DNA from: Deltaproteobacteria bacterium IMCC39524
GTDB lineage: Bacteria > Desulfobacterota > Desulfuromonadia > Desulfuromonadales > BM103
Assembly (NCBI GenBank): GCA_029667085.1
Contig: JARUHJ010000005.1
Coordinates: forward strand, 1-64,000
DNA: 64,000 bases
Reading direction: 5' to 3'
Below are positions 1 to 64,000 of this stretch, piece after piece. Made by a program: the position numbers and the translations under genes. The stretch's first letter is position 1, and each line of letters starts with the position of its first letter. The notes beneath the pieces were generated by a model. It searched no databases. It was not told the origin of the DNA and was given only the letters and a program-made list of their open reading frames with translations.

Positions 1-56
1 AAAACCCATAGAACCCTTTGCCCTACAGATCACCTCCTGACTGTGGGGCTTTTTTT
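1..56 (+). ncRNA. 3' part of a small RNA gene cut by the window edge (CCUCCU family)
   Basis: The window opens inside a copy of the RNA gene that lies complete at 390-475; all visible bases match it. The intrinsic terminator is GCCCTACAG (20-28) pairing with CTGTGGGGC (41-49), followed by seven T. The 12-nt loop contains CACCTCCTGA, which resembles an anti-Shine-Dalgarno sequence. The promoter and 5' hairpin lie outside the window. Confidence 0.55.
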
Positions 57-214
57 GTGTAGCTTCTCTGGTCACACCAATATGGTCACACCGCCAGCTA
101 TATATTTATGAAAGGACTTCCGCTGACGTCCTCTAAGAAACGTCCCTGGATGACGTACTTTCTGGTACGTTGGCGCACAGTGAGTGAAACGAACGCTTCT
201 GCTTCGGGAACAGG
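1..214 (+). repeat. Direct repeat, copy 1 (pairs with 420-633)
   Basis: Positions 1-214 and 420-633 are the same sequence with an offset of 419; I see only two differences (near 127 and 210). The repeat runs from the 3' part of the small RNA gene to the start of a tRNA-Pro anticodon arm. The copies diverge at 215: copy 1 runs into an inverted tRNA-Pro 5' half, copy 2 into a tRNA-Pro 3' half. Confidence 0.9.
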
Positions 215-318
215 TGCGCTATAAGGATGCGCTATGGATTTTTAAGAACGCTCAAAATAGCATCAAGATACTGCAATCATTGAAGTATAGCGATAGCGCA
301 GCTTGGTAGCGCACCTGC
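211..318. repeat. Inverted repeat built from tRNA-Pro 5'-half sequence
   Basis: Positions 294-318 read as the D arm and 5' anticodon strand of a tRNA-Pro (TAGCGCAGCTTGGTAGCGCA, then CCTGC). Positions 211-235 hold the reverse complement: 211-221 pairs with 307-317 (11 of 11) and 228-235 with 293-300 (8 of 8), leaving a loop of about 57 nt. The seven bases upstream of the D arm cannot pair with a tRNA-Pro acceptor strand, so this is not a working tRNA gene. Confidence 0.7.
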
Positions 319-354
319 CTCATACAGACTTCAATTAATGAGGTCTTTTTTCTC

Positions 355-382
355 TTGACATACCTGACCAAAAAGGTAAGAT
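355..382 (+). promoter_or_regulatory. Sigma-70-like promoter of the small RNA gene
   Basis: TTGACA at 355-360, a 16-nt spacer, and TAAGAT at 377-382. The same block (TTGACATACCTGACCA with an AT-rich -10) recurs at 48969-48996 before the second complete copy. A degenerate version at 3366 keeps the -35 but has no good -10. Confidence 0.6.
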
Positions 383-389
383 ATCAACC

Positions 390-475
390 AGAAGATACTT
401 CTTCATCTTCTACCTCCTAAAAACCCATAGAACCCTTTGCCCTACAGATCACCTCCTGACTGTGGGGCTTTTTTT
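390..475 (+). ncRNA. Candidate small RNA with two CCUCCU motifs
   Basis: From a predicted start near 390 the transcript begins with a hairpin, AGAAGAT (390-396) pairing with ATCTTCT (405-411). A single-stranded ACCTCCT (412-418) and an A-rich linker follow, then the terminator GCCCTACAG (439-447) / CTGTGGGGC (460-468) with seven T. The terminator loop again has ACCTCCT. The copy at 49003-49093 keeps the layout with a changed but still paired 5' hairpin, which supports a structured RNA. CCUCCU in loops is typical of RNAs that bind ribosome binding sites; that function is inference. Confidence 0.55.
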
Positions 476-633
476 GTGTAGCTTCTCTGGTCACACCAAT
501 ATGGTCACACCGCCAGCTATATATTTATGAAAGGACTTCCGCTGACATCCTCTAAGAAACGTCCCTGGATGACGTACTTTCTGGTACGTTGGCGCACAGT
601 GAGTGAAACGAACGCTTCTGCTTCGGGAGCAGG
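420..633 (+). repeat. Direct repeat, copy 2
   Basis: Second copy of the 214-bp block described at 1-214. It carries the end of the small RNA gene, its terminator and a short spacer with a hairpin around GTACTTTCTGGTAC, and runs into the tRNA-Pro 3' half at 618. Confidence 0.9.
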
Positions 634-835
634 GGGTCGCAAGTTCAAATCTTGTCATCCCGACCAGTATTTACAAGGAGCGACCTCCCCGGGGTCGCTC
701 TTTCTTTTTGTTCTCCGGTCCATGTCCGGTCCGAATCACATCTGTAGATGACAATTTGAGCGTTCAGGGAGTGAGTGTTTGCAAGCTCCGGGGCGGGGTT
801 TCTAATCCGGGGCTCCTCTGGGGCGGAGGGGAAGT
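618..835 (+). repeat. tRNA-Pro 3' half + terminator + GC-rich core
   Basis: 618-666 is the 3' half of a tRNA-Pro(CGG): anticodon stem CTGC/GCAG around the loop TTCGGGA, T arm GCAAG-TTCAAAT-CTTGT, acceptor strand CATCCCG, then ACCA. No 5' half precedes it, so it is not a tRNA gene. An intrinsic terminator follows, GAGCGACC (678-685) / GGTCGCTC (693-700) with a T tract. From 728 to about 835 comes the repeated core (TGACAATTTGA, CTCCGGGGCGGGGTTT, CCGGGGC). Confidence 0.8.
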
Positions 836-856
836 CTGAACGAGAGGCGCAGATTT

Positions 857-1339
857 CTAGTTTGACAGGTCTTGCAGGATTTCAAAAACCAATTGCTTCG
901 CCAACTCAATATCTTCTGGTGTTAATTGACCTTTTATCTCCTTTAGCATTTTTTTGGCACCAGTATTCCCTTCAGCACTAGAGACCAACCACCATGCGTA
1001 TGAATGTACAAAACTTTTCTCAACCCCGAGCCCCGCATAGTATAACTTTCCAAGGCTGTACTGGGAGTTTGCACTCCCCTTTTTAGCGGCCATCTTTAAC
1101 CATTTAGCAGCTCTAGCATAATCTTGGATATCACTTTTACCGTATGCATATAAGGACCCAAGGATTTCCATAGCACTCACTTCACCATTTTCAGCCTCTT
1201 CTGACCAAAATTGAATTGCGGTTTGATAGTCTCCAGCATTAAATGCTTTCTCCGCCTTAACGTATCCATCAGAGTGTTCTGCATAGGCCATTGGAAGCCC
1301 ACCCATTAGCAGTACCAATAAGAGAGCAATCTTTTTCAT
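857..1339 (-). CDS. Secreted Sel1-repeat (TPR-like) protein
   Basis: 160 residues starting with a clear signal peptide (MKKIALLLVLLMGGLPMAYA), so the protein is exported. Residues 24-50 look like a first helical hairpin. Two Sel1-type repeats follow, around residues 54-89 (AMEILGSLYAYG, AAKWLKMAAKKG) and 90-126 (NSQYSLGKLYYAGLG, YAWWLVSSAEG). Sel1 repeats are short alpha-helical solenoid units used for protein binding in the periplasm or envelope. It stands alone on the minus strand between repeat blocks, and no partner is evident. The partner and the process are unknown. Confidence 0.85.
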   Translation of the reverse strand: MKKIALLLVLLMGGLPMAYAEHSDGYVKAEKAFNAGDYQTAIQFWSEEAENGEVSAMEILGSLYAYGKSDIQDYARAAKWLKMAAKKGSANSQYSLGKLYYAGLGVEKSFVHSYAWWLVSSAEGNTGAKKMLKEIKGQLTPEDIELAKQLVFEILQDLSN

Positions 1340-1695
1340 ATATTAACTTGCCTTCTGAAAGTTATAGTGAAAGTCGAATTTCCTTGCACCGAAGCCTCCA
1401 AATTCAAGATATGCATCGACACCCTTTTTGCTGTCCCTATAAATACCAGTTGTAGCATTAGATCTTTATTGGGTAGCATCATGATTGTGTGAATGCTGAC
1501 CACTCCCTGAAGCAAAAAGCACCCCTGTGTAAAGATAAGGTCCCGCACAGACAAAAAACCGTAAAAAAACAACCTTCTCGATTCCGAGATCCTTAGTTAA
1601 GCATGCTAAATACTAACCCAACTTTTTTTGCTTTAATAGTTAGAATTTGATTAGCGAAGACCTCACAAAGCACCCCCCTCCCCACCCCCAAATTT
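1340..1695. other. Intergenic stretch without a recognised gene
   Basis: Short reading frames here lack a ribosome binding site and family resemblance. The right end, from about 1671, has the C-rich linker (CCCCCCTCCCCACCCCC) that elsewhere joins the GGTTGGGGCT terminator to the GC-rich core; the terminator itself is missing here. Confidence 0.5.
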
Positions 1696-1696
1696 T

Positions 1697-1807
1697 CACC
1701 TCAGGACCGAATTACATCTCTAAGTGACCATTTGAAGTATCAGGAATGAAGCGTTGGTGTGTTCCGGGGCGGGGTTTTGACTCCGGGGCATCTCTGGGGC
1801 GGTGGGG
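1697..1807 (+). repeat. GC-rich core repeat (copy A2)
   Basis: Begins CTCAGGACCGAATTACATCT, then TGACCATTTGAAGTATCAGG, then TTCCGGGGCGGGGTTTTGAC and CTCCGGGGCA. It matches the copies at 2486, 3989 and 5925 almost base for base. It lies about 110 bp before the ferritin-like gene. Confidence 0.8.
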
Positions 1808-1915
1808 GAATGTTTCTCTGGAGCGTATCACTTACTTCAGTACGCTCCTCAAGACATAGACTTATGCTCTTTACATGTAATAATGGCATTGAGAACGATT
1901 TATAAGGAGCACAAA

Positions 1916-2395
1916 ATGGACTCTGCCAGAACAAGCATAAAAACTCTTGAGGCCGTAATAGATCTTGCAATAGCAATGGAAAGTCATGGCCGAAAGTATT
2001 ACGCAAATGAACGTGACAAAGCTACAGATCCTAAATGTAAAGAGTTCTTCGCCTGGCTGGTTGAACAGGAAGATGACCACCACCAAACCTATCTACATTT
2101 AATTGAAAACAGCTCCTTTGCTGAAATATCACCAGAGGAACTATCCGGAGGGTATGGCCACTTCATACAACAGTTGGTCAAAGAGGTAACTGAATCACTC
2201 AAAGAAAGCGAAAATCTATCTATAGATAAGACCATTGAAAAGTCTATCTTTTTTGAAGAAAGCGTCATTGAGTACTTCGAAAAAGTGATGTCTTTATTCC
2301 CAGAAGAGCAAGCTAAGGTTATTCAGATAATCTGTGACGAAGAGCAAGAGCATATAGAAGCACTAAATCAATATAAAACCGATAAGATCATCTAG
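1916..2395 (+). CDS. Ferritin-like / rubrerythrin-type diiron protein
   Basis: 159 residues with the four-helix ferritin-like pattern: helix A with E(S)HGRKYY, helix B with EQEDDHHQTY, helix C with EESVIEYFEKV, and helix D with DEEQEHIEAL. The Glu and ExxH residues that hold a diiron site in rubrerythrins are present. There is no rubredoxin Cys4 domain, so it is an erythrin-like form. Such proteins handle iron or peroxide in anaerobes; the substrate here is not known. The ATG at 1916 was chosen because AAGGAG lies 7 nt upstream. The gene ends just before the terminator at 2408. Confidence 0.85.
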   Translation: MDSARTSIKTLEAVIDLAIAMESHGRKYYANERDKATDPKCKEFFAWLVEQEDDHHQTYLHLIENSSFAEISPEELSGGYGHFIQQLVKEVTESLKESENLSIDKTIEKSIFFEESVIEYFEKVMSLFPEEQAKVIQIICDEEQEHIEALNQYKTDKII

Positions 2396-2407
2396 CTCTC
2401 AAGCTAC

Positions 2408-2575
2408 CTAGCCCCAGCCATCCCCGGTTGGGTCTTTTTCATTTCCACAATTCTGCCTCCCCCCCTCATACCCGAATTTTCATCTCAGGACCGAATTACA
2501 TCTCTAAATGACAATTTGAAGTATCAGGAATGTAGTGTTTGTGTGTTCCGGGGCGGGGTTTCGACTCCGGGGCAA
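2408..2575 (+). repeat. GGTTGGGGCT terminator + C-rich linker + GC-rich core (B1/A3)
   Basis: The intrinsic terminator TAGCCCCAGCC..GGTTGGGTCT followed by TTTTTCATTTCC closes the ferritin-like gene. The linker (CACAATTCTGCCTCC, C-rich) and the core from 2486 follow (TCTCTAAATGACAATTTGAA, TTCCGGGGCGGGGTTTCGAC, CCGGGGCA). Confidence 0.8.
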
Positions 2576-2751
2576 TGGGGCAAGCACTCGGAATCCTTGT
2601 AGCCATATCACGACAACCTAGCCTTATAACACAACTTTTAGTGATTCCCCCCCTCATAAGCGCTAATAACTGCGGCACATATAATGCATACAAAACATCA
2701 TATACTGTGTGTTTGTTGACCAAACAACTTGTTTTTATTGTTGGGGGATTA

Positions 2752-3156
2752 GTGAAGATATACATATTCGAAGAAGACCCAGCTCTACTGGATCTCTTGA
2801 TGCTATACCTGAGAAACAAAGGGCATCAAGTCCAAGGATTCCTGGAAGACTACAAATGCCCGCTATACCTACTAGATGAATGTGTTTGTCCAGCGTCAAA
2901 ACCTTGCGCCGAGGCTGTGATAGTCAACACAAACATGCCAAACGAACAAAACATTCAGATACTGCTCGATCAAGAACAAAAGGGTTGCAAACTCCCCCAA
3001 AAAAATAAAGCGGTTATGAGCGCCGGTTTCACACCTGAATTCCTGAAACTAATCGAAGAACATGGCTTTAGCGTCATCGAAAAACCTTTCAGGCTTGAAA
3101 CTCTAACTGAATGGCTTTATGAATGTAAAAACAGGTTACATATAACAAACGATTGA
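2752..3156 (+). CDS. Degenerate response-regulator receiver protein with a Cys cluster
   Basis: 134 residues with a single CheY-like fold: acidic pair near the N-terminus (IFEEDPALLDLL), the beta-3 segment AVIVNTNMP, beta-4 AVMSA, and the beta-5 Lys in IEKPF. The usual phosphoacceptor Asp (DxxMP region) is Asn here, so phosphorylation is unlikely. Between alpha-2 and beta-3 sits a Cys-rich insert, CPLYLLDECVCP then KPC, four Cys that could bind metal or sense redox. I recall related Cys-insert receivers in Desulfuromonadales. The GTG start has GGGGGAT upstream. There is no output domain and no partner kinase next door. Confidence 0.7.
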   Translation: MKIYIFEEDPALLDLLMLYLRNKGHQVQGFLEDYKCPLYLLDECVCPASKPCAEAVIVNTNMPNEQNIQILLDQEQKGCKLPQKNKAVMSAGFTPEFLKLIEEHGFSVIEKPFRLETLTEWLYECKNRLHITND

Positions 3157-3182
3157 ACCCTCTAACCTCTACTTGCATCTTT

Positions 3183-3262
3183 TTAGCCCCAGCCATCCCC
3201 GGTTGGGGCTTTTTCATTTCCTCAACTCTGTCCCTCTACCCACCCCCGAAGTTTCACCTCAG
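3183..3262 (+). repeat. GGTTGGGGCT terminator + linker (B2)
   Basis: AGCCCCAGCC..CCGGTTGGGGCT with TTTTTCATTTCC ends the receiver-like gene. The linker CAACTCTGTCC, CCCACCCCCGAAG, CACCTCAGGACCGG follows, but the GC-rich core is absent. Confidence 0.8.
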
Positions 3263-3365
3263 GACCGGACATCCCCACTGACCTCTCGCAACACCATTAA
3301 ACAGCTGAACCCACCCCAGTTCACAACCCAAAGAATACCCAAATCCGTGCAGCAATATTTTCCCG

Positions 3366-3460
3366 TTGACATACCTGACCATTTTAGCATGACTTAAGCC
3401 AATAGAACGTACTTCTTCGCGTTCTACGCCTAAGGAAAAATCATAAAAACCGTCGCCCTT
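3366..3460 (+). promoter_or_regulatory. Decayed copy of the small RNA gene, now a possible leader
   Basis: TTGACATACCTGACCA at 3366-3381 matches the promoter at 355. A hairpin AGAACG (3404-3409) / CGTTCT (3419-3424) replaces AGAAGAT/ATCTTCT, so both arms changed together. The later part (CCTAAGGAAAAATCATAAAAACC, split here by drift) resembles the CCTCCTAAAAACCCATAGAACC linker, but the terminator hairpin is lost. Transcription from here would run into the gene at 3496. Confidence 0.4.
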
Positions 3461-3495
3461 ATAAAGCTTACTCATAGAGGGTTAAAGAATCTCCC

Positions 3496-3870
3496 ATGAC
3501 AGAAGAACAAGTTCTCAAAACCATACTGTCTGCTGTAGAAAAGAATTTCCCCAAGGATTGCACTAGCTGTAAACATCGTTTTTACACGTACGAAGAATAT
3601 CTACAAAAAACTTATCCTCTTGGTGCACCAGTTTCAAATGATGCAGTAATCAATGATTGGCATCCCCAAAGGCCCTTGGGATTCCTTGCTTATTGGAAAT
3701 GTAAGTTCTGTTCTAACACTTTGACAACAAATCTTAACTCACTTGAAAAGGATACTGTTTGGCAATTACTGTCATGGCTTAAAGAGGAAATGAAATCCAG
3801 GGGAGTTTCGAACAGTGCCATCTTGAATGACATTAGGCTAAAAATGAGACAACAGGTTTTAGGTGAGTAG
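3496..3870 (+). CDS. Small protein with two CxxC motifs (possible zinc site)
   Basis: 124 residues, no signal peptide and no membrane segment. Two Cys pairs, CTSC near residue 22 and CKFC near residue 69, could form one four-Cys zinc site. The C-terminal third is helical and rich in Lys and Glu (WQLLSWLKEEMKSRG). I do not recognise the family. The ATG follows a weak purine stretch. Upstream is a decayed small-RNA copy that may supply its promoter, and downstream is the terminator at 3911. Confidence 0.7.
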   Translation: MTEEQVLKTILSAVEKNFPKDCTSCKHRFYTYEEYLQKTYPLGAPVSNDAVINDWHPQRPLGFLAYWKCKFCSNTLTTNLNSLEKDTVWQLLSWLKEEMKSRGVSNSAILNDIRLKMRQQVLGE

Positions 3871-3910
3871 CGGAGAACTTACTCAACCTATCTTTGACGC
3901 TTTATAGAAC

Positions 3911-4090
3911 TCAGCCCCAGTTCTCCCGGTTGGGGCTTTTTCATTTCTATCAAACTTGCATCCCCTCCCCACCCCCAAATTTTCACCTCAGGACCGAATC
4001 ACATCTCTAAATGACAATTTGAAGTATCAGGAATGTAGCGCTGGTGTGTTCCGGGGCGGGGTTTTCTCTCCTGGGCAGATCCGGGACTTT
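3911..4090 (+). repeat. Terminator + linker + GC-rich core (B3/A4)
   Basis: AGCCCCAGTTCTCCCGGTTGGGGCT plus a T tract ends the CxxC gene. The linker (CCCCTCCCCACCCCC) and the core follow (ATCACATCTCTAAATGACAA, TTCCGGGGCGGGGTTTTC, CTCCTGGGCAGATCCGG). It stands directly downstream of the minus-strand GWVVVG gene. Confidence 0.8.
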
Positions 4091-4188
4091 TCGGAGGGGC
4101 CTCTTTGGAGAGTTCATATAAAACAACAAAGCCGCGTCCTTTTCAGGCAACGGCTTTTAAAAATCTATGGATTTGGGTGGCGATTGGC

Positions 4189-4389
4189 TCAAGCAGCCAA
4201 TCTTCGCTCAACACCATCATAAACGCATCTTTTACTGGGATCTCTCAAAGGATCTACACCTACAACAACCCAACCATCAGAACGTCTAAATCGAGAGACA
4301 CCATCTCGAACAAGAAACATATCCAATGCTTTAGGAGCCATCCGACAGAGCGTACCGTCGCTCAATTCCACCTCGATCAACTTTCCCAC
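4189..4389 (-). CDS. 66-aa GWVVVG/ERR small protein, copy 1
   Basis: 66 residues. The N-terminal half has LIEVELSDG and the strand-helix APKALDMFL; the C-terminal half has RFRRSDGWVVVGVDPLR, then DGVERR near the end. The paralogue at 49521-49721 has the same length and most of the same residues; others occur at 63676 and as the tail of the protein at 47837. The GTG start was chosen because GGGGGG lies 4 nt upstream, exactly as before the TTG start of the 49.7-kb copy. I recall proteins of this type in Desulfuromonadales, with no assigned function. Confidence 0.75.
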   Translation of the reverse strand: MGKLIEVELSDGTLCRMAPKALDMFLVRDGVSRFRRSDGWVVVGVDPLRDPSKRCVYDGVERRLAA

Positions 4390-4523
4390 TGCTCCCCCCG
4401 TACATATCAAGCCTTAATAGATTTTAGAGAACATATTAAACCACAGGACATTAGTAAAGATAAATTAATCCGCACACATAACTCACAATCCTGCGGATTT
4501 GACTTATAAAAATCCATTCTCTT

Positions 4524-4600
4524 TTCCAATGACACTTTGAGGTCTCAACGAATATAGCGTTGGTATGCTCAAACGCGGTCGGTCTCTCCTTGCTATCTCT
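4524..4600 (+). repeat. Degenerate GC-rich core repeat (A9)
   Basis: AATGACACTTTGAGGTCTCA, then ATATAGCGTTGGTATG, then a worn CGCGGTCGGTC block. It lies on the other side of the 66-aa gene from the core at 3989, so the small gene is flanked by two cores in the same orientation. Confidence 0.55.
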
Positions 4601-4674
4601 GGGGAAAGCCTAAAAAGAAGAGGAGAAAGCCGCAGCTTTCCCCTCTTCATCATGAAACTATTTTTCACAGAAAG

Positions 4675-5322
4675 TTATCCGCAAGCGCGGCTGGAAGCGC
4701 AGTCCGAGTCTGCACAGTCGACAGCGCCGTCACCGTCGTTGTCCTGGCCATCAGAGCAGGTTTTACCCTTGCCTTCGGAACCGCCCGTGCTCCCACCGTC
4801 GGTGCAAGCCGGATCCTTGCGGCAGTCACGATCGCCGCAATCAACTTTACGATCGCCATCGTTGTCTACGCCGTCATTGCAGACTTCAGGAGAGGTAGAG
4901 GGGCATTGCGCATCACACTCATTGTCAGCACAATCACTCTTGCCGTCACAGTCATTATCGATTCCATCATCACAGACTTCGATTGCACCTGGATTGATAG
5001 CGGAATTAGAATCAACACAATCAACGCTCGTTCCGCAGTTACTTTCCGCAAAGTAATTATCAGCATCAGCGTCGGTACAGCTACCACCACCGCACACATC
5101 AGGACAGAAATAACAAGAGTCATTACCTGAGGTAAAATAACCATCACCACCAGAAGTCAACGGACCGCCACCCTTGGGGTCAACGTGACAAAGACCGCAA
5201 TTATAGCTTGCGCCGCAAGTATCATTGACACCACTTAGCATACTTCTGCGAGCCTGTGCGATAGTAACCATGAACGTAACGCAGAGAAAAACTGTTAAGG
5301 TAATCGTCAGCATCTTCTTCAT
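4675..5322 (-). CDS. Secreted protein with a CxxCH heme motif and MopE-like DxDxDG repeats
   Basis: 215 residues. A signal peptide covers about residues 1-24. A single CGLCH motif at residues 42-46 suggests one covalently bound c-type heme. The rest is Cys- and Asp-rich with repeated units such as CDDGIDNDCDG, CNDGVDNDGD and CSDGQDNDGDG, each followed by DCAD/DC: the calcium- or metal-binding pattern annotated as MopE-type. It is probably outside the outer membrane or on the surface, perhaps in electron transfer or metal binding. A GEMM-type riboswitch lies in its leader, which ties expression to a cyclic dinucleotide. Confidence 0.8.
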   Translation of the reverse strand: MKKMLTITLTVFLCVTFMVTIAQARRSMLSGVNDTCGASYNCGLCHVDPKGGGPLTSGGDGYFTSGNDSCYFCPDVCGGGSCTDADADNYFAESNCGTSVDCVDSNSAINPGAIEVCDDGIDNDCDGKSDCADNECDAQCPSTSPEVCNDGVDNDGDRKVDCGDRDCRKDPACTDGGSTGGSEGKGKTCSDGQDNDGDGAVDCADSDCASSRACG

Positions 5323-5431
5323 TCTGTGTCTCCTCCTGATGAATGGTTGTTGGGAGTAAAAATCTGAAATGATTTTCGTTATCTCCCTTTGCTTGCCTCC
5401 CCCAATGAAGGCGCTTAAATCCCGTTGGCAA

Positions 5432-5538
5432 AAACAAAAAGCCAGGCACCCTGAGAGGGTAACCCGGCTGTCTTAAATTGAAGACCCGTGGCTTTCCGTC
5501 CCCATCTTTCGATGGGTTTGGTATTTTCCTTGATTGGC
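5432..5538 (-). promoter_or_regulatory. GEMM-I cyclic-dinucleotide riboswitch (possible cGAMP variant)
   Basis: Read on the minus strand: ACCAAACCCATCGAAAGATG (P1b stem with GAAA tetraloop), GGGGACGGAAAGCC, ACGGGTCTT, then AAGACAGCCGGGTTACC. These match the GEMM-I aptamer (CAAACC, GAAA loop, GGGACGCAAAGCC, ACGGGTC, AGCCGGGTTACC). The bases before AAACC read ATACC, where c-di-GMP aptamers usually have GGGC; an A at the ligand-contacting G would fit the cGAMP-sensing class known in Geobacter. The 3' aptamer strand (AGCCGGG) can also pair with CCTGGCT before TTTTTG, so ligand binding would block a terminator (ON switch). Confidence 0.75.
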
Positions 5539-5540
5539 AA

Positions 5541-5843
5541 AAATTAAATAAATTTCCTTCACAGAAAAGCAATTAATGTGCCCAAATCTCATAAAGAAGT
5601 TAACTGTCTGTAATTGCGCCCCAAATAGGATTAACAGTACTCAACCAAAATGCTAGGACAATATATACATTGTGTTCCTCGGCATATGACTAGTACTTAT
5701 CTAGCCTTCTGACCTGTCAAAACTGAGTATAATTTGTGATGTTCGCAACTTACTAGATTTGTTATACATTTACCCTTCCCTGAAGTGAAAACCTCTCAAT
5801 GACAGCCCTTTATTAGCTCTAAGCTAAAACCAAAGCCTAACAC
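5541..5843. other. Intergenic stretch, probable promoter region of the riboswitch transcript
   Basis: AT-rich DNA without a coding pattern on either strand. The minus-strand promoter for the riboswitch and 215-aa gene should lie here, but I could not settle on one pair of hexamers. Confidence 0.4.
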
Positions 5844-5844
5844 T

Positions 5845-6022
5845 CAAGCCCCAGCCATCCCCGGTTGGGGCTTTTTCATTTCCACAATTCTGCCGCCCCT
5901 CCCCACCCCCGAAGTTACACCTCAGGATCGGCACAGACTTCATAAGGAAAATTTGAGTGTTCAGGAATGTAGCGCTGGTGTATTCCGGGGCGGGGTTTTC
6001 TCCTGGGCAGATCCGCTACGGA
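5845..6022 (+). repeat. Terminator + linker + GC-rich core (B4/A5)
   Basis: AGCCCCAGCC..GGTTGGGGCTTTTTCA, linker CACAATTCTGCC, CCCCTCCCCACCCCCG, then a diverged core (AATTTGAGTGTTCAGGAATG, TTCCGGGGCGGGGTTTTC, GGGCAGATCCG). No + strand gene ends just before it, so here the terminator seems to have arrived with the repeat. Confidence 0.8.
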
Positions 6023-6187
6023 GCTTCATCTTTGGGCCTTCTCAAGCATTCTTGTTACTCGGGGGCGATAAAAATTTTCATATCATCCGATTTCACATCC
6101 ACCAGACAATGAAATAGAATCTGTGAGAAATTAGTGAGATGCGTATGCTATAGTTTTCTCTTACTTGATTTATCCTATGGAGGCACT

Positions 6188-7603
6188 ATGAGGTCAGATA
6201 CAATTTTAATCGCTACGGCGAATGATGTCGTTCGCCAAGGGATTAAAGAGGCATTGGGGGGAAATTACGCTTTGGTCTATGCAAAACATGGCTTCGAAGC
6301 GGTAAGGATTACGGATTCCACAAGACCAACACTCATAATAATTGATATTGAGATTCCTGGGCTTAGCGGTATCGACTTTTGTAGAAGGATGAAAGCAACT
6401 AAGCATACCAAAGACATCCCGGTTATTCTTCTTTCCTCTCATACTGACAAAGAGGATGTGATCTTTGGCCTGCAAGCTGGTGCTGACGATTACCTTACCA
6501 AACCAATCAACCCCGCTGAAGTTTTAGTCAGAGTTGATGCACACCTCAATCACACAAAATTTTTGGACGATCTGGAACCGAGAGACTTAAAACTTCTTCT
6601 TGAACTATCTAACTCCATATCTGTTTTGCGTAACCCAATGAAAATCTTGCAGCAAGTCGTTGAAAACGTTGCTGATATCGTAGGTGTAGAACGTTGCTCA
6701 ATTGTGAGCATTAACAATGCCAATGAGTTTACGGTGAAGGCAAGCAATGATTTGGATGGGCATGAGGAAATCAAACTGCAACTGGATGGTTACCCTGAGA
6801 TACGCAAAGCATATGAAACGCGTAGTGCCGTCGTCGTGAATGACACCACCATTGACCCACTCATGGACACGGTTCGTTCTCAAATCAAAAAGCGTGGTCT
6901 CAACTCAATTTTCGTTGTTCCTATTATAAAAAAAGAGAGTGTGATTGGATCATTGTTTCTGGGAACAGCAACAAAGCTTCAGGATGGCATTTCTGACCGT
7001 GTCTACAAACTCTGTCACTTGATTGCCAATATTTCCGCAAATGCTCTGGAGAATGCAGTTCTCTTCGAGTCAATGACTACGGCTAAAGACGTTTTCGAAG
7101 AGGTTGTGACTCGTGATGACTTGACCAGACTCTACACGCATAAGCACTTTTATGCTCAACTTGAAAAAGAGTTTTCTCGAACTATGCGCTATAAATTGGC
7201 TCTGTCATTAATAGTATTCAATATTGACGCTTTCAGTAGGATCAACAGTAAATATGGACACATGATCGGTGACGAAGTACTTAAGCAGGTTGGGCGACTG
7301 ATAAGAAGTGTCGTTCGTGACATTGATGTTGCAGCACGCTACAGTGGTGACGAGTTTGCCCTGTTGTTACCCAACACTGACAAGGATGGCGCTGCAATAC
7401 TAGCGCAGCGCATCAGCGACCTCATCAGTGAATTTGATTATGACGTACTTACAAAAGAAAACGTTACGGTCAGTATTGGTGTTTCAACATGCATAGGCAA
7501 CAGCGCACAAACCTTCGACCAACTAGTCGAATGGGCCAAGCAGTCTATGGCCAAGGCAAAATCAAACGGAGTCGGGAAAATTGTGGTTCATGACCAAATT
7601 TAA
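6188..7603 (+). CDS. Response regulator with REC-GAF-GGDEF domains (diguanylate cyclase)
   Basis: 471 residues. REC about 4-120 with phosphoacceptor in IIIDIEIPG and Lys in LTKP; GAF about 135-290; GGDEF about 310-470. The active-site loop reads YSGDEF, with an inhibitory I-site RDID five residues upstream. The substrate-selectivity region reads GHMIGD; Asp there fits c-di-GMP rather than the Ser-type cGAMP synthases. The conserved IND is INS, a small deviation. ATG at 6188 has TGGAGG upstream; an upstream in-frame ATG lacks one. No partner kinase is adjacent. It could feed the GEMM and PilZ elements in this window. Confidence 0.9.
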   Translation: MRSDTILIATANDVVRQGIKEALGGNYALVYAKHGFEAVRITDSTRPTLIIIDIEIPGLSGIDFCRRMKATKHTKDIPVILLSSHTDKEDVIFGLQAGADDYLTKPINPAEVLVRVDAHLNHTKFLDDLEPRDLKLLLELSNSISVLRNPMKILQQVVENVADIVGVERCSIVSINNANEFTVKASNDLDGHEEIKLQLDGYPEIRKAYETRSAVVVNDTTIDPLMDTVRSQIKKRGLNSIFVVPIIKKESVIGSLFLGTATKLQDGISDRVYKLCHLIANISANALENAVLFESMTTAKDVFEEVVTRDDLTRLYTHKHFYAQLEKEFSRTMRYKLALSLIVFNIDAFSRINSKYGHMIGDEVLKQVGRLIRSVVRDIDVAARYSGDEFALLLPNTDKDGAAILAQRISDLISEFDYDVLTKENVTVSIGVSTCIGNSAQTFDQLVEWAKQSMAKAKSNGVGKIVVHDQI

Positions 7604-7619
7604 CCAGAGGCTCTAACCC

Positions 7620-7775
7620 CAGTCATCCCGACCAGTACTTACAAGGAGCGGCCTTCCCGAGGGCGCTCTTTCTTTTTGTCCTCCGGGCCTATTCCGGTTC
7701 GGAATTAATTCCTATTTGACAACATAGGTCTCACGAAATGAACGTTGTTGTGTTCCGTGGCGAGGGATTAGCCAT
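7620..7775 (+). repeat. tRNA acceptor fragment + terminator + worn core (C2/A6)
   Basis: GTCATCCCGACCA (7622-7634) is the acceptor end of the tRNA-Pro repeat. The terminator GAGCGGCC (7646-7653) / GGGCGCTC (7661-7668) with TTTCTTTTTG follows and should end the GGDEF transcript. A worn core continues (TATTTGACAACATAGGTCTCA, split by drift; TGTTCCGTGGCGAGGG). Confidence 0.7.
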
Positions 7776-7781
7776 CAGCAG

Positions 7782-8024
7782 GGTGAGTACCGTATCAACG
7801 AGCGACTGATCAGTATACACTTCGTAGAGGACACTGAGCTGGTCGAAAGTTCAAGAGAGATGTTGCGATTGGAGGAACTTCTTGGTCTGAAGATTCTCAC
7901 TACCTGGCGATCAGGCCGATATTCTGGCAATGGCCACCGGCGGTGACCGCTTTCGCGCCTATATCATCGTCGGCTTACCATTGACCTTGTCACCTTTGTC
8001 ATTATTATGATTTTGGTTGCATGA
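7782..8024 (+). pseudogene. Decayed end of a permease-like gene
   Basis: No intact frame, but two readable pieces. 7782-7900 translates as YRINERLISIHFVEDTELVE and on to EELLGLKI. About 7911-7985 reads DQADILAMATGGDRFRAY and IIVGLPLTL in another frame; a further shift gives FVIIMILVA and a stop. The last part resembles the C-terminus of SLC13/ArsB-type permeases (compare FNDFLRIGIPLVLILWG at the end of the next gene). It looks like the remnant of a related transporter lying before the intact one. The first piece is not identified. Confidence 0.5.
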
Positions 8025-8132
8025 TTAAACTGTTTATCTAGTGGCTTAACTTGGTTTTCGCCATTTTTGTGGCACATTTATATTCAACCGCCAATTGTGC
8101 GGGTTTTTATTGCACAGCTTATGGAGCCCCTG

Positions 8133-9974
8133 ATGTACAACCTTCCTCTTCCTCCTAGCCCGCATGCCACGGCAGTGCTTGCCCTGGCAGTTTTCGCCTT
8201 GTTCCTGTTTACCCGGAAAAACCTTCCGCTGGAGACGGCAAGCTTTATCATCCTGATTTCCCTGGCCTTGGGTTTTGAGCTTATCCCGTTTCAGGTCAAT
8301 GGAGAAACTCTGCATGCTGACATTTTTTTCCACGGCTTCGGTCACGAAGCTCTGGTGGCGGTTTGTGCCCTGATGATTGCCGGTCAGGGCGTTGTTCGAA
8401 CCGGAGCCCTGGAGCCGGTAGGCCGAGGCCTTGCCAGTTTGTGGAAAATCAGCCCGGCCGCCTCTTTACTGCTCACCCTTCTGGTCGCTGCTTTCATCAG
8501 CGCCTTTATCAATAACGTTCCCGTCGTTGTCCTGCTTCTGCCGATTCTGATCAGTGTCTCCATCCGCACCAAGATCAAGTCCTCAACGGTGCTCATGCCT
8601 ATGGGGTTTGCAACCATGCTGGGCGGAACCTGTACGACCATCGGTACCTCGACCAATCTTCTGGTGGTATCCGTTGCCGCCGACATGGGTCTAAACCGAA
8701 TGGAAATGTTTGACTTTCTGATCCCGGCGGCTATCTCCGGTGGAATCGGGATCCTCTACCTCTGGCTGATCGTTCCACGGATCATGCCGGAGCGGAAACT
8801 GACCCTGGCAGACGCGTCACCACGGATTTTTTCTGCACACCTGGCGATTCGTGAAGAGAGCTCAATCATTGGAAAAACTCTTGCGGAGGCCATAAAGAAG
8901 GTCGGCGGAGGAATGAAGGTTAAGGGCATCAGGCGCCGCAACGACAATCTCATCATGCCGCTTCCCAGCGTAATCCTGAAGGTCGGGGATCAACTGATTA
9001 TTCGCGACACTCCGGAACGGCTAAAAGAGATCGAAGCTGTGCTGGAGGGGGCCCTTTACCAGGATGAAGTCCTTGACAACCCCGTGGATGCTGATCATCC
9101 GCTTAAGGCAGAGGATCAACAGATTGCCGAAATTGCGGTCATTCAAGGTTCACATTTGCGGGGAAAAACCTTCAGTGAGATACGATTTGCAGACCGTTAC
9201 GGGACTATCATTCTTGCTATCCACAGAGCAGGCAAGCGCCTGCAGAAGGGGCTCGACTCGATCAGCGATATCCGCCTGCAGTCAGGCGATATCCTCTTGG
9301 TCCAGGGACCACGCGAACAGATTACCAAGCTGAAACAAGAAAAAGACCTCTTGGTCCTTGATGCGACCATGGACCTTCCCTACACGCAGAAAGCGCCTCT
9401 GGCGCTGCTGATCATGCTGGCGATTATTTTCACTGCGGCCTTCGGCTGGTTACCGATCGCGACCAGCGCATCGTGCGGCGCCCTGCTCATGATTATCTTC
9501 GGTTGTCTGAGCTGGAACGACGCGACCAAAGCCCTGAGCACACAGGTGATCATGATTGTTGTATCGAGTCTGGCGCTTGGCTCAGCGCTACTGAAAACAG
9601 GGGGCGCTGATTATCTGGCGCAATTGTTTCTGAGCCTTTCGGGAGATGCATCACCCACTTTCATGCTCAGCGGCTTGATGCTGCTGATGGCCATCCTGAC
9701 CAACGCCGTCTCCAATAACGCAACGGCCGTCATGGGCACGCCCATTGCCATTTCCATTGCCACCCAGATGGGGCAACCGGCCGAACCTTTTGTACTCGCA
9801 GTGCTTTTCGGGGCCAACATGAGTTTTGCCACGCCAATGGCCTACAAGACGAATCTTCTGGTTATGAACGCAGGTGAATATACCTTCAATGATTTTCTTC
9901 GTATCGGTATCCCCTTGGTTCTGATTCTCTGGGGAGCCTTGTCCTGGCTTTTGCCAACCCTGTACGGATTTTGA
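8133..9974 (+). CDS. SLC13-type anion permease with two RCK_C (TrkA-C) domains
   Basis: 613 residues. An N-terminal block of membrane helices (about 10-210), two soluble RCK_C/TrkA-C domains (about 225-305 and 325-410), and a second membrane block to the C-terminus. The FINNVPVVVLLLPI and TNAVSNNATAVMGTP stretches are the paired re-entrant motifs of the DASS/ArsB superfamily, and GGTCTTIGTSTNLL is also typical. Members carry sulfate, dicarboxylates or other anions with Na+ or H+; the substrate cannot be read here. ATG 8133 was chosen because GGAG lies 5 nt upstream; an in-frame ATG at 8121 is possible. Confidence 0.85.
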   Translation: MYNLPLPPSPHATAVLALAVFALFLFTRKNLPLETASFIILISLALGFELIPFQVNGETLHADIFFHGFGHEALVAVCALMIAGQGVVRTGALEPVGRGLASLWKISPAASLLLTLLVAAFISAFINNVPVVVLLLPILISVSIRTKIKSSTVLMPMGFATMLGGTCTTIGTSTNLLVVSVAADMGLNRMEMFDFLIPAAISGGIGILYLWLIVPRIMPERKLTLADASPRIFSAHLAIREESSIIGKTLAEAIKKVGGGMKVKGIRRRNDNLIMPLPSVILKVGDQLIIRDTPERLKEIEAVLEGALYQDEVLDNPVDADHPLKAEDQQIAEIAVIQGSHLRGKTFSEIRFADRYGTIILAIHRAGKRLQKGLDSISDIRLQSGDILLVQGPREQITKLKQEKDLLVLDATMDLPYTQKAPLALLIMLAIIFTAAFGWLPIATSASCGALLMIIFGCLSWNDATKALSTQVIMIVVSSLALGSALLKTGGADYLAQLFLSLSGDASPTFMLSGLMLLMAILTNAVSNNATAVMGTPIAISIATQMGQPAEPFVLAVLFGANMSFATPMAYKTNLLVMNAGEYTFNDFLRIGIPLVLILWGALSWLLPTLYGF

Positions 9975-10052
9975 CTGCCTGGAACACTTCACCCCAGCCC
10001 ATCAATCAGCAGGGGGAAATGGGTCAAGCCTCCGTTTGACACAGTTAGAGAT

Positions 10053-10345
10053 AGCAGGTGTGCTACAAGCCTATTTTGATGATTTACCCTGGTGCGCTAT
10101 CGGTGACGCACCAGCTTCACGTTACTTCAAAGGATTTGGAAGCAGAGGGTCGCAAGTTCAAAGCTTGTCATCCCGACCAGTAGTTACAAAAAGCGCCCTT
10201 CCCGGGGTCGCTCTTTCTTTTTGCACTCCGGTCCATAACTGGTCAGAACCACATCTCTAAACGACAATTTGGGGTCTCAGTTATGTAGCGTTTGTGTTTT
10301 GCGGGCCGGGGTTTGGCCTCCTGGGCAGGTCCGGTATGGAGCGAC
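10053..10345 (+). repeat. Inverted tRNA-Pro 5' half + 3' half + terminator + core (C3/A7)
   Basis: 10054-10072 (GCAGGTGTGCTACAAGCC) is the reverse complement of a tRNA-Pro D arm. A strong hairpin CTGGTGCG/CGCACCAG follows at about 10089-10114. 10133-10179 is a 3' half with a TGG-type anticodon loop (TTTGGAA), T arm and CATCCCG-ACCA. Terminator-like AAGCGCC..GGGTCGCTC with TTTCTTTTTG is next, then a diverged core (CTCTAAACGACAATTTGGGG, GCGGGCCGGGGTTTGG) to 10345. Confidence 0.75.
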
Positions 10346-10401
10346 ATCTCTAGGGGCAAGCGCCTAGAAGTCTCAGTTGTATTTTTTCATTTCACCCACC
10401 C

Positions 10402-10430
10402 TTGACAGTCAAATAATCGATGATTATTCT
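10402..10430 (+). promoter_or_regulatory. Promoter with a palindromic operator for the ABC operon
   Basis: TTGACA at 10402-10407, a 17-nt spacer, and TATTCT at 10425-10430. A perfect palindrome, AATAATCGATGATTATT (10412-10428), fills the spacer and overlaps the -10. A dimeric repressor bound there would block RNA polymerase. The sequence differs from the TGAAAACG-type Fur boxes before feoA and fbpA, so another regulator is likely. Confidence 0.7.
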
Positions 10431-10488
10431 GTGCTGTAAATCTCATATTTAACCTGTAACAAAACAAAAAACCACATGGAGGACTGCT

Positions 10489-11220
10489 ATGTCGACTCTG
10501 ATCGAAGCGGTACAGCTATGCAAAGAATTTGCTGGCTTTACTGCAGTTGATGACCTCTCCTTCACCGTTTCAAGGGGAGAGGTCCTGGGTTTTCTCGGGC
10601 CAAACGGGGCGGGGAAATCGACAACGATGAAAATGCTAACTGGCTTTTTACCGCCGACTTCCGGTGCCGCTGCCATTTGTGGCATTGACGTTGCCAAAAA
10701 CCCTGTAGAAGCCAAATCCAGAATTGGCTATCTCCCTGAAGGGGCTCCCCTCTACCCTGAAATGACGCCGGCAACCTTACTCGGCTTTATTGCAGACATT
10801 CGTGGGCTGAAGAATCAAGAGAAAAGCAAGCGCCTTGAAGAGCTCGCTGAAGTTGTGCAACTCAAAGACGTTTGGCGTCAGCCGATTGAAACTCTCTCTA
10901 AAGGTTTCAAGCGAAGAGTCGGATTAGCACAGGCCATACTGCATGATCCAGAAGTCCTGATCCTGGACGAACCAACTGATGGCCTGGACCCGAATCAAAA
11001 AAAAGAAGTTCGTAGTCTCGTCAAGCAGATGTCAGAGGAAAAGGCCATTATTATTTCCACCCATATTCTTGAAGAAGTTGATGCTATCTGTACAAGAGCA
11101 TTGATTATCAATCGAGGGCACCTAATCATTGATGACAGCCCAGAGAGAATTCGTGGCAATTATCAAAACATGGAACAGGCCTTCCATGCTCTGACCAATC
11201 CTCAAGGAGTAGCAGCATGA
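10489..11220 (+). CDS. ABC transporter ATP-binding protein, GldA-like
   Basis: 243 residues. Walker A GPNGAGKST, signature LSKGFKRRVGLAQ (the common LSKG variant of export-type ABC proteins), Walker B VLILDEPTDGLDP, and switch His in IISTHILEE. It is the cytoplasmic ATPase of the three-gene operon. The stop overlaps the next start by 4 nt (ATGA), so translation is coupled. The trio resembles gldA-gldF-gldG of gliding bacteria, but in non-gliding deltaproteobacteria the exported substrate is unknown. A strong promoter with a palindromic operator precedes it. Confidence 0.9.
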   Translation: MSTLIEAVQLCKEFAGFTAVDDLSFTVSRGEVLGFLGPNGAGKSTTMKMLTGFLPPTSGAAAICGIDVAKNPVEAKSRIGYLPEGAPLYPEMTPATLLGFIADIRGLKNQEKSKRLEELAEVVQLKDVWRQPIETLSKGFKRRVGLAQAILHDPEVLILDEPTDGLDPNQKKEVRSLVKQMSEEKAIIISTHILEEVDAICTRALIINRGHLIIDDSPERIRGNYQNMEQAFHALTNPQGVAA

Positions 11221-11948
11221 AACAGGTCAAACATATATTCCTAAGAGAACTTCGAGCATACTTTGCCACACCCTTGGCATACGTTTTTGTAGTCATCTTT
11301 CTGGCCCTGATGGGTGCCTTCACCTTTTACCTCGGCGGCTTCTTCGAGCGGGGCCAGGCAGACCTGCAGTCATTCTTCGTATGGCACCCTTGGCTCTACC
11401 TCTTCCTGGTGCCGGCACTCGGCATGCGTCTTTGGGCAGAAGAAAACAAAACGGGAACGATAGAGCTGTTACTGACTCAACCCGTTTCTATCGTTGAAGT
11501 CATGTCAGGAAAATTTTTCGCCGCCTGGACAATGATCGCTTTGTCTTTGGGGCTAACGTTTCCGATATGGCTCACAGTCAACATCCTTGGATCGCCAGAC
11601 AACGGCGTGATTTTTTCCGCATATCTTGGAAGTTTACTGATGGCGGCGGCTTTTCTTGCTGTATCCACCGCTTTTTCTGCAATAACTAGCAACCAAGTCA
11701 TTGCTTTTATTCTTTCCATAGTCTGCTGCTTCGTCTTTCTACTTTCAGGTTATCCGCTCGTCCTCGATTCTTTCCGAGGCTGGCTGCCAGATGTGGCTGT
11801 GTCAGCAATTTCCTACCTCAGCTTCTTGAGGCATTTTGATTCCAGCCTCAAAGGAATGCTTGATCTGCGCAGTATTGTCTTCTTCATAACATTCTCGTTC
11901 TTATGGCTTTGGATCGGCACGCGCATAGTTGCCTGTAAACGCGCTTAG
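11217..11948 (+). CDS. ABC-2 type permease, GldF-like
   Basis: 243 residues with six predicted membrane segments and the ABC-2 pattern: an N-terminal amphipathic stretch (IFLRELRAYFATPLAYVF), a large loop with GMRLWAEENKTGTIELLLTQ, and C-terminal helices. The ENKTGTIELLLTQP motif is typical of GldF and related ABC-2 permeases. It overlaps the ATPase gene by 4 nt and is followed after 14 nt by the GldG-like gene. It would form the membrane channel with the ATPase. Confidence 0.9.
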   Translation: MKQVKHIFLRELRAYFATPLAYVFVVIFLALMGAFTFYLGGFFERGQADLQSFFVWHPWLYLFLVPALGMRLWAEENKTGTIELLLTQPVSIVEVMSGKFFAAWTMIALSLGLTFPIWLTVNILGSPDNGVIFSAYLGSLLMAAAFLAVSTAFSAITSNQVIAFILSIVCCFVFLLSGYPLVLDSFRGWLPDVAVSAISYLSFLRHFDSSLKGMLDLRSIVFFITFSFLWLWIGTRIVACKRA

Positions 11949-11962
11949 GAGGCAATAGTTCG

Positions 11963-13858
11963 ATGAGCTACAATAAATTCACAAACAAATACAGTGTCCT
12001 AACAATAACCTCACTATTTATCGGCATTAACCTTCTAGCCGCCCTTGCATTGAGCCATGTCCGTATCGACTTGACCGAGAACAAGCTCAACACCCTCTCG
12101 AAAGGGACACATAACATCCTTGAAAGTCTGGAAACACCCGTCACTCTGAAATACTACGTTGCCACAGAAGCCATGGAAGCCGCTCCCGGACTTACTGGTT
12201 ATGCGAAACAAGTAGAGAGTCTTCTGGATGAGTACCAACTGTTAAGCAAAGGACAACTGAAGGTAGAAAAAATCAACCCTCTACCCTTTTCGGAAGAAGA
12301 AGACGATGCCGTTTCAGCCGGGCTCCAAGGTGTTTTAGCAGGTCAAGGGGAGACCCTCTATTTTGGCCTGGTTGCTCAAGCAAATGGCCCTCGCCAAGTC
12401 ATCTCTTTTTTCCAGCCAGAACGCGAACAGTTTCTCGAATATGATTTGAGTCAGCTCATATACAACGTGACTCATCCAGAGAAAAAGATCGTGGGTGTAT
12501 TATCGTCTTTACCTCTTCAGGGAAGCTTTATTCCAGGCCAGGGAATGGGCAGCCCAGTCATGCTTTTTGAACAGCTACGCAGCCAATTTTCCGTCAAACA
12601 TCTGCCAACGAGTGATCTGACAATCCCCAAAGACATTGACATCCTGATGGTGGTTAATCCCCATGGTCTAGGTGAGCAAGCTTTGTATGCAGTCGACCAG
12701 TATGTCCTACAAGGCGGACAGACTATGGTTTTCGCCGACCCATTGAGCGAGGATGAGTCTCAGTCCTTCGGGCAACCAAACACTGAGACACCAGCGGCTG
12801 ACGACTTACTTGCACAATGGGGTGTTCGCCTCAGGAAGGACAAGCTCGTCGGTGATCCGAACCTGGCACTTCAAGTCAGCTACAGAGATGCTTTCAACAG
12901 GATGCAAACCGTCCGTTACCTACCATGGCTCTCACTCGGCAAGCAGCAATACAATACTGATGAAATCCTGGTGAATCAACTTGGCAACATCAACCTTGCC
13001 TCCGCAGGATCAATTGAGCAGGTGGAAGGCATTTCCTCCACTTTTGTTCCTTTGATTACAAGCACTTCTAAGGCGGGCTTGATCGAGAAGGCGCAAGTTG
13101 CCTCCAATGTTGACCCAGGAAGGCTTCTAACTCAATTCAAACCAAGTAACAACCCATTGGTTCTGGCGGCTCGGGTGAAAGGGACCTTCAATACTGCTTT
13201 TCCTGATGGCCCACCAGAAGAACCTAAAAAAGAGACAGAAACCGCACCCGATGGAGAGACTGACTCAGAGGAACTTAAACCGAAACACATCAGTCAAGGC
13301 ACTCAACTCGCCAATCTCATCATTATTGCCGATAGTGACCTCTTGCAAGACCGGTTCTGGGTCCAGGTTAACAACTTCTTCGGGCAACAACTGGTAGTAC
13401 CAAAAGCGGCGAACCTCGACCTGGTAACAAATGCACTCGAAATTCTGGGTGGGAGCCCCGACCTGATTAGCGTACGAAGCCGTGGTACATACAATAGGCC
13501 TTTTGAACTTGTCGCAGAAATTCAACAAAATGCAGAGATGCAATATCGTGCAAAAGAACAAGCCTTGAGACAAAAACTTGAGGAAACAGAGCAGAAGCTG
13601 AATGAGCTACAACATCAGAGGCAGGATGCTTCCTCTGCCCAGCTGACAGCTGAGCAACAGCAGGAAGTTGATAAGTTTGTACAGGAGAAAGTCAATACTC
13701 GGAAGAAGCTCAGAGATGTTCGATATGATCTTCGTGCCGACATAGACGACCTGGAGAAGACGCTGAAAATCGTCAACATTGGCTTGGTTCCCTTCATGAT
13801 TTTCGTTGGCGCTTTTATTGGCTGGGTCATCAGGCGACAAAGAGAACGTGAATTTTGA
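11963..13858 (+). CDS. GldG-like ABC-transporter auxiliary protein
   Basis: 631 residues. A membrane anchor at about 13-34, a long periplasmic region (about 40-520) that begins with the family start (RIDLTENKLNTLSKGT, ILESLETPVTLKYYV), a coiled coil rich in Gln and Glu (about 525-600), and a C-terminal helix (about 605-625) ending RRQREREF. GldG-type proteins work with GldA/GldF ABC exporters. Related operons often have a fourth DUF4340 gene; here the operon ends at a terminator at 13883. AGGAGGC stands before the ATG. Confidence 0.88.
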   Translation: MSYNKFTNKYSVLTITSLFIGINLLAALALSHVRIDLTENKLNTLSKGTHNILESLETPVTLKYYVATEAMEAAPGLTGYAKQVESLLDEYQLLSKGQLKVEKINPLPFSEEEDDAVSAGLQGVLAGQGETLYFGLVAQANGPRQVISFFQPEREQFLEYDLSQLIYNVTHPEKKIVGVLSSLPLQGSFIPGQGMGSPVMLFEQLRSQFSVKHLPTSDLTIPKDIDILMVVNPHGLGEQALYAVDQYVLQGGQTMVFADPLSEDESQSFGQPNTETPAADDLLAQWGVRLRKDKLVGDPNLALQVSYRDAFNRMQTVRYLPWLSLGKQQYNTDEILVNQLGNINLASAGSIEQVEGISSTFVPLITSTSKAGLIEKAQVASNVDPGRLLTQFKPSNNPLVLAARVKGTFNTAFPDGPPEEPKKETETAPDGETDSEELKPKHISQGTQLANLIIIADSDLLQDRFWVQVNNFFGQQLVVPKAANLDLVTNALEILGGSPDLISVRSRGTYNRPFELVAEIQQNAEMQYRAKEQALRQKLEETEQKLNELQHQRQDASSAQLTAEQQQEVDKFVQEKVNTRKKLRDVRYDLRADIDDLEKTLKIVNIGLVPFMIFVGAFIGWVIRRQREREF

Positions 13859-13881
13859 GATCTAACAACATACAAGAATTC

Positions 13882-13975
13882 CAAGCCCCAGCCCTCCCCG
13901 GTTGGGGCTTTTTCATTTCCACCATTCTGCGTCCCCTCCCCACCCCCAAATTTTCATCTCAGAACCGGAACAGGA
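13882..13975 (+). repeat. GGTTGGGGCT terminator + linker (B5)
   Basis: AGCCCCAGCCCTCCCCGGTT then GGGGCTTTTTCATTTCC ends the ABC operon. The linker (CCACCATTCTGCG, CCCCTCCCCACCCCC, AAATTTTCATCTCAG) follows; the core is missing. Confidence 0.8.
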
Positions 13976-14170
13976 CCGGACTCGCCTGCCAGCGTTCCAG
14001 AATCCCGGCGAAACAGACCACTCCCGTTCACAACCCCAAGAGCACCTAAATCTGTGCGCCAATGTCTATCAACATTGCTAGATAAATAATGACATTTAGA
14101 TAAAGTGGCACTATAAACTGAAGAAGCTTTAATCTTGGTTAGTCATCTAATGTCACTAAGGAGGCTCTTA

Positions 14171-14890
14171 ATGTTTTCCACACCTGTTACTTGGAGACAA
14201 ATAACAATCCCTTTGATCTGCTCTGCCGTTTTTTTGCTTTCAACACAAACGGCTTACTCCGACGAAAGTTTCCAGACCATTTATTTTCAAGCTTATGTCG
14301 GTGCCGCTAGCTTTGATGAAAATTCCATGACGTTCATTGAGTCTTCGGACTCTGATCCAGACACAATAGCCACAACAGACCTTTCTTCTATGCCATATCT
14401 AGGGTTTGCCGCTCAGTTCCCCCTCACCCCTGAAGAAACACATTTTGGTATAGATGCTTCTCTTCTATTTGGCTGGAGATCTGATGACAGTTCCGTAACA
14501 GCAGGGAACGGTCAAGCCAGGGTCGAAATTGACACGAATCTTTGGCTTCTCGATTTATCTATGGGCCTCTATGCCCAAACGGCTTTCGGTGAACGTTGGC
14601 GTCTTTACGGTGCAGTTGGCCCCTTGTTGTTGTTCGGGAGTTACTCAGATGACAGCAAAGAGGAGAATCCTGCTGTATCGCCAGTCGATGTAAAAAAAGA
14701 AAGCAGTAGCGATTCGGCATTTGGTTTCGGCGGGTATGCCAAGCTTGGGCTGGAGTACGCTTTATCTTCTGACAATTACGTAGGTATAGCGGTGCGCGGG
14801 ATAACAACCAATCTAGACTTCGATAGCGCTCTTGACGAAGATGGATTAAATGGTCTACAGGGCTTCCTTACCTTCACACACGTATATTGA
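14171..14890 (+). CDS. Outer-membrane beta-barrel protein
   Basis: 239 residues. A signal peptide with a hydrophobic core (ITIPLICSAVFLLSTQTAYS) is followed by alternating beta-strand segments such as IYFQAYVGAAS, HFGIDASLLFGW, WLLDLSMGLYAQT, WRLYGAVGPLLLF and AKLGLEYAL. The last residues, GFLTFTHVY, end in an aromatic residue as expected for outer-membrane barrel assembly. The size suits an OmpA-like eight-stranded barrel. The function is unknown. The ATG at 14171 has AAGGAGG 6 nt upstream. It is probably monocistronic. Confidence 0.75.
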   Translation: MFSTPVTWRQITIPLICSAVFLLSTQTAYSDESFQTIYFQAYVGAASFDENSMTFIESSDSDPDTIATTDLSSMPYLGFAAQFPLTPEETHFGIDASLLFGWRSDDSSVTAGNGQARVEIDTNLWLLDLSMGLYAQTAFGERWRLYGAVGPLLLFGSYSDDSKEENPAVSPVDVKKESSSDSAFGFGGYAKLGLEYALSSDNYVGIAVRGITTNLDFDSALDEDGLNGLQGFLTFTHVY

Positions 14891-15520
14891 ACAATTCCAT
14901 TCTTGCATCATCTGCTTTCAAATGACGTCCCTGGATGAAATACTCTATGGGGCGTTTCGAGGCACGTTCGGCGTCAGAACTCTTAAACAGTTGTTTGGGA
15001 GAGTCTCCTGTGGCGGGAATGGACGGTTTGGGCAGATATTGCCAGGGATGAGGCGACCAAGAGGTATTGATATAACTTTATCTTAGATGACCCAGGGCTT
15101 ACGATGTCGCCTAATTTACTTTATTCCATGTGGGTGAAATTATGCAGGCACACAAGACAAGAAATAATATGCTTCATTGTTCGCTGTTGTTGGCTTCACC
15201 CTGATCGAAAAAGGCCCCCCCGAAGAGGGCTTATGTTCAAAAGCAGCATAATGAGACAAAGGCGACAACTATCTTGACACCCACCGCAAGTCCCAGATAC
15301 TCGGGGAGGTAAGAAGTACCCAAATTTGACTGAATATGAACATCTCCAGCATGTGAGAGAATAAACAGTAAATCCAAGTTTTCCTCTACACATACACTCC
15401 CCTAGCCATTTAACACTTCTTAAATATCGAGGCAAAAAGTACGTTGAAGAGTTCTTGTTTCATCCCGACTGTCCTTTTGCAAAATACAAAATGAATTTTC
15501 ATTGCCACACGCGCATTTTT
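14891..15520. other. Intergenic stretch with no clear gene
   Basis: Contains a fragment resembling part of the left-edge repeat (GACGTCCCTGGATGA at about 14926), a hairpin GGCCCCCCCGAAGAGGGCT near 15212, and a 22-base sequence at 15260-15281 that recurs inverted at 32158-32179. Short reading frames lack ribosome binding sites. Confidence 0.45.
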
Positions 15521-15523
15521 TTC

Positions 15524-15567
15524 TTGACAGGTGACACCATTCTCATTATTTTGAAAACGAATTTCAA
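15524..15567 (+). promoter_or_regulatory. feo promoter with Fur box
   Basis: TTGACA at 15524-15529, a 17-nt spacer, TATTTT at 15547-15552. The palindrome TTGAAAACGAATTTCAA (15551-15567) overlaps the -10 end and start region. The same layout stands before fbpA. Fur-Fe(II) binding would shut the operon off when iron is plentiful; this is inferred from the motif and the gene content. Confidence 0.7.
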
Positions 15568-15670
15568 TATCGCACAAAACATCCTTATCATTCGATTCTA
15601 TCCATCAAGACACAAACTGATTCAAACATGGCGGGTTGGCCATTTCTCAGGCCAGCAAGGGAGCATGACT

Positions 15671-15904
15671 ATGCAGTACCATCTTGGGCAATTGTCGGTT
15701 GGTGAAAAAGCCATTATTACAGGCTTTGTAGAAGGGCAGAAAGAGTATCGTGCAAAGCTTCTAGCCATGGGCCTGACCAAAGGAATCGAACTGGAACTGA
15801 CTCGCGTTGCGCCGTTGGGAGATCCTCTGGAAATAAGCATCCGAGGGTTTTCGTTGAGCCTTCGCAAAGCAGAAGCCTCTGTTGTCTTGGTGGAGAAGGA
15901 CTAA
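15671..15904 (+). CDS. feoA: Ferrous iron transport protein A
   Basis: 77 residues with the FeoA SH3-like fold: LGQLSVGEKAIITGF, then LLAMGLTKGIELELTRVAPLGDPLEI, then RGFSLSLRKAEA (shown in parts of the family order). FeoA is a small cytoplasmic partner of FeoB. The ATG at 15671 was chosen because GGAG is 7 nt upstream; an ATG two codons earlier would be too close. Its stop overlaps the feoB start (TAATG), so the two are translated together. The Fur-box promoter lies about 120 bp upstream, giving a long leader. Confidence 0.92.
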   Translation: MQYHLGQLSVGEKAIITGFVEGQKEYRAKLLAMGLTKGIELELTRVAPLGDPLEISIRGFSLSLRKAEASVVLVEKD

Positions 15905-18240
15905 TGTCATTACAAAAGAAACGCCTCAGAATAGCAGTCGCTGGCAACCCTAATTGCGGCAAGACCACTCTATTTAATGAACTGACTGGTTCAAGACAAA
16001 TGGTTGGTAACTGGCCGGGTGTCACTGTTGACCGAAAGACTGGTTTCTATGCCTTTGAAGGCCACGATTTTGAGCTTGTCGACATTCCCGGCATCTATGC
16101 ACTTTCCGCCCATTCCAGCGATGAAAAAGTTGCCCGAGACTACTTGCTGTCCGAAGATTACGACCTGATCGTGAATATCGTGGACGCAGCCAATATTGAG
16201 AGGAACCTTTATCTGACCACTCAGTTGTTGGAAATGCGTGTGCCGATGATTGTTGTCCTTAACAAGATGGATGTTGCCAAGTCACGACAAATCCTCATTA
16301 ATACTGAAGAGCTGTCCGACCGCCTGGGAATACCAGTCGTTCCGATTGCCGCCTCAAAACGTAGCGGCTTAACACAGCTCAAGAAGGCCGTTCACCAGTG
16401 TGCTGAGCATAATCCGATTTCGGAAGCAGATATCATTTACCCGGTTGAAATTCAGGAAGCAGCCATGTCATTGACTGCACAGCTTGGCAAAATTGCCGCG
16501 GAGAACAATCTCAAGGCAGATTGGTTGGCAATGAAACTTCTTGAAGATGATCATGAGTATGTTGCCTTGCTTGACAGCAAAACTGCCGAAGACTTAGTGT
16601 CGCGACAGCAGAAGCTTGTTAATCAACTAGAAGAAGATGCCGATATTTCCATTGCAGACGCCCGTTATGGTTTTATCAACTGGCTCACGGCAAATGCTGT
16701 GACGCACGCCAGCAAGCTGGGCAAGACGTTGACCGACAAGATTGACAAAATTGTTCTCAACCGAGTTCTTGGCCTGCCGATCTTTCTGTTGATGATGTAT
16801 CTGACTTTTATGTTTACGATCAATGTTGGCGGAGCATTTATCGATTTCTTTGACATTGCTGTAGGAGCTGTTTTTGTTGATGGCATGACCGCACTGCTGA
16901 ATGGTCTCAATGCTCCGGCCTGGTTGATCGGGGTTTTGGCGACCGGTGTTGGCGGCGGCATTCAAACGGTAGCGACCTTTATCCCGCCGATTGGGTTTAT
17001 GTTTCTGGCTCTTGCTGTTCTTGAAGGCTCGGGTTACATGGCACGTGCCGCTTTCGTTATGGATCGCTTCATGCGGATGCTTGGTCTTCCGGGCAAGTCT
17101 TTTGTGCCGCTGCTGGTCGGTTTTGGCTGTAACGTTCCGGCGATCATGGCGACCAGAACCTTGGAGAACCAACGTGACCGCACCCTGACCATCATGATGA
17201 ATCCCTTCATGAGTTGCGGTGCGAGGCTTCCGGTCTATGCGCTATTTGCCGCAGCCTTTTTCCCGGTCGGCGGTCAAAATGTGGTTTTCCTGCTCTATCT
17301 GGCTGGAATCGGTTTTGCCGTATTAACGGGCCTGATTCTCAAGTACACACTGCTCAAGGGAAGCATTACCCCCTTTGTTATGGAATTACCGCCCTATCAT
17401 GTACCGACCGTCAAATCCGTTCTTCTACGTACATGGGATCGGCTGAAGTCCTTCCTGCTTAAAGCAACGCGTATCCTGGTTCCGATGGTGGCGCTGCTGG
17501 CACTTCTTAATACCATGTCGATGGATGGATCAATCGGTCATGACGACAGTAAAGATTCACTTCTCGCCTCACTCAGCCGTACGGTCACTCCGATCTTTGC
17601 ACCGATGGGGATTGAACAGGACAATTGGCCAGCAACCGTTGGCATCTTCACAGGGGTGTTCGCCAAAGAGGCAGTTGTCGGAACTCTTGATGCCATCTAC
17701 TTGCAGAATGAAACACAGGAAAATCTGGCCGCAGGTAAAGAGGAAGAAGCTTTCAGCCTGAGTGCTGCGTTGCGGGAAGCAGTGCAAACGATACCGGATA
17801 ACCTGTCCGGAGTTGCTGATACCCTGACGGACCCTCTCGGCTTAAGTATCGGCGACACCAGCTCCATTGATGCAGCCGCTGAAGGATTGGCAGTCAGCGC
17901 CGGAACCTTTGGCGCTATGGGCAAGCTGTTTGACGGTAAGGTTGGCGCCATTGCCTACATGCTGTTTATTCTCATGTATTTCCCATGTGTTGCCGCGATG
18001 GCCGCTGTGTATCGTGAAACCAACCTGCGTTGGACACTCTTTATTGCCGCCTGGACCACCGGTCTGGCTTATGTGTCGGCGACCGGATTTTACCAGGTTG
18101 CAACCTTTGCCCGTCATCCGGCTTTTTCTGCGGCATGGCTGGCAGGCTGTTCGTTCATCTTTATTGGCGTTTTCCTGGTGATGCGCTTCCTCGGTAAAGA
18201 GTCGGATGGTTCAGGAATCATTGTTCCGGTTAAAGGCTAA
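15904..18240 (+). CDS. feoB: Ferrous iron transporter B
   Basis: 778 residues. N-terminal GTPase with G1 GNPNCGKTT (about 14-22), G3 DIPGIY and G4 NKMD (about 118-121), then a helical NFeoB region, then the membrane domain with both Gate motifs: GFGCNVPAIMATR and FMSCGARLPVYALF. The Cys residues of these gates are kept. FeoB moves Fe(II) across the inner membrane. The length is normal for the family. It sits between feoA (1-nt overlap) and feoC. Confidence 0.97.
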   Translation: MSLQKKRLRIAVAGNPNCGKTTLFNELTGSRQMVGNWPGVTVDRKTGFYAFEGHDFELVDIPGIYALSAHSSDEKVARDYLLSEDYDLIVNIVDAANIERNLYLTTQLLEMRVPMIVVLNKMDVAKSRQILINTEELSDRLGIPVVPIAASKRSGLTQLKKAVHQCAEHNPISEADIIYPVEIQEAAMSLTAQLGKIAAENNLKADWLAMKLLEDDHEYVALLDSKTAEDLVSRQQKLVNQLEEDADISIADARYGFINWLTANAVTHASKLGKTLTDKIDKIVLNRVLGLPIFLLMMYLTFMFTINVGGAFIDFFDIAVGAVFVDGMTALLNGLNAPAWLIGVLATGVGGGIQTVATFIPPIGFMFLALAVLEGSGYMARAAFVMDRFMRMLGLPGKSFVPLLVGFGCNVPAIMATRTLENQRDRTLTIMMNPFMSCGARLPVYALFAAAFFPVGGQNVVFLLYLAGIGFAVLTGLILKYTLLKGSITPFVMELPPYHVPTVKSVLLRTWDRLKSFLLKATRILVPMVALLALLNTMSMDGSIGHDDSKDSLLASLSRTVTPIFAPMGIEQDNWPATVGIFTGVFAKEAVVGTLDAIYLQNETQENLAAGKEEEAFSLSAALREAVQTIPDNLSGVADTLTDPLGLSIGDTSSIDAAAEGLAVSAGTFGAMGKLFDGKVGAIAYMLFILMYFPCVAAMAAVYRETNLRWTLFIAAWTTGLAYVSATGFYQVATFARHPAFSAAWLAGCSFIFIGVFLVMRFLGKESDGSGIIVPVKG

Positions 18241-18277
18241 TTTTTAATTCGCAAAGAGTGGACAAGAAGGAGGAGTC

Positions 18278-18502
18278 ATGACTCCCAGTGAGGTAAAACG
18301 TTACCTGGCAGAACGCAAGGTCGCCCCTTTGATTGATATTGCCTTGCACTTTGACATGGAACCAGATGCCGTACGTGGTCTGCTTGGCCATTGGATCAGA
18401 AAAGGCAGGGTACGACTTCATCAGGACGAGAGCTGCAACAGTGGCGGATGCTGCGGCGACTGCGGTACGCACGCCAAAGAAATTTACGAGTGGCTGCAAT
18501 AG
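18278..18502 (+). CDS. feoC: FeoC-type winged-helix protein with a Cys cluster
   Basis: 74 residues. A winged-helix region (VKRYLAERKVAPLIDIALHF, WIRKGRVRL) followed by four Cys in SCNSGGCCGDCGTHA. In FeoC such Cys residues can hold an iron-sulfur cluster and the protein modulates FeoB. AGGAGG stands 7 nt before the ATG. It lies 37 nt after feoB in the same operon. Confidence 0.88.
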   Translation: MTPSEVKRYLAERKVAPLIDIALHFDMEPDAVRGLLGHWIRKGRVRLHQDESCNSGGCCGDCGTHAKEIYEWLQ

Positions 18503-18522
18503 GCTGTTGATACAGGACTCTT

Positions 18523-19482
18523 ATGCATATTCATAAACTCAAACAATGGCAACATGGACACAATTTCTTTGTGCATCGTGAGCAGAACGAGAAGAATACT
18601 CAAAAGGTAATGGGTTTGACGGCGGTCACTATGGTCGTCGAGATTGTCGCCGGGGTTGCTTTCGGTTCGATGGCGTTGCTAGCTGATGGCTGGCATATGG
18701 GCACCCATGTAGCAGCCTTCCTGATCACACTGTTTGCCTATAGCTATTCACGAAAGAACGCCAACAATCCCGATTTTACCTTTGGCCCGGGCAAGATCAA
18801 CGTGCTCGGTGGTTTTGCCAGTGCGGTTGCTCTTGCTGTGGTTGCCTTGATCATGGCCGTCGAGTCGATTGGACGTTTCTTCTCACCTGTGGAAATCCAT
18901 TACGGGCAGTCGATATTGGTTGCCGTGGTCGGGCTTGCGGTCAATGTCGTCAGCGCTTTTTTACTTCATGGCAGCCATGGACACGACCATCACCATGGGC
19001 ATAGTCACGGCCATGAGAATCATCATGAAGACCATAACCTTAAGGCTGCCTACTTTCATGTCCTCGCCGATGCGTTGACGTCAGTTCTTGCGATCGTTGC
19101 GTTGCTATTTGGCAGCCTGTTCGGCTGGTGGGCATTGGACCCGGCGATGGGAATTGTTGGTGCCTTAGTGATTACCCGCTGGGCATGGGGCCTACTCAAG
19201 GAAAGCAGCGCAATACTCCTTGACGCGGGCGTTAAAAGAGAGGTTCGGGAAGAGATTAAAGATGTTATCGAAGCAGAGGCAGACAACCGGGTTACGGATA
19301 TCCATGTCTGGAAAGTGGGCCCACATCACCTCGCGGTGCTATTGACGATTGTCACCCACTATCCACGATCTTCAGGTGAGTACAAGCAGTTACTGGCTGG
19401 TTTCGATCAACTCAAACATATCACCATTGAAGTGATTAAGTGCGAGGACGAACCATGCATTGCGCTGGAGGAAGCAGTTTGA
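18523..19482 (+). CDS. dmeF: Cation diffusion facilitator, DmeF-like divalent metal exporter
   Basis: 319 residues with six membrane helices. The HxxxD metal sites of CDF proteins are present: LLADGWHMGTHVAAF in TM2 and YFHVLADALTSVLA in TM5. The loop between TM4 and TM5 is a His-rich tail (HGHDHHHGHSHGHENHHEDH). The N-terminal HGHNF and the His-for-Asp pattern in TM2 fit the DmeF subgroup (Co/Ni, possibly Fe export). It follows feoC by 20 nt, so it would be induced together with iron uptake, perhaps to expel other metals that enter through FeoB. Confidence 0.85.
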   Translation: MHIHKLKQWQHGHNFFVHREQNEKNTQKVMGLTAVTMVVEIVAGVAFGSMALLADGWHMGTHVAAFLITLFAYSYSRKNANNPDFTFGPGKINVLGGFASAVALAVVALIMAVESIGRFFSPVEIHYGQSILVAVVGLAVNVVSAFLLHGSHGHDHHHGHSHGHENHHEDHNLKAAYFHVLADALTSVLAIVALLFGSLFGWWALDPAMGIVGALVITRWAWGLLKESSAILLDAGVKREVREEIKDVIEAEADNRVTDIHVWKVGPHHLAVLLTIVTHYPRSSGEYKQLLAGFDQLKHITIEVIKCEDEPCIALEEAV

Positions 19483-19597
19483 AGCTGGCAAGCTTTCTCT
19501 TTCTCGTAAATCACGACTTATGAAACATAAAGCTGCTTATTATTGATAGAGGCATTCAAGAGGAGCTTTAATCTGAAATTTACGACATTGCCACTTC

Positions 19598-19625
19598 TTG
19601 ACTTCTCTGTGGCCACGTATATAAA
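19598..19625 (+). promoter_or_regulatory. Promoter of the small RNA gene at 19633
   Basis: TTGACT at 19598-19603, a 16-nt spacer and TATAAA at 19620-19625, close to sigma-70 consensus. It stands about 115 bp after dmeF and reads into the hairpin-terminator unit. Confidence 0.65.
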
Positions 19626-19632
19626 ATTTAAT

Positions 19633-19710
19633 TGAGGCAAGGTAGTGAACTTGCCGTAGCTACAACGTTGCCCCACAGGCTTTCTCCCTCCTGGCCTGTG
19701 GGGCTTTTTT
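19633..19710 (+). ncRNA. Candidate small RNA, CCUCCU terminator-loop family
   Basis: A 5' hairpin GGCAAG (19636-19641) / CTTGCC (19650-19655), a 14-nt linker, then the terminator GCCCCACAGGC (19670-19680) / GCCTGTGGGGC (19694-19704) with six T. The loop reads TTTCTCCCTCCTG. The plan is the same as at 390-475 and 49003-49093, though this one lacks the linker ACCTCCT. No reading frame fits inside. Confidence 0.6.
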
Positions 19711-19873
19711 ATTTGTCAGGATCTGTAAGATACTCATATTTCAATCAATTTTGCATCATTCAGATAATGCAACAGGATAGATAAGAAGCTTCTCCCTTTG
19801 ACCCATGTTCAAAACTGATGTACTTTGCCAAATATCTTGAATTGCACGGCTTATGATAATCAAGGGAGTTTTA

Positions 19874-20827
19874 ATGGTTGAGAAGAAGCTACCTAATTAC
19901 CCAATAAATCCACGCGTTCTTTTTTTAAAAATTCTAGGGGCTGTTTTCCTCGCAGAGTTTTTTGTTATGTTTTTTATGTCCTTATTGCCGGAGCTTTCTC
20001 TTGCGCTGGAGGCCTTTCTTGATGCATTGACTTTGTCTATCCTTGTTGTCCCTTTTCTCTACTTCTTCCTTCTTCAGCCTATCCAAAAAACTATTATAGA
20101 CCATGAGAGAACAGAAGCTGAACGCTCTGAGCTTAAAAAAATGGACATAGTCAAAAGCGAGTTCATCTCTATTGCAGCTCATGAATTGCGAACCCCTGTT
20201 GCTACCATCATGGGGTATACAGAACTACTTTCTGACCAAAACATGATCGATACTTTAAACGAGAACCAAAAGAAAAACTTCCTCTCCACAATCTATGAAA
20301 GCAGTGAACAGCTTGACAAAATTGTCGATGACATACTCGATGTTAGCCGCATTGAATCCGGCCAAAGAATCCCCCTTAACAAAAAGCCCTTATCCATAAA
20401 GATTCTTTTAGAGAAGGTTCTCAATCGCTTAAGGTTGAAATCAAAACAAAATTTGATATTGGAGGTCAGCACCGAGGTCCCCGAAATTTTGGAATTCGAT
20501 GAACATCGTATCGACCAAGTCATAGAGAATCTGCTTAGCAACGCAATTAAATATTCCCCAAAACAGAGCACAATTACTATCGTTGTTAATGCAGATAACC
20601 GCGGATGCAGTGTTACGGTTACTGATCAAGGCATCGGCATGACCAAAGAACAGATAGATCGTGTCTATGATAAATTTTACAGAGCAGACTCTTCAGACAC
20701 AGCGGTACGTGGCCTTGGACTTGGGATGAGCATTGTTAAACAGATTATCGATGACCATGGTGGTACGATTTTGATTGATAGTAAGCTTAGTCAGGGAACC
20801 AGCGTTTGTTTTACTTTGCCCTTATAA
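19874..20827 (+). CDS. Membrane sensor histidine kinase
   Basis: 317 residues. Two membrane helices (about 15-37 and 45-70) with almost no periplasmic loop, so it probably senses within or near the membrane. HisKA with the phosphorylated His in AAHELRTPV, then HATPase with N box ENLLSNAIKYS, G1 DQGIGM and G2 GLGLGMSIV. No response regulator is adjacent (orphan). It sits between two iron-uptake operons, which may be chance. ATG 19874 has GGGAG upstream and is preferred over ATG 19853. Confidence 0.88.
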   Translation: MVEKKLPNYPINPRVLFLKILGAVFLAEFFVMFFMSLLPELSLALEAFLDALTLSILVVPFLYFFLLQPIQKTIIDHERTEAERSELKKMDIVKSEFISIAAHELRTPVATIMGYTELLSDQNMIDTLNENQKKNFLSTIYESSEQLDKIVDDILDVSRIESGQRIPLNKKPLSIKILLEKVLNRLRLKSKQNLILEVSTEVPEILEFDEHRIDQVIENLLSNAIKYSPKQSTITIVVNADNRGCSVTVTDQGIGMTKEQIDRVYDKFYRADSSDTAVRGLGLGMSIVKQIIDDHGGTILIDSKLSQGTSVCFTLPL

Positions 20828-21160
20828 AAAAAATTCCCATGAACCATCAATATAAATACTGTTCAATGAGTGATTGATTCTCCCAAAATGACGTAATTTA
20901 GAGCGTTACTTTTAAAGACCTTAATTTTTTCCTGATTATTGAAATCGGACGGGCAGAGTCACGGCCGAAGTTCCGGTTCTTCTCAAACGAATAAACTCTC
21001 GTTGATAATCTCTCCGCAACAATTCAAAAATCACACAATCCGCTACAATTTTTGATAAATGTCAGTAGAGATCATTGGCACTAAGCTTTCCATCTGATTG
21101 CTGGGCTTCTGGATTCTACGGCCACCAGGTCATGTTTTGGACAGTTCCTCCAATTCATAC
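20828..21160. other. Intergenic stretch, nothing recognised
   Basis: No reading frame with a ribosome binding site and no strong hairpin with a T tract. The right end leads into the fbpA promoter. Confidence 0.4.
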
Positions 21161-21203
21161 TTGACAGGCTAGATAGTTTTCTCTATCTTGAAAACGCTTT
21201 TCA
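21161..21203 (+). promoter_or_regulatory. fbpA promoter with Fur box
   Basis: TTGACA at 21161-21166, a 17-nt spacer, TATCTT at 21184-21189. The palindrome TGAAAACGCTTTTCA (21189-21203) starts at the -10 end, in the same position as the box before feoA. The ribosome binding site AAGGAG lies at about 21218. Confidence 0.72.
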
Positions 21204-21231
21204 TAATCATGTTCAACAAGGAGCTTCACAG

Positions 21232-22239
21232 ATGAAACAAATTCACAACATTCTTACCGTGCTTCTTTTAACCCTACTTACAGTTGGAGCCACCCAGGTT
21301 TGCGCTGAAGAAATCGTTGTTTATTCAGCCCGCAATGAACAACTGATCAAACCGTTGTTCGATGCCTACACAAAAGAGACCGGCACAAAAATAACTTTCA
21401 TTACTGACAAGGCCGGCCCTCTCCTGCAACGGCTCAAAGCCGAAGGTAAGAACACTCGTGCGGACCTCCTGATTACCGTCGATGCGGGGAATCTCTGGCA
21501 TGCAGCCCGTGAAGGTGTTTTACAGCCCGTAGATTCAAACATCCTACAAGAAAACATTCCTGCCCATTTACGCGATCCCGGCAACCAATGGTTTGGTTTA
21601 TCATTACGTTCAAGAACAATCGTTTACAGCACGGAGCGCGTCAAACCCGAGGAGTTGAGCACCTATGAAGCTCTCGGCGAACCGCAGTGGAAAGATCGTC
21701 TTCTGTTGCGGACCTCAAAGAAAGTTTACAACCAGTCTCTGATAGCCATGCTGATTGCCGAGCACGGAGAAATGGAAGCAGAAAAGATCGTTCGTTCCTG
21801 GGTTAACAATCTCGCTGCCAAACCCTTCTCAAATGACACCAAGGTGATGGAAGGGATTCTGGCCGGCCAAGGAGATGTGGGTATCGTCAACACATACTAC
21901 TTCGGTCGCCTGCTGAAGAAAAACCCGGACCTGAAACTAGCCCTTTACTGGCCCAACCAGAACAGCACCGGTGTCCATGTTAATGTCTCCGGCGCGGGCG
22001 TCACCAGATATGCCAAAAATGCGCAAGCCGCAATCAAACTTCTGGAGTGGCTCTCTTCGGAAAAGGCCCAAAACTTGTTTGCCGATGCCAACATGGAATA
22101 CCCGGTTAACAAGAGCGTAAAGACTCATCCTTACGTGGCCGCCTGGGGTGAATTCAAAGCAAGTGAACAGAACCTTGCCAACGCTGGAATGCTCCAAAAT
22201 CAAGCGATCCAACTCATGGACCGCGCGGACTACCGTTAA
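21232..22239 (+). CDS. fbpA: Periplasmic Fe(III)-binding protein of an ABC importer
   Basis: 335 residues. Signal peptide about 1-25, ending VCAEE. The mature protein starts EIVVYSARNEQLIKPLFDAY, the classic start of FbpA/FutA iron-binding proteins, and has NTYYFGRLL, the adjacent Tyr residues that bind ferric iron. WPNQNSTGVHVNVSGAGV is also a family segment. It delivers Fe(III) to the permease encoded next. It is preceded by a Fur-box promoter and followed directly by fbpB. Confidence 0.93.
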   Translation: MKQIHNILTVLLLTLLTVGATQVCAEEIVVYSARNEQLIKPLFDAYTKETGTKITFITDKAGPLLQRLKAEGKNTRADLLITVDAGNLWHAAREGVLQPVDSNILQENIPAHLRDPGNQWFGLSLRSRTIVYSTERVKPEELSTYEALGEPQWKDRLLLRTSKKVYNQSLIAMLIAEHGEMEAEKIVRSWVNNLAAKPFSNDTKVMEGILAGQGDVGIVNTYYFGRLLKKNPDLKLALYWPNQNSTGVHVNVSGAGVTRYAKNAQAAIKLLEWLSSEKAQNLFADANMEYPVNKSVKTHPYVAAWGEFKASEQNLANAGMLQNQAIQLMDRADYR

Positions 22240-22249
22240 GCAACGACCC

Positions 22250-23917
22250 TTGAAACAGCAAACAGAGCACATAACATCTGAAGCCTCTTTACGGGGCTTC
22301 AGTCGTTTCATACCACGTCCAAGCGGGTGGCAGTGCTTCGCGCTGCTCATCGCCTTTCTGGTTCTTGTCCCTTTATCAGTCCTTGCCTTTACGTGGCTTG
22401 AACCTGCGTGGGACATCTGGAAGCACCTGCAGGAAACTTTACTGAACCGCCTTTTGCTGAACACCTTGATTCTGGTCATCGGCGTTTCTACGGGAACCCT
22501 TCTGCTCGGTGTCAGCCTGGCATGGCTAACCGGTGCCTGTGATTTCCCCGGGAGAAAACATTTTTCCTGGTCGCTGTTGCTGCCACTGGCCATGCCAACC
22601 TATGTATTGGCGTTTGTCTCTTTAGGAATTTTCGACTTTTCCGGTCCAGTGCAAACGCAAATGCGCGAATGGTTCGGTCGCGGAGTCTGGCTCCCTGATA
22701 TGCGCTCTGCAGGGGGTGTGGTGCTGGTCATGTCATTGGCACTCTACCCTTACGTTTATCTTCTGGCACGCAACGCTTTTCGTACTCAGGGTAAACGTGC
22801 TCTGGAAGCTGCAGAGAGTCTAGGCTGCACACCAGTTCAAGGCTTCTTCAGAGTGGTCCTGCCCATGGCCAGGCCCTGGATCGCTGGTGGCGCAACGCTG
22901 GTCCTGATGGAGGCCTTAGCCGATTTTGGTGCTGTCTCTATATTCAACTACGACACATTTACAACCGCGATCTACAAAACCTGGTTTGGTTTCTTCTCAT
23001 TGCCAGCGGCAGCACAGCTATCATCATTACTCGTCGCCATAGTCTTTCTCCTGGTCGCCTTAGAACAACGTCTGCGTAAACGCATGCGCTTTGCCCAGAG
23101 TCGTCTGGCACCCCAGGCAGAACGAATCGAACTGACGGGTTCACGTCGTTGGCTGGCAACAAGCTATTGTTCTCTGGTCTTGTTAATCGCCTTCTTGTTG
23201 CCGGCGCTGCAACTCCTCGTCTGGTCGCTAGAAGTTTTTCACGAAGAATTCGACAGGCGCTATTTAAGTTTACTCGGGCATTCACTCATCCTAGGACTGA
23301 TCGCTGCAATAGTAATAACAGCAGTTGCACTCCTGCTTGCTTATGCAGGACGACGTCATCAGGACCGATTGACCCATGGCCTGATACGCACTGCGACACT
23401 TGGCTATGCTCTACCAGGCACAGTCCTGGCTGTAGGCATATTCATTCCACTGGCATGGCTCGACAACTTCATAATAGATCTTGCTCGAAACTTGTTCGGC
23501 TTAGAAATTCCACAACTGCTGCAAGGCACAATTATGATCATGCTGTTGGCTTACACAATCCGATTCATGGCCGCCGGCTTCAAATCGATCGACAGCTCTA
23601 TGCATCGCGTCACAACCAACATCGATGAAGCTTCCCGGTTGATGGGATTACGCGGCATCAAACTCCTCGCCCGAGTTCATCTGCCGATGTTGCGTGGTGG
23701 GATTTTTACAGCACTGACGTTGGCCTTCGTTGATGTCATGAAGGAAATGCCCATCACCCTGATGACCCGTCCTTTCGGCTGGGACACCTTGGCCGTGAAG
23801 ATTTTTGAACTAACCTCTGAAGGGGAATGGGAACGAGCGGCCTTACCGGCACTGACCCTTCTCTTAAGCGGCCTTATCCCTATCGTTTTATTGATGCGGG
23901 AAACTGACAGGGATTAG
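22250..23917 (+). CDS. fbpB: Fe(III) ABC transporter permease (fused double permease)
   Basis: About 555 residues from the TTG at 22250. Twelve predicted membrane helices in two BPD_transp_1 halves, with EAA loops EAAESLGCTPVQGFFRVVLP and DEASRLMGLRGIKLLARVHLP (given in part). This is the FbpB form in which both permease halves are one chain. The start is unsure: the longest frame opens with GTG at 22148 but would overlap fbpA by 92 nt, and no strong ribosome binding site precedes TTG 22250. It may be coupled to fbpA translation. Confidence 0.9.
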   Translation: MKQQTEHITSEASLRGFSRFIPRPSGWQCFALLIAFLVLVPLSVLAFTWLEPAWDIWKHLQETLLNRLLLNTLILVIGVSTGTLLLGVSLAWLTGACDFPGRKHFSWSLLLPLAMPTYVLAFVSLGIFDFSGPVQTQMREWFGRGVWLPDMRSAGGVVLVMSLALYPYVYLLARNAFRTQGKRALEAAESLGCTPVQGFFRVVLPMARPWIAGGATLVLMEALADFGAVSIFNYDTFTTAIYKTWFGFFSLPAAAQLSSLLVAIVFLLVALEQRLRKRMRFAQSRLAPQAERIELTGSRRWLATSYCSLVLLIAFLLPALQLLVWSLEVFHEEFDRRYLSLLGHSLILGLIAAIVITAVALLLAYAGRRHQDRLTHGLIRTATLGYALPGTVLAVGIFIPLAWLDNFIIDLARNLFGLEIPQLLQGTIMIMLLAYTIRFMAAGFKSIDSSMHRVTTNIDEASRLMGLRGIKLLARVHLPMLRGGIFTALTLAFVDVMKEMPITLMTRPFGWDTLAVKIFELTSEGEWERAALPALTLLLSGLIPIVLLMRETDRD

Positions 23918-23979
23918 ATCATACAAGTTGATGGCTAGTCGCATACTGGCAATATTTTTGTATAAAATGTGGAGTCAAA

Positions 23980-25050
23980 ATGGTTGACAACAATGTCGTT
24001 CTCGAACTGAAACAAGTTACCCAGGCCTACGGCCAGCAACTGGTCGTCAAGGATCTCTCCTTAACTCTCCAGAGTGGAGAGATCGGTTGTCTTTTGGGTG
24101 CCAGCGGTTGCGGCAAAACGACGGTTTTGAGAACCATTGCCGGCTTCGAGACCTTACTAGATGGCGAAATTTTTCTTAACGGTGAATGTGTCAGCAGAAG
24201 CGGCTACCTGCTTCCGCCTGCCAAGCGCAAGATCGGCATGGTCTTTCAGGACTACGCCCTCTTCCCACACCTGACCATCTTCGACAACGTGGCTTTTGGA
24301 CTTAAAGGGATGGAGAAGGCCTTACTGATTCGACGGGTCAACGAAGCGCTTGAGCTGGTTGGCCTCCACAGCGAACACGACAAGTATCCCCATGAGATCT
24401 CCGGTGGGCAGCAGCAGCGTGTGGCTCTCGCCCGCGCGCTGGCTCCCAAGCCGCATCTACTTCTGATGGATGAGCCATTTTCCAACCTGGATGTCACCTT
24501 GAGAGAGCGGCTCTCCATGGAGGTTCGCGACATTCTCAAGGAATATGGTACGACAGCTCTTTTTGTTACCCACAATCAGAACGAAGCCTTTGCGGTCGCA
24601 GATCAGATCGGAGTGATGTACAACGGTGAAATCCTACAATGGGACTGTGCCCATAACCTCTACCACCAACCGGTCAGTCCACGCATTGCTGAGTTTGTCG
24701 GTGAAGGGAGTTTGATCAAGGGCGTGGTCAACGCTGACAATCGGGTTGAAACAGGACTCGGGCTGTTGGACGGCATCATGGGTTCTCCCACGCCCGCAGA
24801 GACAGCAGTGCAGCTTCTTGTGCGCCCGGAAGATATTGTCCACAATGATGATAGTCCCGTGAAAGCCGAGGTCCTGCGCCGTCATTTCAGAGGGGCAAAC
24901 ATCCTTTACACATTACTGTTGGCCAGTGGTGATAAAGTTCAGGCGCTGGTGCCAAGCCACTGTGATCACCAGCCCGGCGAAAAGATCGGGATAATTCCCG
25001 ATGTCCGTCATCTCGTAATCTTTCCAGTTGGCGTGCAGAGGAGAAAGTGA
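23980..25050 (+). CDS. fbpC: Fe(III) ABC transporter ATP-binding protein
   Basis: 356 residues. Walker A GASGCGKTT, Q loop VFQDYALFPH, signature ISGGQQQRVALARAL, Walker B LLLMDEPFSNLD and switch His VTHNQ. After the ATPase domain (about 1-240) a TOBE-like regulatory domain follows (LLVRPEDIVHND). It powers FbpB. The gap after fbpB is 62 nt; no terminator lies between, so it is the last gene of fbpABC. Confidence 0.93.
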   Translation: MVDNNVVLELKQVTQAYGQQLVVKDLSLTLQSGEIGCLLGASGCGKTTVLRTIAGFETLLDGEIFLNGECVSRSGYLLPPAKRKIGMVFQDYALFPHLTIFDNVAFGLKGMEKALLIRRVNEALELVGLHSEHDKYPHEISGGQQQRVALARALAPKPHLLLMDEPFSNLDVTLRERLSMEVRDILKEYGTTALFVTHNQNEAFAVADQIGVMYNGEILQWDCAHNLYHQPVSPRIAEFVGEGSLIKGVVNADNRVETGLGLLDGIMGSPTPAETAVQLLVRPEDIVHNDDSPVKAEVLRRHFRGANILYTLLLASGDKVQALVPSHCDHQPGEKIGIIPDVRHLVIFPVGVQRRK

Positions 25051-25348
25051 AATGTAAACAGAATTTATAAACCCAGGGCCTCGACTTTCCCAGACACCCC
25101 GACTTCTGAGAAGGAAACGGCTTCTTATTGATAGAGGTTTTCAGTAAGCTCTTTCATCCATAAAATGATGGCCACTGGATTCGATCTTTGGTAGCCTTTT
25201 CTATAATACAGTAAGAATTTTGCCTTTCTGTAAGTTTGACTGCACCAAATCAAAATGAGAGGATTCCTGAGAATGAAATAAAAACAATGAGAATATTTTT
25301 CATAGAAAATCTTCCAACATAGAGCCCAATACAAGGCACATCTTCATG

Positions 25349-28018
25349 CTATCGAGAGGATAACTGCTTACGAAAATAATCTACACCGAAAATAAGGGGA
25401 ACTCCCAACCAGGCCAGCAGATAAAGGGTCCAATGAACCGGACCGGTCCCAAGGACTTTCTGTAGCCACGGGACATAAAGCAACGCCCATGAAAAAACGA
25501 CTTGAATAACGATTCCCGCTAGCATCAGGCGATTCTTGTAAATCCCCCTATCGAGACCCGAGCGAGAGGTATAACGTCGACCGATCAGGTTGCCGATCTG
25601 CATAAGCAGGATGGTCGCCAAGGCAATTCCGGTCGCCGAGCGATAGAGAGGGTCATCGCTCGCCAAATCAGCGCCATAATGCCATCCACCTTGATAAAGC
25701 ACCAAGAAGAACAGGCCGAGTGACCAGGCCGCCTCCAGCAGCCCAAGGAACAGGTAGCTATGTATCACCAACCCTCGGCTGAGCAATTTAAAATCGTGAC
25801 TCCGGGGCGGGTGTTGCATGGCCTCGGGATCAGGTGGCTCCTGGCCGAGAGCCATCGAGGGAACGATGTCGGTGCCGAGATCTATCGACAGAATCTGGAT
25901 CACGGTCAGAGCAAGAGGGACCGGTAGCAAAACATAGAGCAGGTAGGGAAGAATCTCCGGGCCATTGCTGACAAGGACATAATTGGTAAACTTGCGGATG
26001 TTGAGAAAAACGGTGCGCCCTTCCTCAATGCCGGCCACAATCGAAGCAAAATTGTCATCCAGAAGAATGATCTGAGCCGAGGCGCGGGCCACATCGGTGC
26101 CACTCTTTCCCATGGCAATCCCAATATTTGCAGCCTTGAGCGCTGGCGCATCATTTACGCCATCTCCGGTCATAGCAACCACCCGCTCCATGCTCTTGAG
26201 CGCCATAACAATTTTCATCTTCTGGGCCGGGCTAGTCCGTGCAAAGATTCGCACCCCTCGGGAAAGCTTCTCTTCGAGCTCAGACTCACTTAACGTCTCT
26301 AGCTCCTGGCCGGTCAAGACCACCTCTCTGGACATGTCATGACCGACAATGCCGCAGCGTTTGGCAACGGACAAGGCCGTATCCGGGTGATCTCCGGTGA
26401 TGAGAATTACGTCAATGCCCGCCGTTTGGCAGCACTTAAGGGCATCCGGAACCTCAGGACGTAGCGGATCTTCTATGCAAAGGAACCCGTATAGAGTGAG
26501 CTCCTGTTCCAACTCATCCTGGGATATTTTTGCCGACGGCTTGTTCGCAAGGGGGCGTCCTGCGACCGCGACAACCCGATAACCGGCTTCAGCCATTCGG
26601 GCCATGACAGTCTCAGCGTCATCAAGCAATTTCACCGTTACCGGCACGGGCGTTTGATCGAGAGACCCAATCTTTGTCAACATCGGCCTGATCATCTCCC
26701 AGGCGCCTTTGACCGCAAAGACCTGCTGATTTCCAACGGTTCCGATCCCGGCAGCCCTTTTCTTGCTGAAATCAAAGGCAAAATGTCTCCGCTCTTTCTC
26801 GAGAACCTCTTCAGGGCCACATTCCTCTGCGACCCTCTGGGCGACCGCTACATCCAGCGGGTCACCGCTGTAATGCTGATCCACCAGATGCACATCAGAA
26901 GCACATAGCGCCATCCCGAGAAGTCGCTCACGATCCTCAGCGATCGTCATGTCTTCGATTGAGGTAGGAGGCAACAGCCGGCTGACAGAAAGCTTGTTTT
27001 GGGTGAGAGTGCCGGTTTTGTCGGTACAGATAACTTGGGTTGCGCCAAGTGCTTCGACAGCATTCAAACTGGTGACCAGTACATTCTTGCGAGCCATGCG
27101 AAGGCTTCCCATCGCCAGTGCCAAAGTAAACGTCGGCAACAGGCCCTCCGGGACATTGGCAACGATGATCCCCATCATAAAGACCAGATTAACCGAAAGT
27201 GGTCGCCCACTGAATACCCCGTAAAGAAAGAAAGCCATTCCGAGGCTGATTGCAATGACGGTCAACACCCGTACCATATGCGCAGTCTGCCGCTCCAGCG
27301 GCGAGGCCGTGCGCCGAATCGCCTGGGAGAGATGCGCGAGCTTGCCAAACTCCGTGCGCAGTCCGGTGGCAAAAACAACCGCCAGACCACGACCGCGCAT
27401 CACCAGGCAACCGGCAAAGGCAATGTTATTGCTCTCCACCAACCTGCTCTTGACCGGTTCAGCCGTGAGGGTTATCGGGTTGGCTTCACCGGTCAGGGGG
27501 GCATTATTGACCACGAGCTCTTCGGTCTCGACCATACGTGCATCGGCAGGAACCCGAACGCCTTCACTGAGCAGCAGCAAATCACCCGGCACCAAAAGTT
27601 CTGCCAATATTGTCCTGGTCTTTCCATCACGGATCACTTCTACTTTTGGCGGCAGGAAGCCACGCAGGGCCTGCATGGCTTTCTCTGCTCGGTATTCCTG
27701 GATAAAACTGAACAGGGCATTGAGCAAAGCAACGCCGGCCAGAGCCCAGCCGAGGAGAACCATGCTTTGGCCGGTCTGAAGTGTTTCAGCGACAAAACAA
27801 ATCGCAGCCGAGACAAACAACAACAACGTGAAAAAGTTGGTAAACTGCCTTAGCAGGCTCCGGGCCAAGCGCCCCGGGTCGCGAACCTCAACACTGTTCC
27901 GCCCGACCTCACTCAGACGTTCAGCAGCTTCAGCGCTGTTCAGTCCTTGCCTTTGACTGCCGAGAGTTCTGAAAACCCGCTCAGTCGGAATATTCTGTAT
28001 TTGCAAAGAATCGTTCAT
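25349..28018 (-). CDS. P-type cation ATPase of the P2 (Na,K-like) group
   Basis: 889 residues. Actuator motif LTGEANP, phosphorylation motif CTDKTGTLT, hinge MTGDGVNDAPALKAANIG. The TM4 motif is PEGLL and the TM6 region reads SIDLGTDIVPSMALGQE; both match the Na,K/H,K (P2C) pattern rather than Ca2+-type PEGLP. The likely task is Na+ or K+ transport across the inner membrane, but the ion cannot be fixed from sequence. Its start overlaps the stop of the upstream UspA gene (TAATG on the minus strand), so both are co-translated. Confidence 0.9.
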   Translation of the reverse strand: MNDSLQIQNIPTERVFRTLGSQRQGLNSAEAAERLSEVGRNSVEVRDPGRLARSLLRQFTNFFTLLLFVSAAICFVAETLQTGQSMVLLGWALAGVALLNALFSFIQEYRAEKAMQALRGFLPPKVEVIRDGKTRTILAELLVPGDLLLLSEGVRVPADARMVETEELVVNNAPLTGEANPITLTAEPVKSRLVESNNIAFAGCLVMRGRGLAVVFATGLRTEFGKLAHLSQAIRRTASPLERQTAHMVRVLTVIAISLGMAFFLYGVFSGRPLSVNLVFMMGIIVANVPEGLLPTFTLALAMGSLRMARKNVLVTSLNAVEALGATQVICTDKTGTLTQNKLSVSRLLPPTSIEDMTIAEDRERLLGMALCASDVHLVDQHYSGDPLDVAVAQRVAEECGPEEVLEKERRHFAFDFSKKRAAGIGTVGNQQVFAVKGAWEMIRPMLTKIGSLDQTPVPVTVKLLDDAETVMARMAEAGYRVVAVAGRPLANKPSAKISQDELEQELTLYGFLCIEDPLRPEVPDALKCCQTAGIDVILITGDHPDTALSVAKRCGIVGHDMSREVVLTGQELETLSESELEEKLSRGVRIFARTSPAQKMKIVMALKSMERVVAMTGDGVNDAPALKAANIGIAMGKSGTDVARASAQIILLDDNFASIVAGIEEGRTVFLNIRKFTNYVLVSNGPEILPYLLYVLLPVPLALTVIQILSIDLGTDIVPSMALGQEPPDPEAMQHPPRSHDFKLLSRGLVIHSYLFLGLLEAAWSLGLFFLVLYQGGWHYGADLASDDPLYRSATGIALATILLMQIGNLIGRRYTSRSGLDRGIYKNRLMLAGIVIQVVFSWALLYVPWLQKVLGTGPVHWTLYLLAWLGVPLIFGVDYFRKQLSSR

Positions 28019-28851
28019 TAGCCCCGATATATACCAATATCACACGGCGTTTCATGGAGGATCTTCTCTATGGCCGCGCTATGCAAGACACGGTAGGCAA
28101 GACTGCGCTCACTCAGGCCAAGCAACAGGAGTTGCGCTTTTAAACGATTGGCCTGCATAAGAACTTCGTGTGCCCAATCTGGGGAGATTATGACCTTTTG
28201 ATCGCATCGGAAAGGAACAGGATCAAGGGTTGCTTCCATTTCAAATCGAAACTTGCTCAGGTACGAGCTGCCTTTTCGCTTCAGGATATGTTCCATGGCT
28301 GGGGACAGATGTGGGTGCCGCAAAGAATTGACCTGCATGATGCGACACACGTGTACTGATCGAAGTTGGGTTGCCAACCTCCGCAATATAGGCTCGACCC
28401 GTGAAAACCCTTGAAGATGACCAGCGAGAGGTAGCAGAAGATCGTGTGGACTTCCGAGCAGACCTGGCTGCACGACCCTTAGAGCCAAAATCGGACATTC
28501 GTGCATACGCAACAGCTTCTCAGCGACAGACCCGGCAAGATAATGATTTTTACGTGATTTTACCCGTGTGCCGCAGATAAACAGGGCATCCGGACTTGGT
28601 GGAATCGCTTGTCTTAAACTTCGGTAGACTGATGAGCCAAGAGACAAGTGCTCCGGCAGGAATTCAACATCAAAGGAGTCGCATTCACTTGCTATCATGC
28701 TTAAACGGGACTCAACGACTTCAGGGCAGATCTTGCCATCCTGGACATGAAGTAAAAGTAACTTCCGATCCTGTTCTGATGCAGCAATGCGTATAGCGTA
28801 ACGTGCGACCCAGTCGCTATAGATCGAACCATCATGGGCCAGAATAATCAT
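28018..28851 (-). CDS. Tandem universal stress (UspA) protein
   Basis: 277 residues with two Usp folds. The first starts MIILAHDGSIYSDWVARYA and has CGTR followed by AGSVAEKLLR, close to the ATP-binding G-x2-G-x9-G-S motif. The second (about 145-277) ends LLLGLSERSLAYRVLHSAAIEKIL, with the Gly-Ser replaced, so it may not bind ATP. It overlaps the P-type ATPase start by 1 nt and comes first in the operon, which suggests that it tunes the pump. Confidence 0.85.
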   Translation of the reverse strand: MIILAHDGSIYSDWVARYAIRIAASEQDRKLLLLHVQDGKICPEVVESRLSMIASECDSFDVEFLPEHLSLGSSVYRSLRQAIPPSPDALFICGTRVKSRKNHYLAGSVAEKLLRMHECPILALRVVQPGLLGSPHDLLLPLAGHLQGFSRVEPILRRLATQLRSVHVCRIMQVNSLRHPHLSPAMEHILKRKGSSYLSKFRFEMEATLDPVPFRCDQKVIISPDWAHEVLMQANRLKAQLLLLGLSERSLAYRVLHSAAIEKILHETPCDIGIYRG

Positions 28852-29266
28852 GGGCCCTCCTAAAGTCAGCCTAGATTGCCCAAGGAAATGCTCTTGGTCT
28901 CCTCTTAACCAGAACTATTGGCGAGGTTCGTTTCTCTCATGGATATATTCTAACCGTTTTAAGGGGTTTAACAATCATCGTCAAACATCAGGCAATTGAC
29001 GGCTTTTAAAAGGCTTACGTCACTCAATTGATGGGGGAGGGGCTATGGCGACGACCGTTATTTAGTCCAACGAATTCGGGGGCAGGGGTCGCAGGCCTCT
29101 AGCATTGACATCTTCCGGGGCGGGGGCTTGACTCCGGGGCAGATCCGGTACGGAGGGGCGTCGAGGGGTCTTATTCTGTGTGGAAACCTCCCTGCCCTGG
29201 TACCAACTATGATGAGATAAATCTAGCTTTAATACTCTTCCTTTACGTAGCTTTCAATCCTATCGT
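28852..29266. other. Intergenic region with one core repeat
   Basis: The left part should hold the minus-strand promoter of the UspA-ATPase pair. The rest has no gene; the core repeat at 29095-29160 is described separately. Confidence 0.4.
29095..29160 (+). repeat. Partial GC-rich core repeat (A8)
   Basis: CCTCTAGCATTGACATC then TTCCGGGGCGGGGGCTTGAC, CTCCGGGGCAGATCCGGTAC. Only the 3' part of the core remains, and the orientation is again +, opposite to the genes on both sides. Confidence 0.7.
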
Positions 29267-31762
29267 TCAAACGGGGTCACCCTCAGGAGAAAGTCCTTTG
29301 TCAAGATTCTTTGGGCTTTCGATCCCAGAACGACCCACTCCGTACAGGTGCAGATCTCTCTGCGGAAACGGTATCGCGATCCCCTTTTCGCGGAATCTCT
29401 TTAAGATCTCATGATAAAGCTGACTCTTCACTGTCAAGAGATCATCAGCATCCGCGAGCCAGACACGCAATTTAAAGTCAAGAGAACTTTCGCCGAGGTT
29501 TAAGAACAACACCTCCGGGGCTGGTGACTTCATCACAAAACTATTATCATGTGCACAGGCCAGAAGGGTTCCTCCCACGAGGGGCACATCGGAACCGTAG
29601 TCCACACCGACAGGAATGGACAGACGCACCTGGCGATTGCTCAAGGTCCAGTTCGTGACATGGTTGTTGATCATATCCGCATTGGGAATAACCATTTCCG
29701 ACTTATCAAAGGTCTCGATAATCGTCGCCCGCATGCCGATTTGTTTGACTTGTGCCCATTGCTCGCCCAGTACGATCGTATCGCCTTCCCGAATGGGCCG
29801 CTCAAAGAGCAATATCAATCCGCTTAAGAAGTTGTTGACAATTCCTTGTAGGCCGAAGCCGATACCGACACCGAGAGCACTCAGGATGATCGTGACGTTC
29901 GTCAGGTTGAAGCCGAGCAGCGCAAACGTCAGCAGCAGCCCGACAAAAATAATCAGATACCGGATTAGATGGCCGATGGACCCTCTCGCTCCGCGATCAA
30001 CATGTCGCCCCAGAATTTGCTCGTCGAGCAATATTTTCGGTGCAACCTGGGAAACATAAAATGAGCCGTAAAGGCCGGCAATTGCAGCGATGATCAGGCC
30101 GAGCGTAATCCTTTGTCCGCCCAAATCAAAACCCGGCGAGAACAGTCCGCTCAATGCTTCCGGATAGCTGTCGAACAGGTTCCAGATGTATAGAATTGCT
30201 GGCAAGATCAGAAATAGAGTAATGACCGTTTCTACAATGACCTGAACTTTCCGTTCATTCTTCTGAGCATCGCTGCGTAATAGTTTGATTTGCCACAAAG
30301 GAGATGAAAAGAAGACCCAATGGATGCCTCCGCGGAGCAGGTAGATAAACAAGACGAAGAGTGCAGTAAACGCCATGCTTGTTACCGAATTGACGAACAT
30401 TGAGTAAGCAAACCCGGTATCACCCAGGATCTGCGCAATCAGGATGACGGCAAACCACACGGCGAGCATCCGTGCCCCCCAAAGTGGATAAGGGCCACTC
30501 TCCGAAAGACGGCATTCAGCGGCCAATTTGAGGGCGAATACCAGGACCACAACCGAGGTCACCAAGATGAAGAGATTGAAAATCGGAGAAGGCGGGTCCA
30601 ACATATTCAAGACCGCGGAGGCGGCAAATAGGGACATCACACCACAAGAAACCTTCTTTGCCCAGCGACTTTGCAGCACTTTGAGCAGTAGACGAAGGCA
30701 GGACATGCAGCCGATGACCAAGAAGAATGTTCTCACCATGTTTGGTGTAGATGTCCAGAATTGCATCTGGACTATGGCAATCAGGGTCGTCACGAATAAG
30801 GCGACCGCAAAAGGTCGACCCGCCACGAAAGCCCAGTTTTCTGATTCTGCGATGGCCTGGCGTTTGCGATAAATTACAGCGAAGACTATTAAAAGGATAA
30901 AGACAAGAACTCCCAATTCAAGGGCGTGCAGTTTAAAAAACTCTTCACCCGGTCGAGGTGTGAACTTCAGACTTCCCAATGCTACGGCCCACAAATTTCG
31001 ATTGAATTGAGCGTAATAATCCAGCGAGTACATCGGTGGAGTCTTGCCAAACAGAGGTTCCCGCTGGATCGTTTCTCCCTGCAGGGCAATCATTTCTACA
31101 TCCAGGCCGTCGATTTTTGCTTTGAGTCCGGCGCCTACTGTCTGAGTTGCCAACAGGGGTTCCATCTGCCGCGAAATAAATCCGAGGGCGGCGTCTATGG
31201 TCGCATCGGTTTTTTCGAAAGTCGTCCGGATTTGACTGTAGGAACGATCCTTGAATAAGGATGAAGACTGCCAATCCTTCCAGCGCTGTTTTTCAGCCTG
31301 CCATTCTCTGCCCCACGCATCAAGGCGTTCGATGGCCATCTCAAGGGGTAGGTTGATTTTGTTGAGACGCACCTTTTCATATGCAAAACTCATATTGAGA
31401 CTGAGGCCTCTGACGTTTTGGCTTGCTCGCATTGCCCTTAAGCTTTCAAGCTTTTTCGAAACAGCATTAATCCGCTCATCGATTTCGGAATAATCTTTTT
31501 TGATCGCGGCCAAATCAGGGAGACCCAATTTTATGTTTTCGAGCTTGGCTAAACGCGCTGACAACTCCGCAGAGAGTGGAATAAGCGCGGAAAGTTTCGG
31601 TTCTTCAGGAGTGCTTTGTGAAACGGCAGGCGGCGTTTTTACTTCCGGACCGTTCTGCGCTGCGGACAGGTCCTCGGACAGGCCCAACAGGATCAAAGGG
31701 GCAATAACGGCCAACTTGACATATGAGAGCCACTCGAATTTGCAAGTTTGTTTTAATCCCAT
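29267..31762 (-). CDS. Large MscS-family mechanosensitive channel (MscK-like)
   Basis: 831 residues. N-terminal signal or anchor (LAVIAPLILLGLSEDLSAA), a long periplasmic region with coiled coil (about 45-260, DUF3772-like in position), about ten membrane helices, then the MscS core from about residue 600: ALGVGIGFGLQGIVNNFLSG is the pore helix TM3, followed by LLFERPIREGD and the beta domain, and the C-terminal vestibule with GIAIPFPQRDLH. Such channels open when the membrane stretches after osmotic downshock. Another, minimal MscS is at 41799. Confidence 0.9.
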   Translation of the reverse strand: MGLKQTCKFEWLSYVKLAVIAPLILLGLSEDLSAAQNGPEVKTPPAVSQSTPEEPKLSALIPLSAELSARLAKLENIKLGLPDLAAIKKDYSEIDERINAVSKKLESLRAMRASQNVRGLSLNMSFAYEKVRLNKINLPLEMAIERLDAWGREWQAEKQRWKDWQSSSLFKDRSYSQIRTTFEKTDATIDAALGFISRQMEPLLATQTVGAGLKAKIDGLDVEMIALQGETIQREPLFGKTPPMYSLDYYAQFNRNLWAVALGSLKFTPRPGEEFFKLHALELGVLVFILLIVFAVIYRKRQAIAESENWAFVAGRPFAVALFVTTLIAIVQMQFWTSTPNMVRTFFLVIGCMSCLRLLLKVLQSRWAKKVSCGVMSLFAASAVLNMLDPPSPIFNLFILVTSVVVLVFALKLAAECRLSESGPYPLWGARMLAVWFAVILIAQILGDTGFAYSMFVNSVTSMAFTALFVLFIYLLRGGIHWVFFSSPLWQIKLLRSDAQKNERKVQVIVETVITLFLILPAILYIWNLFDSYPEALSGLFSPGFDLGGQRITLGLIIAAIAGLYGSFYVSQVAPKILLDEQILGRHVDRGARGSIGHLIRYLIIFVGLLLTFALLGFNLTNVTIILSALGVGIGFGLQGIVNNFLSGLILLFERPIREGDTIVLGEQWAQVKQIGMRATIIETFDKSEMVIPNADMINNHVTNWTLSNRQVRLSIPVGVDYGSDVPLVGGTLLACAHDNSFVMKSPAPEVLFLNLGESSLDFKLRVWLADADDLLTVKSQLYHEILKRFREKGIAIPFPQRDLHLYGVGRSGIESPKNLDKGLSPEGDPV

Positions 31763-32150
31763 ATGTTTAGAATATCCTTTGTCGTTCGCCGCAGAAATTC
31801 ACTTTTGCAGCAATTTTTGGTTCTCATATTGGACACCGGTCCAGACACGATTTTCAAATTCCGCCTGGCGTGCAAAAAGAAACGGCCTGCCATCCAGAGC
31901 CCTATGCTGTCACTGGCAAAGTCATACCAAAAGTGCACACCAAAAGTTTCTGTATTTAACGAAAAGGTTCAAATCAAATGACAGTGTAACGTAATAATTT
32001 GTATTTCCAATGCAGTTACCTGCCCTTACATCATGCATGGTTAACTCTATTGGGGATTGTCCTCAACGGTCTTTTCTTATTTATTACGATTTGCCGTTAC
32101 CTTGGGAATCCGACAGGAGAGTATTCTTATTCATTGTGATGCAGCTCTTT
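31763..32150. other. Intergenic stretch, nothing recognised
   Basis: No coding pattern with a ribosome binding site. It separates two minus-strand transcripts and should hold the promoter of the MscS-type gene. Confidence 0.4.
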
Positions 32151-32157
32151 CTCGGCA

Positions 32158-32250
32158 GGTGTTAAGATAGTTGTCGCCTCTTCGCCCTGCAACTATATCT
32201 ATGCTATCAAGGCAAACGGACCAGAGCTTATGGCAATGGTCCGTTTGCGC
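32158..32250. other. Two strong hairpins, possible structured RNA
   Basis: AGATAGTTG (32165-32173) can pair with CAACTAT-TCT just after 32188 with one bulge. GCAAACGGACCA (32212-32223) pairs perfectly with TGGTCCGTTTGC (32237-32248) across a 13-nt loop. No T tract follows on either strand, so these are not ordinary terminators. The left edge (32158-32179) repeats, inverted, the sequence at 15260-15281. Confidence 0.4.
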
Positions 32251-32360
32251 ACCCGGAACCAAGTGATGCCACATTGACAGTTCAATCAGGTCACTCATTC
32301 AAAAGACTGGTTATAGCCGTTTTTAATTCGCTGTGAGACACCCAATTTATGCCAAAGGAA

Positions 32361-32389
32361 AGCCCCACGACCCGGAGGGTGGTGGGGCT
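32361..32389 (-). terminator. Terminator of the Hsp20 pair
   Basis: AGCCCCACGACCC and GGGTGGTGGGGCT form a long stem with a GGA loop. On the minus strand it is followed by TTTCCTTT and lies about 20 bp after the hsp20 stop. Confidence 0.75.
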
Positions 32390-32411
32390 GAATTCAAGAT
32401 TCTAAAGCGGC

Positions 32412-32801
32412 CTAAGTTGTTTTGATTTCGATACGCCGAGGTCTGGCGGCTTCTGACTTGGGCAAGAGCAGGGTCAGAACTCCGTTCTTCATTTCTGCAG
32501 CAATGTTTTCCGAATCTATTTCATCTGAAAGTTGGAATTGTCGATAAAAGCTGCCATGTAGAAATTCACGTCTGATCGAATCGCCACTCATAAGTGATTT
32601 GCCTTTGGCCTGCACGGTCAAAAGTCCCTGGTCAAGGTCAATCTTCAGTTCGTCCTTATCAACTCCCGGCAAATCGGCCACCAGAGTCAGGCCTTGTTCG
32701 GTTTCAAAAATATCAACAGCGGGCCGAATGAAAACTTCATCTGATTGTTGCCTTTTCTCTACCTTATGGTCACCACTCACGGAGATATCTTTCTGTCCCA
32801 T
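32412..32801 (-). CDS. Small heat shock protein, Hsp20 family (second of the pair)
   Basis: 129 residues with the alpha-crystallin domain: VDIFETEQGLTLVADLPGVD, LKIDLDQGLLTVQAKG, YRQFQLSDEID, and the C-terminal KNGVLTLLLPK. Such proteins hold unfolding proteins until chaperones refold them. It lies 38 nt after the other Hsp20 gene and is read with it; the two differ clearly, as usual for pairs that form mixed oligomers. AGGAGG stands before the start. Confidence 0.92.
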   Translation of the reverse strand: MGQKDISVSGDHKVEKRQQSDEVFIRPAVDIFETEQGLTLVADLPGVDKDELKIDLDQGLLTVQAKGKSLMSGDSIRREFLHGSFYRQFQLSDEIDSENIAAEMKNGVLTLLLPKSEAARPRRIEIKTT

Positions 32802-32839
32802 AACGTCACCTCCTCTATGATCTGTTATTCTTCATCATC

Positions 32840-33283
32840 CTAATTGGCCTTGACGCTGATTCTCCTCGGCTTGGCTTTTTCCTGAATCGGCAGTGTCACC
32901 AGCAGAACTCCATTCTCGAAACTGGCGACAACTCTGTCGGAATCAATCTCGTTGGGCAAGTCAATGGTACGCATAAATTTACCCATCCCGCGCTCACGAC
33001 GCAGCCAGGTTTTCTCAGTATTCGTAACGTCCTTACGCTCTCCCGAAAGGGTCAAAGTACCTTGCATTACTGTCAACTCCAGATCTTTGGCATCGACACC
33101 GGGGACGAGAACTTCCACATAGACGTTGTCCTTGTCCTGTGCCAGGTTGACTTGCGGGAATCTTTGCAGACCAACTCCGGGAAGAAAGGATGGCTCCAAA
33201 AACGCTCCCGTTCCAAACCCTTTGAAAGCACCATCAATTTCTCGCCGAAGATTTTCCATCTCTCTCAAAATATCCATTGCCAT
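32840..33283 (-). CDS. Small heat shock protein, Hsp20 family (first of the pair)
   Basis: 147 residues from the ATG at 33283, which has AAAGGAGG upstream; a longer frame to 33406 has no such site and an unlikely sequence. The N-terminal arm is MAMDILREMENLRREIDGAF; the alpha-crystallin domain has NVYVEVLVPGVD, TLTLSGER and FENGVLLVTLPI. It is the promoter-proximal gene of the Hsp20 pair. The heat-shock promoter was not identified with confidence. Confidence 0.92.
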   Translation of the reverse strand: MAMDILREMENLRREIDGAFKGFGTGAFLEPSFLPGVGLQRFPQVNLAQDKDNVYVEVLVPGVDAKDLELTVMQGTLTLSGERKDVTNTEKTWLRRERGMGKFMRTIDLPNEIDSDRVVASFENGVLLVTLPIQEKAKPRRISVKAN

Positions 33284-33784
33284 TTTCAAGACCTCCTTTC
33301 GTTTTTTTCCGTGTTGATATTGAGAATTTTCTCTCCTTAAAACGAGTAACTGCCAATCCGCTTGCAACCGCAAAAGAAGCACAAAAACAACCGGTTGGGA
33401 AGACACTCGGATGTAAAAGGCTACCGCAGCCCCTCTTAAGGGTGAAGTTAATTATCAATTTTTTATTGTCAAGGGTCAGGAAAGAAATTTGCACTTTTAT
33501 TGCCAGGAATAACTGTTCATTTTGTTCATCTCTTTCGCTTGCTGTCTTTACTGTCCATAAATAAGCTTCCTAGTTGTAAACTTATTTCAGGACGGGACAC
33601 ATGAGACAAATAGGCCCCTGGAGATCCCAAGGGCCTTTCAATTTTAGCGTTACGACATCAATCCTCTTAGACCTGCCTGGACTCTGAACGACAAATGGCG
33701 CTGAACATAATCCATGTTAGGATTGGAATGTCGTGTTAAACGTGGGAATGACTTGGGCTTTCCCCATCTTCTAAGGAGATATCA
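33284..33784. other. Divergent intergenic region
   Basis: Holds the minus-strand promoter region of the Hsp20 pair (a TTGACA lies on that strand near 33470) and a + strand hairpin AGGCCC..GGGCCT followed by TTTCAATTTT at about 33612-33648. AAGGAG at 33772 belongs to the next gene. No gene seen. Confidence 0.45.
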
Positions 33785-34789
33785 ATGGAAAACATTAGCT
33801 TCAAGGCCATGGTCGTAACGGAAGTCAAAGACAAACAATTTGTCCGTGAGATCAAGCAAAAGCATATTGATGATTTACCCGCGGGAGAAGTAATCATCAA
33901 CGTTCAATACTCATCCCTCAACTATAAAGATGCCCTCTCGGCCTCAGGCAACAAAGGCGTTACGAAAAGTTATCCCCATACACCAGGCATTGATGCCGCC
34001 GGTGTTGTCGCAGAAAGTAGCAGCCCTGAATTTAAGCCTGGAGAGCAGGTTCTGGTTACTGGTTACGATTTGGGAATGAACACCTCTGGAGGATACGCCG
34101 AATACATCCGCGTACCAGCGGTCTGGGTTGTAAAATTACCGAAGAACCTGACTTTACGTGAAAGTATGATCTATGGGACCGCCGGGTTTACTGCTGCCCT
34201 CTCCTGTTTCAAATTAATGAATAGCGGTGTCACCCCGGATAAGGGACCCGTCCTTGTGACAGGAGCTACGGGTGGCGTGGGCAGTATCGCCCTGTCGATC
34301 TTGGTGAAAAGCGGATACGATGTCGTTGCTGTTAACGGCATCATTGATGAAGCGGATTATCTTGTTGAGCTTGGCGCCAAAGAAGTCATTAGCATTGAAG
34401 AGGCCGATGATCAGAGTGGTCGGCCACTCCTCAGACCGCGCTGGGCCGGGGCCATAGATACAGTTGCCGGGAACATCCTCTCAACGGCGATCAAAACGAC
34501 CCAGTACGGTGGTTCAGTAACCTGCTGCGGCAATGTCGGATCGGCCGAACTCCACTCCTCGATCTTCCCTTTCATCATAAATGGGATCACTCTACTTGGC
34601 GTCGACTCAGTGAACTGCCCGGTCGATATGCGCATGAAGGTCTGGAACAAGGTCGCCTCCGATTGGAAGCTTGACCGTCTTGAGAAGATTACGACTGAAC
34701 TACCTTCCCTGGAAGCACTCGAAGAACGTATCGGGCTTATCCTGGAAGGGAAAAGTAGAGGCAGAGCAATTGTCAAGGTTTCAGGATAA
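33785..34789 (+). CDS. YhdH/YhfP-family (AcuI-like) NADPH oxidoreductase
   Basis: 334 residues, a zinc-free MDR protein. NYKDALSASGNKGVTKSYPH and TPGIDAAGVV are the YhdH/AcuI substrate-domain motifs; VTGATGGVGSIALSIL is the nucleotide-binding loop. AcuI members reduce acryloyl-CoA to propionyl-CoA with NADPH; others have unknown quinone-like substrates. AAGGAG precedes the ATG. It stands alone and ends before a tRNA-like repeat with a terminator. Confidence 0.9.
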   Translation: MENISFKAMVVTEVKDKQFVREIKQKHIDDLPAGEVIINVQYSSLNYKDALSASGNKGVTKSYPHTPGIDAAGVVAESSSPEFKPGEQVLVTGYDLGMNTSGGYAEYIRVPAVWVVKLPKNLTLRESMIYGTAGFTAALSCFKLMNSGVTPDKGPVLVTGATGGVGSIALSILVKSGYDVVAVNGIIDEADYLVELGAKEVISIEEADDQSGRPLLRPRWAGAIDTVAGNILSTAIKTTQYGGSVTCCGNVGSAELHSSIFPFIINGITLLGVDSVNCPVDMRMKVWNKVASDWKLDRLEKITTELPSLEALEERIGLILEGKSRGRAIVKVSG

Positions 34790-34809
34790 AAACGACTGCC
34801 CCCTTACAC

Positions 34810-34955
34810 GGCTCAGAAGCCTGGACGCAGAGAGAACGAAGCGCGTAGCCGAGCGAACGCTCCTGCTCCGAGAGCAGGGAGCCGCTGGCTCGAGTCTTAT
34901 CGTCCTAGCCAGTGTTGACATGGAGTGGTCTTCTAAGGGGGCGCTCTTTCTTTTT
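34810..34955 (+). repeat. Diverged tRNA-Pro 3' half + terminator (C4)
   Basis: CCTGGACGCAGAGAGAACGA and CGAACGC lead into CTGCTCCGAGAGCAGG (34863-34878), a worn T arm (GCTGGCTCGAGTC) and CGTCCTAGCCA (34901-34911). GAGTGGTC..GGGGGCGCTC with TTTCTTTTTG follows. The left flank matches the flank at 590-617 and 49190-49225, so flank and tRNA part spread together. Confidence 0.65.
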
Positions 34956-35172
34956 GTTCTCAGGTATATATCCGAGGCCCTATAGCTTCAGAGTAAAGCC
35001 GCCTTACATCCTAAAAAACAACTGTTTGGACAGTTATTTTTTGGCTATGTTTTTTAAAGAATTTGAGTGATGATAAGTTGTTGTCCCCCGCTAATCCAGA
35101 GGAATATCCGCGGCCCTGAGTTTTTAAAACAACCATGCACATGCGTGTGCCTTGCCCAGCTGATGGTGACAT

Positions 35173-35673
35173 ATGAGTAAAATACTTTCCCCCGAAGAAC
35201 TTGTTATTCGCATCATGACCATTGACGACCTGGCTGACGTTTTCCATCTCGGAGAACAGCTCTTCACGTCGGAATATTCTTCCAGCATGTACCGGACCTG
35301 GGACGAATATGAAATCACCACCCTGTTTAATTCGGACAGTGAACTCTGCATTGTTGCAGAGTTGAATGAGGAGGTTGTGGGCTTTGCCCTCGGCACCACC
35401 GTGGAGAAACACAACTCGGCCTGGAAATACGGTTATCTGGTCTGGATCGGAACCCGTCCCGGTTTGCAGAAATGCGGAGCAGGAAAAGCCCTGTTTGAAG
35501 AGATCAAGGATCGGATGATTGAGCAAGGGGTGCGCATGATCATCATCGACACAGACGCCGACAACGAGGCCGGCATCCATTTCTTTAAAAAACAGGGTTT
35601 TGACAACATCCAGCAACACGTTTACATGACCCTGAATCTTTCCAAGAAGCGGAAAAGACGGACAAAGGCTTGA
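35173..35673 (+). CDS. GNAT-family N-acetyltransferase
   Basis: 166 residues with the GNAT fold: LVIRIMTIDDLADVFHLGE at the start, VVGFALGTTVE as beta-4, the acetyl-CoA loop RPGLQKCGAGKALFEEI (Q/RxxGxG/A), and NEAGIHFFKKQGF near the end. The C-terminal tail KKRKRRTKA is basic. The acceptor substrate is unknown. It is followed after 2 nt by the M20 peptidase gene, so the two are probably one operon, perhaps acetylating and deacylating related amino compounds. Confidence 0.85.
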   Translation: MSKILSPEELVIRIMTIDDLADVFHLGEQLFTSEYSSSMYRTWDEYEITTLFNSDSELCIVAELNEEVVGFALGTTVEKHNSAWKYGYLVWIGTRPGLQKCGAGKALFEEIKDRMIEQGVRMIIIDTDADNEAGIHFFKKQGFDNIQQHVYMTLNLSKKRKRRTKA

Positions 35674-35675
35674 TA

Positions 35676-36797
35676 ATGAACAACTTACTAGAGCAGGTCT
35701 GGAAAGAGATCGACCCGCAGCGCCTGCGAAAGACGCTGATGGACATGATCGATATCTACTCCCCTTCAGGGAAAGAAGAGGACATCCAGCTTTACCTCGA
35801 AGATCGATTGACCATAGATGGAATTCAATTACGCCGCCAGGAGGTTGAGGAGGAGCGTTACAACCTGGTGGCCACTATGGGGCCCGGTGAGCCCTCTCTT
35901 TACCTGGTCGGACATGTCGATACGGTCGCTGCCTGGGATATCGACGAGTACGCTGCCGTCGAAGAATGGGGTGTTGTGCGCGGCCTGGGCAGTGCCGACA
36001 TGAAAGGCGGCTGCGCGGCGATGGTGGAGGCCTGGCTGGCGCTGGCGACCTTGCCTGAGGCCCAGCGCCCTTCGCTCGGATTACTGCTGGCGGTCGGCGA
36101 AGAGGAAAACGGTGATGGCAGCATGCGGTTTCTGCAGGAGCATTGTCCCGAGCGGGTGATTATCGGCGAACCGACGTCGATGTTGCCGGCCTTCAGCCAT
36201 TTTGGTTATATGGAAATATCCCTGGTCACCCAGGGTCGCCGTATCCACTCTTCGTTGCCAGAGCTCGGCCACAACGCAATCGAGTCGATGCTGCGGGTCT
36301 TATTGCTACTGGAGCGCTCGCCGTTGCTGGACCAGACCCCATCGAAACTGGTTTATTCGATCCGCGAGATGAGCTCATCGCGAGCGGGCTTCGTGGTGCC
36401 CGACCGCTGCGAGGCGATGATCGACCTGCACCTTTCTCCCGATACTGACCCGGCTGCTGTACGCCGTGACCTAGAAGCGCTTCTTGCCAAATCTCGACGA
36501 GCGATCAAGGGGCTGGAACTTGAGTTCGATTGCGCGTTCGAATCCGGGGGCTATCAACTGGGGCCTGATAAACAATTGTCAACGATTCTCGAAGAGGTTT
36601 ATCCACTACTCAACCTGCCTCTGGAATTTGTGCCGTTCCGCTCCCACTCCGATGGCAACCTCTTCTACCAGGCTGGCAGCAAACCGTTCATTCTTGGGCC
36701 GGGGTCACTGGAAACAGCACATACCGCCGATGAGCAGACCAGCCTGGCCGAGGTTGAAGCCGCTGCCCGTGTCTATGCGGCTCTGGCTCTCGGTTGA
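35676..36797 (+). CDS. M20-family metallopeptidase / deacylase
   Basis: 373 residues. Metal ligands in LVGHVDTV, GLGSADMKGG and GEEENGDG; the dimer (lid) domain lies about 170-285; the C-terminal half has FRSHSDGNLF and HTADEQ. The pattern fits ArgE/DapE/CPG2-type enzymes that remove an acyl group or split a dipeptide with two zinc ions. The exact substrate is unclear. The ATG at 35676 is 2 nt after the GNAT stop. Confidence 0.9.
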   Translation: MNNLLEQVWKEIDPQRLRKTLMDMIDIYSPSGKEEDIQLYLEDRLTIDGIQLRRQEVEEERYNLVATMGPGEPSLYLVGHVDTVAAWDIDEYAAVEEWGVVRGLGSADMKGGCAAMVEAWLALATLPEAQRPSLGLLLAVGEEENGDGSMRFLQEHCPERVIIGEPTSMLPAFSHFGYMEISLVTQGRRIHSSLPELGHNAIESMLRVLLLLERSPLLDQTPSKLVYSIREMSSSRAGFVVPDRCEAMIDLHLSPDTDPAAVRRDLEALLAKSRRAIKGLELEFDCAFESGGYQLGPDKQLSTILEEVYPLLNLPLEFVPFRSHSDGNLFYQAGSKPFILGPGSLETAHTADEQTSLAEVEAAARVYAALALG

Positions 36798-36833
36798 AAG
36801 TCAAATCAACCCCTCACTCATATTGGATGTGTT

Positions 36834-38198
36834 ATGCAGACTCCGGAGCTTAAAAAGCCATGGGAAGAGTTATCGGAACTGGTCGGGAGAGACGACCCGG
36901 AGCAGATTAACGATTTTCTGAACAGTATCAATCCCGCCGATACGGCGCTCGCGGTCTCTCGCCTGACGGCAACTGAGCAGAGTCGATTGTTGACCCTGCT
37001 TGAACCTGAAGACGCGGCCGAAGTCATTGAAGACATTTCCGATACCCAGGCTGCCGATCTCATTGAAGACCTCCCGCCGGAACAGGCGGCTGCCATCCTG
37101 GAAGAGCTGGACAGCGACCATATTGCCGACCTGCTCGGCGAACTTGATGAAGAGGATGCTCAAGCGATCATCGACCAGATGGATCCTGAGGAGGCCGAAG
37201 AAGCGCGGCAGTTTCTGACTTATTCTCCTGATACTGCAGGCGGTCTGATGCTCTCCGAATACCTCGACTTCCGTGCTGACCAGCGCGTCCAGGATGTCCT
37301 CGATGACCTGCAGGCCAACCGTGAGGAATACTCCGATTACAACGTCCAGTATCTCTATGTGACTGATGAAGACAACCGGCTGCAGGGTGTGTTGCGCATG
37401 CGCGATCTGCTCTTTCCCAGCCGCGATGCCAGGCTCAGCAGCCTGATGATCGGCAACCCCTACAAGGTGAGTGTCGACGCCTCGCTGGATGATTTACGCA
37501 ATTTTTTTGAAGAACACAACCTGTTTGGTGTTCCGGTCATTGATGCCGAGGCAAAACTGCTCGGCATCGTTCTGCCCGAGGCGGTAGAAGAAGCGCATCA
37601 GAAGCAGAGCACAAAGCAGTTCCTCGGTCTGTCCGGTATCGTAGGTGGCGAGGAGTTCCGTTCCATGCCCCTCTTGTCCCGGTCGGGACGCAGACTCTCC
37701 TGGCTGTCCCTGAATATCCTGCTGAACATCATCGCCGCCAGTGTCATCGCTCTCTATCAGGACACCCTCACGGCTGTCATAGCCTTGGCTGTTTTTCTGC
37801 CGATGGTCAGTGACATGAGCGGCTGCTCGGGAAACCAGGCGGTGGCTGTCAGTATGCGCGAGTTGTCTCTGGGGCTGGTGCGCCCTACGGAAATCATGCG
37901 GGTTCTTGGCAAGGAAATCAGTCTTGGCATCCTCAACGGCCTGGCTCTCGGGATTCTGCTCGGTGGCATTGCCTATCTCTGGAAAGGCAATCCATTTCTG
38001 GGTCTGGTGGTCGGCGGCGCTTTGGCCGTTAATACCGTCGTTGCCGTTTGCCTCGGCGGCTTGATCCCCCTGTTGCTGAAACGGATCAAGCTCGATCCGG
38101 CACTGGTTTCAAGCCCGCTGTTAACAACAGTTACCGATATGTGCGGTTTCTTCTTTGTCCTCAGTTTTGCTTCACTGCTACTTAACAGACTCCAGTAA
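36834..38198 (+). CDS. mgtE: Magnesium transporter MgtE
   Basis: 454 residues. An MgtE_N acidic helical domain (about 20-130, repeats such as LEPEDAAEVIEDI and LPPEQAAAILEEL), two CBS domains (about 140-255), a connecting helix, and five membrane helices from about 285 with the pore segment PMVSDMSGCSGNQAVAVSMRE (given in part). The N and CBS domains sense cytoplasmic Mg2+ and close the channel. It starts 36 nt after the M20 gene and may share its transcript; no M-box fits in that gap. Confidence 0.94.
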   Translation: MQTPELKKPWEELSELVGRDDPEQINDFLNSINPADTALAVSRLTATEQSRLLTLLEPEDAAEVIEDISDTQAADLIEDLPPEQAAAILEELDSDHIADLLGELDEEDAQAIIDQMDPEEAEEARQFLTYSPDTAGGLMLSEYLDFRADQRVQDVLDDLQANREEYSDYNVQYLYVTDEDNRLQGVLRMRDLLFPSRDARLSSLMIGNPYKVSVDASLDDLRNFFEEHNLFGVPVIDAEAKLLGIVLPEAVEEAHQKQSTKQFLGLSGIVGGEEFRSMPLLSRSGRRLSWLSLNILLNIIAASVIALYQDTLTAVIALAVFLPMVSDMSGCSGNQAVAVSMRELSLGLVRPTEIMRVLGKEISLGILNGLALGILLGGIAYLWKGNPFLGLVVGGALAVNTVVAVCLGGLIPLLLKRIKLDPALVSSPLLTTVTDMCGFFFVLSFASLLLNRLQ

Positions 38199-38327
38199 CC
38201 GCTCGGCAAGAGAATAGACCGACCCGGGCATGGTCTCTATCAAACAATGGTCTCAAGCGCTTCAGTGTTCCTTACCCAGCCGGCTAACTTCGACGGCTCT
38301 TTCACTGCAACAACCTTGAATTCGTGA

Positions 38328-38430
38328 ACCGGTCGCAAGTTCAAATCTTGTCACCCCGACCGGTATGTACATGGAGCGACCTTTTCGGGGTCGCTCTTAA
38401 TTTTTGTCTCCGGGGCTTCTCTGGGGCATT
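38328..38430 (+). repeat. tRNA-Pro T arm/acceptor + terminator + core fragment (C5)
   Basis: GGTCGCAAGTTCAAATCTTG then TCACCCCGACCG (38341-38362) is the 3' end of the tRNA-Pro repeat with CCA changed to CCG. Terminator GAGCGACC (38374-38381) / GGTCGCTC (38389-38396). A short core piece (CTCCGGGGCTTCTCTGGGGC) follows. It lies after mgtE, though about 130 bp away. Confidence 0.7.
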
Positions 38431-38592
38431 TACGACAATCGTACGAACAATGACATCGTAACAGCCTGCACACCCACCAAAACATTTGACTGAACACACT
38501 AAAATGTATTAATTTATTCAGGGTCCGAGTTTGTCCTTAGATGTACGCCTAAAGATTTGTGGCGATTAGATTATTCAATCCAGGGGGTGAAA

Positions 38593-39336
38593 ATGAAAAA
38601 TATTTTGCTGTTTCTTTCGGCAAGTATTTTATTTGTCTTGGTGACTTCAGGCCTTTCCGTTGCGAAAAACGGCTATCACGATATCGATGCAACCGGCGTG
38701 AAAGCAATGATGGACAAAGACGAGGCGCTTGTTATCTTTCCGTTGAGTCCAATGGAATATGAGCACAAACATATCAAGGGCTCTATCAACATCATTCCGG
38801 CAATGATGGAATATGAGCTGCCTGTCGACAAAAGAAAACCGCTTATATTCTATTGTCTTGGCGTTAAATGCGTTGCTTCCTGGCGAGCGGCTGAGAAAGC
38901 TGTGGAGCTTGGATATGAAAATGTTTACGCCTTCCGAGAGGGTCTCCCCAGTTGGGAGAAAGCTGGCTATCCTTTGGAAAGCACGAATACTTTACCCGAG
39001 GTCGAAGTAAAGAAGATCTCAACTGAAGAGCTATCAAAGCTACTGGATACAGAGGATGTACTCCTGCTTGACATCAACCTCGAAGAAGACGCAAACAAGT
39101 TTCATATCAATCATGCGAAGCGAAAGCATATTCCTCTCGACAATCTTAATGTCAATCTATCGCAACTCCCTAAAAACAAAAAAATTGCGATTATGTGTTT
39201 AAAAGGAAAACGCTCAGAAACCGCAGCAAGATATTTGGTTGGTAAAGGGTATATGCATGTTGTGGTGGTAGAGGGTGGTCTCCAGCAATGGATTCTTGAA
39301 GGACGACCTGTCCAACAGGAGGTTGCGTCCAACTGA
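38593..39336 (+). CDS. Exported protein with two rhodanese-like domains
   Basis: 247 residues. Signal peptide about 1-22 (ILLFLSASILFVLVTSGLSV). Rhodanese domain 1 (about 25-130) has FYCLGVKCVASWRA as its active-site loop, and domain 2 (about 140-240) has IMCLKGKRSETAARYL. Both keep the catalytic Cys, so both may carry persulfide sulfur in the periplasm. Domain 1 has a second Cys in its loop. ATG 38593 has AGGGGGTG upstream. No sulfur gene stands next to it; the substrate is unknown. Confidence 0.85.
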   Translation: MKNILLFLSASILFVLVTSGLSVAKNGYHDIDATGVKAMMDKDEALVIFPLSPMEYEHKHIKGSINIIPAMMEYELPVDKRKPLIFYCLGVKCVASWRAAEKAVELGYENVYAFREGLPSWEKAGYPLESTNTLPEVEVKKISTEELSKLLDTEDVLLLDINLEEDANKFHINHAKRKHIPLDNLNVNLSQLPKNKKIAIMCLKGKRSETAARYLVGKGYMHVVVVEGGLQQWILEGRPVQQEVASN

Positions 39337-39404
39337 GAAGCAACTCGCTTAACGATAAGGGCTTGCTTTAAACATTCCCATTGATTGAATTACAGCAACA
39401 ATCA

Positions 39405-39575
39405 CATAACTTCAATCCTGCCCCAGCCCTCCCGGCAAGCCGGTTGCTTAACCTGTTGACGTTTTTCTAATTAAACTCAGGCGGCAATATCGCAAACTAA
39501 AGCCCTCAGGATTTTTCTGGGGGCTTTTTCAATTCCACAATTCTGTCTCCCCTCCCGCTCCCAAGTTTTCCGCCA
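39405..39575 (+). repeat. Terminators and C-rich linker of the repeat family (B8)
   Basis: CCCCAGCCCTCCCGGCAAGC at 39420, then at about 39506 a terminator AAGCCCTCAG..CTGGGGGCTTTTTC followed by the linker AATTCCACAATTCTGTCTCC and CCTCCCGCTCCCAAG. The core is absent. Confidence 0.6.
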
Positions 39576-39701
39576 GTTGCTAGTATGAAAATGGCTGTAC
39601 ATAAATACAGCACTAAACTATATTGGCAAGCATTAATTGTTTTTTACTAACATTAATCTCTAGAAGCTAAGATCAGGCCGGTTTCCAACGAGAGGCTTTC
39701 C

Positions 39702-41174
39702 ATGGGTTTCAGTAAAGATCAACTCTTAGCAGCTCTGTCTAAAAAACAGATCATGGGAACAATCCCTAGTGGGTTCTTTATTGTCGATGACAAACGCAAT
39801 GTTGTCTATTGGAACAAGGAAGCAGAAAGGATAACCGGATACCCTTCAGCAGAGATCGTCGGTCAGCGCTGTTCTATCCTTGAAGGGATTGAATGTGGAC
39901 GTGGCTGCGGTCTTTATGACGCCGACACCCCGGAGAAACCGATTATTGGCGCTGAATGTCATATCCGTACCAGGGAAGGAAATAAGATTGTCATCAGCAA
40001 AAACATTGATTTCCTACACCTGGATGGTGAGATGGTTGGCGGCATCGAAACCTTTATTGATATTACGTCTCAAAAAGTAATGGAGAGCCAGCTTCGTGTT
40101 CATAGTGAGCAACTCGAAGAGGCGGTTGAACGTCGTACTTCGGCACTGCAGGAGGAAAGAGCTGCATTACTCTCAATCCTCGATGGCATGACTGATTTGG
40201 CTTACATCGTCACTGCCGACTTGCGTATTGATTTCTTTAACAAGGCCATGGAAAAAGTCTTTGGCTCAAAAAAAGGGGCAAGATGTTATGACGTTATTCA
40301 TGGTCGTGAAAAACCTTGTGAGGATTGCCCCTGGGAAAAGATTATTTCCGGCAACGTTGTAGAAGAACGTGATTTCAATCAGGACAGCCATACCTATGAA
40401 GTCATCCATTCGCCCGTTTATGGGTATCGGGGTGAAATCCAGAAACTCGCAGTCTGTCGGGATGTTACCGGGCGCAAAGAGGCCGCAGAAAAGTTGATGA
40501 ATGTGAATAAGCAGCTTGAATCTTTTGCCCACACCGTGTCGCACGATCTGCGGTCACCTCTTACTGGAGTCACATGTTATACCGAGCTCATCAAGGATAA
40601 ATATGGAGACGTGCTCAAAGGTGACGGGCTTTTCATGTTGAAAGAGGTCGAAACTCAAGCTGCTCGCATGTTGAGCATCATCGAGGACATGTTGTGTTTT
40701 TCGACAGCTGAACACATCGAGCCAACAAACACGCCTGTCAACACGAACGAAATAGTAAAGCAAGTACTGCTCGACAATAGGTTCGAGATTGATGCAAAGA
40801 AAGTGCTTGTCTCTGCTGGTGAACTGCCTAAGTTGAAAATCCCTGAAACCCTGCTGTATGAGTTGATCAGCAATGTACTATTGAATGCGGTACGTTATGG
40901 CTGTAAAGAGGGTGGTCTGATAGAAATTTTGGGCGAAACGAACAGTAGACACCAGGCTCTCATTGTCCTTGATCACGGACCGGGTATTCCGGAACAGGAA
41001 CGAAAGTCTGTCTTTGAGGTCTTTGTTCGCGGGTCGACTTCTCGCGACACTGTAGGCACAGGCATTGGGTTGGCCACGGTTAACAAGATCACAGACAGGT
41101 TCAAGGGAGAGGTCCGGTTAGAAGAAACTCCAGGGGGCGGATGTACGGTAAAACTTCTGTTCCCTGCTGATTGA
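39702..41174 (+). CDS. Soluble PAS-PAS sensor histidine kinase
   Basis: 490 residues, no membrane helix. PAS 1 about 17-130 (GFFIVDDKRNVVYWNKEAER, ITGYPSAEIVGQ) includes CSILEGIECGRGC, a Cys-rich loop that may hold a redox or metal group. A coiled coil joins it to PAS 2 about 150-255, with CEDCPW. HisKA has SHDLRSPLTG, and the HATPase has N box ELISNVLLNAVRYG, DHGPGIPE and GTGIGLATV. No response regulator is adjacent. The two Cys motifs suggest redox sensing; that is inference. Confidence 0.88.
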   Translation: MGFSKDQLLAALSKKQIMGTIPSGFFIVDDKRNVVYWNKEAERITGYPSAEIVGQRCSILEGIECGRGCGLYDADTPEKPIIGAECHIRTREGNKIVISKNIDFLHLDGEMVGGIETFIDITSQKVMESQLRVHSEQLEEAVERRTSALQEERAALLSILDGMTDLAYIVTADLRIDFFNKAMEKVFGSKKGARCYDVIHGREKPCEDCPWEKIISGNVVEERDFNQDSHTYEVIHSPVYGYRGEIQKLAVCRDVTGRKEAAEKLMNVNKQLESFAHTVSHDLRSPLTGVTCYTELIKDKYGDVLKGDGLFMLKEVETQAARMLSIIEDMLCFSTAEHIEPTNTPVNTNEIVKQVLLDNRFEIDAKKVLVSAGELPKLKIPETLLYELISNVLLNAVRYGCKEGGLIEILGETNSRHQALIVLDHGPGIPEQERKSVFEVFVRGSTSRDTVGTGIGLATVNKITDRFKGEVRLEETPGGGCTVKLLFPAD

Positions 41175-41225
41175 AACTGTAGAGAAAGAGAAGAGTTTTC
41201 GAGCTTTATCAGAAATGAGCTCTCT

Positions 41226-41402
41226 CTATGCCGGTGTCCAGTAACAGCGCTTTGGCGAAACAATCTTTTCTTCTTTTTTCAGCTTAGTCATTGCTTTGTC
41301 GACATCCTCACGGTCAAGGCCTCCAAGTTCAGCTATTTTCCCGGCATTGAGAGGTTCACCTTCTGAACGCATGACTTCTGGAACTTTTTCTGTAACATCC
41401 AT
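41226..41402 (-). CDS. 58-aa winged-helix DNA-binding-type protein
   Basis: Read on the minus strand from ATG at 41402 to TAG at 41226. The sequence is one helix-turn-helix unit: VPEVMRSEGEPLNAGKIAEL, then LDREDVDKAMTKLKKEEKI, then a wing ending PKRCYWTPA. The pattern fits small MarR-like or FeoC-like winged helices; I recall similar very short proteins ending KRCYY/WxP in deltaproteobacteria. GGA stands about 9 nt before the start. It converges with the PAS kinase gene. Whether it binds DNA is inference. Confidence 0.7.
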   Translation of the reverse strand: MDVTEKVPEVMRSEGEPLNAGKIAELGGLDREDVDKAMTKLKKEEKIVSPKRCYWTPA

Positions 41403-41531
41403 GACAGATTTCCTATATTTAAGTCTAAACTACCTGCAAGCCACAAGGCATACCCCCCTTTACGGCCCATTACTACTTCAAAGAATTGTCAAACCAATGC
41501 AAACCAGAACTGAGCTAAGAAATTTCCCAAA

Positions 41532-41622
41532 GGATTCGGCAGCAGGGTGTCGTTGGTTCGAATCCAGTCATTCCGACCAGCATTTACGAGGAGACCGACC
41601 CGGGGGCGCTCTTTCTTTTTGC
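41532..41622 (+). repeat. tRNA 3'-half-like repeat + terminator (C6)
   Basis: AAGGATTCGGCAGCAGGGTG, T arm GTTGGTTCGAATCCAGTC and CATTCCGACCA ending at 41579. The T arm differs from the other copies but still pairs (TTGG/CCAG). A terminator-like GACCGACCCGGGGGCGCTC with TTTCTTTTTG follows. Confidence 0.65.
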
Positions 41623-41798
41623 TCTCAGGCATTTTCATGGACAGAACGTTACCGGGAAGAACCTTCAAGAGAAGCACTCCCACTCCCCTGATTATCTTTG
41701 GTTAAATTGATTTTTCTAACCCCGGTAGTATCCTTCACGAGTAGTCAAAAGATAACGTTTGATGGCGAAAACACTCAATAAAACTTTTAGGAGGTCAA

Positions 41799-42623
41799 AT
41801 GGAAAACAAATTACAGGACAGCGGGCAGTATGTTGATACGTTGATCAACATGTTTGTGGTCTGGGGACCTAAGTTGGTTGGCGCGATTCTGGCGCTGCTC
41901 ATCGGACTCTGGCTGGCAAATATGATTGCAGGCGGATTGAGCCGGAGGATGGAAAAGAGCGCAGTTGACCCATCTCTCAGGCCATTCCTCACGAGCCTTG
42001 TGTCTACACTGCTCAAAATATTGGTTGTAGTGAGTGTCTTGGGGATGGTTGGCATTCAGATGACCTCATTCATTGCTATCCTTGGTGCAGCCGGCCTGGC
42101 TGTCGGAATGGCACTCTCGGGGACTCTGCAGAATTTCGCTGGCGGCGTCATGATTCTTATATTCAAGCCATTCAAGGTCGGCGACGTCATTGAGGCTCAA
42201 GGTTATACCGGTGCTGTTAATGCCATCCAGATATTCAACACAATTCTCAAAACTCCTGACAACAAAACCGTTATAATTCCTAACGGAGGGCTTTCAACAT
42301 CCTCTATGGTAAATTATTCCACGGAGCCGACCAGAAGGGTGGACTGGACCTTCGGCATTGCTTACGGCGATGACATCGACAAAGCAAAACAGGTCTTAAG
42401 CGAGCTGCTCACCTCCAACGAGAAGGTGTTACAGGATCCGGCACCATTTATTGAATTGGGAGAACTGGCCGACAGTTCAGTGAATTTTACTGTCAGAGCC
42501 TGGGTTAACGCAGCCGATTACTGGGCTGTACATTTTTACATGTTGGAGAAAGTCTATCGGGGATTCGGTGAAGCAGGTTTGAACATTCCTTTTCCACAAA
42601 TGGATGTTCACCTGGACAAATAG
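41799..42623 (+). CDS. mscS: Small-conductance mechanosensitive channel MscS
   Basis: 274 residues, the normal MscS size. Three membrane helices; pore helix TM3 reads ILGAAGLAVGMALSGTLQNF with the Ala/Gly packing pattern; then FKVGDVIEAQG and the beta domain; the C-terminal end is LNIPFPQMDVHL. It releases solutes after osmotic downshock. AGGAGG stands before the ATG. A perfect terminator palindrome follows at 42653-42672. Confidence 0.94.
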   Translation: MENKLQDSGQYVDTLINMFVVWGPKLVGAILALLIGLWLANMIAGGLSRRMEKSAVDPSLRPFLTSLVSTLLKILVVVSVLGMVGIQMTSFIAILGAAGLAVGMALSGTLQNFAGGVMILIFKPFKVGDVIEAQGYTGAVNAIQIFNTILKTPDNKTVIIPNGGLSTSSMVNYSTEPTRRVDWTFGIAYGDDIDKAKQVLSELLTSNEKVLQDPAPFIELGELADSSVNFTVRAWVNAADYWAVHFYMLEKVYRGFGEAGLNIPFPQMDVHLDK

Positions 42624-42652
42624 AATTGAATCACGAGGAAGAGTATATTCAA

Positions 42653-42672
42653 GGCCGGGTTATAACCCGGCC
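42653..42672. terminator. Bidirectional terminator between mscS and yegP
   Basis: GGCCGGGTTATAACCCGGCC is a perfect 20-base palindrome followed by CTTTTGTTTTG on the + strand. The yegP gene converges from the other side. Confidence 0.85.
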
Positions 42673-42701
42673 CTTTTGTTTTGCTCTGAAGCTATCTCTA
42701 C

Positions 42702-43037
42702 CTAGGCGGTTGTGTCATCCACCTTGGCATCAGGTGCATTAGTTTTGACAGAAGCAATTCCGTTCTCCATAGCAGAGTTACCGGAATAATATTCGCTCCG
42801 GCCAATTTCCTGCCCGTTGGTTGCTTTCAGGATGAAATATGGTTCTCCCTTGGAGTTCGCCTTAACTTCAAAAGCCCCCTCGCGGCTGGCATTTTTGCGC
42901 ACCGATTCAATGCCGTTTTCGGCACTCGACTTCTGTTTGTAGAGCTCACTGGTTAGAATAACCTGGCCATTTGCCGCCTTCAGGTTGAACATGAATTGAC
43001 CGTCTTTTGCTTTTTTTAACTCAAATTTAGCTGCCAT
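42702..43037 (-). CDS. yegP: YegP-type DUF1508 protein (tandem repeat)
   Basis: 111 residues formed by two copies of the DUF1508 unit: FELKKAKDGQFMFNLKAANG with SSAENGIESVRKNA, and FEVKANSKGEPYFILKATNG with SAMENGIASVKTNA. YegP-like proteins are small, soluble and of unknown function. AAGGAGAC stands before the ATG. It follows the HerA-like gene on the same strand with a gap of 90 nt. Confidence 0.92.
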   Translation of the reverse strand: MAAKFELKKAKDGQFMFNLKAANGQVILTSELYKQKSSAENGIESVRKNASREGAFEVKANSKGEPYFILKATNGQEIGRSEYYSGNSAMENGIASVKTNAPDAKVDDTTA

Positions 43038-43127
43038 CAGACTGTCTCCTTTCTTGTTCTGCCTTCGTTAACCCCTTTGGTCACAAATGTGAATTTCAAA
43101 TAGCACCAATTTGCCTCTCGCCTGCTT

Positions 43128-44579
43128 TTATCGTCGACCACCAAACAAAGAACCCAGCACACCTCTAATGAGCTGGCGCCCAAGCTGCGTGCCGATGGAC
43201 CTTGCAGCACTTTTCGCCGCAGCACCAAAGATATCTTCAACAGAATTGCTCTTTTTTGATCTGCGGCTACTCGTCTTCGGCAACTCAACGTCCTTTTTCT
43301 CTGCCCTGGCCGTTAATTGCTCATATGCCGATTCACGGTCAATTTCTTTGTCATAGCAATCACCAACAATTGACCCCGCCCGGACCTTATCCCGCTCTTT
43401 AAAGTCCAGTGGCCGCAAGCGACTGGACGGAGGACAAATCAATGCACGCTCCACGGGCGAGGGAATTCCCTTGCGGTCGAGAAACGAAACCAAGGCTTCT
43501 CCAACACCGACCTCGGTGATCACCTGTTCAACATCCAAGGCTGGATTAGGTCTGAAGGTCTGGGCAGCCGCCCGCACCGCTTTCTGATCACGAGGTGTAA
43601 ATGCGCGTAGAGCATGCTGTATCCTGTTGCCGAGTTGACCAAGGATTGCATCGGGCACATCGAGCGGATTCTGGGAGACAAAATAGATACCAACGCCTTT
43701 AGAACGAATCAGTCTTACCACCTGCTCAATTTTATCAAGCAGAGCTTCTGGTGGATCATCGAAAAGCAGGTGGGCTTCGTCAAAGAAGAAGACAATGCGA
43801 GGTTTGTCCGGGTCCCCAACCTCAGGTAACTGTTCAAAGAGTTCCGAAATCAGCCAGAGCAGGAAAGTGGCATACACTTTGGGTGTCTGAATCAGCTTGT
43901 CTGCAGCAAGGATATTGATGACACCAAAGCCTTCCGGATCGGTTCGCATAAAATCATCCAGATTCAGAGCCGGCTCGCCAAAAAAAACCTCTGCACCTTG
44001 ATGTTCAAGGGTAAGCAACGAGCGTTGAATGGTACCGATACTCGCTGAGGAGATGTTTCCATATGTCGTACGGAACTCCTTTGCGTTATCGCCCACAAAG
44101 CAAATCATGGCCTGAAGATCCTTTAGATCGAGCAAGAGCATGCCCTGATCATCGGCAACCTTAAAAACCAGGGTGAGAATACCGGTCTGGGTGGCATTGA
44201 GATCAAGCAGGCGCGCGAGCAACAATGGACCCATCTCAGAAACAGTCGTTCGGATCGGATGACCCTGCTCTCCAAAAAGATCCCAGAAAACAACCGGGAA
44301 ACTGTGCGGTTTAAAATCAGAAAGCTCTAGAGTCTCTACACGCTCCATAACCTTAGGGTGGTCACCACCGGCGTTCGCCAACCCGGACAAATCACCTTTC
44401 ACATCAGCCATAAAAACGGGGACGCCAATGCGACTGAAATGCTCTGCGAGCACTCTCAAGGTTACTGTCTTGCCGGTTCCAGTAGCGCCAGCAATGAGGC
44501 CATGCCGATTGGCCATTCGAGGAAGGATGCCGAGGAATTCATTCGTTTTGGCAATGTGTAGAGGGGGTAATTGGGTCAT
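43128..44579 (-). CDS. HerA-like ATPase of the DUF853 (YjgR) family
   Basis: 483 residues. Walker [18 protein letters not shown] near the N-terminus, [14 protein letters not shown] typical for YjgR, Walker [12 protein letters not shown], and a C-terminal segment IIGD-like followed by a basic low-complexity part ([15 protein letters not shown]) and a Gly/Arg end. It belongs to the FtsK-HerA superfamily; the YjgR subgroup has no firm function. AGAGG stands before the ATG. It diverges from the lipoprotein gene at 44722. Confidence 0.9.
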
Positions 44580-44721
44580 ATTTACCTCTCATTTTGATAG
44601 CGGGGAATTAAACATTACCAGCTAAGTTGTTATTGAAAAGTCTAATGGCCATTTTTAGGAGTGGTATACTACTTTGCCCACTTTAAAGCAGAAACGTTAG
44701 TTCTAGAGAGCTAGAGGTATT

Positions 44722-45087
44722 ATGAATTACAAATTATTTCTCGGCATTTCCTTTTTCCTGATTATTATGTTCGGATGCGAATCTAAAGCCCTGGAGCCTC
44801 AGGGTGTATATCAATCTACAAGCTACAACACTGGCAAAAAAGTCATATTAGATTTCAGAGGCAATGACGATGTTTACGTCCAGGTTTCGCATGTGAATGT
44901 TTCAAATAAGCTGGTTGATGACTCATTTTTCCCATTTTTTGCAGATGGGAACAGTAAGTACCGCTGGAAAATGGTGGAGAATGGTCGCTTAGTCATCATT
45001 CACAATGAAAGTGGCTTCGAAATTGTCCGATTAGAATTCACAGGTAAATACTTATCATGGGACAAAACAAAGTTTACCAAGAGATAG
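44722..45087 (+). CDS. Small lipoprotein of unknown function
   Basis: 121 residues. A lipoprotein signal (LFLGISFFLIIMFGC) with Cys 19, so it is anchored to a membrane. The mature part is about 100 residues and mostly beta: KVILDFRGNDDVYVQVSHV, YRWKMVENGRLVIIHN, IVRLEFTGKYLSW. I do not recognise the family. AGAGG stands before the ATG. The base composition is AT-richer than in the neighbours to the left. Confidence 0.7.
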   Translation: MNYKLFLGISFFLIIMFGCESKALEPQGVYQSTSYNTGKKVILDFRGNDDVYVQVSHVNVSNKLVDDSFFPFFADGNSKYRWKMVENGRLVIIHNESGFEIVRLEFTGKYLSWDKTKFTKR

Positions 45088-45225
45088 TTGACCGAGATTC
45101 ATCTGCTGCACGGCCCACGAAGACGACATACGGGGTGCACCACATTTCAGCTAATCAGGCTACATCAAAACAAAATAAAGGATTAGGACAAATAGAAGGG
45201 TCGGCAGGGCCAACCACATAGATGC

Positions 45226-45400
45226 CTTGACAGTTCATGTCTTAATGATAATTTTTAACATAGTAATGAACTACCACAGGCTCTCGCAGGTGGTAGTACG
45301 GGGCAAATATAAAAATTTTGAAAGGGTCAAACCTTCTGTGAAGATGGGACAGAAAACTACGGGTCCTTAACTTGCTTATATCTCAAAAAAAGATAACCGG
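45226..45400 (+). promoter_or_regulatory. Structured leader with a GEMM-like aptamer
   Basis: TTGACA at about 45226. A hairpin ACTACCAC/GTGGTAGT lies at about 45270-45298. From about 45322 comes GGGTCAAACC, TTC-TGTG-AAG, ATGGGACAGAAAACTACGGG, TCC, and later GATAACCGGCC. GEMM-I aptamers read CAAACC, hairpin, GGGACGCAAAGCCACGGGTC, AGCCGGG. Several core bases differ (AGAAAAC for GCAAAGC; a TGTG loop for GAAA), so this is either a divergent or a decayed member. It lies before an NHL and tetraheme cytochrome pair, a common setting for such switches. Confidence 0.4.
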
Positions 45401-45478
45401 CCTCGCAGTGTTTAGAATTATCTGTGGATAAAATCGTTAAGGCGATTCTAGCTTCTCCTTATAGATCGAGGTCTTCTA

Positions 45479-46744
45479 ATGAATTCGTCAATTCATATTG
45501 TTTTTATTATAATTATAACCCAATTATTTTTAACAATCTCTTACGCCGCAGATCACGACCAAGTCAGAAGACTGTGGCCAACGCCCCCCAATCAGCCACG
45601 ACTTGAGTTTGTCGGCGTATTTACTTCCGAAGACGATTTAGCAAATCCGAAAGAAAAAGAATTGCTTGTAACTTTACTAGGTGAAGGCTTTAGGCAACCC
45701 CTAAGCAGACCTACAAGTGTAGCGACTCTGGATACCAACACTGTGTTGGTGTCTGAAAGTGGAAGTGGGGATCTTAAGGTTTTTGATTTTGCAAAGGGAG
45801 AAACCAGAGACCTTTTTCAAAAGCCATTTCCTCTTTTCGAGGAGCCTGTTGATGTCACAATCGATGCGGAAAAAAACATCTTTGTCATAGATCAAAAAAA
45901 AGGCTTCATAGCAGTTTTTGATAATGCTTTAAATCCAACACATCGAATAGGTCTAAATGTTGAATTCGGAAAACTTGAGAAGCTCGCCATAGACTCTTCT
46001 AAACAGACGCTCTATGTCTCAGACTCTACTCTCAACAAAGTTTTCGCCTTTGACCCGGCCGGCCAGTTGCTTTTTGAAGTCGGTGATAATGAAGACCCTG
46101 ATAGTCAATTGAAGGCACCCCATGGTTTAGCTGTAGACAGTGAAGGCCGCTTATATGTGGCCGACACAGGTTCCTCGAGAATCAAGATTTTTGACAGTGC
46201 CGGAAACTTTATCAAGGTATTTAAGTTTAAGAACAACTCTGGCTCCTCGGTTTTGGAACAGCCTTGGGATTTGGCCTTCGACAGCCAGGGACTTCTTCAT
46301 ATCATTGACCAGAAAATGGCGGCGCTAATTACATGCACACAGAATGGGGAAGTACTTTACGCCACTATGGCAAGCAGTCGAACCAATCATTCAATGGGCT
46401 TTAATCGCCCGGCTGACATTCATATTGATAGTAAAGATCGAATAATTATAACGGATGATATGAACAATCGGTTTAGCATATGGCAAGTACTAACAAAGCC
46501 TTACTTGGCCGAGCACCCTATTACAGATAACGATATTGAAACGCTTAAAAGATACATCGCAAAATTAAAATCTGAGCAGGCCAAAACAGACAAATTGACT
46601 AAAACCATCGGCACGCAAAGGGGGGCAGAAAAGAAAAATCTTGAAGAAGGCTGGAACGAACCAAAAAGAAAAAGGCAAAGAGTCGTCTGCCCGAAATGCC
46701 AGGCTCAATATGATCTGGTTTTTATTGGAATCAATAGTAAATGA
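45479..46744 (+). CDS. Exported NHL-repeat beta-propeller protein with a C-terminal CxxC tail
   Basis: 421 residues. A signal peptide (VFIIIITQLFLTISYA) and then NHL repeats, for example LSRPTSVATLDTN, APHGLAVDSEGRLYVADTGS, EQPWDLAFDSQGLLHIID and FNRPADIHIDSKDRIIITDD, giving about six propeller blades. After the propeller comes a charged helix and a short tail VVCPKCQAQYDLVF with one CxxC but no His, so it is not a heme site. AGG before the ATG is weak. In Desulfuromonadales NHL proteins often accompany multiheme cytochromes; here the next gene is one. Confidence 0.8.
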   Translation: MNSSIHIVFIIIITQLFLTISYAADHDQVRRLWPTPPNQPRLEFVGVFTSEDDLANPKEKELLVTLLGEGFRQPLSRPTSVATLDTNTVLVSESGSGDLKVFDFAKGETRDLFQKPFPLFEEPVDVTIDAEKNIFVIDQKKGFIAVFDNALNPTHRIGLNVEFGKLEKLAIDSSKQTLYVSDSTLNKVFAFDPAGQLLFEVGDNEDPDSQLKAPHGLAVDSEGRLYVADTGSSRIKIFDSAGNFIKVFKFKNNSGSSVLEQPWDLAFDSQGLLHIIDQKMAALITCTQNGEVLYATMASSRTNHSMGFNRPADIHIDSKDRIIITDDMNNRFSIWQVLTKPYLAEHPITDNDIETLKRYIAKLKSEQAKTDKLTKTIGTQRGAEKKNLEEGWNEPKRKRQRVVCPKCQAQYDLVFIGINSK

Positions 46745-46888
46745 TTAAACTGGTCAATTAAGTTCTAGAAAAAACTAAATCTACCGAGAAGCTGATACAG
46801 AAGATTGCTGGCATTCAATGAAACATTTGTCGCTTTGTTTTGTTTGCAACTTTAGTGTTTGTTTGATGATTCAATACAGGGGGTTAAC

Positions 46889-47428
46889 GTGACAAAAAGA
46901 GTTTACCTGATAGCTGTATCAATTGTCAGCCTCCTTTTCTTAATAAAGGGAGGGATAGTCCTGTCGCAGGAAGTCACAGCGCCACAAAGTATCCATCAAA
47001 AAGCATCAATATGCTGGGATAACTTCGAGGCCACGTTTTCAGATGAGCCCTTAATCTGTCAGGATGTTTGTGATCGTTGCCATACCTACGCAACAGTAAT
47101 TCCAGATCAGTCTGGAAACCCTGAGGCGGTCACAACTGACAAAGAATACCCAGAAGAACTTGGCGATGGTGTCAACTGGGAGACCATAGGTTTGCTTCAA
47201 CAATCTTGCAAGAGTTGTCACAACGAAGAAATAAAACCAGAGACAAACCACCCAATATTTGTAGAACATGATGCCAATTATTTGGATGATTTCAAGGAAA
47301 CAGAGTTGAAACTGTTTGATGGGCACATACTATGTACGACGTGTCATTCCCCGCACCGTGAAAATGCTGCCCTTTTAAGGGTTCCTAACCTGGGTTCAGG
47401 ACTCTGTATTGACTGTCATATCAAATAA
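46889..47428 (+). CDS. Exported tetraheme c-type cytochrome
   Basis: 179 residues from GTG at 46889 (GGGGG stands 5 nt upstream; a longer frame from 46859 lacks this). A signal peptide (VYLIAVSIVSLLFLIKGGIV) and four CxxCH motifs: CDRCH, CKSCH, CTTCH and CIDCH. Extra His residues (HNEE, HPIF, HSPH) could be distal ligands. It is a periplasmic or outer-surface electron carrier, with the NHL gene about 145 bp upstream. The pattern CTTCHSPHRENAALLR resembles NrfH/doubled-CxxCH families but is not assigned. Confidence 0.88.
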   Translation: MTKRVYLIAVSIVSLLFLIKGGIVLSQEVTAPQSIHQKASICWDNFEATFSDEPLICQDVCDRCHTYATVIPDQSGNPEAVTTDKEYPEELGDGVNWETIGLLQQSCKSCHNEEIKPETNHPIFVEHDANYLDDFKETELKLFDGHILCTTCHSPHRENAALLRVPNLGSGLCIDCHIK

Positions 47429-47444
47429 TTGTTTTAATTCTAGT

Positions 47445-47552
47445 CTCGAAGGCTTGCTGTGACAGGAGGGTCTGAGAGGACCTTCACATCAACCTCCTAA
47501 AATTAGAAGAGTTTGCCCCACAGTCTCTACCTCTTGAGTTGTGGGGCTTTTT
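47445..47552 (+). ncRNA. Candidate small RNA or long 3' end, CCUCCU family
   Basis: A hairpin AGGGTC (47467-47472) / GACCTT (47479-47484), linker with ACCTCCTAAAA (47492-47502), and terminator GCCCCACA (47515-47522) / TGTGGGGC (47540-47547) with five T and loop GTCTCTACCTCTTGAGT. The order equals that of the RNA gene at 390. A possible promoter, TTGACT (47409) and TTTAAT (47433), overlaps the end of the cytochrome gene; it could also be the 3' end of that mRNA. Confidence 0.5.
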
Positions 47553-47559
47553 CTTAAGT

Positions 47560-47836
47560 CAGGATAAATTTAAACCTTGATTCATCTTTCGCCGAATCTA
47601 TCCAAACATCATGTATCAACATAATAAAAAGGTAATAATGAACATTTTGAGACAAAATAGAATTGTACTATTGAGCTCTCACTTCTCCATGAAACATCTC
47701 TAACAAAGCAACAGAAAACCGTATGTTACGTAATTCTAATACTTGAAGAATGATTTTTTTCGTGCATAGTTAAACTATACTGACGTTAATTATGTCTAGG
47801 GGTTGCTTTTAAAGTAGCAGAACATCAGGTGGCACG
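47560..47836. other. Intergenic stretch before the membrane-fusion gene
   Basis: AT-rich, no coding pattern. TTAAACTATAC near 47771 may be a -10 region. Confidence 0.35.
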
Positions 47837-48556
47837 ATGAAGTTTTCAAACGTTTTATTGAAAACATCCTTTCTCGACCGTTGGCTACTCATTAAACATT
47901 CAAAGAATTTTGTTCAGCCTGACTCCTTGGCTCAATTTTTAAAACTTTATACTGCACGATTTGTAGCGACCCTTTTAACGGCAACTATTTGGGTCGCTTT
48001 TACTTTGACAACTGGCATTTTTACAGTAGGTATTGTGATCCTATTAGGGGTGGCTATCGGAGTTGCACATTTCCCGCTACGGCAAAAGCCACATCGATTT
48101 CATCTTCTGGGGGCACTGCTTTTAACGATTGCTGGCGGGATGCTTTGTAACGTTTTGGCTGGGTTAGCGTTTTTTAGTTCTAAAATGGGCGTCAGCTATT
48201 GGCAAGTTTTAGTTACCAATCTCTCTATGGAAAATATGCAAATGCTTGGTGGGATTTTTGTCCAATCTGTTCGGCCTGAAGACCTTCTCTATTATATGGC
48301 TGCGACAACAGCAGTCCTCTTCTTCGCACAATATAGCTACTTCTACGGGTTGAAGCCATCACAAAGCATTGAGGTGCAGTTAAGAAATGGCAAAGAGTAT
48401 CACGTGTGCTTATCCGCCCTTGATGCTCTTCTTTCTCTGGGTAGAGTTGCTCGTTTCAAACGTTCTGATGGTTGGGCTGTTGTTGGTCGAGATCCACTAA
48501 GAACGGGAGGCAACACTACATCAAAGAATGGCATCGATCGAAGACTTTCCATTTGA
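47837..48556 (+). CDS. Membrane protein fused to a GWVVVG-type domain
   Basis: 239 residues. The N-terminal part has four or five membrane helices (VATLLTATIWVAFTLTTG, IFTVGIVILLGVAIGV, FHLLGALLLTIAGGML, LLYYMAATTAVLFFA). This resembles a Yip1-like or DUF-type membrane module, not assigned. From about residue 175 the chain matches the small proteins at 4189 and 49521: IEVQLRNG, CLSALDALL, VARFKRSDGWAVVGRDPLR, then NGIDRRLSI. So the small proteins are one domain that also occurs tethered to the membrane. The start follows GGTGGCACG, a weak site. Confidence 0.7.
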   Translation: MKFSNVLLKTSFLDRWLLIKHSKNFVQPDSLAQFLKLYTARFVATLLTATIWVAFTLTTGIFTVGIVILLGVAIGVAHFPLRQKPHRFHLLGALLLTIAGGMLCNVLAGLAFFSSKMGVSYWQVLVTNLSMENMQMLGGIFVQSVRPEDLLYYMAATTAVLFFAQYSYFYGLKPSQSIEVQLRNGKEYHVCLSALDALLSLGRVARFKRSDGWAVVGRDPLRTGGNTTSKNGIDRRLSI

Positions 48557-48780
48557 TAAGAAGTGGTTTGGCTAAGATTGTTAAGGGATAGCAACTATTT
48601 ACAAGAAATTAAAACTGAAATGAATCTTATCTCTTTGCAACGAAAGCACTCAAACTAAACCGTTGGCTTTCCTTGTATGTCACAACATTTAGGGAAGGAA
48701 TCCGCGCTCGACAACAGCTTCATACAAAGCCTCTCGCAACTCATTTTCGTATGACCTAAGGATATCCTGGTCACTCACGA
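48557..48780. other. Intergenic stretch, only a very short minus-strand reading frame
   Basis: A 29-codon frame on the minus strand (48689-48778, GTG start, GGAG 7 nt upstream) reads VSDQDILRSYENELREAL and ends VVERGFLP. It may be a gene remnant; evidence is too thin for a gene call. Confidence 0.25.
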
Positions 48781-48870
48781 CCAAGCTCCAGCCACCTCGG
48801 TTGGGGCTTCTTCATTTCCACAAACCGGCCCCCCCCACCCCAAATTTTCACCCCAGGACCAGAACAGGAC
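48781..48870 (+). repeat. GGTTGGGGCT terminator + linker (B6)
   Basis: AGCTCCAGCCACCTCGGTTG then GGGCTTCTTCATTTCCACAA, a C-rich run and AAATTTTCACCCCAGGACC. The core is absent. Confidence 0.7.
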
Positions 48871-48968
48871 CGGACCAGAGAGTCAGCTTTCCAAAATCCC
48901 AGCAAATCAGAGCATTCACGTTCGGAACCCAAAAAACACCAAAAGCGGTGCAGCAATAATTTTTCTTC

Positions 48969-48996
48969 TTGACATACATGACCAAAAAGGTAATAT
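48969..48996 (+). promoter_or_regulatory. Promoter of the small RNA gene at 49003
   Basis: TTGACA at 48969-48974, 16-nt spacer, TAATAT at 48991-48996. Nearly identical to the promoter at 355-382. Confidence 0.6.
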
Positions 48997-49002
48997 ATCA
49001 AC

Positions 49003-49093
49003 CAACAGAACATCAGTTCTTCATTTTTACCTCCTAAAAACCCATAGAACCCGTTGCCCCACTCTCCCCCTCCTGGAAAGTGGGGCTTTTTTT
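49003..49093 (+). ncRNA. Candidate small RNA with two CCUCCU motifs (third copy)
   Basis: A 5' hairpin AGAAC (49007-49011) / GTTCT (49016-49020), a linker with ACCTCCTAAAAACCCATAG (from 49029), then terminator GCCCCACT (49056-49063) / AGTGGGGC (49079-49086) and a T tract; the loop has CCCTCCTGG. Compared with 390-475 the linker is kept while stem bases changed on both sides (CTACAG/CTGTGG to CCACT/AGTGG), which argues for selection on the structure. Confidence 0.58.
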
Positions 49094-49189
49094 GGGCATA
49101 TGTTAGATCCGCCCGGAAGAAACATGCCATCAGAAAGTAAGTTATACGCAACATCCGCTGAGGGCTTTCAGAAACAACTCAGGATGTTC

Positions 49190-49425
49190 CGCAGCCTGGA
49201 CGCACAGTGATCAAAGTGAACGCTTGTGCTTCGGGAGCAGGGGGTCGCAAGCTCAAAGCGTGTAATCCCGAGGAGTATTTACAAGGAGCGCCCTTCTAAC
49301 TATGTCGCTCTTGCTTTTGTCCTCCGGTGCGAATCACATCACTTAAGTGACAATTTGATGTCTCAGAAATGTAGACGTGGTGTTCCGGGGCGGGATTTAG
49401 TTCCGGGACTTCTCTGGGGCGTTCT
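49190..49425 (+). repeat. Worn tRNA-Pro 3' half + terminator + core (C7/A10)
   Basis: GCCTGGACGCACAGTGATCA, GTGAACGCTTGTGCTTCGGG and AGCAGGGGGTCGCAAGC (49226-49247), T arm worn, CCA changed to GGA by 49273. GGAGCGCCC..GTCGCTC follows. The core runs from 49328 (ATCACATCACTTAAGTGACA, ATTTGATGTCTCAG, GTTCCGGGGCGGGATTTAG). Confidence 0.7.
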
Positions 49426-49520
49426 TGTGGGGTTTTTTTGAGGTGTATCAAAAATCAAAAAAGCCGCAACCTTTCCAGGCAACGACTATAAAACACTCTA
49501 GATTTAGATGGGAGATCAAC

Positions 49521-49721
49521 TCAGGCGGCCACCCTACGCTCAGCACCATCAAAAGCAAGTCTCTTCTTGGGGTCTCTCAACGGGTCTACTCCGACCACAA
49601 CCCAACCATCAGAACGTCTGAATCGAGAGACTTCATCTCGAGCAAGAAACATATCCAAAGCTTTTGGTGCCATTCGACACAAGACGCCATCATTCATTTC
49701 AACCTTAATCAACCTAGTCAA
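49521..49721 (-). CDS. 66-aa GWVVVG/ERR small protein, copy 2
   Basis: 66 residues from a TTG start with GGGGGG 4 nt upstream, the same spacing as in copy 1 at 4389. The chain has LIKVEMNDG, LCRMAPKALDMFLARDEVSR, FRRSDGWVVVGVDPLR and FDGAERRVAA. About 50 of 66 residues match copy 1. The surrounding DNA (about 49440-49815) is also similar to 4100-4500, including AT-rich leader sequence GATTAATTT-TCTT, so the whole segment was duplicated. Function unknown. Confidence 0.75.
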   Translation of the reverse strand: MTRLIKVEMNDGVLCRMAPKALDMFLARDEVSRFRRSDGWVVVGVDPLRDPKKRLAFDGAERRVAA

Positions 49722-49837
49722 AATGCCCCCCTCTATTGGTTACTTTACCCAAGACTTGTGGAATTATACATACCCTACAGGATTAATCAAGACAAATTAA
49801 TCACAGCAAACAATGCTTAACTGTTTCACTAATATTA

Positions 49838-49905
49838 ATGACTTAGGAGCCATAGGAATGTAGCTTTCGTGTAGTCCGGGGCGGGTGTTCTTTCAGAGGT
49901 GTTCA
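49838..49905 (+). repeat. Worn GC-rich core (A11)
   Basis: AATGACTTAGGAGCCATAGG, AATGTAGCTTTCGTGTAG, TCCGGGGCGGGTGTTC. It lies on the far side of the 66-aa gene, as A9 does at copy 1. Confidence 0.6.
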
Positions 49906-49971
49906 TGGGCCTCCCTGGGAGGCTAAAGGCCTCGAGAACTTGCGTGCCAGGCCATTAAATGATGATTTAAG

Positions 49972-49992
49972 CAGGTGCGCCACTGTGCCGTA
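49972..49992 (-). repeat. Inverted tRNA-Pro 5'-half fragment
   Basis: GCAGGTGCGCCACTGTGCC is close to the reverse complement of a tRNA-Pro D arm (compare 211-235 and 10054-10072). Confidence 0.5.
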
Positions 49993-50022
49993 ACTCAGGC
50001 TTGTTCCCTCGCAAGCCAAAAA

Positions 50023-50436
50023 CTATTCTCCACCGCCAGTTTCCCGTAGATACTCACCAAACTTCTGATCAACATCTTGAACGTGGTTTACCAACCAATT
50101 AACCAGAAGTTTATTCATCTGAACCAACTCGATCAAAGTTACGCCCTGTCTGGAGATTGTAGTGCCTAGTTCCGAAACTTGTCTCTGGAATTTTTGATGC
50201 TCGCGCTTCTGTTTTTCAAGCCCGGGATAGCCCGAATTTGCCATCAGAGCCTCTTCATCACGGAAATGTTTCTCTACGTACTCTTTAAGACTTTGATACA
50301 ACTCAACGACAGAGACCTTGCCCCGGCCCTTCGCACAACCCTCCACGAATTCATCAAAAAGGCTAAATAGTTCTACGTGTTGACTGTCAATTACGTCATG
50401 ACCAATCTTGAGAGCAGGGGTCCATTTTATTTCCAT
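50023..50436 (-). CDS. Bacteriohemerythrin (O2-binding, diiron)
   Basis: 137 residues. All iron ligands of hemerythrins are seen: H20 in DSQH, H57 and E61 in HFRDEE, H80 in REHQKF, and the last His/Asp pair in NHVQDVD. The start EIKWTPALKIGHDVIDSQH is the usual one. The protein binds O2 reversibly at a diiron site, for sensing, storage or protection. GGAG stands before the ATG. A second hemerythrin is at 52449. Confidence 0.95.
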   Translation of the reverse strand: MEIKWTPALKIGHDVIDSQHVELFSLFDEFVEGCAKGRGKVSVVELYQSLKEYVEKHFRDEEALMANSGYPGLEKQKREHQKFQRQVSELGTTISRQGVTLIELVQMNKLLVNWLVNHVQDVDQKFGEYLRETGGGE

Positions 50437-50732
50437 AAGTGTTCTCCTCGGGAGCTACAATTAGACCATATCTTTAAGGGTAAACAGCGAAGCTACAGAT
50501 AAATATCAAAACAATCGACATCAACCTGGCAAATGGCCTCAGTTTGATTATGACATATCGGCACAAACAACACACCACTGCTCTTGGAGATTGATGGTGG
50601 AATCGGGGGACATAATGCCGGTATTAATGACGAGAATACGTATTATGTTCCCCCTCCCTCGTTGAATTCATCATTCCTGTTATACTTTTGAAACGTCCCC
50701 AAACCCTTTTTTCAACTTACAGGAGTCAAGTC

Positions 50733-51284
50733 ATGCCGTTGCAAAAACGAACGTCCTTGATCATCGTTGCCATCCTCTTCTGTCTCCCCCAGTTTGTTGT
50801 AGCTGCCAGTCATGAGCATCATGAACAGCACGCGAAACCGGATACCGAACAAGCCCACCCGATGAAAGCCCAGACCTCTCGAACTGTTCAACTTTCCCCC
50901 GGACTGCTTGCCCTGCTCAACCAGGAAATGGGCTTGATCCAACAGGGGATGATGGAGATGGTTCCGGCAATTTCGGCCGGAGAATGGGACAAGGTTTCGT
51001 CCGTCGGCCAGAAGATCAAGGCGAGCTTTATTCTCAAGCAGAAACTGACCGATGCGCAGAAAGAGGAATTGCACCGGGTGCTGCCGCAGCAGTTCATCGA
51101 GATGGACATGGACTTTCACAAATCAGCGGGGATGCTGGCCCATGCCGCAGAGATGAAGAATGCGGATGTGGTCAATTTCTACTTTTTCAAAATGAACACC
51201 GCCTGTGTTTCCTGCCATGGCAAGTATGCGACAGAGCGCTTCCCCGGCTTGGTCAAGGGAGGAGACGAAGAGCACCACCACTAG
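50733..51284 (+). CDS. Exported cytochrome c-prime-like protein (His-rich ends)
   Basis: 183 residues from ATG 50733 (AGGAG upstream). Signal peptide SLIIVAILFCLPQFVVA. A His-rich N-terminal part (SHEHHEQHAK), four predicted helices, and one CVSCH heme motif near the C-terminus followed by KYATERFPGL and the His tail EEHHH. One C-terminal CxxCH in a helical bundle of this size fits the cytochrome c-prime/c556 group, which bind NO or CO or carry electrons. The His-rich ends could bind metal. Confidence 0.82.
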   Translation: MPLQKRTSLIIVAILFCLPQFVVAASHEHHEQHAKPDTEQAHPMKAQTSRTVQLSPGLLALLNQEMGLIQQGMMEMVPAISAGEWDKVSSVGQKIKASFILKQKLTDAQKEELHRVLPQQFIEMDMDFHKSAGMLAHAAEMKNADVVNFYFFKMNTACVSCHGKYATERFPGLVKGGDEEHHH

Positions 51285-51403
51285 TCTTTTCAGGCTCTCA
51301 AAGCTTCGGTGGTTGCACATCTGGACGTTGGTGAATTCCAGTCATCTTTTGACAAAAAAACACTCTTTCCACTTCGGCATCATATCAGCCTCCTGTTGTT
51401 TCA

Positions 51404-51520
51404 AAGGATTCGGGTGCAGGGGCTCTGGTTCGAACCCAGTCATGCCGACCATTAGCTCTATGAGAGCGCCCTTCCTGGGGCGGGTTTTCTTTACTGGGCC
51501 TCTCCGGTGCGAAACTGTGA
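51404..51520 (+). repeat. tRNA-like 3' end + worn terminator and core (C8)
   Basis: AAGGATTCGGGTGCAGGGGC, T arm CTGGTTCGAACCCAG, CATGCCGACCA ending 51451. GAGAGCGCCC..GGGGCGGG and parts of the core (TGGGCCTCTCCGGTGCGAAA) follow. Confidence 0.6.
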
Positions 51521-51550
51521 GTTCTTACCCTGCAATTTGACAAACACCTC

Positions 51551-52171
51551 TTATTTAGAGACCGGAACAAGAATTTCATTCCTACGCATAAACCAAGGGA
51601 CAAACGGTGCATTGTATCGTGCCCAGATAGGCTCTCCACGAATCATCAGGCCTTCTTTTTGAATCCAGAGATCCAACTTTAACTTGTTCTTCTGATAGTT
51701 CTTTTCACTCCAGAAACCAGAGTATTGAATTGTTGCCATGCGTCTTGTAGGAACTTGCCGCAGCGTCACCAGAGGATTGTCAGGAACAGGGAGGGTTCCC
51801 ATGTCGTAGGATGCGGGCATCATAAAACTGACCACCCATTGATCTCCAGACTTCTGTTGCCCAACCGGAGCAGTCATATCAATCTTCTCACCTGACTGCT
51901 GAGAAACCGGCGCAGTCATGGAGATTTTTGTTTGCGACTGATTGTCCCCGGAAATGTAACGAAACAGTCGCTTGAAAGCGCGACTCCCAGCGTCTTCAAA
52001 GTCTCCTTCAACAAAAGTCTCGGCGAGGAGATGGGGAGCATAATCGCGAACTTCAAAATCGCCTTCGACTTTAACGACTTCGTATGGGGCCTCTTCGATA
52101 GCCATGGCGCTATATGCTCCTGAGAATATGATGACCAACGTGAGAATGATCAGTGGGCTTCGTTGCCTCAT
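51551..52171 (-). CDS. Exported SOUL-family heme-binding protein
   Basis: 206 residues. Signal peptide LIILTLVIIFSGAYSAMA. The SOUL/HEBP fold is recognised from APYEVVKVEGDFEVRDYAPH, FKRLFRYISGDNQ, ISMTAPV twice, and SFMMPASYDM. SOUL proteins bind heme or other tetrapyrroles. In bacteria the role is not settled; heme handling in the periplasm is a guess. It lies between the cytochrome and the second hemerythrin. Confidence 0.88.
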   Translation of the reverse strand: MRQRSPLIILTLVIIFSGAYSAMAIEEAPYEVVKVEGDFEVRDYAPHLLAETFVEGDFEDAGSRAFKRLFRYISGDNQSQTKISMTAPVSQQSGEKIDMTAPVGQQKSGDQWVVSFMMPASYDMGTLPVPDNPLVTLRQVPTRRMATIQYSGFWSEKNYQKNKLKLDLWIQKEGLMIRGEPIWARYNAPFVPWFMRRNEILVPVSK

Positions 52172-52448
52172 TGTCTGCCTCCCATAACCTTTGATGTTAA
52201 ATACAGAAAATACAAGAGGGTTATGTTTATAAGCTTAGCAGTTTTTTAAATGTCAGCACGTTTGTGTGTGATCAGGTTGTTTCGCTGAACACCTTCAAGA
52301 AGAATTCTTAAACACTGACCCTCTTCACTACAAACGCTTCGGGAGCGGGGGCCCTTTGCTTTGACATAGGATAAAAGCCACTATAGGATGTTCATATATA
52401 ACTATTTCGGTTATTTGCCGTTTTCGGACATTAATGAGAGGGTCTTTT

Positions 52449-52853
52449 ATGCCGCTATTTCTCTGGAAGAAAAGTTATGAGATTGGTCTTACTGAGATTG
52501 ATACTCAACACCGCAACCTGGTGGGTATCATTAATGAGCTGTCAGATGCGATGATGAACCAAAAAGGCTACACAGTCGTACCGCACATCCTTGAAAAGCT
52601 GGTGGATTACATCCAATTTCATTTTACAACTGAAGAAGAAATCATGCGAGATACAAAGTATCCGGCCCTTGATGAACATTGTCAGGAGCATCTTGCGATG
52701 ACCACGAAAGTGATTGAGTTCAAAAGGGCCTATGCAAAGAATCACGAAATCAATGTCGTTGAAGTGCTTAACTTTCTGTGCGACTGGCTGAAAGAACACA
52801 TTGTCGTGAGTGACAAGAAATTGAAAGCACACATTCAAACGATGGACGCCTAA
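52449..52853 (+). CDS. Bacteriohemerythrin (second)
   Basis: 134 residues from ATG 52449 (GAGAGGG upstream). Iron ligands: H21 in DTQH, HFTTEEE, the His in HCQEHL, and the last pair in KEHIVVSDKK. The start FLWKKSYEIGLTEIDTQH is typical. It differs much from the one at 50023, so this is not a recent duplicate. It ends before the repeat terminator at 52892. Confidence 0.95.
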   Translation: MPLFLWKKSYEIGLTEIDTQHRNLVGIINELSDAMMNQKGYTVVPHILEKLVDYIQFHFTTEEEIMRDTKYPALDEHCQEHLAMTTKVIEFKRAYAKNHEINVVEVLNFLCDWLKEHIVVSDKKLKAHIQTMDA

Positions 52854-52891
52854 CACCTTAAAGTAACAGCATAATATAATCCACACATCAT

Positions 52892-53030
52892 CAAACCCCA
52901 GCCACCCCGGTTGGGGCTTTTTCATTTCCACTCAAAACAGCCGATCATCCATCCCCTTAAAAGACTTGCCGGTTCTCACTTTCCTCAGCCATCCGCCAGT
53001 TTCACATCAGGACCGAACCTGGAACGGACT
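52892..53030 (+). repeat. GGTTGGGGCT terminator + diverged linker (B7)
   Basis: AACCCCAGCCACCCCGGTTG then GGGCTTTTTCATTTCCACTC ends the hemerythrin gene. Later GTTTCACATCAGGACCGAAC resembles the linker end. The core is absent. Confidence 0.7.
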
Positions 53031-53152
53031 TCCGGTAGCATTTTTCACAAAGTCACACAAACACAGCGGCCCAAAGGATCAACCTTGAGTATTGACAATT
53101 ATCCATGTTAAATTTCGACGCCTGTTCAACATCCGAGTTTTAAGGAATCCAC

Positions 53153-53839
53153 ATGCTTTTGCAGGGGACTTTTGTCAACATAGGCGCAGTGATTGCCGGC
53201 TGCCTGATCGGCCGGCTGGCTGGTCGCTACCTCTCAACCAGGATGCGTCAAACCCTGATGATCGGGCTGGGTCTGGCGGTGCTGCTGATCGGCCTGCAAC
53301 TAGCCCTGCAAAGCAAGCAACTCATGATCGTTATCGGCGGGCTGATCTTTGGTGGTCTGATCGGCGAGATGATAGGCATAGAAAAACGGCTGGAAGAATT
53401 CGGTGAGCGCCTGCAGAAACGTTTCTCAGGAATGGGCAAGATCGCAGAAGGCTTTGTGACCGCGAGCCTGCTTTATTGCGTCGGAGCCATGGCAATCATG
53501 GGTGCACTGCAGGACGGTTTGGGTGGGCCACCGACAATCCTCTATGCGAAAGCAGCTCTCGACGGTGTAGCCTCCATCGCCCTGACTTCCACTCTCGGCA
53601 TCGGGGTCATCTTTTCCGTAATCCCACTCTTGCTCTATCAGGGCGGCATTACCCTGGTCGCAGAGCTTGCTGAAACCATTCTGACCGAACCGGTTATTAC
53701 CGAAATGAATGCTGTCGGTGGTTTACTGATTGTCGCCATCGCTATCGACCTGATGGGCATCAAGCGTTTGCCTGTGGGAAATCTGCTGCCTGCGGTGTTT
53801 GTGGTGGTGGCCCTTGTTTGGGGCTTCGGGATGGCTTAA
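53153..53839 (+). CDS. DUF554 (YqgA-like) membrane protein
   Basis: 228 residues, about seven membrane helices. The start LLQGTFVNIGAVIAGCLIGR and ASLLYCVGAMAIMGALQDGL are the family marks. YqgA/DUF554 proteins are inner-membrane proteins of unknown function, perhaps transporters. It converges with the kinase gene at 53864; only 24 bp separate the stops. Confidence 0.92.
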   Translation: MLLQGTFVNIGAVIAGCLIGRLAGRYLSTRMRQTLMIGLGLAVLLIGLQLALQSKQLMIVIGGLIFGGLIGEMIGIEKRLEEFGERLQKRFSGMGKIAEGFVTASLLYCVGAMAIMGALQDGLGGPPTILYAKAALDGVASIALTSTLGIGVIFSVIPLLLYQGGITLVAELAETILTEPVITEMNAVGGLLIVAIAIDLMGIKRLPVGNLLPAVFVVVALVWGFGMA

Positions 53840-53863
53840 TTGACGATTGCAAAATATCCGAGT

Positions 53864-56164
53864 TCAGCCCGCTTTTTCTTTCTCGGCAGAACCAGGCGAA
53901 GCCCCGGCCGGCGGCACCACCGGCAATGAAACAATAAAACGCGCACCTTTTTCGCTGTTGACGACCTCAATCTGACCGTGATGATGCTCAATAATCCGGT
54001 GAGAGATTGAAAGCCCCAGCCCGGTTCCCTTGGCAAATGTCGAAAAAAACGGATTGAAGATATTGCGCATCACTTCAGGCTTGATTCCTCCCCCGGTATC
54101 CCTGACTTCGACCACCACAGCCTTTTCACCACGTAAAGAACCGGTCCTCGCACTAACAGTTAGAACACCACCCTCGTTCATCACCTGACGGGCGTTGATT
54201 GTCAAGTTCAGAAAGACCTGCCGTAATTGACGATAGTCACCAAGGATCACGGGAAGTTTATGGGCCAGGGCAAAATCGAACTTGATTCCTTGACGATGAC
54301 AATGGTCATATTCGAGATCAAAGATCTCTTGTAGAACATTCTTCAGGTTGCACTCTTCAAAACAAACCAGCTGCTTTTTACTGAAAGAGAGAATGTTGCC
54401 GAGCATCTCCTCCATACGCTTGACCTCGCGCGCTATGATCGCTGCGTATTCGTTAGCTTTCGGCTCTTGCAGCTCTTGTTTGGTGAGGCGCTGAGCAAAA
54501 CCGCCGATGGAAACCAGTGGGTTTCGCAGTTCATGAGCGACTTGTGCGGCCATTTCGCCAAGAACGGCCATTTTTTCACCATGGATCAGCTGTTCCTGGA
54601 TATCCTGCAGATTAGCGTGAGCCATCTCCAGCCGCTTTACCAGGCTGGCATTACCCAGAGCCGACCCCGCCTGGCTGGCAAAAAGTTCCAGAAAACGCTT
54701 CCGCGTCGGCGGGATTTCCTGCAGGCTAAAAGGGTTATCAACAAGCAGGACGCCGATGATCTGGTCACGTCCGGCTAACGGGGCACAGGCGTAGGGACCC
54801 AGCTCAAGGGCTTCTGATAGCTGGCGACCGCCAGCTGGTTCTCCGTCAGGGTCGGCCACCAGAACGACTTCTTCAGAAAGAAAAGCCTTGGCCAGGGCAT
54901 TATCTTCAGCCTCAAGATGAAGACGTTGTTTGACCACTTTTTGGTTAAATTTATCTCTTCGTTGCGCTTCACGAGACTCCTCGTCCAGATGCAGCTGATC
55001 CCACGCCAGGTGATCCTCTCCTGCCGGCAGGACCAAAGAAGCCATATCTAGTGAAACCCCCAGCATCCCTTGCAGCATGCCGGTGCGCTTGTTGACCGTA
55101 AAAAGCGTTGCCCTTTCAAAACCACCGGCTTCGACGCCCGTTGCCGCTGAAAGTGTAAGATGGGCCAATTCGTCCAGGTTGAGTGTACTGTGCATGGCCC
55201 TGGACATGCGGTAGAGCAACGACGCTTCCTGATGAGCGACTTCCTGCTTCTTTTCAGCAATCACACGTCGCTGCAGTTCCTGATTCAACTCTTCATAAGA
55301 CTGCTCGACATCTTTGAAAAGACTCGCAAAAGGAGAGCGGAGTGTTCCTTCAACCATGACGTAATAAACAAGTACAGCACTGCCCAGTTTGCAATAGTGA
55401 CCGAGTAAATGTAAGCGGCCATAGACACCCGCATCAAGAATGACTATCAACTCCGACAGGGTCGTCATGAAGATCGCGAGTGAGAACAAAACAGTAAGAT
55501 GTTGAGTCAGGTATCGACTACGGAACACAAGCAAAAAAGCCGAAAGACAGAATAAGCCGATGATGGCATATTCAAAATTCTCCTTGAAGCGAGAGAAGCC
55601 TTGCCCTTCTACAATACAGCTCGGGAAGATTTCAATCGGCCACACCAGCGCCAGGCAACCAATGCCGCCTAGCAGGAAGCCAAACAGCCATTCCTTGTCG
55701 GTAAAATAATCTCTACGCCCCAGGCTGAAGATCGCGCAGAGGAAAGCAAAAGCACCCAGAGTTCTGCTGATCAACCACAATTGAGTAGCCATATCGGGGC
55801 TGAGAGCAGAGGCAATCGGCACGCTTAGTGAGGCTAACAGCAGCAGGAGATCAACCAACCCTGTAACAAACAATCCGACCCCTAAGATCAGAAAGAACTG
55901 CCTGCGCACCAGTTGCCGGGTATTCCACCCGATCAGGAAGACTGCTACCAACAATATAATACTGGAGATTTCTACCAGGGCATGAACCAGCGGGAGACTA
56001 AAACGACTGAGCAAAACAAGAAAAAGGCCGACAGACATAAAAGATGTCAGCCCGGCCTTGAGAGATAAGCGAGGGAGAATTGAAGAAAAGTCTATAACAG
56101 AGGGGTACTGTTGCGAGGCCTCTGTGTCGTTGAGTGGTCCCGATTGATCGACCGGCATGACCAC
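53864..56164 (-). CDS. Membrane GAF-domain sensor histidine kinase
   Basis: 766 residues. About eight membrane helices (about 30-275), a short coiled coil (EQSYEELNQELQRRVIAEKK), a GAF domain (about 325-510), HisKA with QVAHELRNPLVSIGG, and HATPase with NLTINARQVM, DTGGGI and GTGLGLSI. The architecture is like PilS/ZraS-type NtrB kinases that pair with sigma-54 regulators; no regulator is adjacent. The gene next to it encodes a DksA-like protein, 29 nt upstream on the same strand. Confidence 0.9.
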   Translation of the reverse strand: MVMPVDQSGPLNDTEASQQYPSVIDFSSILPRLSLKAGLTSFMSVGLFLVLLSRFSLPLVHALVEISSIILLVAVFLIGWNTRQLVRRQFFLILGVGLFVTGLVDLLLLLASLSVPIASALSPDMATQLWLISRTLGAFAFLCAIFSLGRRDYFTDKEWLFGFLLGGIGCLALVWPIEIFPSCIVEGQGFSRFKENFEYAIIGLFCLSAFLLVFRSRYLTQHLTVLFSLAIFMTTLSELIVILDAGVYGRLHLLGHYCKLGSAVLVYYVMVEGTLRSPFASLFKDVEQSYEELNQELQRRVIAEKKQEVAHQEASLLYRMSRAMHSTLNLDELAHLTLSAATGVEAGGFERATLFTVNKRTGMLQGMLGVSLDMASLVLPAGEDHLAWDQLHLDEESREAQRRDKFNQKVVKQRLHLEAEDNALAKAFLSEEVVLVADPDGEPAGGRQLSEALELGPYACAPLAGRDQIIGVLLVDNPFSLQEIPPTRKRFLELFASQAGSALGNASLVKRLEMAHANLQDIQEQLIHGEKMAVLGEMAAQVAHELRNPLVSIGGFAQRLTKQELQEPKANEYAAIIAREVKRMEEMLGNILSFSKKQLVCFEECNLKNVLQEIFDLEYDHCHRQGIKFDFALAHKLPVILGDYRQLRQVFLNLTINARQVMNEGGVLTVSARTGSLRGEKAVVVEVRDTGGGIKPEVMRNIFNPFFSTFAKGTGLGLSISHRIIEHHHGQIEVVNSEKGARFIVSLPVVPPAGASPGSAEKEKAG

Positions 56165-56193
56165 CTCCTGTCTGCCGGTGAAGACTGGTTGGA

Positions 56194-56550
56194 TCAGCCG
56201 ATTTTTTCCTGGCGCTCCTGCTCAGTCTTGCACTCGATGCACAAGGTAGTGACCGGTCGTGCCTTCAGGCGCGCTTCACCGATCTGGTCGCCGCAATCTT
56301 CACATTCGCCAAAGTCTCCGGCCTCAATACGATCGAGCGCCTCGCGGATTTTGCCTATCAAGCGGCGCTCGCGATCACGGATTCGCAGCTCGAAATTGCG
56401 ATCAGACTCCAACGATGCACGATCAGTAGGATCAGGGAAGTTGGTCTTTTCGTCAGTCATCTCTGAAACCGTCTTACCGGCATCGTGTAACAACTGATCC
56501 ATCTGTTCCTGAAGGAGCTCTTGGAACTCCTCCAACTTCTTTTTATTCAT
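56194..56550 (-). CDS. TraR/DksA-family zinc-finger regulator
   Basis: 118 residues. A coiled coil (LEEFQELLQEQMDQLLHDAG), the DPTDRAS tip region that in DksA reaches the RNA polymerase secondary channel, and a four-Cys zinc finger CEDCG...CIEC. A DksA-like protein acts with ppGpp on transcription, here perhaps one of several paralogues. AAGGAG stands before the ATG. It may be cotranscribed with the kinase gene downstream. Confidence 0.9.
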   Translation of the reverse strand: MNKKKLEEFQELLQEQMDQLLHDAGKTVSEMTDEKTNFPDPTDRASLESDRNFELRIRDRERRLIGKIREALDRIEAGDFGECEDCGDQIGEARLKARPVTTLCIECKTEQERQEKIG

Positions 56551-56621
56551 AAAAAACTCCTTGACTGAACGGGCACAAATTAAATGAATTTGATCAACAA
56601 GTCAACTTAAATGCCCACCCA

Positions 56622-57140
56622 TCATCTGAACTGAGCAATCAGAACATAGACCAGAGCAACAACGGCAAACCAAACCGTAAAAACATCAGCATGCCTGAGA
56701 GGCGGTTGCTTCGCCAACTGTCGAGTTGCTTCGGTCACGCAGCCTTCGGGAACAGCAGCAATCAGACCCTCTAGCAAAGCGGAAAAGTCCTGGTAGGAGT
56801 TGGAAATAATCAAAAAAACGTCAGGGCCTGCCATCAGCGTCATGAACACCCGACTGCGAACCCGAACCGTATCCAGTTCAGTCACGTCGGAAAACAACAC
56901 CCGTCGCTGCCGAAAAGGCCGAAAGGCGGTCACACCCTCCTGATCAACGACCACACGACGGAACGCAGTTTCTACAAAAATCACCACCAGGGGCATGATC
57001 AGGCCAGCCAGAATAACCACCTTGGCAATCGCCTGACCCTGAACGAGGCAGATGACCAGCAAAACGGCTGTTAAAACAATCACCAACGCCATCGGAAAAA
57101 CAAAGGTTCGGCGAATTATAAAGGTCCGGGTCGGATTCAC
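56622..57140 (-). CDS. Membrane protein with a bacterial PH-like domain
   Basis: 172 residues. Two N-terminal helices ([37 protein letters not shown]), a soluble middle part with [20 protein letters not shown] and [13 protein letters not shown] (bPH-like), and a C-terminal helix. Function unknown. Its start overlaps the moaC stop by 4 nt, so it is translated with moaC. Confidence 0.75.
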
Positions 57141-57628
57141 TTGGCCGACTCCCCGGAATTAACAAAGTGACCGCTGCGACCACCTTTTTTTTCCGCCAAA
57201 CGCACATGATCAATCGTCATAGCTTTATCAACGGCCTTGCACATATCATAAATCGTCAAGGCTGCGGCCGAAACAGCCGTCAAGGCTTCCATCTCCACAC
57301 CTGTCTGACCATTCACCTTGACCGTTGCTTCGATGCCGACACTTGCATTGTCCCGATCTGGAGTAAACTCAACAGTCACGCTGTTAATCAGCAGAGGATG
57401 ACAAAGAGGAATCAACTCAGAAGTTTTCTTGGCCGCCATAATACCCGCCAGGCGGGCCACAGCCAAGACGTCACCCTTCTCTACCTTGTTCTCAAGAATA
57501 CGCGCCAGGGTTTCCGGCTGCATCCTTACTTCACCACGGGCAACAGCGACCCTGCGGGTGTTCTCTTTTTCACCCACGTCCACCATGATGGCCTTGCCTT
57601 CGCTATCGAAATGAGTCAACTCACTCAT
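57137..57628 (-). CDS. moaC: Cyclic pyranopterin monophosphate synthase MoaC
   Basis: 163 residues, full length. Family motifs: [68 protein letters not shown] and CKAVDKAM. It makes cyclic pyranopterin monophosphate in molybdenum cofactor synthesis. It lies after radA (gap 36 nt with the palindrome TAGCGCTAAGCGCTA) and before the PH-like gene. No other moa gene is in the window. Confidence 0.96.
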
Positions 57629-57664
57629 CGCTCGTTCCTCGCTTTTGTAGCGCTAAGCGCTACG

Positions 57665-59035
57665 TTAGTTAAACAGATATTCCATTGCCTCAGCGGCACT
57701 GCGTACCCCGATCAATTTGATTCCTTTTGGCTTCTCGAGGTTTTTCAGGTTGCCTGCCGGCAGCAGACAACAGTTGAAACCGAGCCGGGCCGCTTCATTC
57801 ACCCGCATCTCCGGACGGGAGACGGCACGCACCTCCCCGGTCAAGCCAACTTCGCCAAACAACACGGTGCGCTCATCAATCGGCCGATTAAGATGGCTCG
57901 AAGCCAGGGCAGCAACCACACCAAGATCGACAGCAGGCTCGGCAAGTCGCACCCCTCCGGCAACATTAACAAAAATATCCTGAGCCAACAGAGAGTAACC
58001 AACCTTCTTTTCCAGCACCGCCACCAACAGCGACACCCGGTTGGAATCTATGCCCATCGTCGTACGCCGTGGATTACCTTGGGCAGTACCAGAGACCAGC
58101 GCCTGCAACTCCACCAGGATCGGCCGTGTCCCTTCAATGGCAGAAACAACGACACTTCCGGCGGCATCTTCCGGGCGTTCCGCCAGGAACAGCTCCGAAG
58201 GATTCGGCACCTCGCTCAAGCCGGCGTCCTTCATTTCAAAAACACCGATCTCGTTGGTTGAGCCAAAGCGGTTTTTCACCGCACGCAGGATCCGGTAAGG
58301 GTGTCCGGCATCACCTTCGAAATAAAGCACCGTATCGACCATATGTTCGAGCATACGCGGTCCTGCAATCGAACCGTCTTTGGTCACATGTCCAACAATG
58401 AAGGTCGGGATATCTTCCCCTTTGGCCAGATGCATCAGCCGAGCAGCGCACTCGCGGACCTGACTGACGCTGCCCGGAGCCGATTCCAGGGCCGCCGTAA
58501 AAACCGTCTGGATCGAATCGACCACCAGAAAAGCCGGTTTAAGCTCTCTGACCCGTTCAAGCACGCCTTCCAGTGAAGTCTCTGCAAGCAGGTAGAGGTC
58601 TTCCGCCACCACGCCAAGACGCCCCGCACGTAGCTTGACCTGGCGGGTCGACTCTTCTGCGGTCACGTAAAGAACAGGGCCTGCCTTGGTCCAGCGTCCG
58701 GCCGCCTGCAGCAGCAAGGTTGACTTGCCGATACCGGGGTCGCCACCGATCAGGGTGAATGAGCCGGGCACAACACCGCCACCGAGGACGCGGTCAAATT
58801 CAGCAATGCCGCAATGCAAACGATCTTCGTCAGTCGAAGAGACCTCGGCAAGACGTACCGGGTTGCTTTCTGAGCGCAGAGGAACGATCTTGCCGCCCTT
58901 TTTGGCGACGGTCACAGTCTCTTCAACCAGGGAGTTCCATTGGCCGCAATCGGGGCATTTACCGAGCCACTTGGGGCTTTGTAACCCGCACTGCTGACAG
59001 CTGTAGATGGTCTTCTGTTTCAAGGAGAACCTCAT
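57665..59035 (-). CDS. radA: DNA repair protein RadA (Sms)
   Basis: 456 residues. An N-terminal zinc finger CQQCGLQSPKWLGKCPDCGQ, RecA-like core with Walker A GDPGIGKST and Walker B FLVVDSIQTV, the RadA motif KNRFG, and a Lon-like C-terminal domain (VNVAGGVRLAEPAVDLGVVA). It helps branch migration and repair of recombination intermediates. The ATG at 59035 was chosen over a TTG three codons upstream; neither has a strong ribosome binding site. Confidence 0.96.
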   Translation of the reverse strand: MRFSLKQKTIYSCQQCGLQSPKWLGKCPDCGQWNSLVEETVTVAKKGGKIVPLRSESNPVRLAEVSSTDEDRLHCGIAEFDRVLGGGVVPGSFTLIGGDPGIGKSTLLLQAAGRWTKAGPVLYVTAEESTRQVKLRAGRLGVVAEDLYLLAETSLEGVLERVRELKPAFLVVDSIQTVFTAALESAPGSVSQVRECAARLMHLAKGEDIPTFIVGHVTKDGSIAGPRMLEHMVDTVLYFEGDAGHPYRILRAVKNRFGSTNEIGVFEMKDAGLSEVPNPSELFLAERPEDAAGSVVVSAIEGTRPILVELQALVSGTAQGNPRRTTMGIDSNRVSLLVAVLEKKVGYSLLAQDIFVNVAGGVRLAEPAVDLGVVAALASSHLNRPIDERTVLFGEVGLTGEVRAVSRPEMRVNEAARLGFNCCLLPAGNLKNLEKPKGIKLIGVRSAAEAMEYLFN

Positions 59036-59269
59036 TGTTTGCAAAAGATCTCATTTTAGGCGTCCCGGTTATGAGTGTCAACGAAAGTTGCCATTGCTTT
59101 AGAAGTGTTCCATCAATATAAACTCTACTTTCGGGTGGCTTTTTGTTTGCTGTTTCGTGCGGACAAAAGCTAAAGCACCATCCGGGAGCGCAACACTTGA
59201 ATTAAGGGCAGACCGGGACTAGGAGGGGAAGCTTTGCTATAAAGTGTGGGGGCCCAACAAAAAAGGGGC

Positions 59270-59293
59270 CGAAGCATTACTGCCCCGGCCCTT
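59270..59293 (-). terminator. Terminator of the heme-domain gene
   Basis: On the minus strand GGGCCG pairs with CGGCCC, followed by CTTTTTTG, about 20 bp after the stop. Confidence 0.75.
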
Positions 59294-59313
59294 TCCCAAT
59301 GCAACAATTCCTG

Positions 59314-60204
59314 TTACTGAAACTTCAAACGCAAAGGCTCTGAAATTCTGCCACGGCCATAGAAGTTAGGGCTGTTCTCAACATGAGGCCTGCCGTAGAG
59401 ACTGAAAATCGAAACACCGAACAGGTAATCTTTGCCCGAGGCTGGCTCAAACTGCAAGTCATCGTCATGACCAGTATTCAAAGCACGGGCATATTCAACC
59501 GTACGAAAACCACCCTTCCAGGTACCCTTGGCATGCACATCAGCCCGGCTTCCTTCAGGCGTGGAGGCTGGATAACGATCCACCAGGTCACCTTGGTACT
59601 CGGTGAGCGTTTTAAGTTCTTTGTAGGCAGCCTTGCCGGCATCGCTGTAACGACCCAGATGGCGTGCTTTGCCACTCGTGCTGGTTAATTCAGTCGATTT
59701 CTTGATGGGCTGTGATGCTAGAACCTGGGACTTATCGTCAGCATAACCGGCAGGATTGGTTCGATTCGCTTTCCAATACCAGATATCTGCTCGATAATCG
59801 TCATCAGAAAAATTGGACAAATTTACATCATGATCCATCATATTCCACTTGAATACGAAGGTATCCTCACGATGTAAACCTGATTCATATTTTTTCTCGA
59901 CAGCGTTCCAAACCCAGGGCTTGTGCAAAAAATTCTCTGCTGAATCGGGGAATTGCACCAGAAAAAAAACCTGGTCTTCAGTATAAACAGAACGAATCAA
60001 AATATTTGTTCCCGAGGCGGAATCTTTAACTGTTACCGGCTTCACCATTGCCCATACAGCATCCTGGCCAGCGCCATCAACCTCAGGAGCTGTTTGAACC
60101 TTCACTGATGGAATTTCAAGTTCGGCAGCAGCCACTCCCAACAGAGGGAAGAGGCAAACCATAACAGAACAAACCAGAAGCTTTCCGAAACACCACATTT
60201 TCAA
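59314..60204 (-). CDS. Exported ethylbenzene-dehydrogenase-type heme-binding domain protein
   Basis: 296 residues. Signal peptide LLVCSVMVCLFPLLGVAAA. The rest is one EB_dh domain as in the gamma subunits of ethylbenzene and DMSO-reductase-family enzymes: PEVDGAGQDAVWAMVKPVTV, FLVQFPDS, HREDTFVFKWNM, YRADIWYWKANRTNPAGYAD, and KGTWKGGFRTVEYARAL. Such domains bind heme b with a Met/Lys pair. It is a single gene without molybdoenzyme partners, so it may be a stand-alone periplasmic electron carrier. GGGGAGG stands before the ATG. Confidence 0.85.
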   Translation of the reverse strand: MKMWCFGKLLVCSVMVCLFPLLGVAAAELEIPSVKVQTAPEVDGAGQDAVWAMVKPVTVKDSASGTNILIRSVYTEDQVFFLVQFPDSAENFLHKPWVWNAVEKKYESGLHREDTFVFKWNMMDHDVNLSNFSDDDYRADIWYWKANRTNPAGYADDKSQVLASQPIKKSTELTSTSGKARHLGRYSDAGKAAYKELKTLTEYQGDLVDRYPASTPEGSRADVHAKGTWKGGFRTVEYARALNTGHDDDLQFEPASGKDYLFGVSIFSLYGRPHVENSPNFYGRGRISEPLRLKFQ

Positions 60205-60601
60205 ACCTCCCCTTATTTAAGATTGGTGACTTTGCAACGCCTTAATTTTTTACACAAGTCTTTACAAATCAACTCCTACTAAACTGAAATTCAATAAACC
60301 AAGAGTTACTTCAATGCATAGACCTAAAGCAAGTTTTTCATGCAAAAACTAGCGAATACACTGAAGACAGTGTCTCAAAAACCAACAAAGGGGATTTTTT
60401 TACATTTTTTTTAGAAAAAACCTCACACCCAAAACCCTTTACCTTTCTGGACTTCCGAGGCTCTTTCTCTTTTAAAAACAGTATTTTACAAAAAACACCC
60501 TATTGACGAGAACAACAAGTGGTCTTACCATTACATCACAACCTACCCACAGTCTTCGTGAACCTTCGAATTCTGTGAACTTTAAAGAATGAGGCAAAAC
60601 C
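60205..60601. other. Divergent intergenic region
   Basis: AT-rich, about 400 bp, with a T-rich run near 60395-60415. It should hold promoters for the heme-domain gene (minus) and the 75-aa gene (plus). No gene or known motif seen. Confidence 0.4.
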
Positions 60602-60829
60602 ATGACTATCCTACCACTAATGATGACCAAAGCTGCAAAAGCCCTTTTCCAGAGTCTCCGCGAAACCACCTATGATGACATGGCTCATCAGGCTTCTGAC
60701 TGGATTCCAGAAGAAGCCCGGACAGAATCGACTGCTCGCGAAAGGCAGCCCATCAAGCTTGATTTTGCAGTGCCTAAGAAGAATCGTCTGGCCTGGATTC
60801 GCCGGTCCATCCAGCACCTGCCTCACTAA
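60602..60829 (+). CDS. 75-aa protein of unknown function
   Basis: 75 residues. GAGGC stands 7 nt before the ATG and a strong terminator follows, so it looks like a real single-gene transcript. The first half is helical (MMTKAAKALFQSLRETTYDD), the middle has ASDWIPEEAR, and the last part is basic (KKNRLAWIRRSIQHLPH). No signal peptide, no Cys. I do not recognise it. A basic amphipathic end might bind RNA or membrane; that is a guess. Confidence 0.55.
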   Translation: MTILPLMMTKAAKALFQSLRETTYDDMAHQASDWIPEEARTESTARERQPIKLDFAVPKKNRLAWIRRSIQHLPH

Positions 60830-60849
60830 GTAAAGATGATTTTCGTACA

Positions 60850-60882
60850 AAAAAGGCGATGCCGTGCGGCATCGCCTTTTTT
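60850..60882. terminator. Bidirectional terminator between the 75-aa gene and recQ
   Basis: GGCGATGCC (60855-60863) and GGCATCGCC (60868-60876) form a strong stem, with A-run before and T-run after, so it works for both converging genes. Confidence 0.9.
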
Positions 60883-60913
60883 AATCAAGCCTGCTTATCA
60901 AAACGCCTGAAAA

Positions 60914-62719
60914 TTAACGGCACATATAACCGATAATCTCGTCAATGAATTCATTACCGAAGCGTTTCAACTTATGCTTGCCGACTCCATTGATCTCCAG
61001 CAAGGCAGCTTCATCGGTCGGCATTTTAGTCGCCATCTCGGCAAGGGTCGCGTCACCAAAGATCACATAGGGCGGCACGCCAGCTTCATCGGCCAGACGT
61101 TTGCGACGAATTCGCAAGACGTCGAAGAGCTCATCATCGTAATCAAAGTCACCGACCTGCGCTCGCCCTTTCTTCTGCAGAGTCTTGACCCGAATGCGCG
61201 GTTTGGCCAGGACTAACTGTTCTTCGCCGCGCAGTAACGGTCGTGCCGCTTCGGTTAATTTCAACACAGAGTAACTGGCTACATCCTGCACCAGGTAACC
61301 GCGGTGAATCAGTTGACGAATCAGGCTGCTCCAGGCATCAGCGACTTTCTCCGCACCTATACCGTAGGTAGAGAGTTTCTCGTGCCCCAGATCAAGAACC
61401 CTCTGGGTCTGGGCTCCTCGCAACACATCGACCACGTGACCGACACCGAACCTCTGGCCGACCCGGAAGACACAGGAGAGCGCTTTCTGTGCATCGACCG
61501 TGGCGTCGTAGGTTTCCGGTGGGTTAAGGCAAACATCACAGTTTCCGCAATCCTCTGCAAGCCGCTCACCAAAATAACCGAGTAGCACCTTGCGCCGGCA
61601 GGTCTGGGCTTCACCGAAGCCGACCATCGCCTGCAACTTATGCAGTTCGATACGTTTCTGCTCCGTGTTGTTGCTCTTCTCAATCAAGCCGCGACTAATG
61701 GCGATATCGCCATAACCAAACAGTAGCAAGGCCTCTGCGGGCAGGCTGTCACGCCCGGAGCGGCCGGTTTCCTGGTAATAGCTTTCGATATTTTTCGGCA
61801 GGTCATAATGCACGACAAAGCGCACATTCGGCTTGTCGATTCCCATGCCGAAAGCGACCGTCGCCACGACAATCTGGATATCATCACGCAAGAACATCTC
61901 CTGGACTTTCTTGCGCTCCTTGTCACCCAGACCGGCATGATAGGCACGCGCCTGGAGACCGGTCGCCGCCAGACGCTCGGCCACCTCTTCAACCCGTTTG
62001 CGCGAGAGAGCATAGATAATGCCGGCTTCCTGCTGATGGTCTGCAAGAAACTCTAACAGCTGATCAAAAGGTTTCTTCTTTTCGACCACCGTGTAACGGA
62101 TATTCGGCCGATCAAAACCGCTGATAAAACACTGCGCATGCACTAGGCCCAGTCGCTGCAAGACATCCTTGCGGGTTTGCGGATCAGCCGTCGCGGTCAG
62201 ACCGATCATCGGCACTTCGGGGAAGTGTTTGCGCAATTGACCCAGCTGAACATATTCAGGCCGGAAATCGTGCCCCCACTGGGAGACACAGTGGGCTTCA
62301 TCAATGGCAAAGAGAGCGACTGTCATACTTCTGAGCCGATCGAGGAAACCGTCACTGAGAAGGCGCTCCGGTGCCACGTAAAGCAGATCAAGCTCTCCGG
62401 CGTGCAGCTGAGCCAGCACCTGGCGCGACTCTTCCGCCTTGAGTGAAGAGTTGTAAAAGGCGGCACGCACACCGTTGGCAACCAGGGCGTCAACCTGGTC
62501 TTTCATCAAAGAAATCAGGGGAGAGACGACAATGGCGACGCCATCGCGATGCAGGGCAGGAATCTGGTAGCAGAGTGACTTGCCGCCACCGGTCGGCATC
62601 AGGACAAAAGCATCCTGACCGGCGATCAGAGCTTCGACAATCTCGCCCTGCTGGGGCCGGAATTCACTGTAGCCGAAGACCTCGTGCAGGGTCTGGCCAG
62701 AACTTACTTGAGATGACAT
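60914..62719 (-). CDS. recQ: ATP-dependent DNA helicase RecQ
   Basis: 601 residues. Walker A MPTGGGKSLCYQ, DEAH box AIDEAHCVSQWGHDFRPEY, helicase C domain with GMGIDKPNVRFVVHYDLPKN, RQC domain with zinc Cys (CRRKVLLGYFGE, CGNCDVC), and a C-terminal HRDC domain (MPTDEAALLEINGVGKHKL). The order and size are those of E. coli RecQ. Start MSSQVSSGQTL at 62719 was preferred over an upstream in-frame codon at 62773. It unwinds DNA in recombination and repair. Confidence 0.95.
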   Translation of the reverse strand: MSSQVSSGQTLHEVFGYSEFRPQQGEIVEALIAGQDAFVLMPTGGGKSLCYQIPALHRDGVAIVVSPLISLMKDQVDALVANGVRAAFYNSSLKAEESRQVLAQLHAGELDLLYVAPERLLSDGFLDRLRSMTVALFAIDEAHCVSQWGHDFRPEYVQLGQLRKHFPEVPMIGLTATADPQTRKDVLQRLGLVHAQCFISGFDRPNIRYTVVEKKKPFDQLLEFLADHQQEAGIIYALSRKRVEEVAERLAATGLQARAYHAGLGDKERKKVQEMFLRDDIQIVVATVAFGMGIDKPNVRFVVHYDLPKNIESYYQETGRSGRDSLPAEALLLFGYGDIAISRGLIEKSNNTEQKRIELHKLQAMVGFGEAQTCRRKVLLGYFGERLAEDCGNCDVCLNPPETYDATVDAQKALSCVFRVGQRFGVGHVVDVLRGAQTQRVLDLGHEKLSTYGIGAEKVADAWSSLIRQLIHRGYLVQDVASYSVLKLTEAARPLLRGEEQLVLAKPRIRVKTLQKKGRAQVGDFDYDDELFDVLRIRRKRLADEAGVPPYVIFGDATLAEMATKMPTDEAALLEINGVGKHKLKRFGNEFIDEIIGYMCR

Positions 62720-63140
62720 GGGAAGTAGAGCCTCGCGAAATGATGCGGTGTCTGCACACCGATAACATAACAATAAATATAATGAATCGTTACAATACCG
62801 CCATGTTCATTGTGGATCAAGGGACTTCTCTTGTCATGGTCCAAAGACATCTCCGCCTGGAAGAACCCACCGAACCAGCCAAAGACAAAATAGATGTGTT
62901 TTTTTTGCTTCGTTGAGGAGACAGCCAGGGACTGCGAACAGAAGGACAGAAACGGGAGTAAAGTAACAGCACTGTAGACCAGAAAAGGGTATTGAAGATA
63001 TTTTTAAAGCTTGCGCCCCAACGCCAGCGGGCCAAGTTCATAATGTCATTGCCCATATCAAGAAGTTCAACAAGAAGAGCAAGGAAGAGGACTACAAGCC
63101 ATGGTGCAAGAGACCCAAGGGACTTATGATGATGCTCTTA
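62720..63140. other. Intergenic stretch, nothing recognised
   Basis: No frame with both a ribosome binding site and a plausible sequence. The left part must contain the recQ promoter. Confidence 0.4.
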
Positions 63141-63428
63141 CTAATTGATAAACTTAAGGTCCTTTATCTTTGCAGCAATCCCGTATTTCCTGTTATGCGG
63201 TTCAACACGCACAACCTCCCCCAGACAACTCAACCGGATTGGCGCTCCCGGTAAGGTGTAATCGAAAGACAGTGAAAATTGCAGTATCTTCCCCTTAGCA
63301 AAGAGACCCTCAGACAAGAAATAAATACCTGCCCGGCTGACATCGCGAGTGACCAACTCCTCCTGACCGATGTGAAGTGGAATTTCAACATGGACGCGCT
63401 CTGCAACCCTTTTTTCATCAGGACCCAT
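63141..63428 (-). CDS. PilZ-domain c-di-GMP-binding protein
   Basis: 95 residues, a single PilZ domain. The two c-di-GMP motifs are present: RVAER (RxxxR, residues 7-11) and DVSRAG (D/NxSxxG, residues 29-34). The rest is a beta barrel (KILQFSLSFDY, LSCLGEVVRVEPHNRKYGIA). It would act as a small c-di-GMP receptor or adaptor; the target is unknown. ATG 63428 has GAGGTG 6 nt upstream; a GTG three codons earlier is possible. Confidence 0.88.
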   Translation of the reverse strand: MGPDEKRVAERVHVEIPLHIGQEELVTRDVSRAGIYFLSEGLFAKGKILQFSLSFDYTLPGAPIRLSCLGEVVRVEPHNRKYGIAAKIKDLKFIN

Positions 63429-63675
63429 AGTCTTCACCTCATGGTGAGTTATGACAGATAAAAATGCAGACCTTGAAACTTGTCTATTTAATAAGTGTAA
63501 GGACCAGACGACTTACATATGGATTTGCTTCATTCCTATTGAAAAACCCAATTGGCCGCTTTAAACAAGACGACTATTTACGACGCGACAACAAGACTCT
63601 CTTTATCTCTACAATATGCAGAGAGGGGTCTCTCCACAAGTCAAAGATGTTACCTGACCAACAGGCTCTAATCCT

Positions 63676-63885
63676 TCAACTCCAACGCCTTTCTTTTCCG
63701 CGGAGTTGACCGTGGTCCATGCCACGGATAGAATCACTGCCGACGACGACCCAACCCTCTTTACGTTTAAACTCAATGGTTTTATGGGTCTCAATCAGGG
63801 TATTGAGCAACGGTGAAGGGATCTTGTCAACGTGGCCGTCAGCATACCGAACCGGAATCAACTTTCTGAGCCTGAAAACTCCCAT
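63676..63885 (-). CDS. 69-aa GWVVVG/ERR small protein (diverged member)
   Basis: 69 residues. RKLIPVRYADGHVDKIPSPL, LLNTLIETHKTIEF, KRKEGWVVVGSDSIRG and GKERRWS line up with the 66-aa proteins at 4189 and 49521, but only the GWVVVG-D-R and ERR parts are strongly kept. GGGAGG stands before the ATG, and TTGACA lies about 100 bp upstream on the minus strand. This copy is not flanked by the GC-rich core, so it may be the older chromosomal form. Confidence 0.75.
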   Translation of the reverse strand: MGVFRLRKLIPVRYADGHVDKIPSPLLNTLIETHKTIEFKRKEGWVVVGSDSIRGMDHGQLRGKERRWS

Positions 63886-64000
63886 ATATTGCCTCCCGTT
63901 AACTTGCTCACGCCAGTTTACATGGAAACATATGCGATGAATTTTACAATCGACAGCTCAAGAAATCATTCTTTTGCCCCCAATATTGTCAAGCTTTAGT

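Follow-up and report, generated by a model that had tools for sequence, protein, structure and literature searches.

A multi-copy family of predicted small RNAs with an antisense translation start in the Desulfuromonadales

Small RNA units in the window

The stretch of DNA analysed here, in the following called the window, comprises positions 1-64000 of contig C5 in a 3.78-Mb genome of 19 contigs (labelled G000), and it holds several units predicted to encode small RNAs (sRNAs). Two of these are of the class termed type A and lie on the forward strand at 387-475 and 49004-49093, with 94.5 and 90.6 bits against the covariance model R1, scores that are not independent since both units are among the 20 type A sequences from which R1 was built. 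The 387-475 unit consists of a 5′ hairpin (390-411) with a UUCUUC loop, the single-stranded stretch ACCUCCUAA, a linker and a terminator (439-475) with an ACCUCCU loop. Its promoter, TTGACA ... TAAGAT at 355-384 (+), is an exact match to the family pattern and carries an operator-like dyad, TGAC-N7-GTAA, between −35 and −10. The putative promoter-operator of the other copy, at 48969-48998 (+), deviates from the pattern by one mismatch. In that copy the usual 5′ stem is broken, with AUUUUU in place of AUGUUCU, and a different structure is predicted.

A type B sRNA is predicted at 47435-47554 (+), about 6 nt past a 189-aa ORF (46859-47428). It has an ACCUCCU linker and the terminator loop CUACCUCUUG, and reaches 96.5 bits with R2, the type B covariance model built from 15 sequences, this one included. 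The class C unit at 19636-19711 (+) has a different 5′ hairpin and the terminator loop UUCUCCCUCCU, lacks the linker CCUCCU and matches R1 weakly (27.2 bits, E 0.017). A relative of it lies on contig C15 (L078), with 84.6% identity over 292 nt, flanks included. The contig start truncates a further type A copy, of which the 3′ part remains at 1-56 (+; R1 53.5 bits, model positions 37-91) inside a direct repeat of 214 nt and 99% identity (1-214 and 420-633). Finally, a decayed type A copy at 3366-3474 (+), recognized by R1 over 3401-3474 (E 5e-4) and by blastn to other units, has kept promoter and hairpin and has lost CCUCC and terminator.

For all four full units, the predicted fold exceeds those of shuffled sequences in stability (z −5.0, −3.5, −2.1 and −4.0, the first two values belonging to 387-475 and 19636-19711). 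All sites proposed in a previous sequence-only reading (390-475, 19633-19710, 47445-47552, 49003-49093, 1-56 and 3366-3460) were borne out when read individually. The same reading assigned one plan to all copies; a common 3′ module indeed unites them, but the 5′ domains differ and define at least three classes (A, B and C).

The C-rich terminator loop is strand-specific. In 464 kb, made up of the window and a 400-kb sample, CCTCC occupies the loop of 8 out of 68 terminator-like hairpins and GGAGG of none, and six of the eight are units of the sRNA family, a count to be read with the window having been chosen for such units. Further C-rich-loop hairpins with T-runs and weak or no R1 signal occur elsewhere in the genome at C1:497704 (−), C1:361094, C9:27312 (−), C2:324313, C11:6826 (−) and C1:261933, and are probably additional classes of the same kind.

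The surroundings of the units are rich in repeated sequence. Several type A copies are bordered by remnants of tRNA-Pro (5′ half ...GCGCAGCNTGGTAGCGCACCTGC, 3′ half CTTCGGGAGCAGGGGGTCGCAAGTTCAAATC), in the window at 180-335, 600-660 and 49200-49280 and also at L012, L013 and L014, as if the units sat inside broken tRNA-Pro copies; ARAGORN called no tRNA in the window. Between the genes near several units, the blocks CCCCGGTTGGGGCTTTTTCATTTCC and GTGTTCCGGGGCGGGGTTT...CTCCGGGGC recur (720-840, 1700-1815, 2440-2590, 3180-3270 and 48780-48880). Upstream of type B units a block GTGYGCNTTTGCACAGTTC...TTTACGnnnnnCACGTATATT is conserved (L031, L043, L071, L075, L076, L112 and L113), and CCACGTATA of this block is also present at the class C unit at 19633. 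Terminal inverted repeats of the MITE kind were suspected at the copies and were not confirmed on checking.

Family size, structure and promoters

Thirteen strong type A matches (R1, E<1e-10) and at least six strong type B matches (R2, E<1e-15) were found in the genome, alongside decayed copies and the divergent class C. Among the 21 further genomes of its family, at least 17 carry an R1 match at E<1e-8. Within the order, R2 matches at E≤0.001 occur in at least 74 of 136 genomes and R1 matches at E≤0.1, many of them weak, in at least 93 of 136, and the R1 matches at E<1e-8 were located in the families f1, f5 and f17. At class level at least 45 of 277 genomes reach R1 E≤1e-4, six of the 45 being outside the order, and beyond the order the R1 signal is lost. 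The per-genome match counts of these searches (order-level R1, R2 and class-level R1) are lower bounds, with 31, 26 or 15 candidates scored per genome. Three of the six matches outside the order were read and rejected as members, being terminators at the end of a cytochrome-like gene. A weak match to R1 thus does not count as evidence for membership, and matches weaker than about 1e-7 were accepted as members only after reading. Neither an exact core search of viral contigs nor a blastn search of plasmids and phages with window positions 349-475 yielded a match. In family f8, a type A-like promoter (TTGACAATGATGACTTCATTGGTTATAG) is joined to the type B motif TTGTTGTGGCAGGC at four loci (L107, L109, L110 and L111), which suggests that sRNA modules have been exchanged.

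The structure was assessed in an alignment (A4) of 101 type A matches (E≤1e-6, 98 distinct) in 100 chosen loci from three families of the order; these are strong matches that were fetched, not every one in the order. Among 17 base pairs, 13 changed on both sides in the 101 rows. Cells with changes on both sides numbered 47, as opposed to 9.7 after shuffling and 5-21 after sliding, and 94.3% of cells were paired, in an alignment that was fitted to the model and hence favours covariation. A MAFFT alignment of 20 sequences gave five such pairs and eight cells, where shuffles average 2.0 and 2.2. The changes on both sides of the stem that had been described between the window copies thus recur throughout the 101 aligned matches. 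The best-conserved unpaired stretches in A4 (87-97%) are the UUCUUC of the first loop, the CCUCCU of the linker and the CUCCU of the terminator loop, and the U-tail (columns 126-130) is conserved in 98-100% of the 101 rows. An alternative 5′ hairpin, pairing columns 6-10 with 15-19 of alignment A1, is favoured by some copies and received weaker support than the main one. Features typical of Hfq-type sRNAs are present, namely the stable terminator, the long U-tail and an hfq gene in the genome (Hfq E 3.6e-22).

Type A units also share a promoter, a region that R1 excludes. Out of 98 distinct units two were left out for having too little upstream sequence, and 92 of the remaining 96 match a 30-nt consensus at 18 or more positions; four do not. 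The spacer bases T11, C14 and G22 are invariant in these 92 promoters and form, together with A13 and T23, the pattern TNAC-N7-GTNA between −35 and −10. Core promoters do not require invariant bases in the spacer. With one promoter and conserved spacer bases in 92 of 96 cases, the type A units look like a single regulon. A search of the genome with the operator pattern, allowing up to three mismatches, returned 11 sites compared to none in the control, and 10 of the 11 precede type A units; the search pointed to no other regulated gene. The eleventh site (C13:13395 (−), L053) precedes a hairpin that is degenerate and lacks CCUCC; a gene for a secreted-looking protein lies about 100 nt downstream, and this may be a case of promoter capture.

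The symmetry of the dyad is partly supported, in that agreement at most mirror positions is no higher than composition predicts. Genes of an IscR (Rrf2) regulon would have a type 1 site, ATASYYGACTRWWWYAGTCRRSTAT, upstream; the GAC-N7-GT core of the type A dyad agrees with this site, and its N7 spacing is equal. Three full-length Rrf2 proteins are encoded in the genome, and nothing convincing was found when an operator-like site was sought upstream of their genes. An IscR-like regulator of the type A units is possible, and less likely than not.

An excess of conservation of orthologous copies over their flanks was not consistently found in same-genus genomes. Identities inside and outside the unit are 118/125 and 731/765 for L056/L088, 110/126 and 665/758 for L066/L155, and 121/125 and 188/216 for L062/L030, and such copies not being clearly more conserved than their flanks argues against a strong functional claim. 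A terminator block resembling GGCCACC stands upstream in 31 of the 101 rows of A4, and 22 aligned examples have some 165 nt upstream and some 75 nt downstream in common. These data bear on the view that the units are ordinary terminators or 3′-UTR ends of neighbouring genes, multiplied along with repeats and devoid of a regulatory role. Copies in duplicated blocks and orthologues that do not clearly exceed their flanks in conservation are in line with it, as are the gene-end terminators among the R1 matches outside the order and the position of the 47435 unit directly beyond an ORF. Ordinary terminators would not be expected to have a conserved promoter of their own or, as in type A, covarying 5′ hairpins. 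Nor do the 13 type A copies keep a fixed relation to genes, the nearest downstream ORF lying 22-475 nt off, on the same strand in eight cases, on the opposite strand in four and not found in one. We consider the terminator explanation very unlikely.

The initial proposal, that sibling sRNA regulators with anti-Shine-Dalgarno (anti-SD) motifs form a multi-copy family, named a covariance model and covarying homologues in relatives as its check, and this check supports it: the matches in the genome and in the other genomes of the family are as given above, the covariation exceeds that of all shuffles, and the signal is lost beyond the order. The shared promoter with its operator-like dyad, the antisense start codon and the division into classes are additions to that proposal. 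Searches of the open-access literature turned up no such family. We are highly confident that the sRNA family is real, new and large.

An antisense start in the core and its predicted consequences

Read in reverse complement, the type A core, UUCUUCAUnUUCUACCUCCUAA, gives an ideal translation start, UUAGGAGGUAGAAnAUGAAGAA, with natural spacing: a Shine-Dalgarno (SD) sequence, 5-6 nt, AUG and AAG AA. In the 387-475 unit this virtual start is AGGAGGTAGAAGATGAAGAA, at 399-418 (−), where the opposite ORF is not conserved, and in the 49004-49093 unit, with a shorter virtual spacer of 5 nt, the opposite strand reads AGGAGGTAAAAATGAAGAA at 49017-49035. The spacing in the 23 window ORFs with a strong SD sequence peaks at 6.

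This geometry is a property of most type A units. TTC[TC]TCAT was found in 34 of 43 units of a larger pool, which is biased as 25 of its loci had been fetched with the core pattern itself. The test was repeated with loci fetched by the terminator pattern alone, and among the 18 units with promoter and terminator obtained in this way, 14 have the motif at 5-7 nt from the anti-SD (spacer 5 in six units, 6 in seven and 7 in one). In A4, an anti-SD lies within the first 50 nt of 90 of 97 full units. The strict motif at spacer 4-8 is present in 64 of these 90, compared to 0.1 on average and at most 2 in left-part shuffles, in a set chosen by R1, whose training units themselves had the core. Some units, 4 of the 18 and 26 of the 90, have lost the antisense start, f17 units among them, and type B lacks an antisense AUG. 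The stem fixes part of CAT; even so, CAT is retained in the stem-broken 49003 copy, and it is lost in L016 and L098, where the stem is kept.

A scan of 84,980 species genomes for the core returned 25 stretches, of which 16 are sRNA units that carry the typical terminator, one of them from a MAG titled Shewanella, and nine are real gene starts of the MKK/MKN type. At each of the nine matches outside the order, an ORF of 165-1304 aa begins on the complementary strand (one extends past its stretch), and eight of the nine ORFs look exported, as judged by eye. Since the matches outside the order lie at real gene starts, the core is a natural start site written backwards. Likewise, AGGAGG-N4-8-ATGAARAA occurs at 23 sites in the genome against one in the control; 12 of them lie opposite type A sRNA genes, of which one is decayed, and 7 of the remaining 11 start proteins that look exported, again by eye.

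An antisense start could also mean that the RNA acts on a gene of its own locus, as in type I toxin-antitoxin systems of the Sib/ibs kind, where the sRNA would serve as antitoxin and be complementary to the start of an opposite-strand gene for a small toxic peptide. A perfect SD sequence with ATG is indeed present on that strand at most type A loci, some of which read MKKYLLVDILPFWSGMS.... The opposite ORFs (n=62) nevertheless show no conserved small ORF, as 29 have at most 15 aa, 19 have 16-30 aa and 14 are longer or open; the distance from ATG to promoter falls in all three frames (27, 18 and 15); and the T-run of the terminator and the promoter face the opposite way. Such a toxin-antitoxin arrangement is very unlikely.

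Pairing with mRNAs of other loci was addressed with 416 genes called by a simple script in the window and the 400-kb sample, 199 of them with a strong SD sequence. For three natural cores the mean duplex energy with the 199 strong-SD starts was lower than for versions in which the left part was shuffled and the anti-SD kept; 0, 1 and 0 of 60 shuffled versions were as low, and 1, 2 and 0 of 60 when only the ten best genes were regarded. Pairing by the anti-SD would by itself be unspecific. The best predicted target in the window, with the lowest energy of all 416 genes (−24.1 kcal/mol), is the gene at 4675-5322 (−) for a 215-aa protein (MKKMLTITLTVFLCV...; start AGGAGGAGACACAGA-ATGAAGAAG), and another predicted target, MKNILLFLSASILFV... 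at 38593-39336 (+), ranks fifth (−23.1 kcal/mol). Upstream of the 4675-5322 gene lies a c-di-GMP-I-GGC riboswitch (5454-5531 (−), 68.9 bits), and two RNA controls may meet on this mRNA. According to a home-made rule, 14 of the 49 genes in the best quarter of duplexes are signal-peptide-like, compared to 22 of the other 150 (p=0.034), and among the 41 genes that form the top tenth of the whole set there are 10, compared to 58 of 416 overall. This suggests a weak bias towards exported proteins among the predicted targets, and whether the family controls a regulon of exported proteins is, from these predictions, an evenly balanced question.

The exposed core complements a typical gene start, and the RNAs therefore probably switch off the translation of many proteins at once. 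From the family, its structure, the common promoter, the geometry of the antisense start and the hfq gene, all computed here, we infer how transcription, regulation, targeting and repression may proceed. Each type A gene would be transcribed from its own sigma-70-type promoter, and as the dyad recurs in the type A promoters, a single regulator, probably a repressor and perhaps IscR/Rrf2-like, could release all copies together, with a high dosage from many loci. The resulting RNA of about 90 nt would present a 5′ hairpin with the UUCUUC loop, followed by ACCUCCUAA in single-stranded form, a linker rich in A, a terminator whose loop holds another CCUCCU, and the U-tail. CCUCCU would pair with the SD sequence and UUCUUC with AAGAA(G) past the start codon; the stem would then open, allowing the RNA to pair with as much as about 20 nt of the start region and to exclude the 30S subunit. 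Hfq, encoded in the genome, may assist. The start form expected to respond to the RNA is AGGAGG-N6-ATGAAGAA, and differences in spacer and terminator loop may tune the copies to different mRNAs. The likeliest targets would be strong-SD mRNAs with MKK/MKN starts, perhaps mainly those for exported proteins.

The sequence-only reading had left open whether the RNAs repress translation or act as sponges. A sponge would titrate other RNAs or a protein with its CCUCCU loops and leave mRNA start sites alone, and two C-rich sites per RNA and the many copies would suit this role. Multi-copy CsrB-like sponges exist. The motif, however, spans UUCUUCAU at the spacing of a start site, which a plain C-rich sponge does not need, and the GGA motifs to be expected of a CsrA sponge of the CsrB/RsmZ type are here on the untranscribed strand, the transcribed loops being CCUCC. 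Three CsrB-like sRNAs with GGA motifs have been predicted in Geobacter (PMC11934962). Repression is the better fit and the sponge the poorer one, because the core mirrors the whole start region (SD sequence, spacer, AUG and AAG AA) and not CCUCCU alone; we regard a sponge as unlikely.

We consider it probable that the family consists of trans-acting, multi-copy sRNAs that block translation initiation in a manner similar to LhrC. One may speculate further that the family is a generic silencer of start sites, in which some 20 sRNA genes of one regulon, with a seed antisense to an idealised start, brake exported MKK-type mRNAs as a class, as opposed to a list of individual targets. This extension is possible and falls somewhat short of an even chance. 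If the reading as start-site blockers is right, it would mean that the copies have a common on-switch and that an sRNA can aim at features common to a class of gene starts, in an order where post-transcriptional control is little described.

Comparison with known small RNA families

No Rfam family matches the sRNA sites at threshold, either in the window at gathering thresholds or at 15 loci searched at loose ones. Matches below threshold are to sX13, LhrC, NsiR1 and ncS54, with at best 33 bits (E 0.2, at L101) for LhrC (RF00616; gathering threshold 110) and 22.0 (L001) and 19.9 bits (L010) for sX13 (RF02232; gathering threshold 50). By Rfam score, the family belongs to neither LhrC nor sX13.

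In organization, LhrC of Listeria is similar. It is multi-copy, binds Hfq and binds over the SD sequence of lapB, an envelope-related target, whose translation it impedes (PMC4132741). Several copies and a C-rich motif in both a single strand and the terminator loop are common to LhrC and the present family. LhrC is found in Listeria and controlled by LisRK, whereas the units described here have a seed with an antisense start codon and MKK codons and a promoter with an operator-like dyad. The CcsR or cuckoo RNAs of the Alphaproteobacteria likewise occur in several copies and have CCUCC loops. They are co-transcribed with the DUF1127 gene ccaF1 and then processed (PMC10253847). Type A units have promoters of their own and are probably separate genes.

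The C-rich loops of sX13 of Xanthomonas act on G-rich motifs near translation starts; this RNA has three stable stem-loops with 4C/5C motifs, and an antisense AUG is not described in the portion of the paper at hand (PMC3771888). Nearest in copy number is FopS of Bacteroides, with 14 paralogues that repress the translation of surface transporters, which differs in seed and phylum and is compared here by description (PMC11697453). If the reading of the type A units as one regulon of start-site repressors is true, the family would have more members per genome than the multi-copy families with which it is compared here, the 14 of FopS and the 7 of LhrC (PMC11697453).
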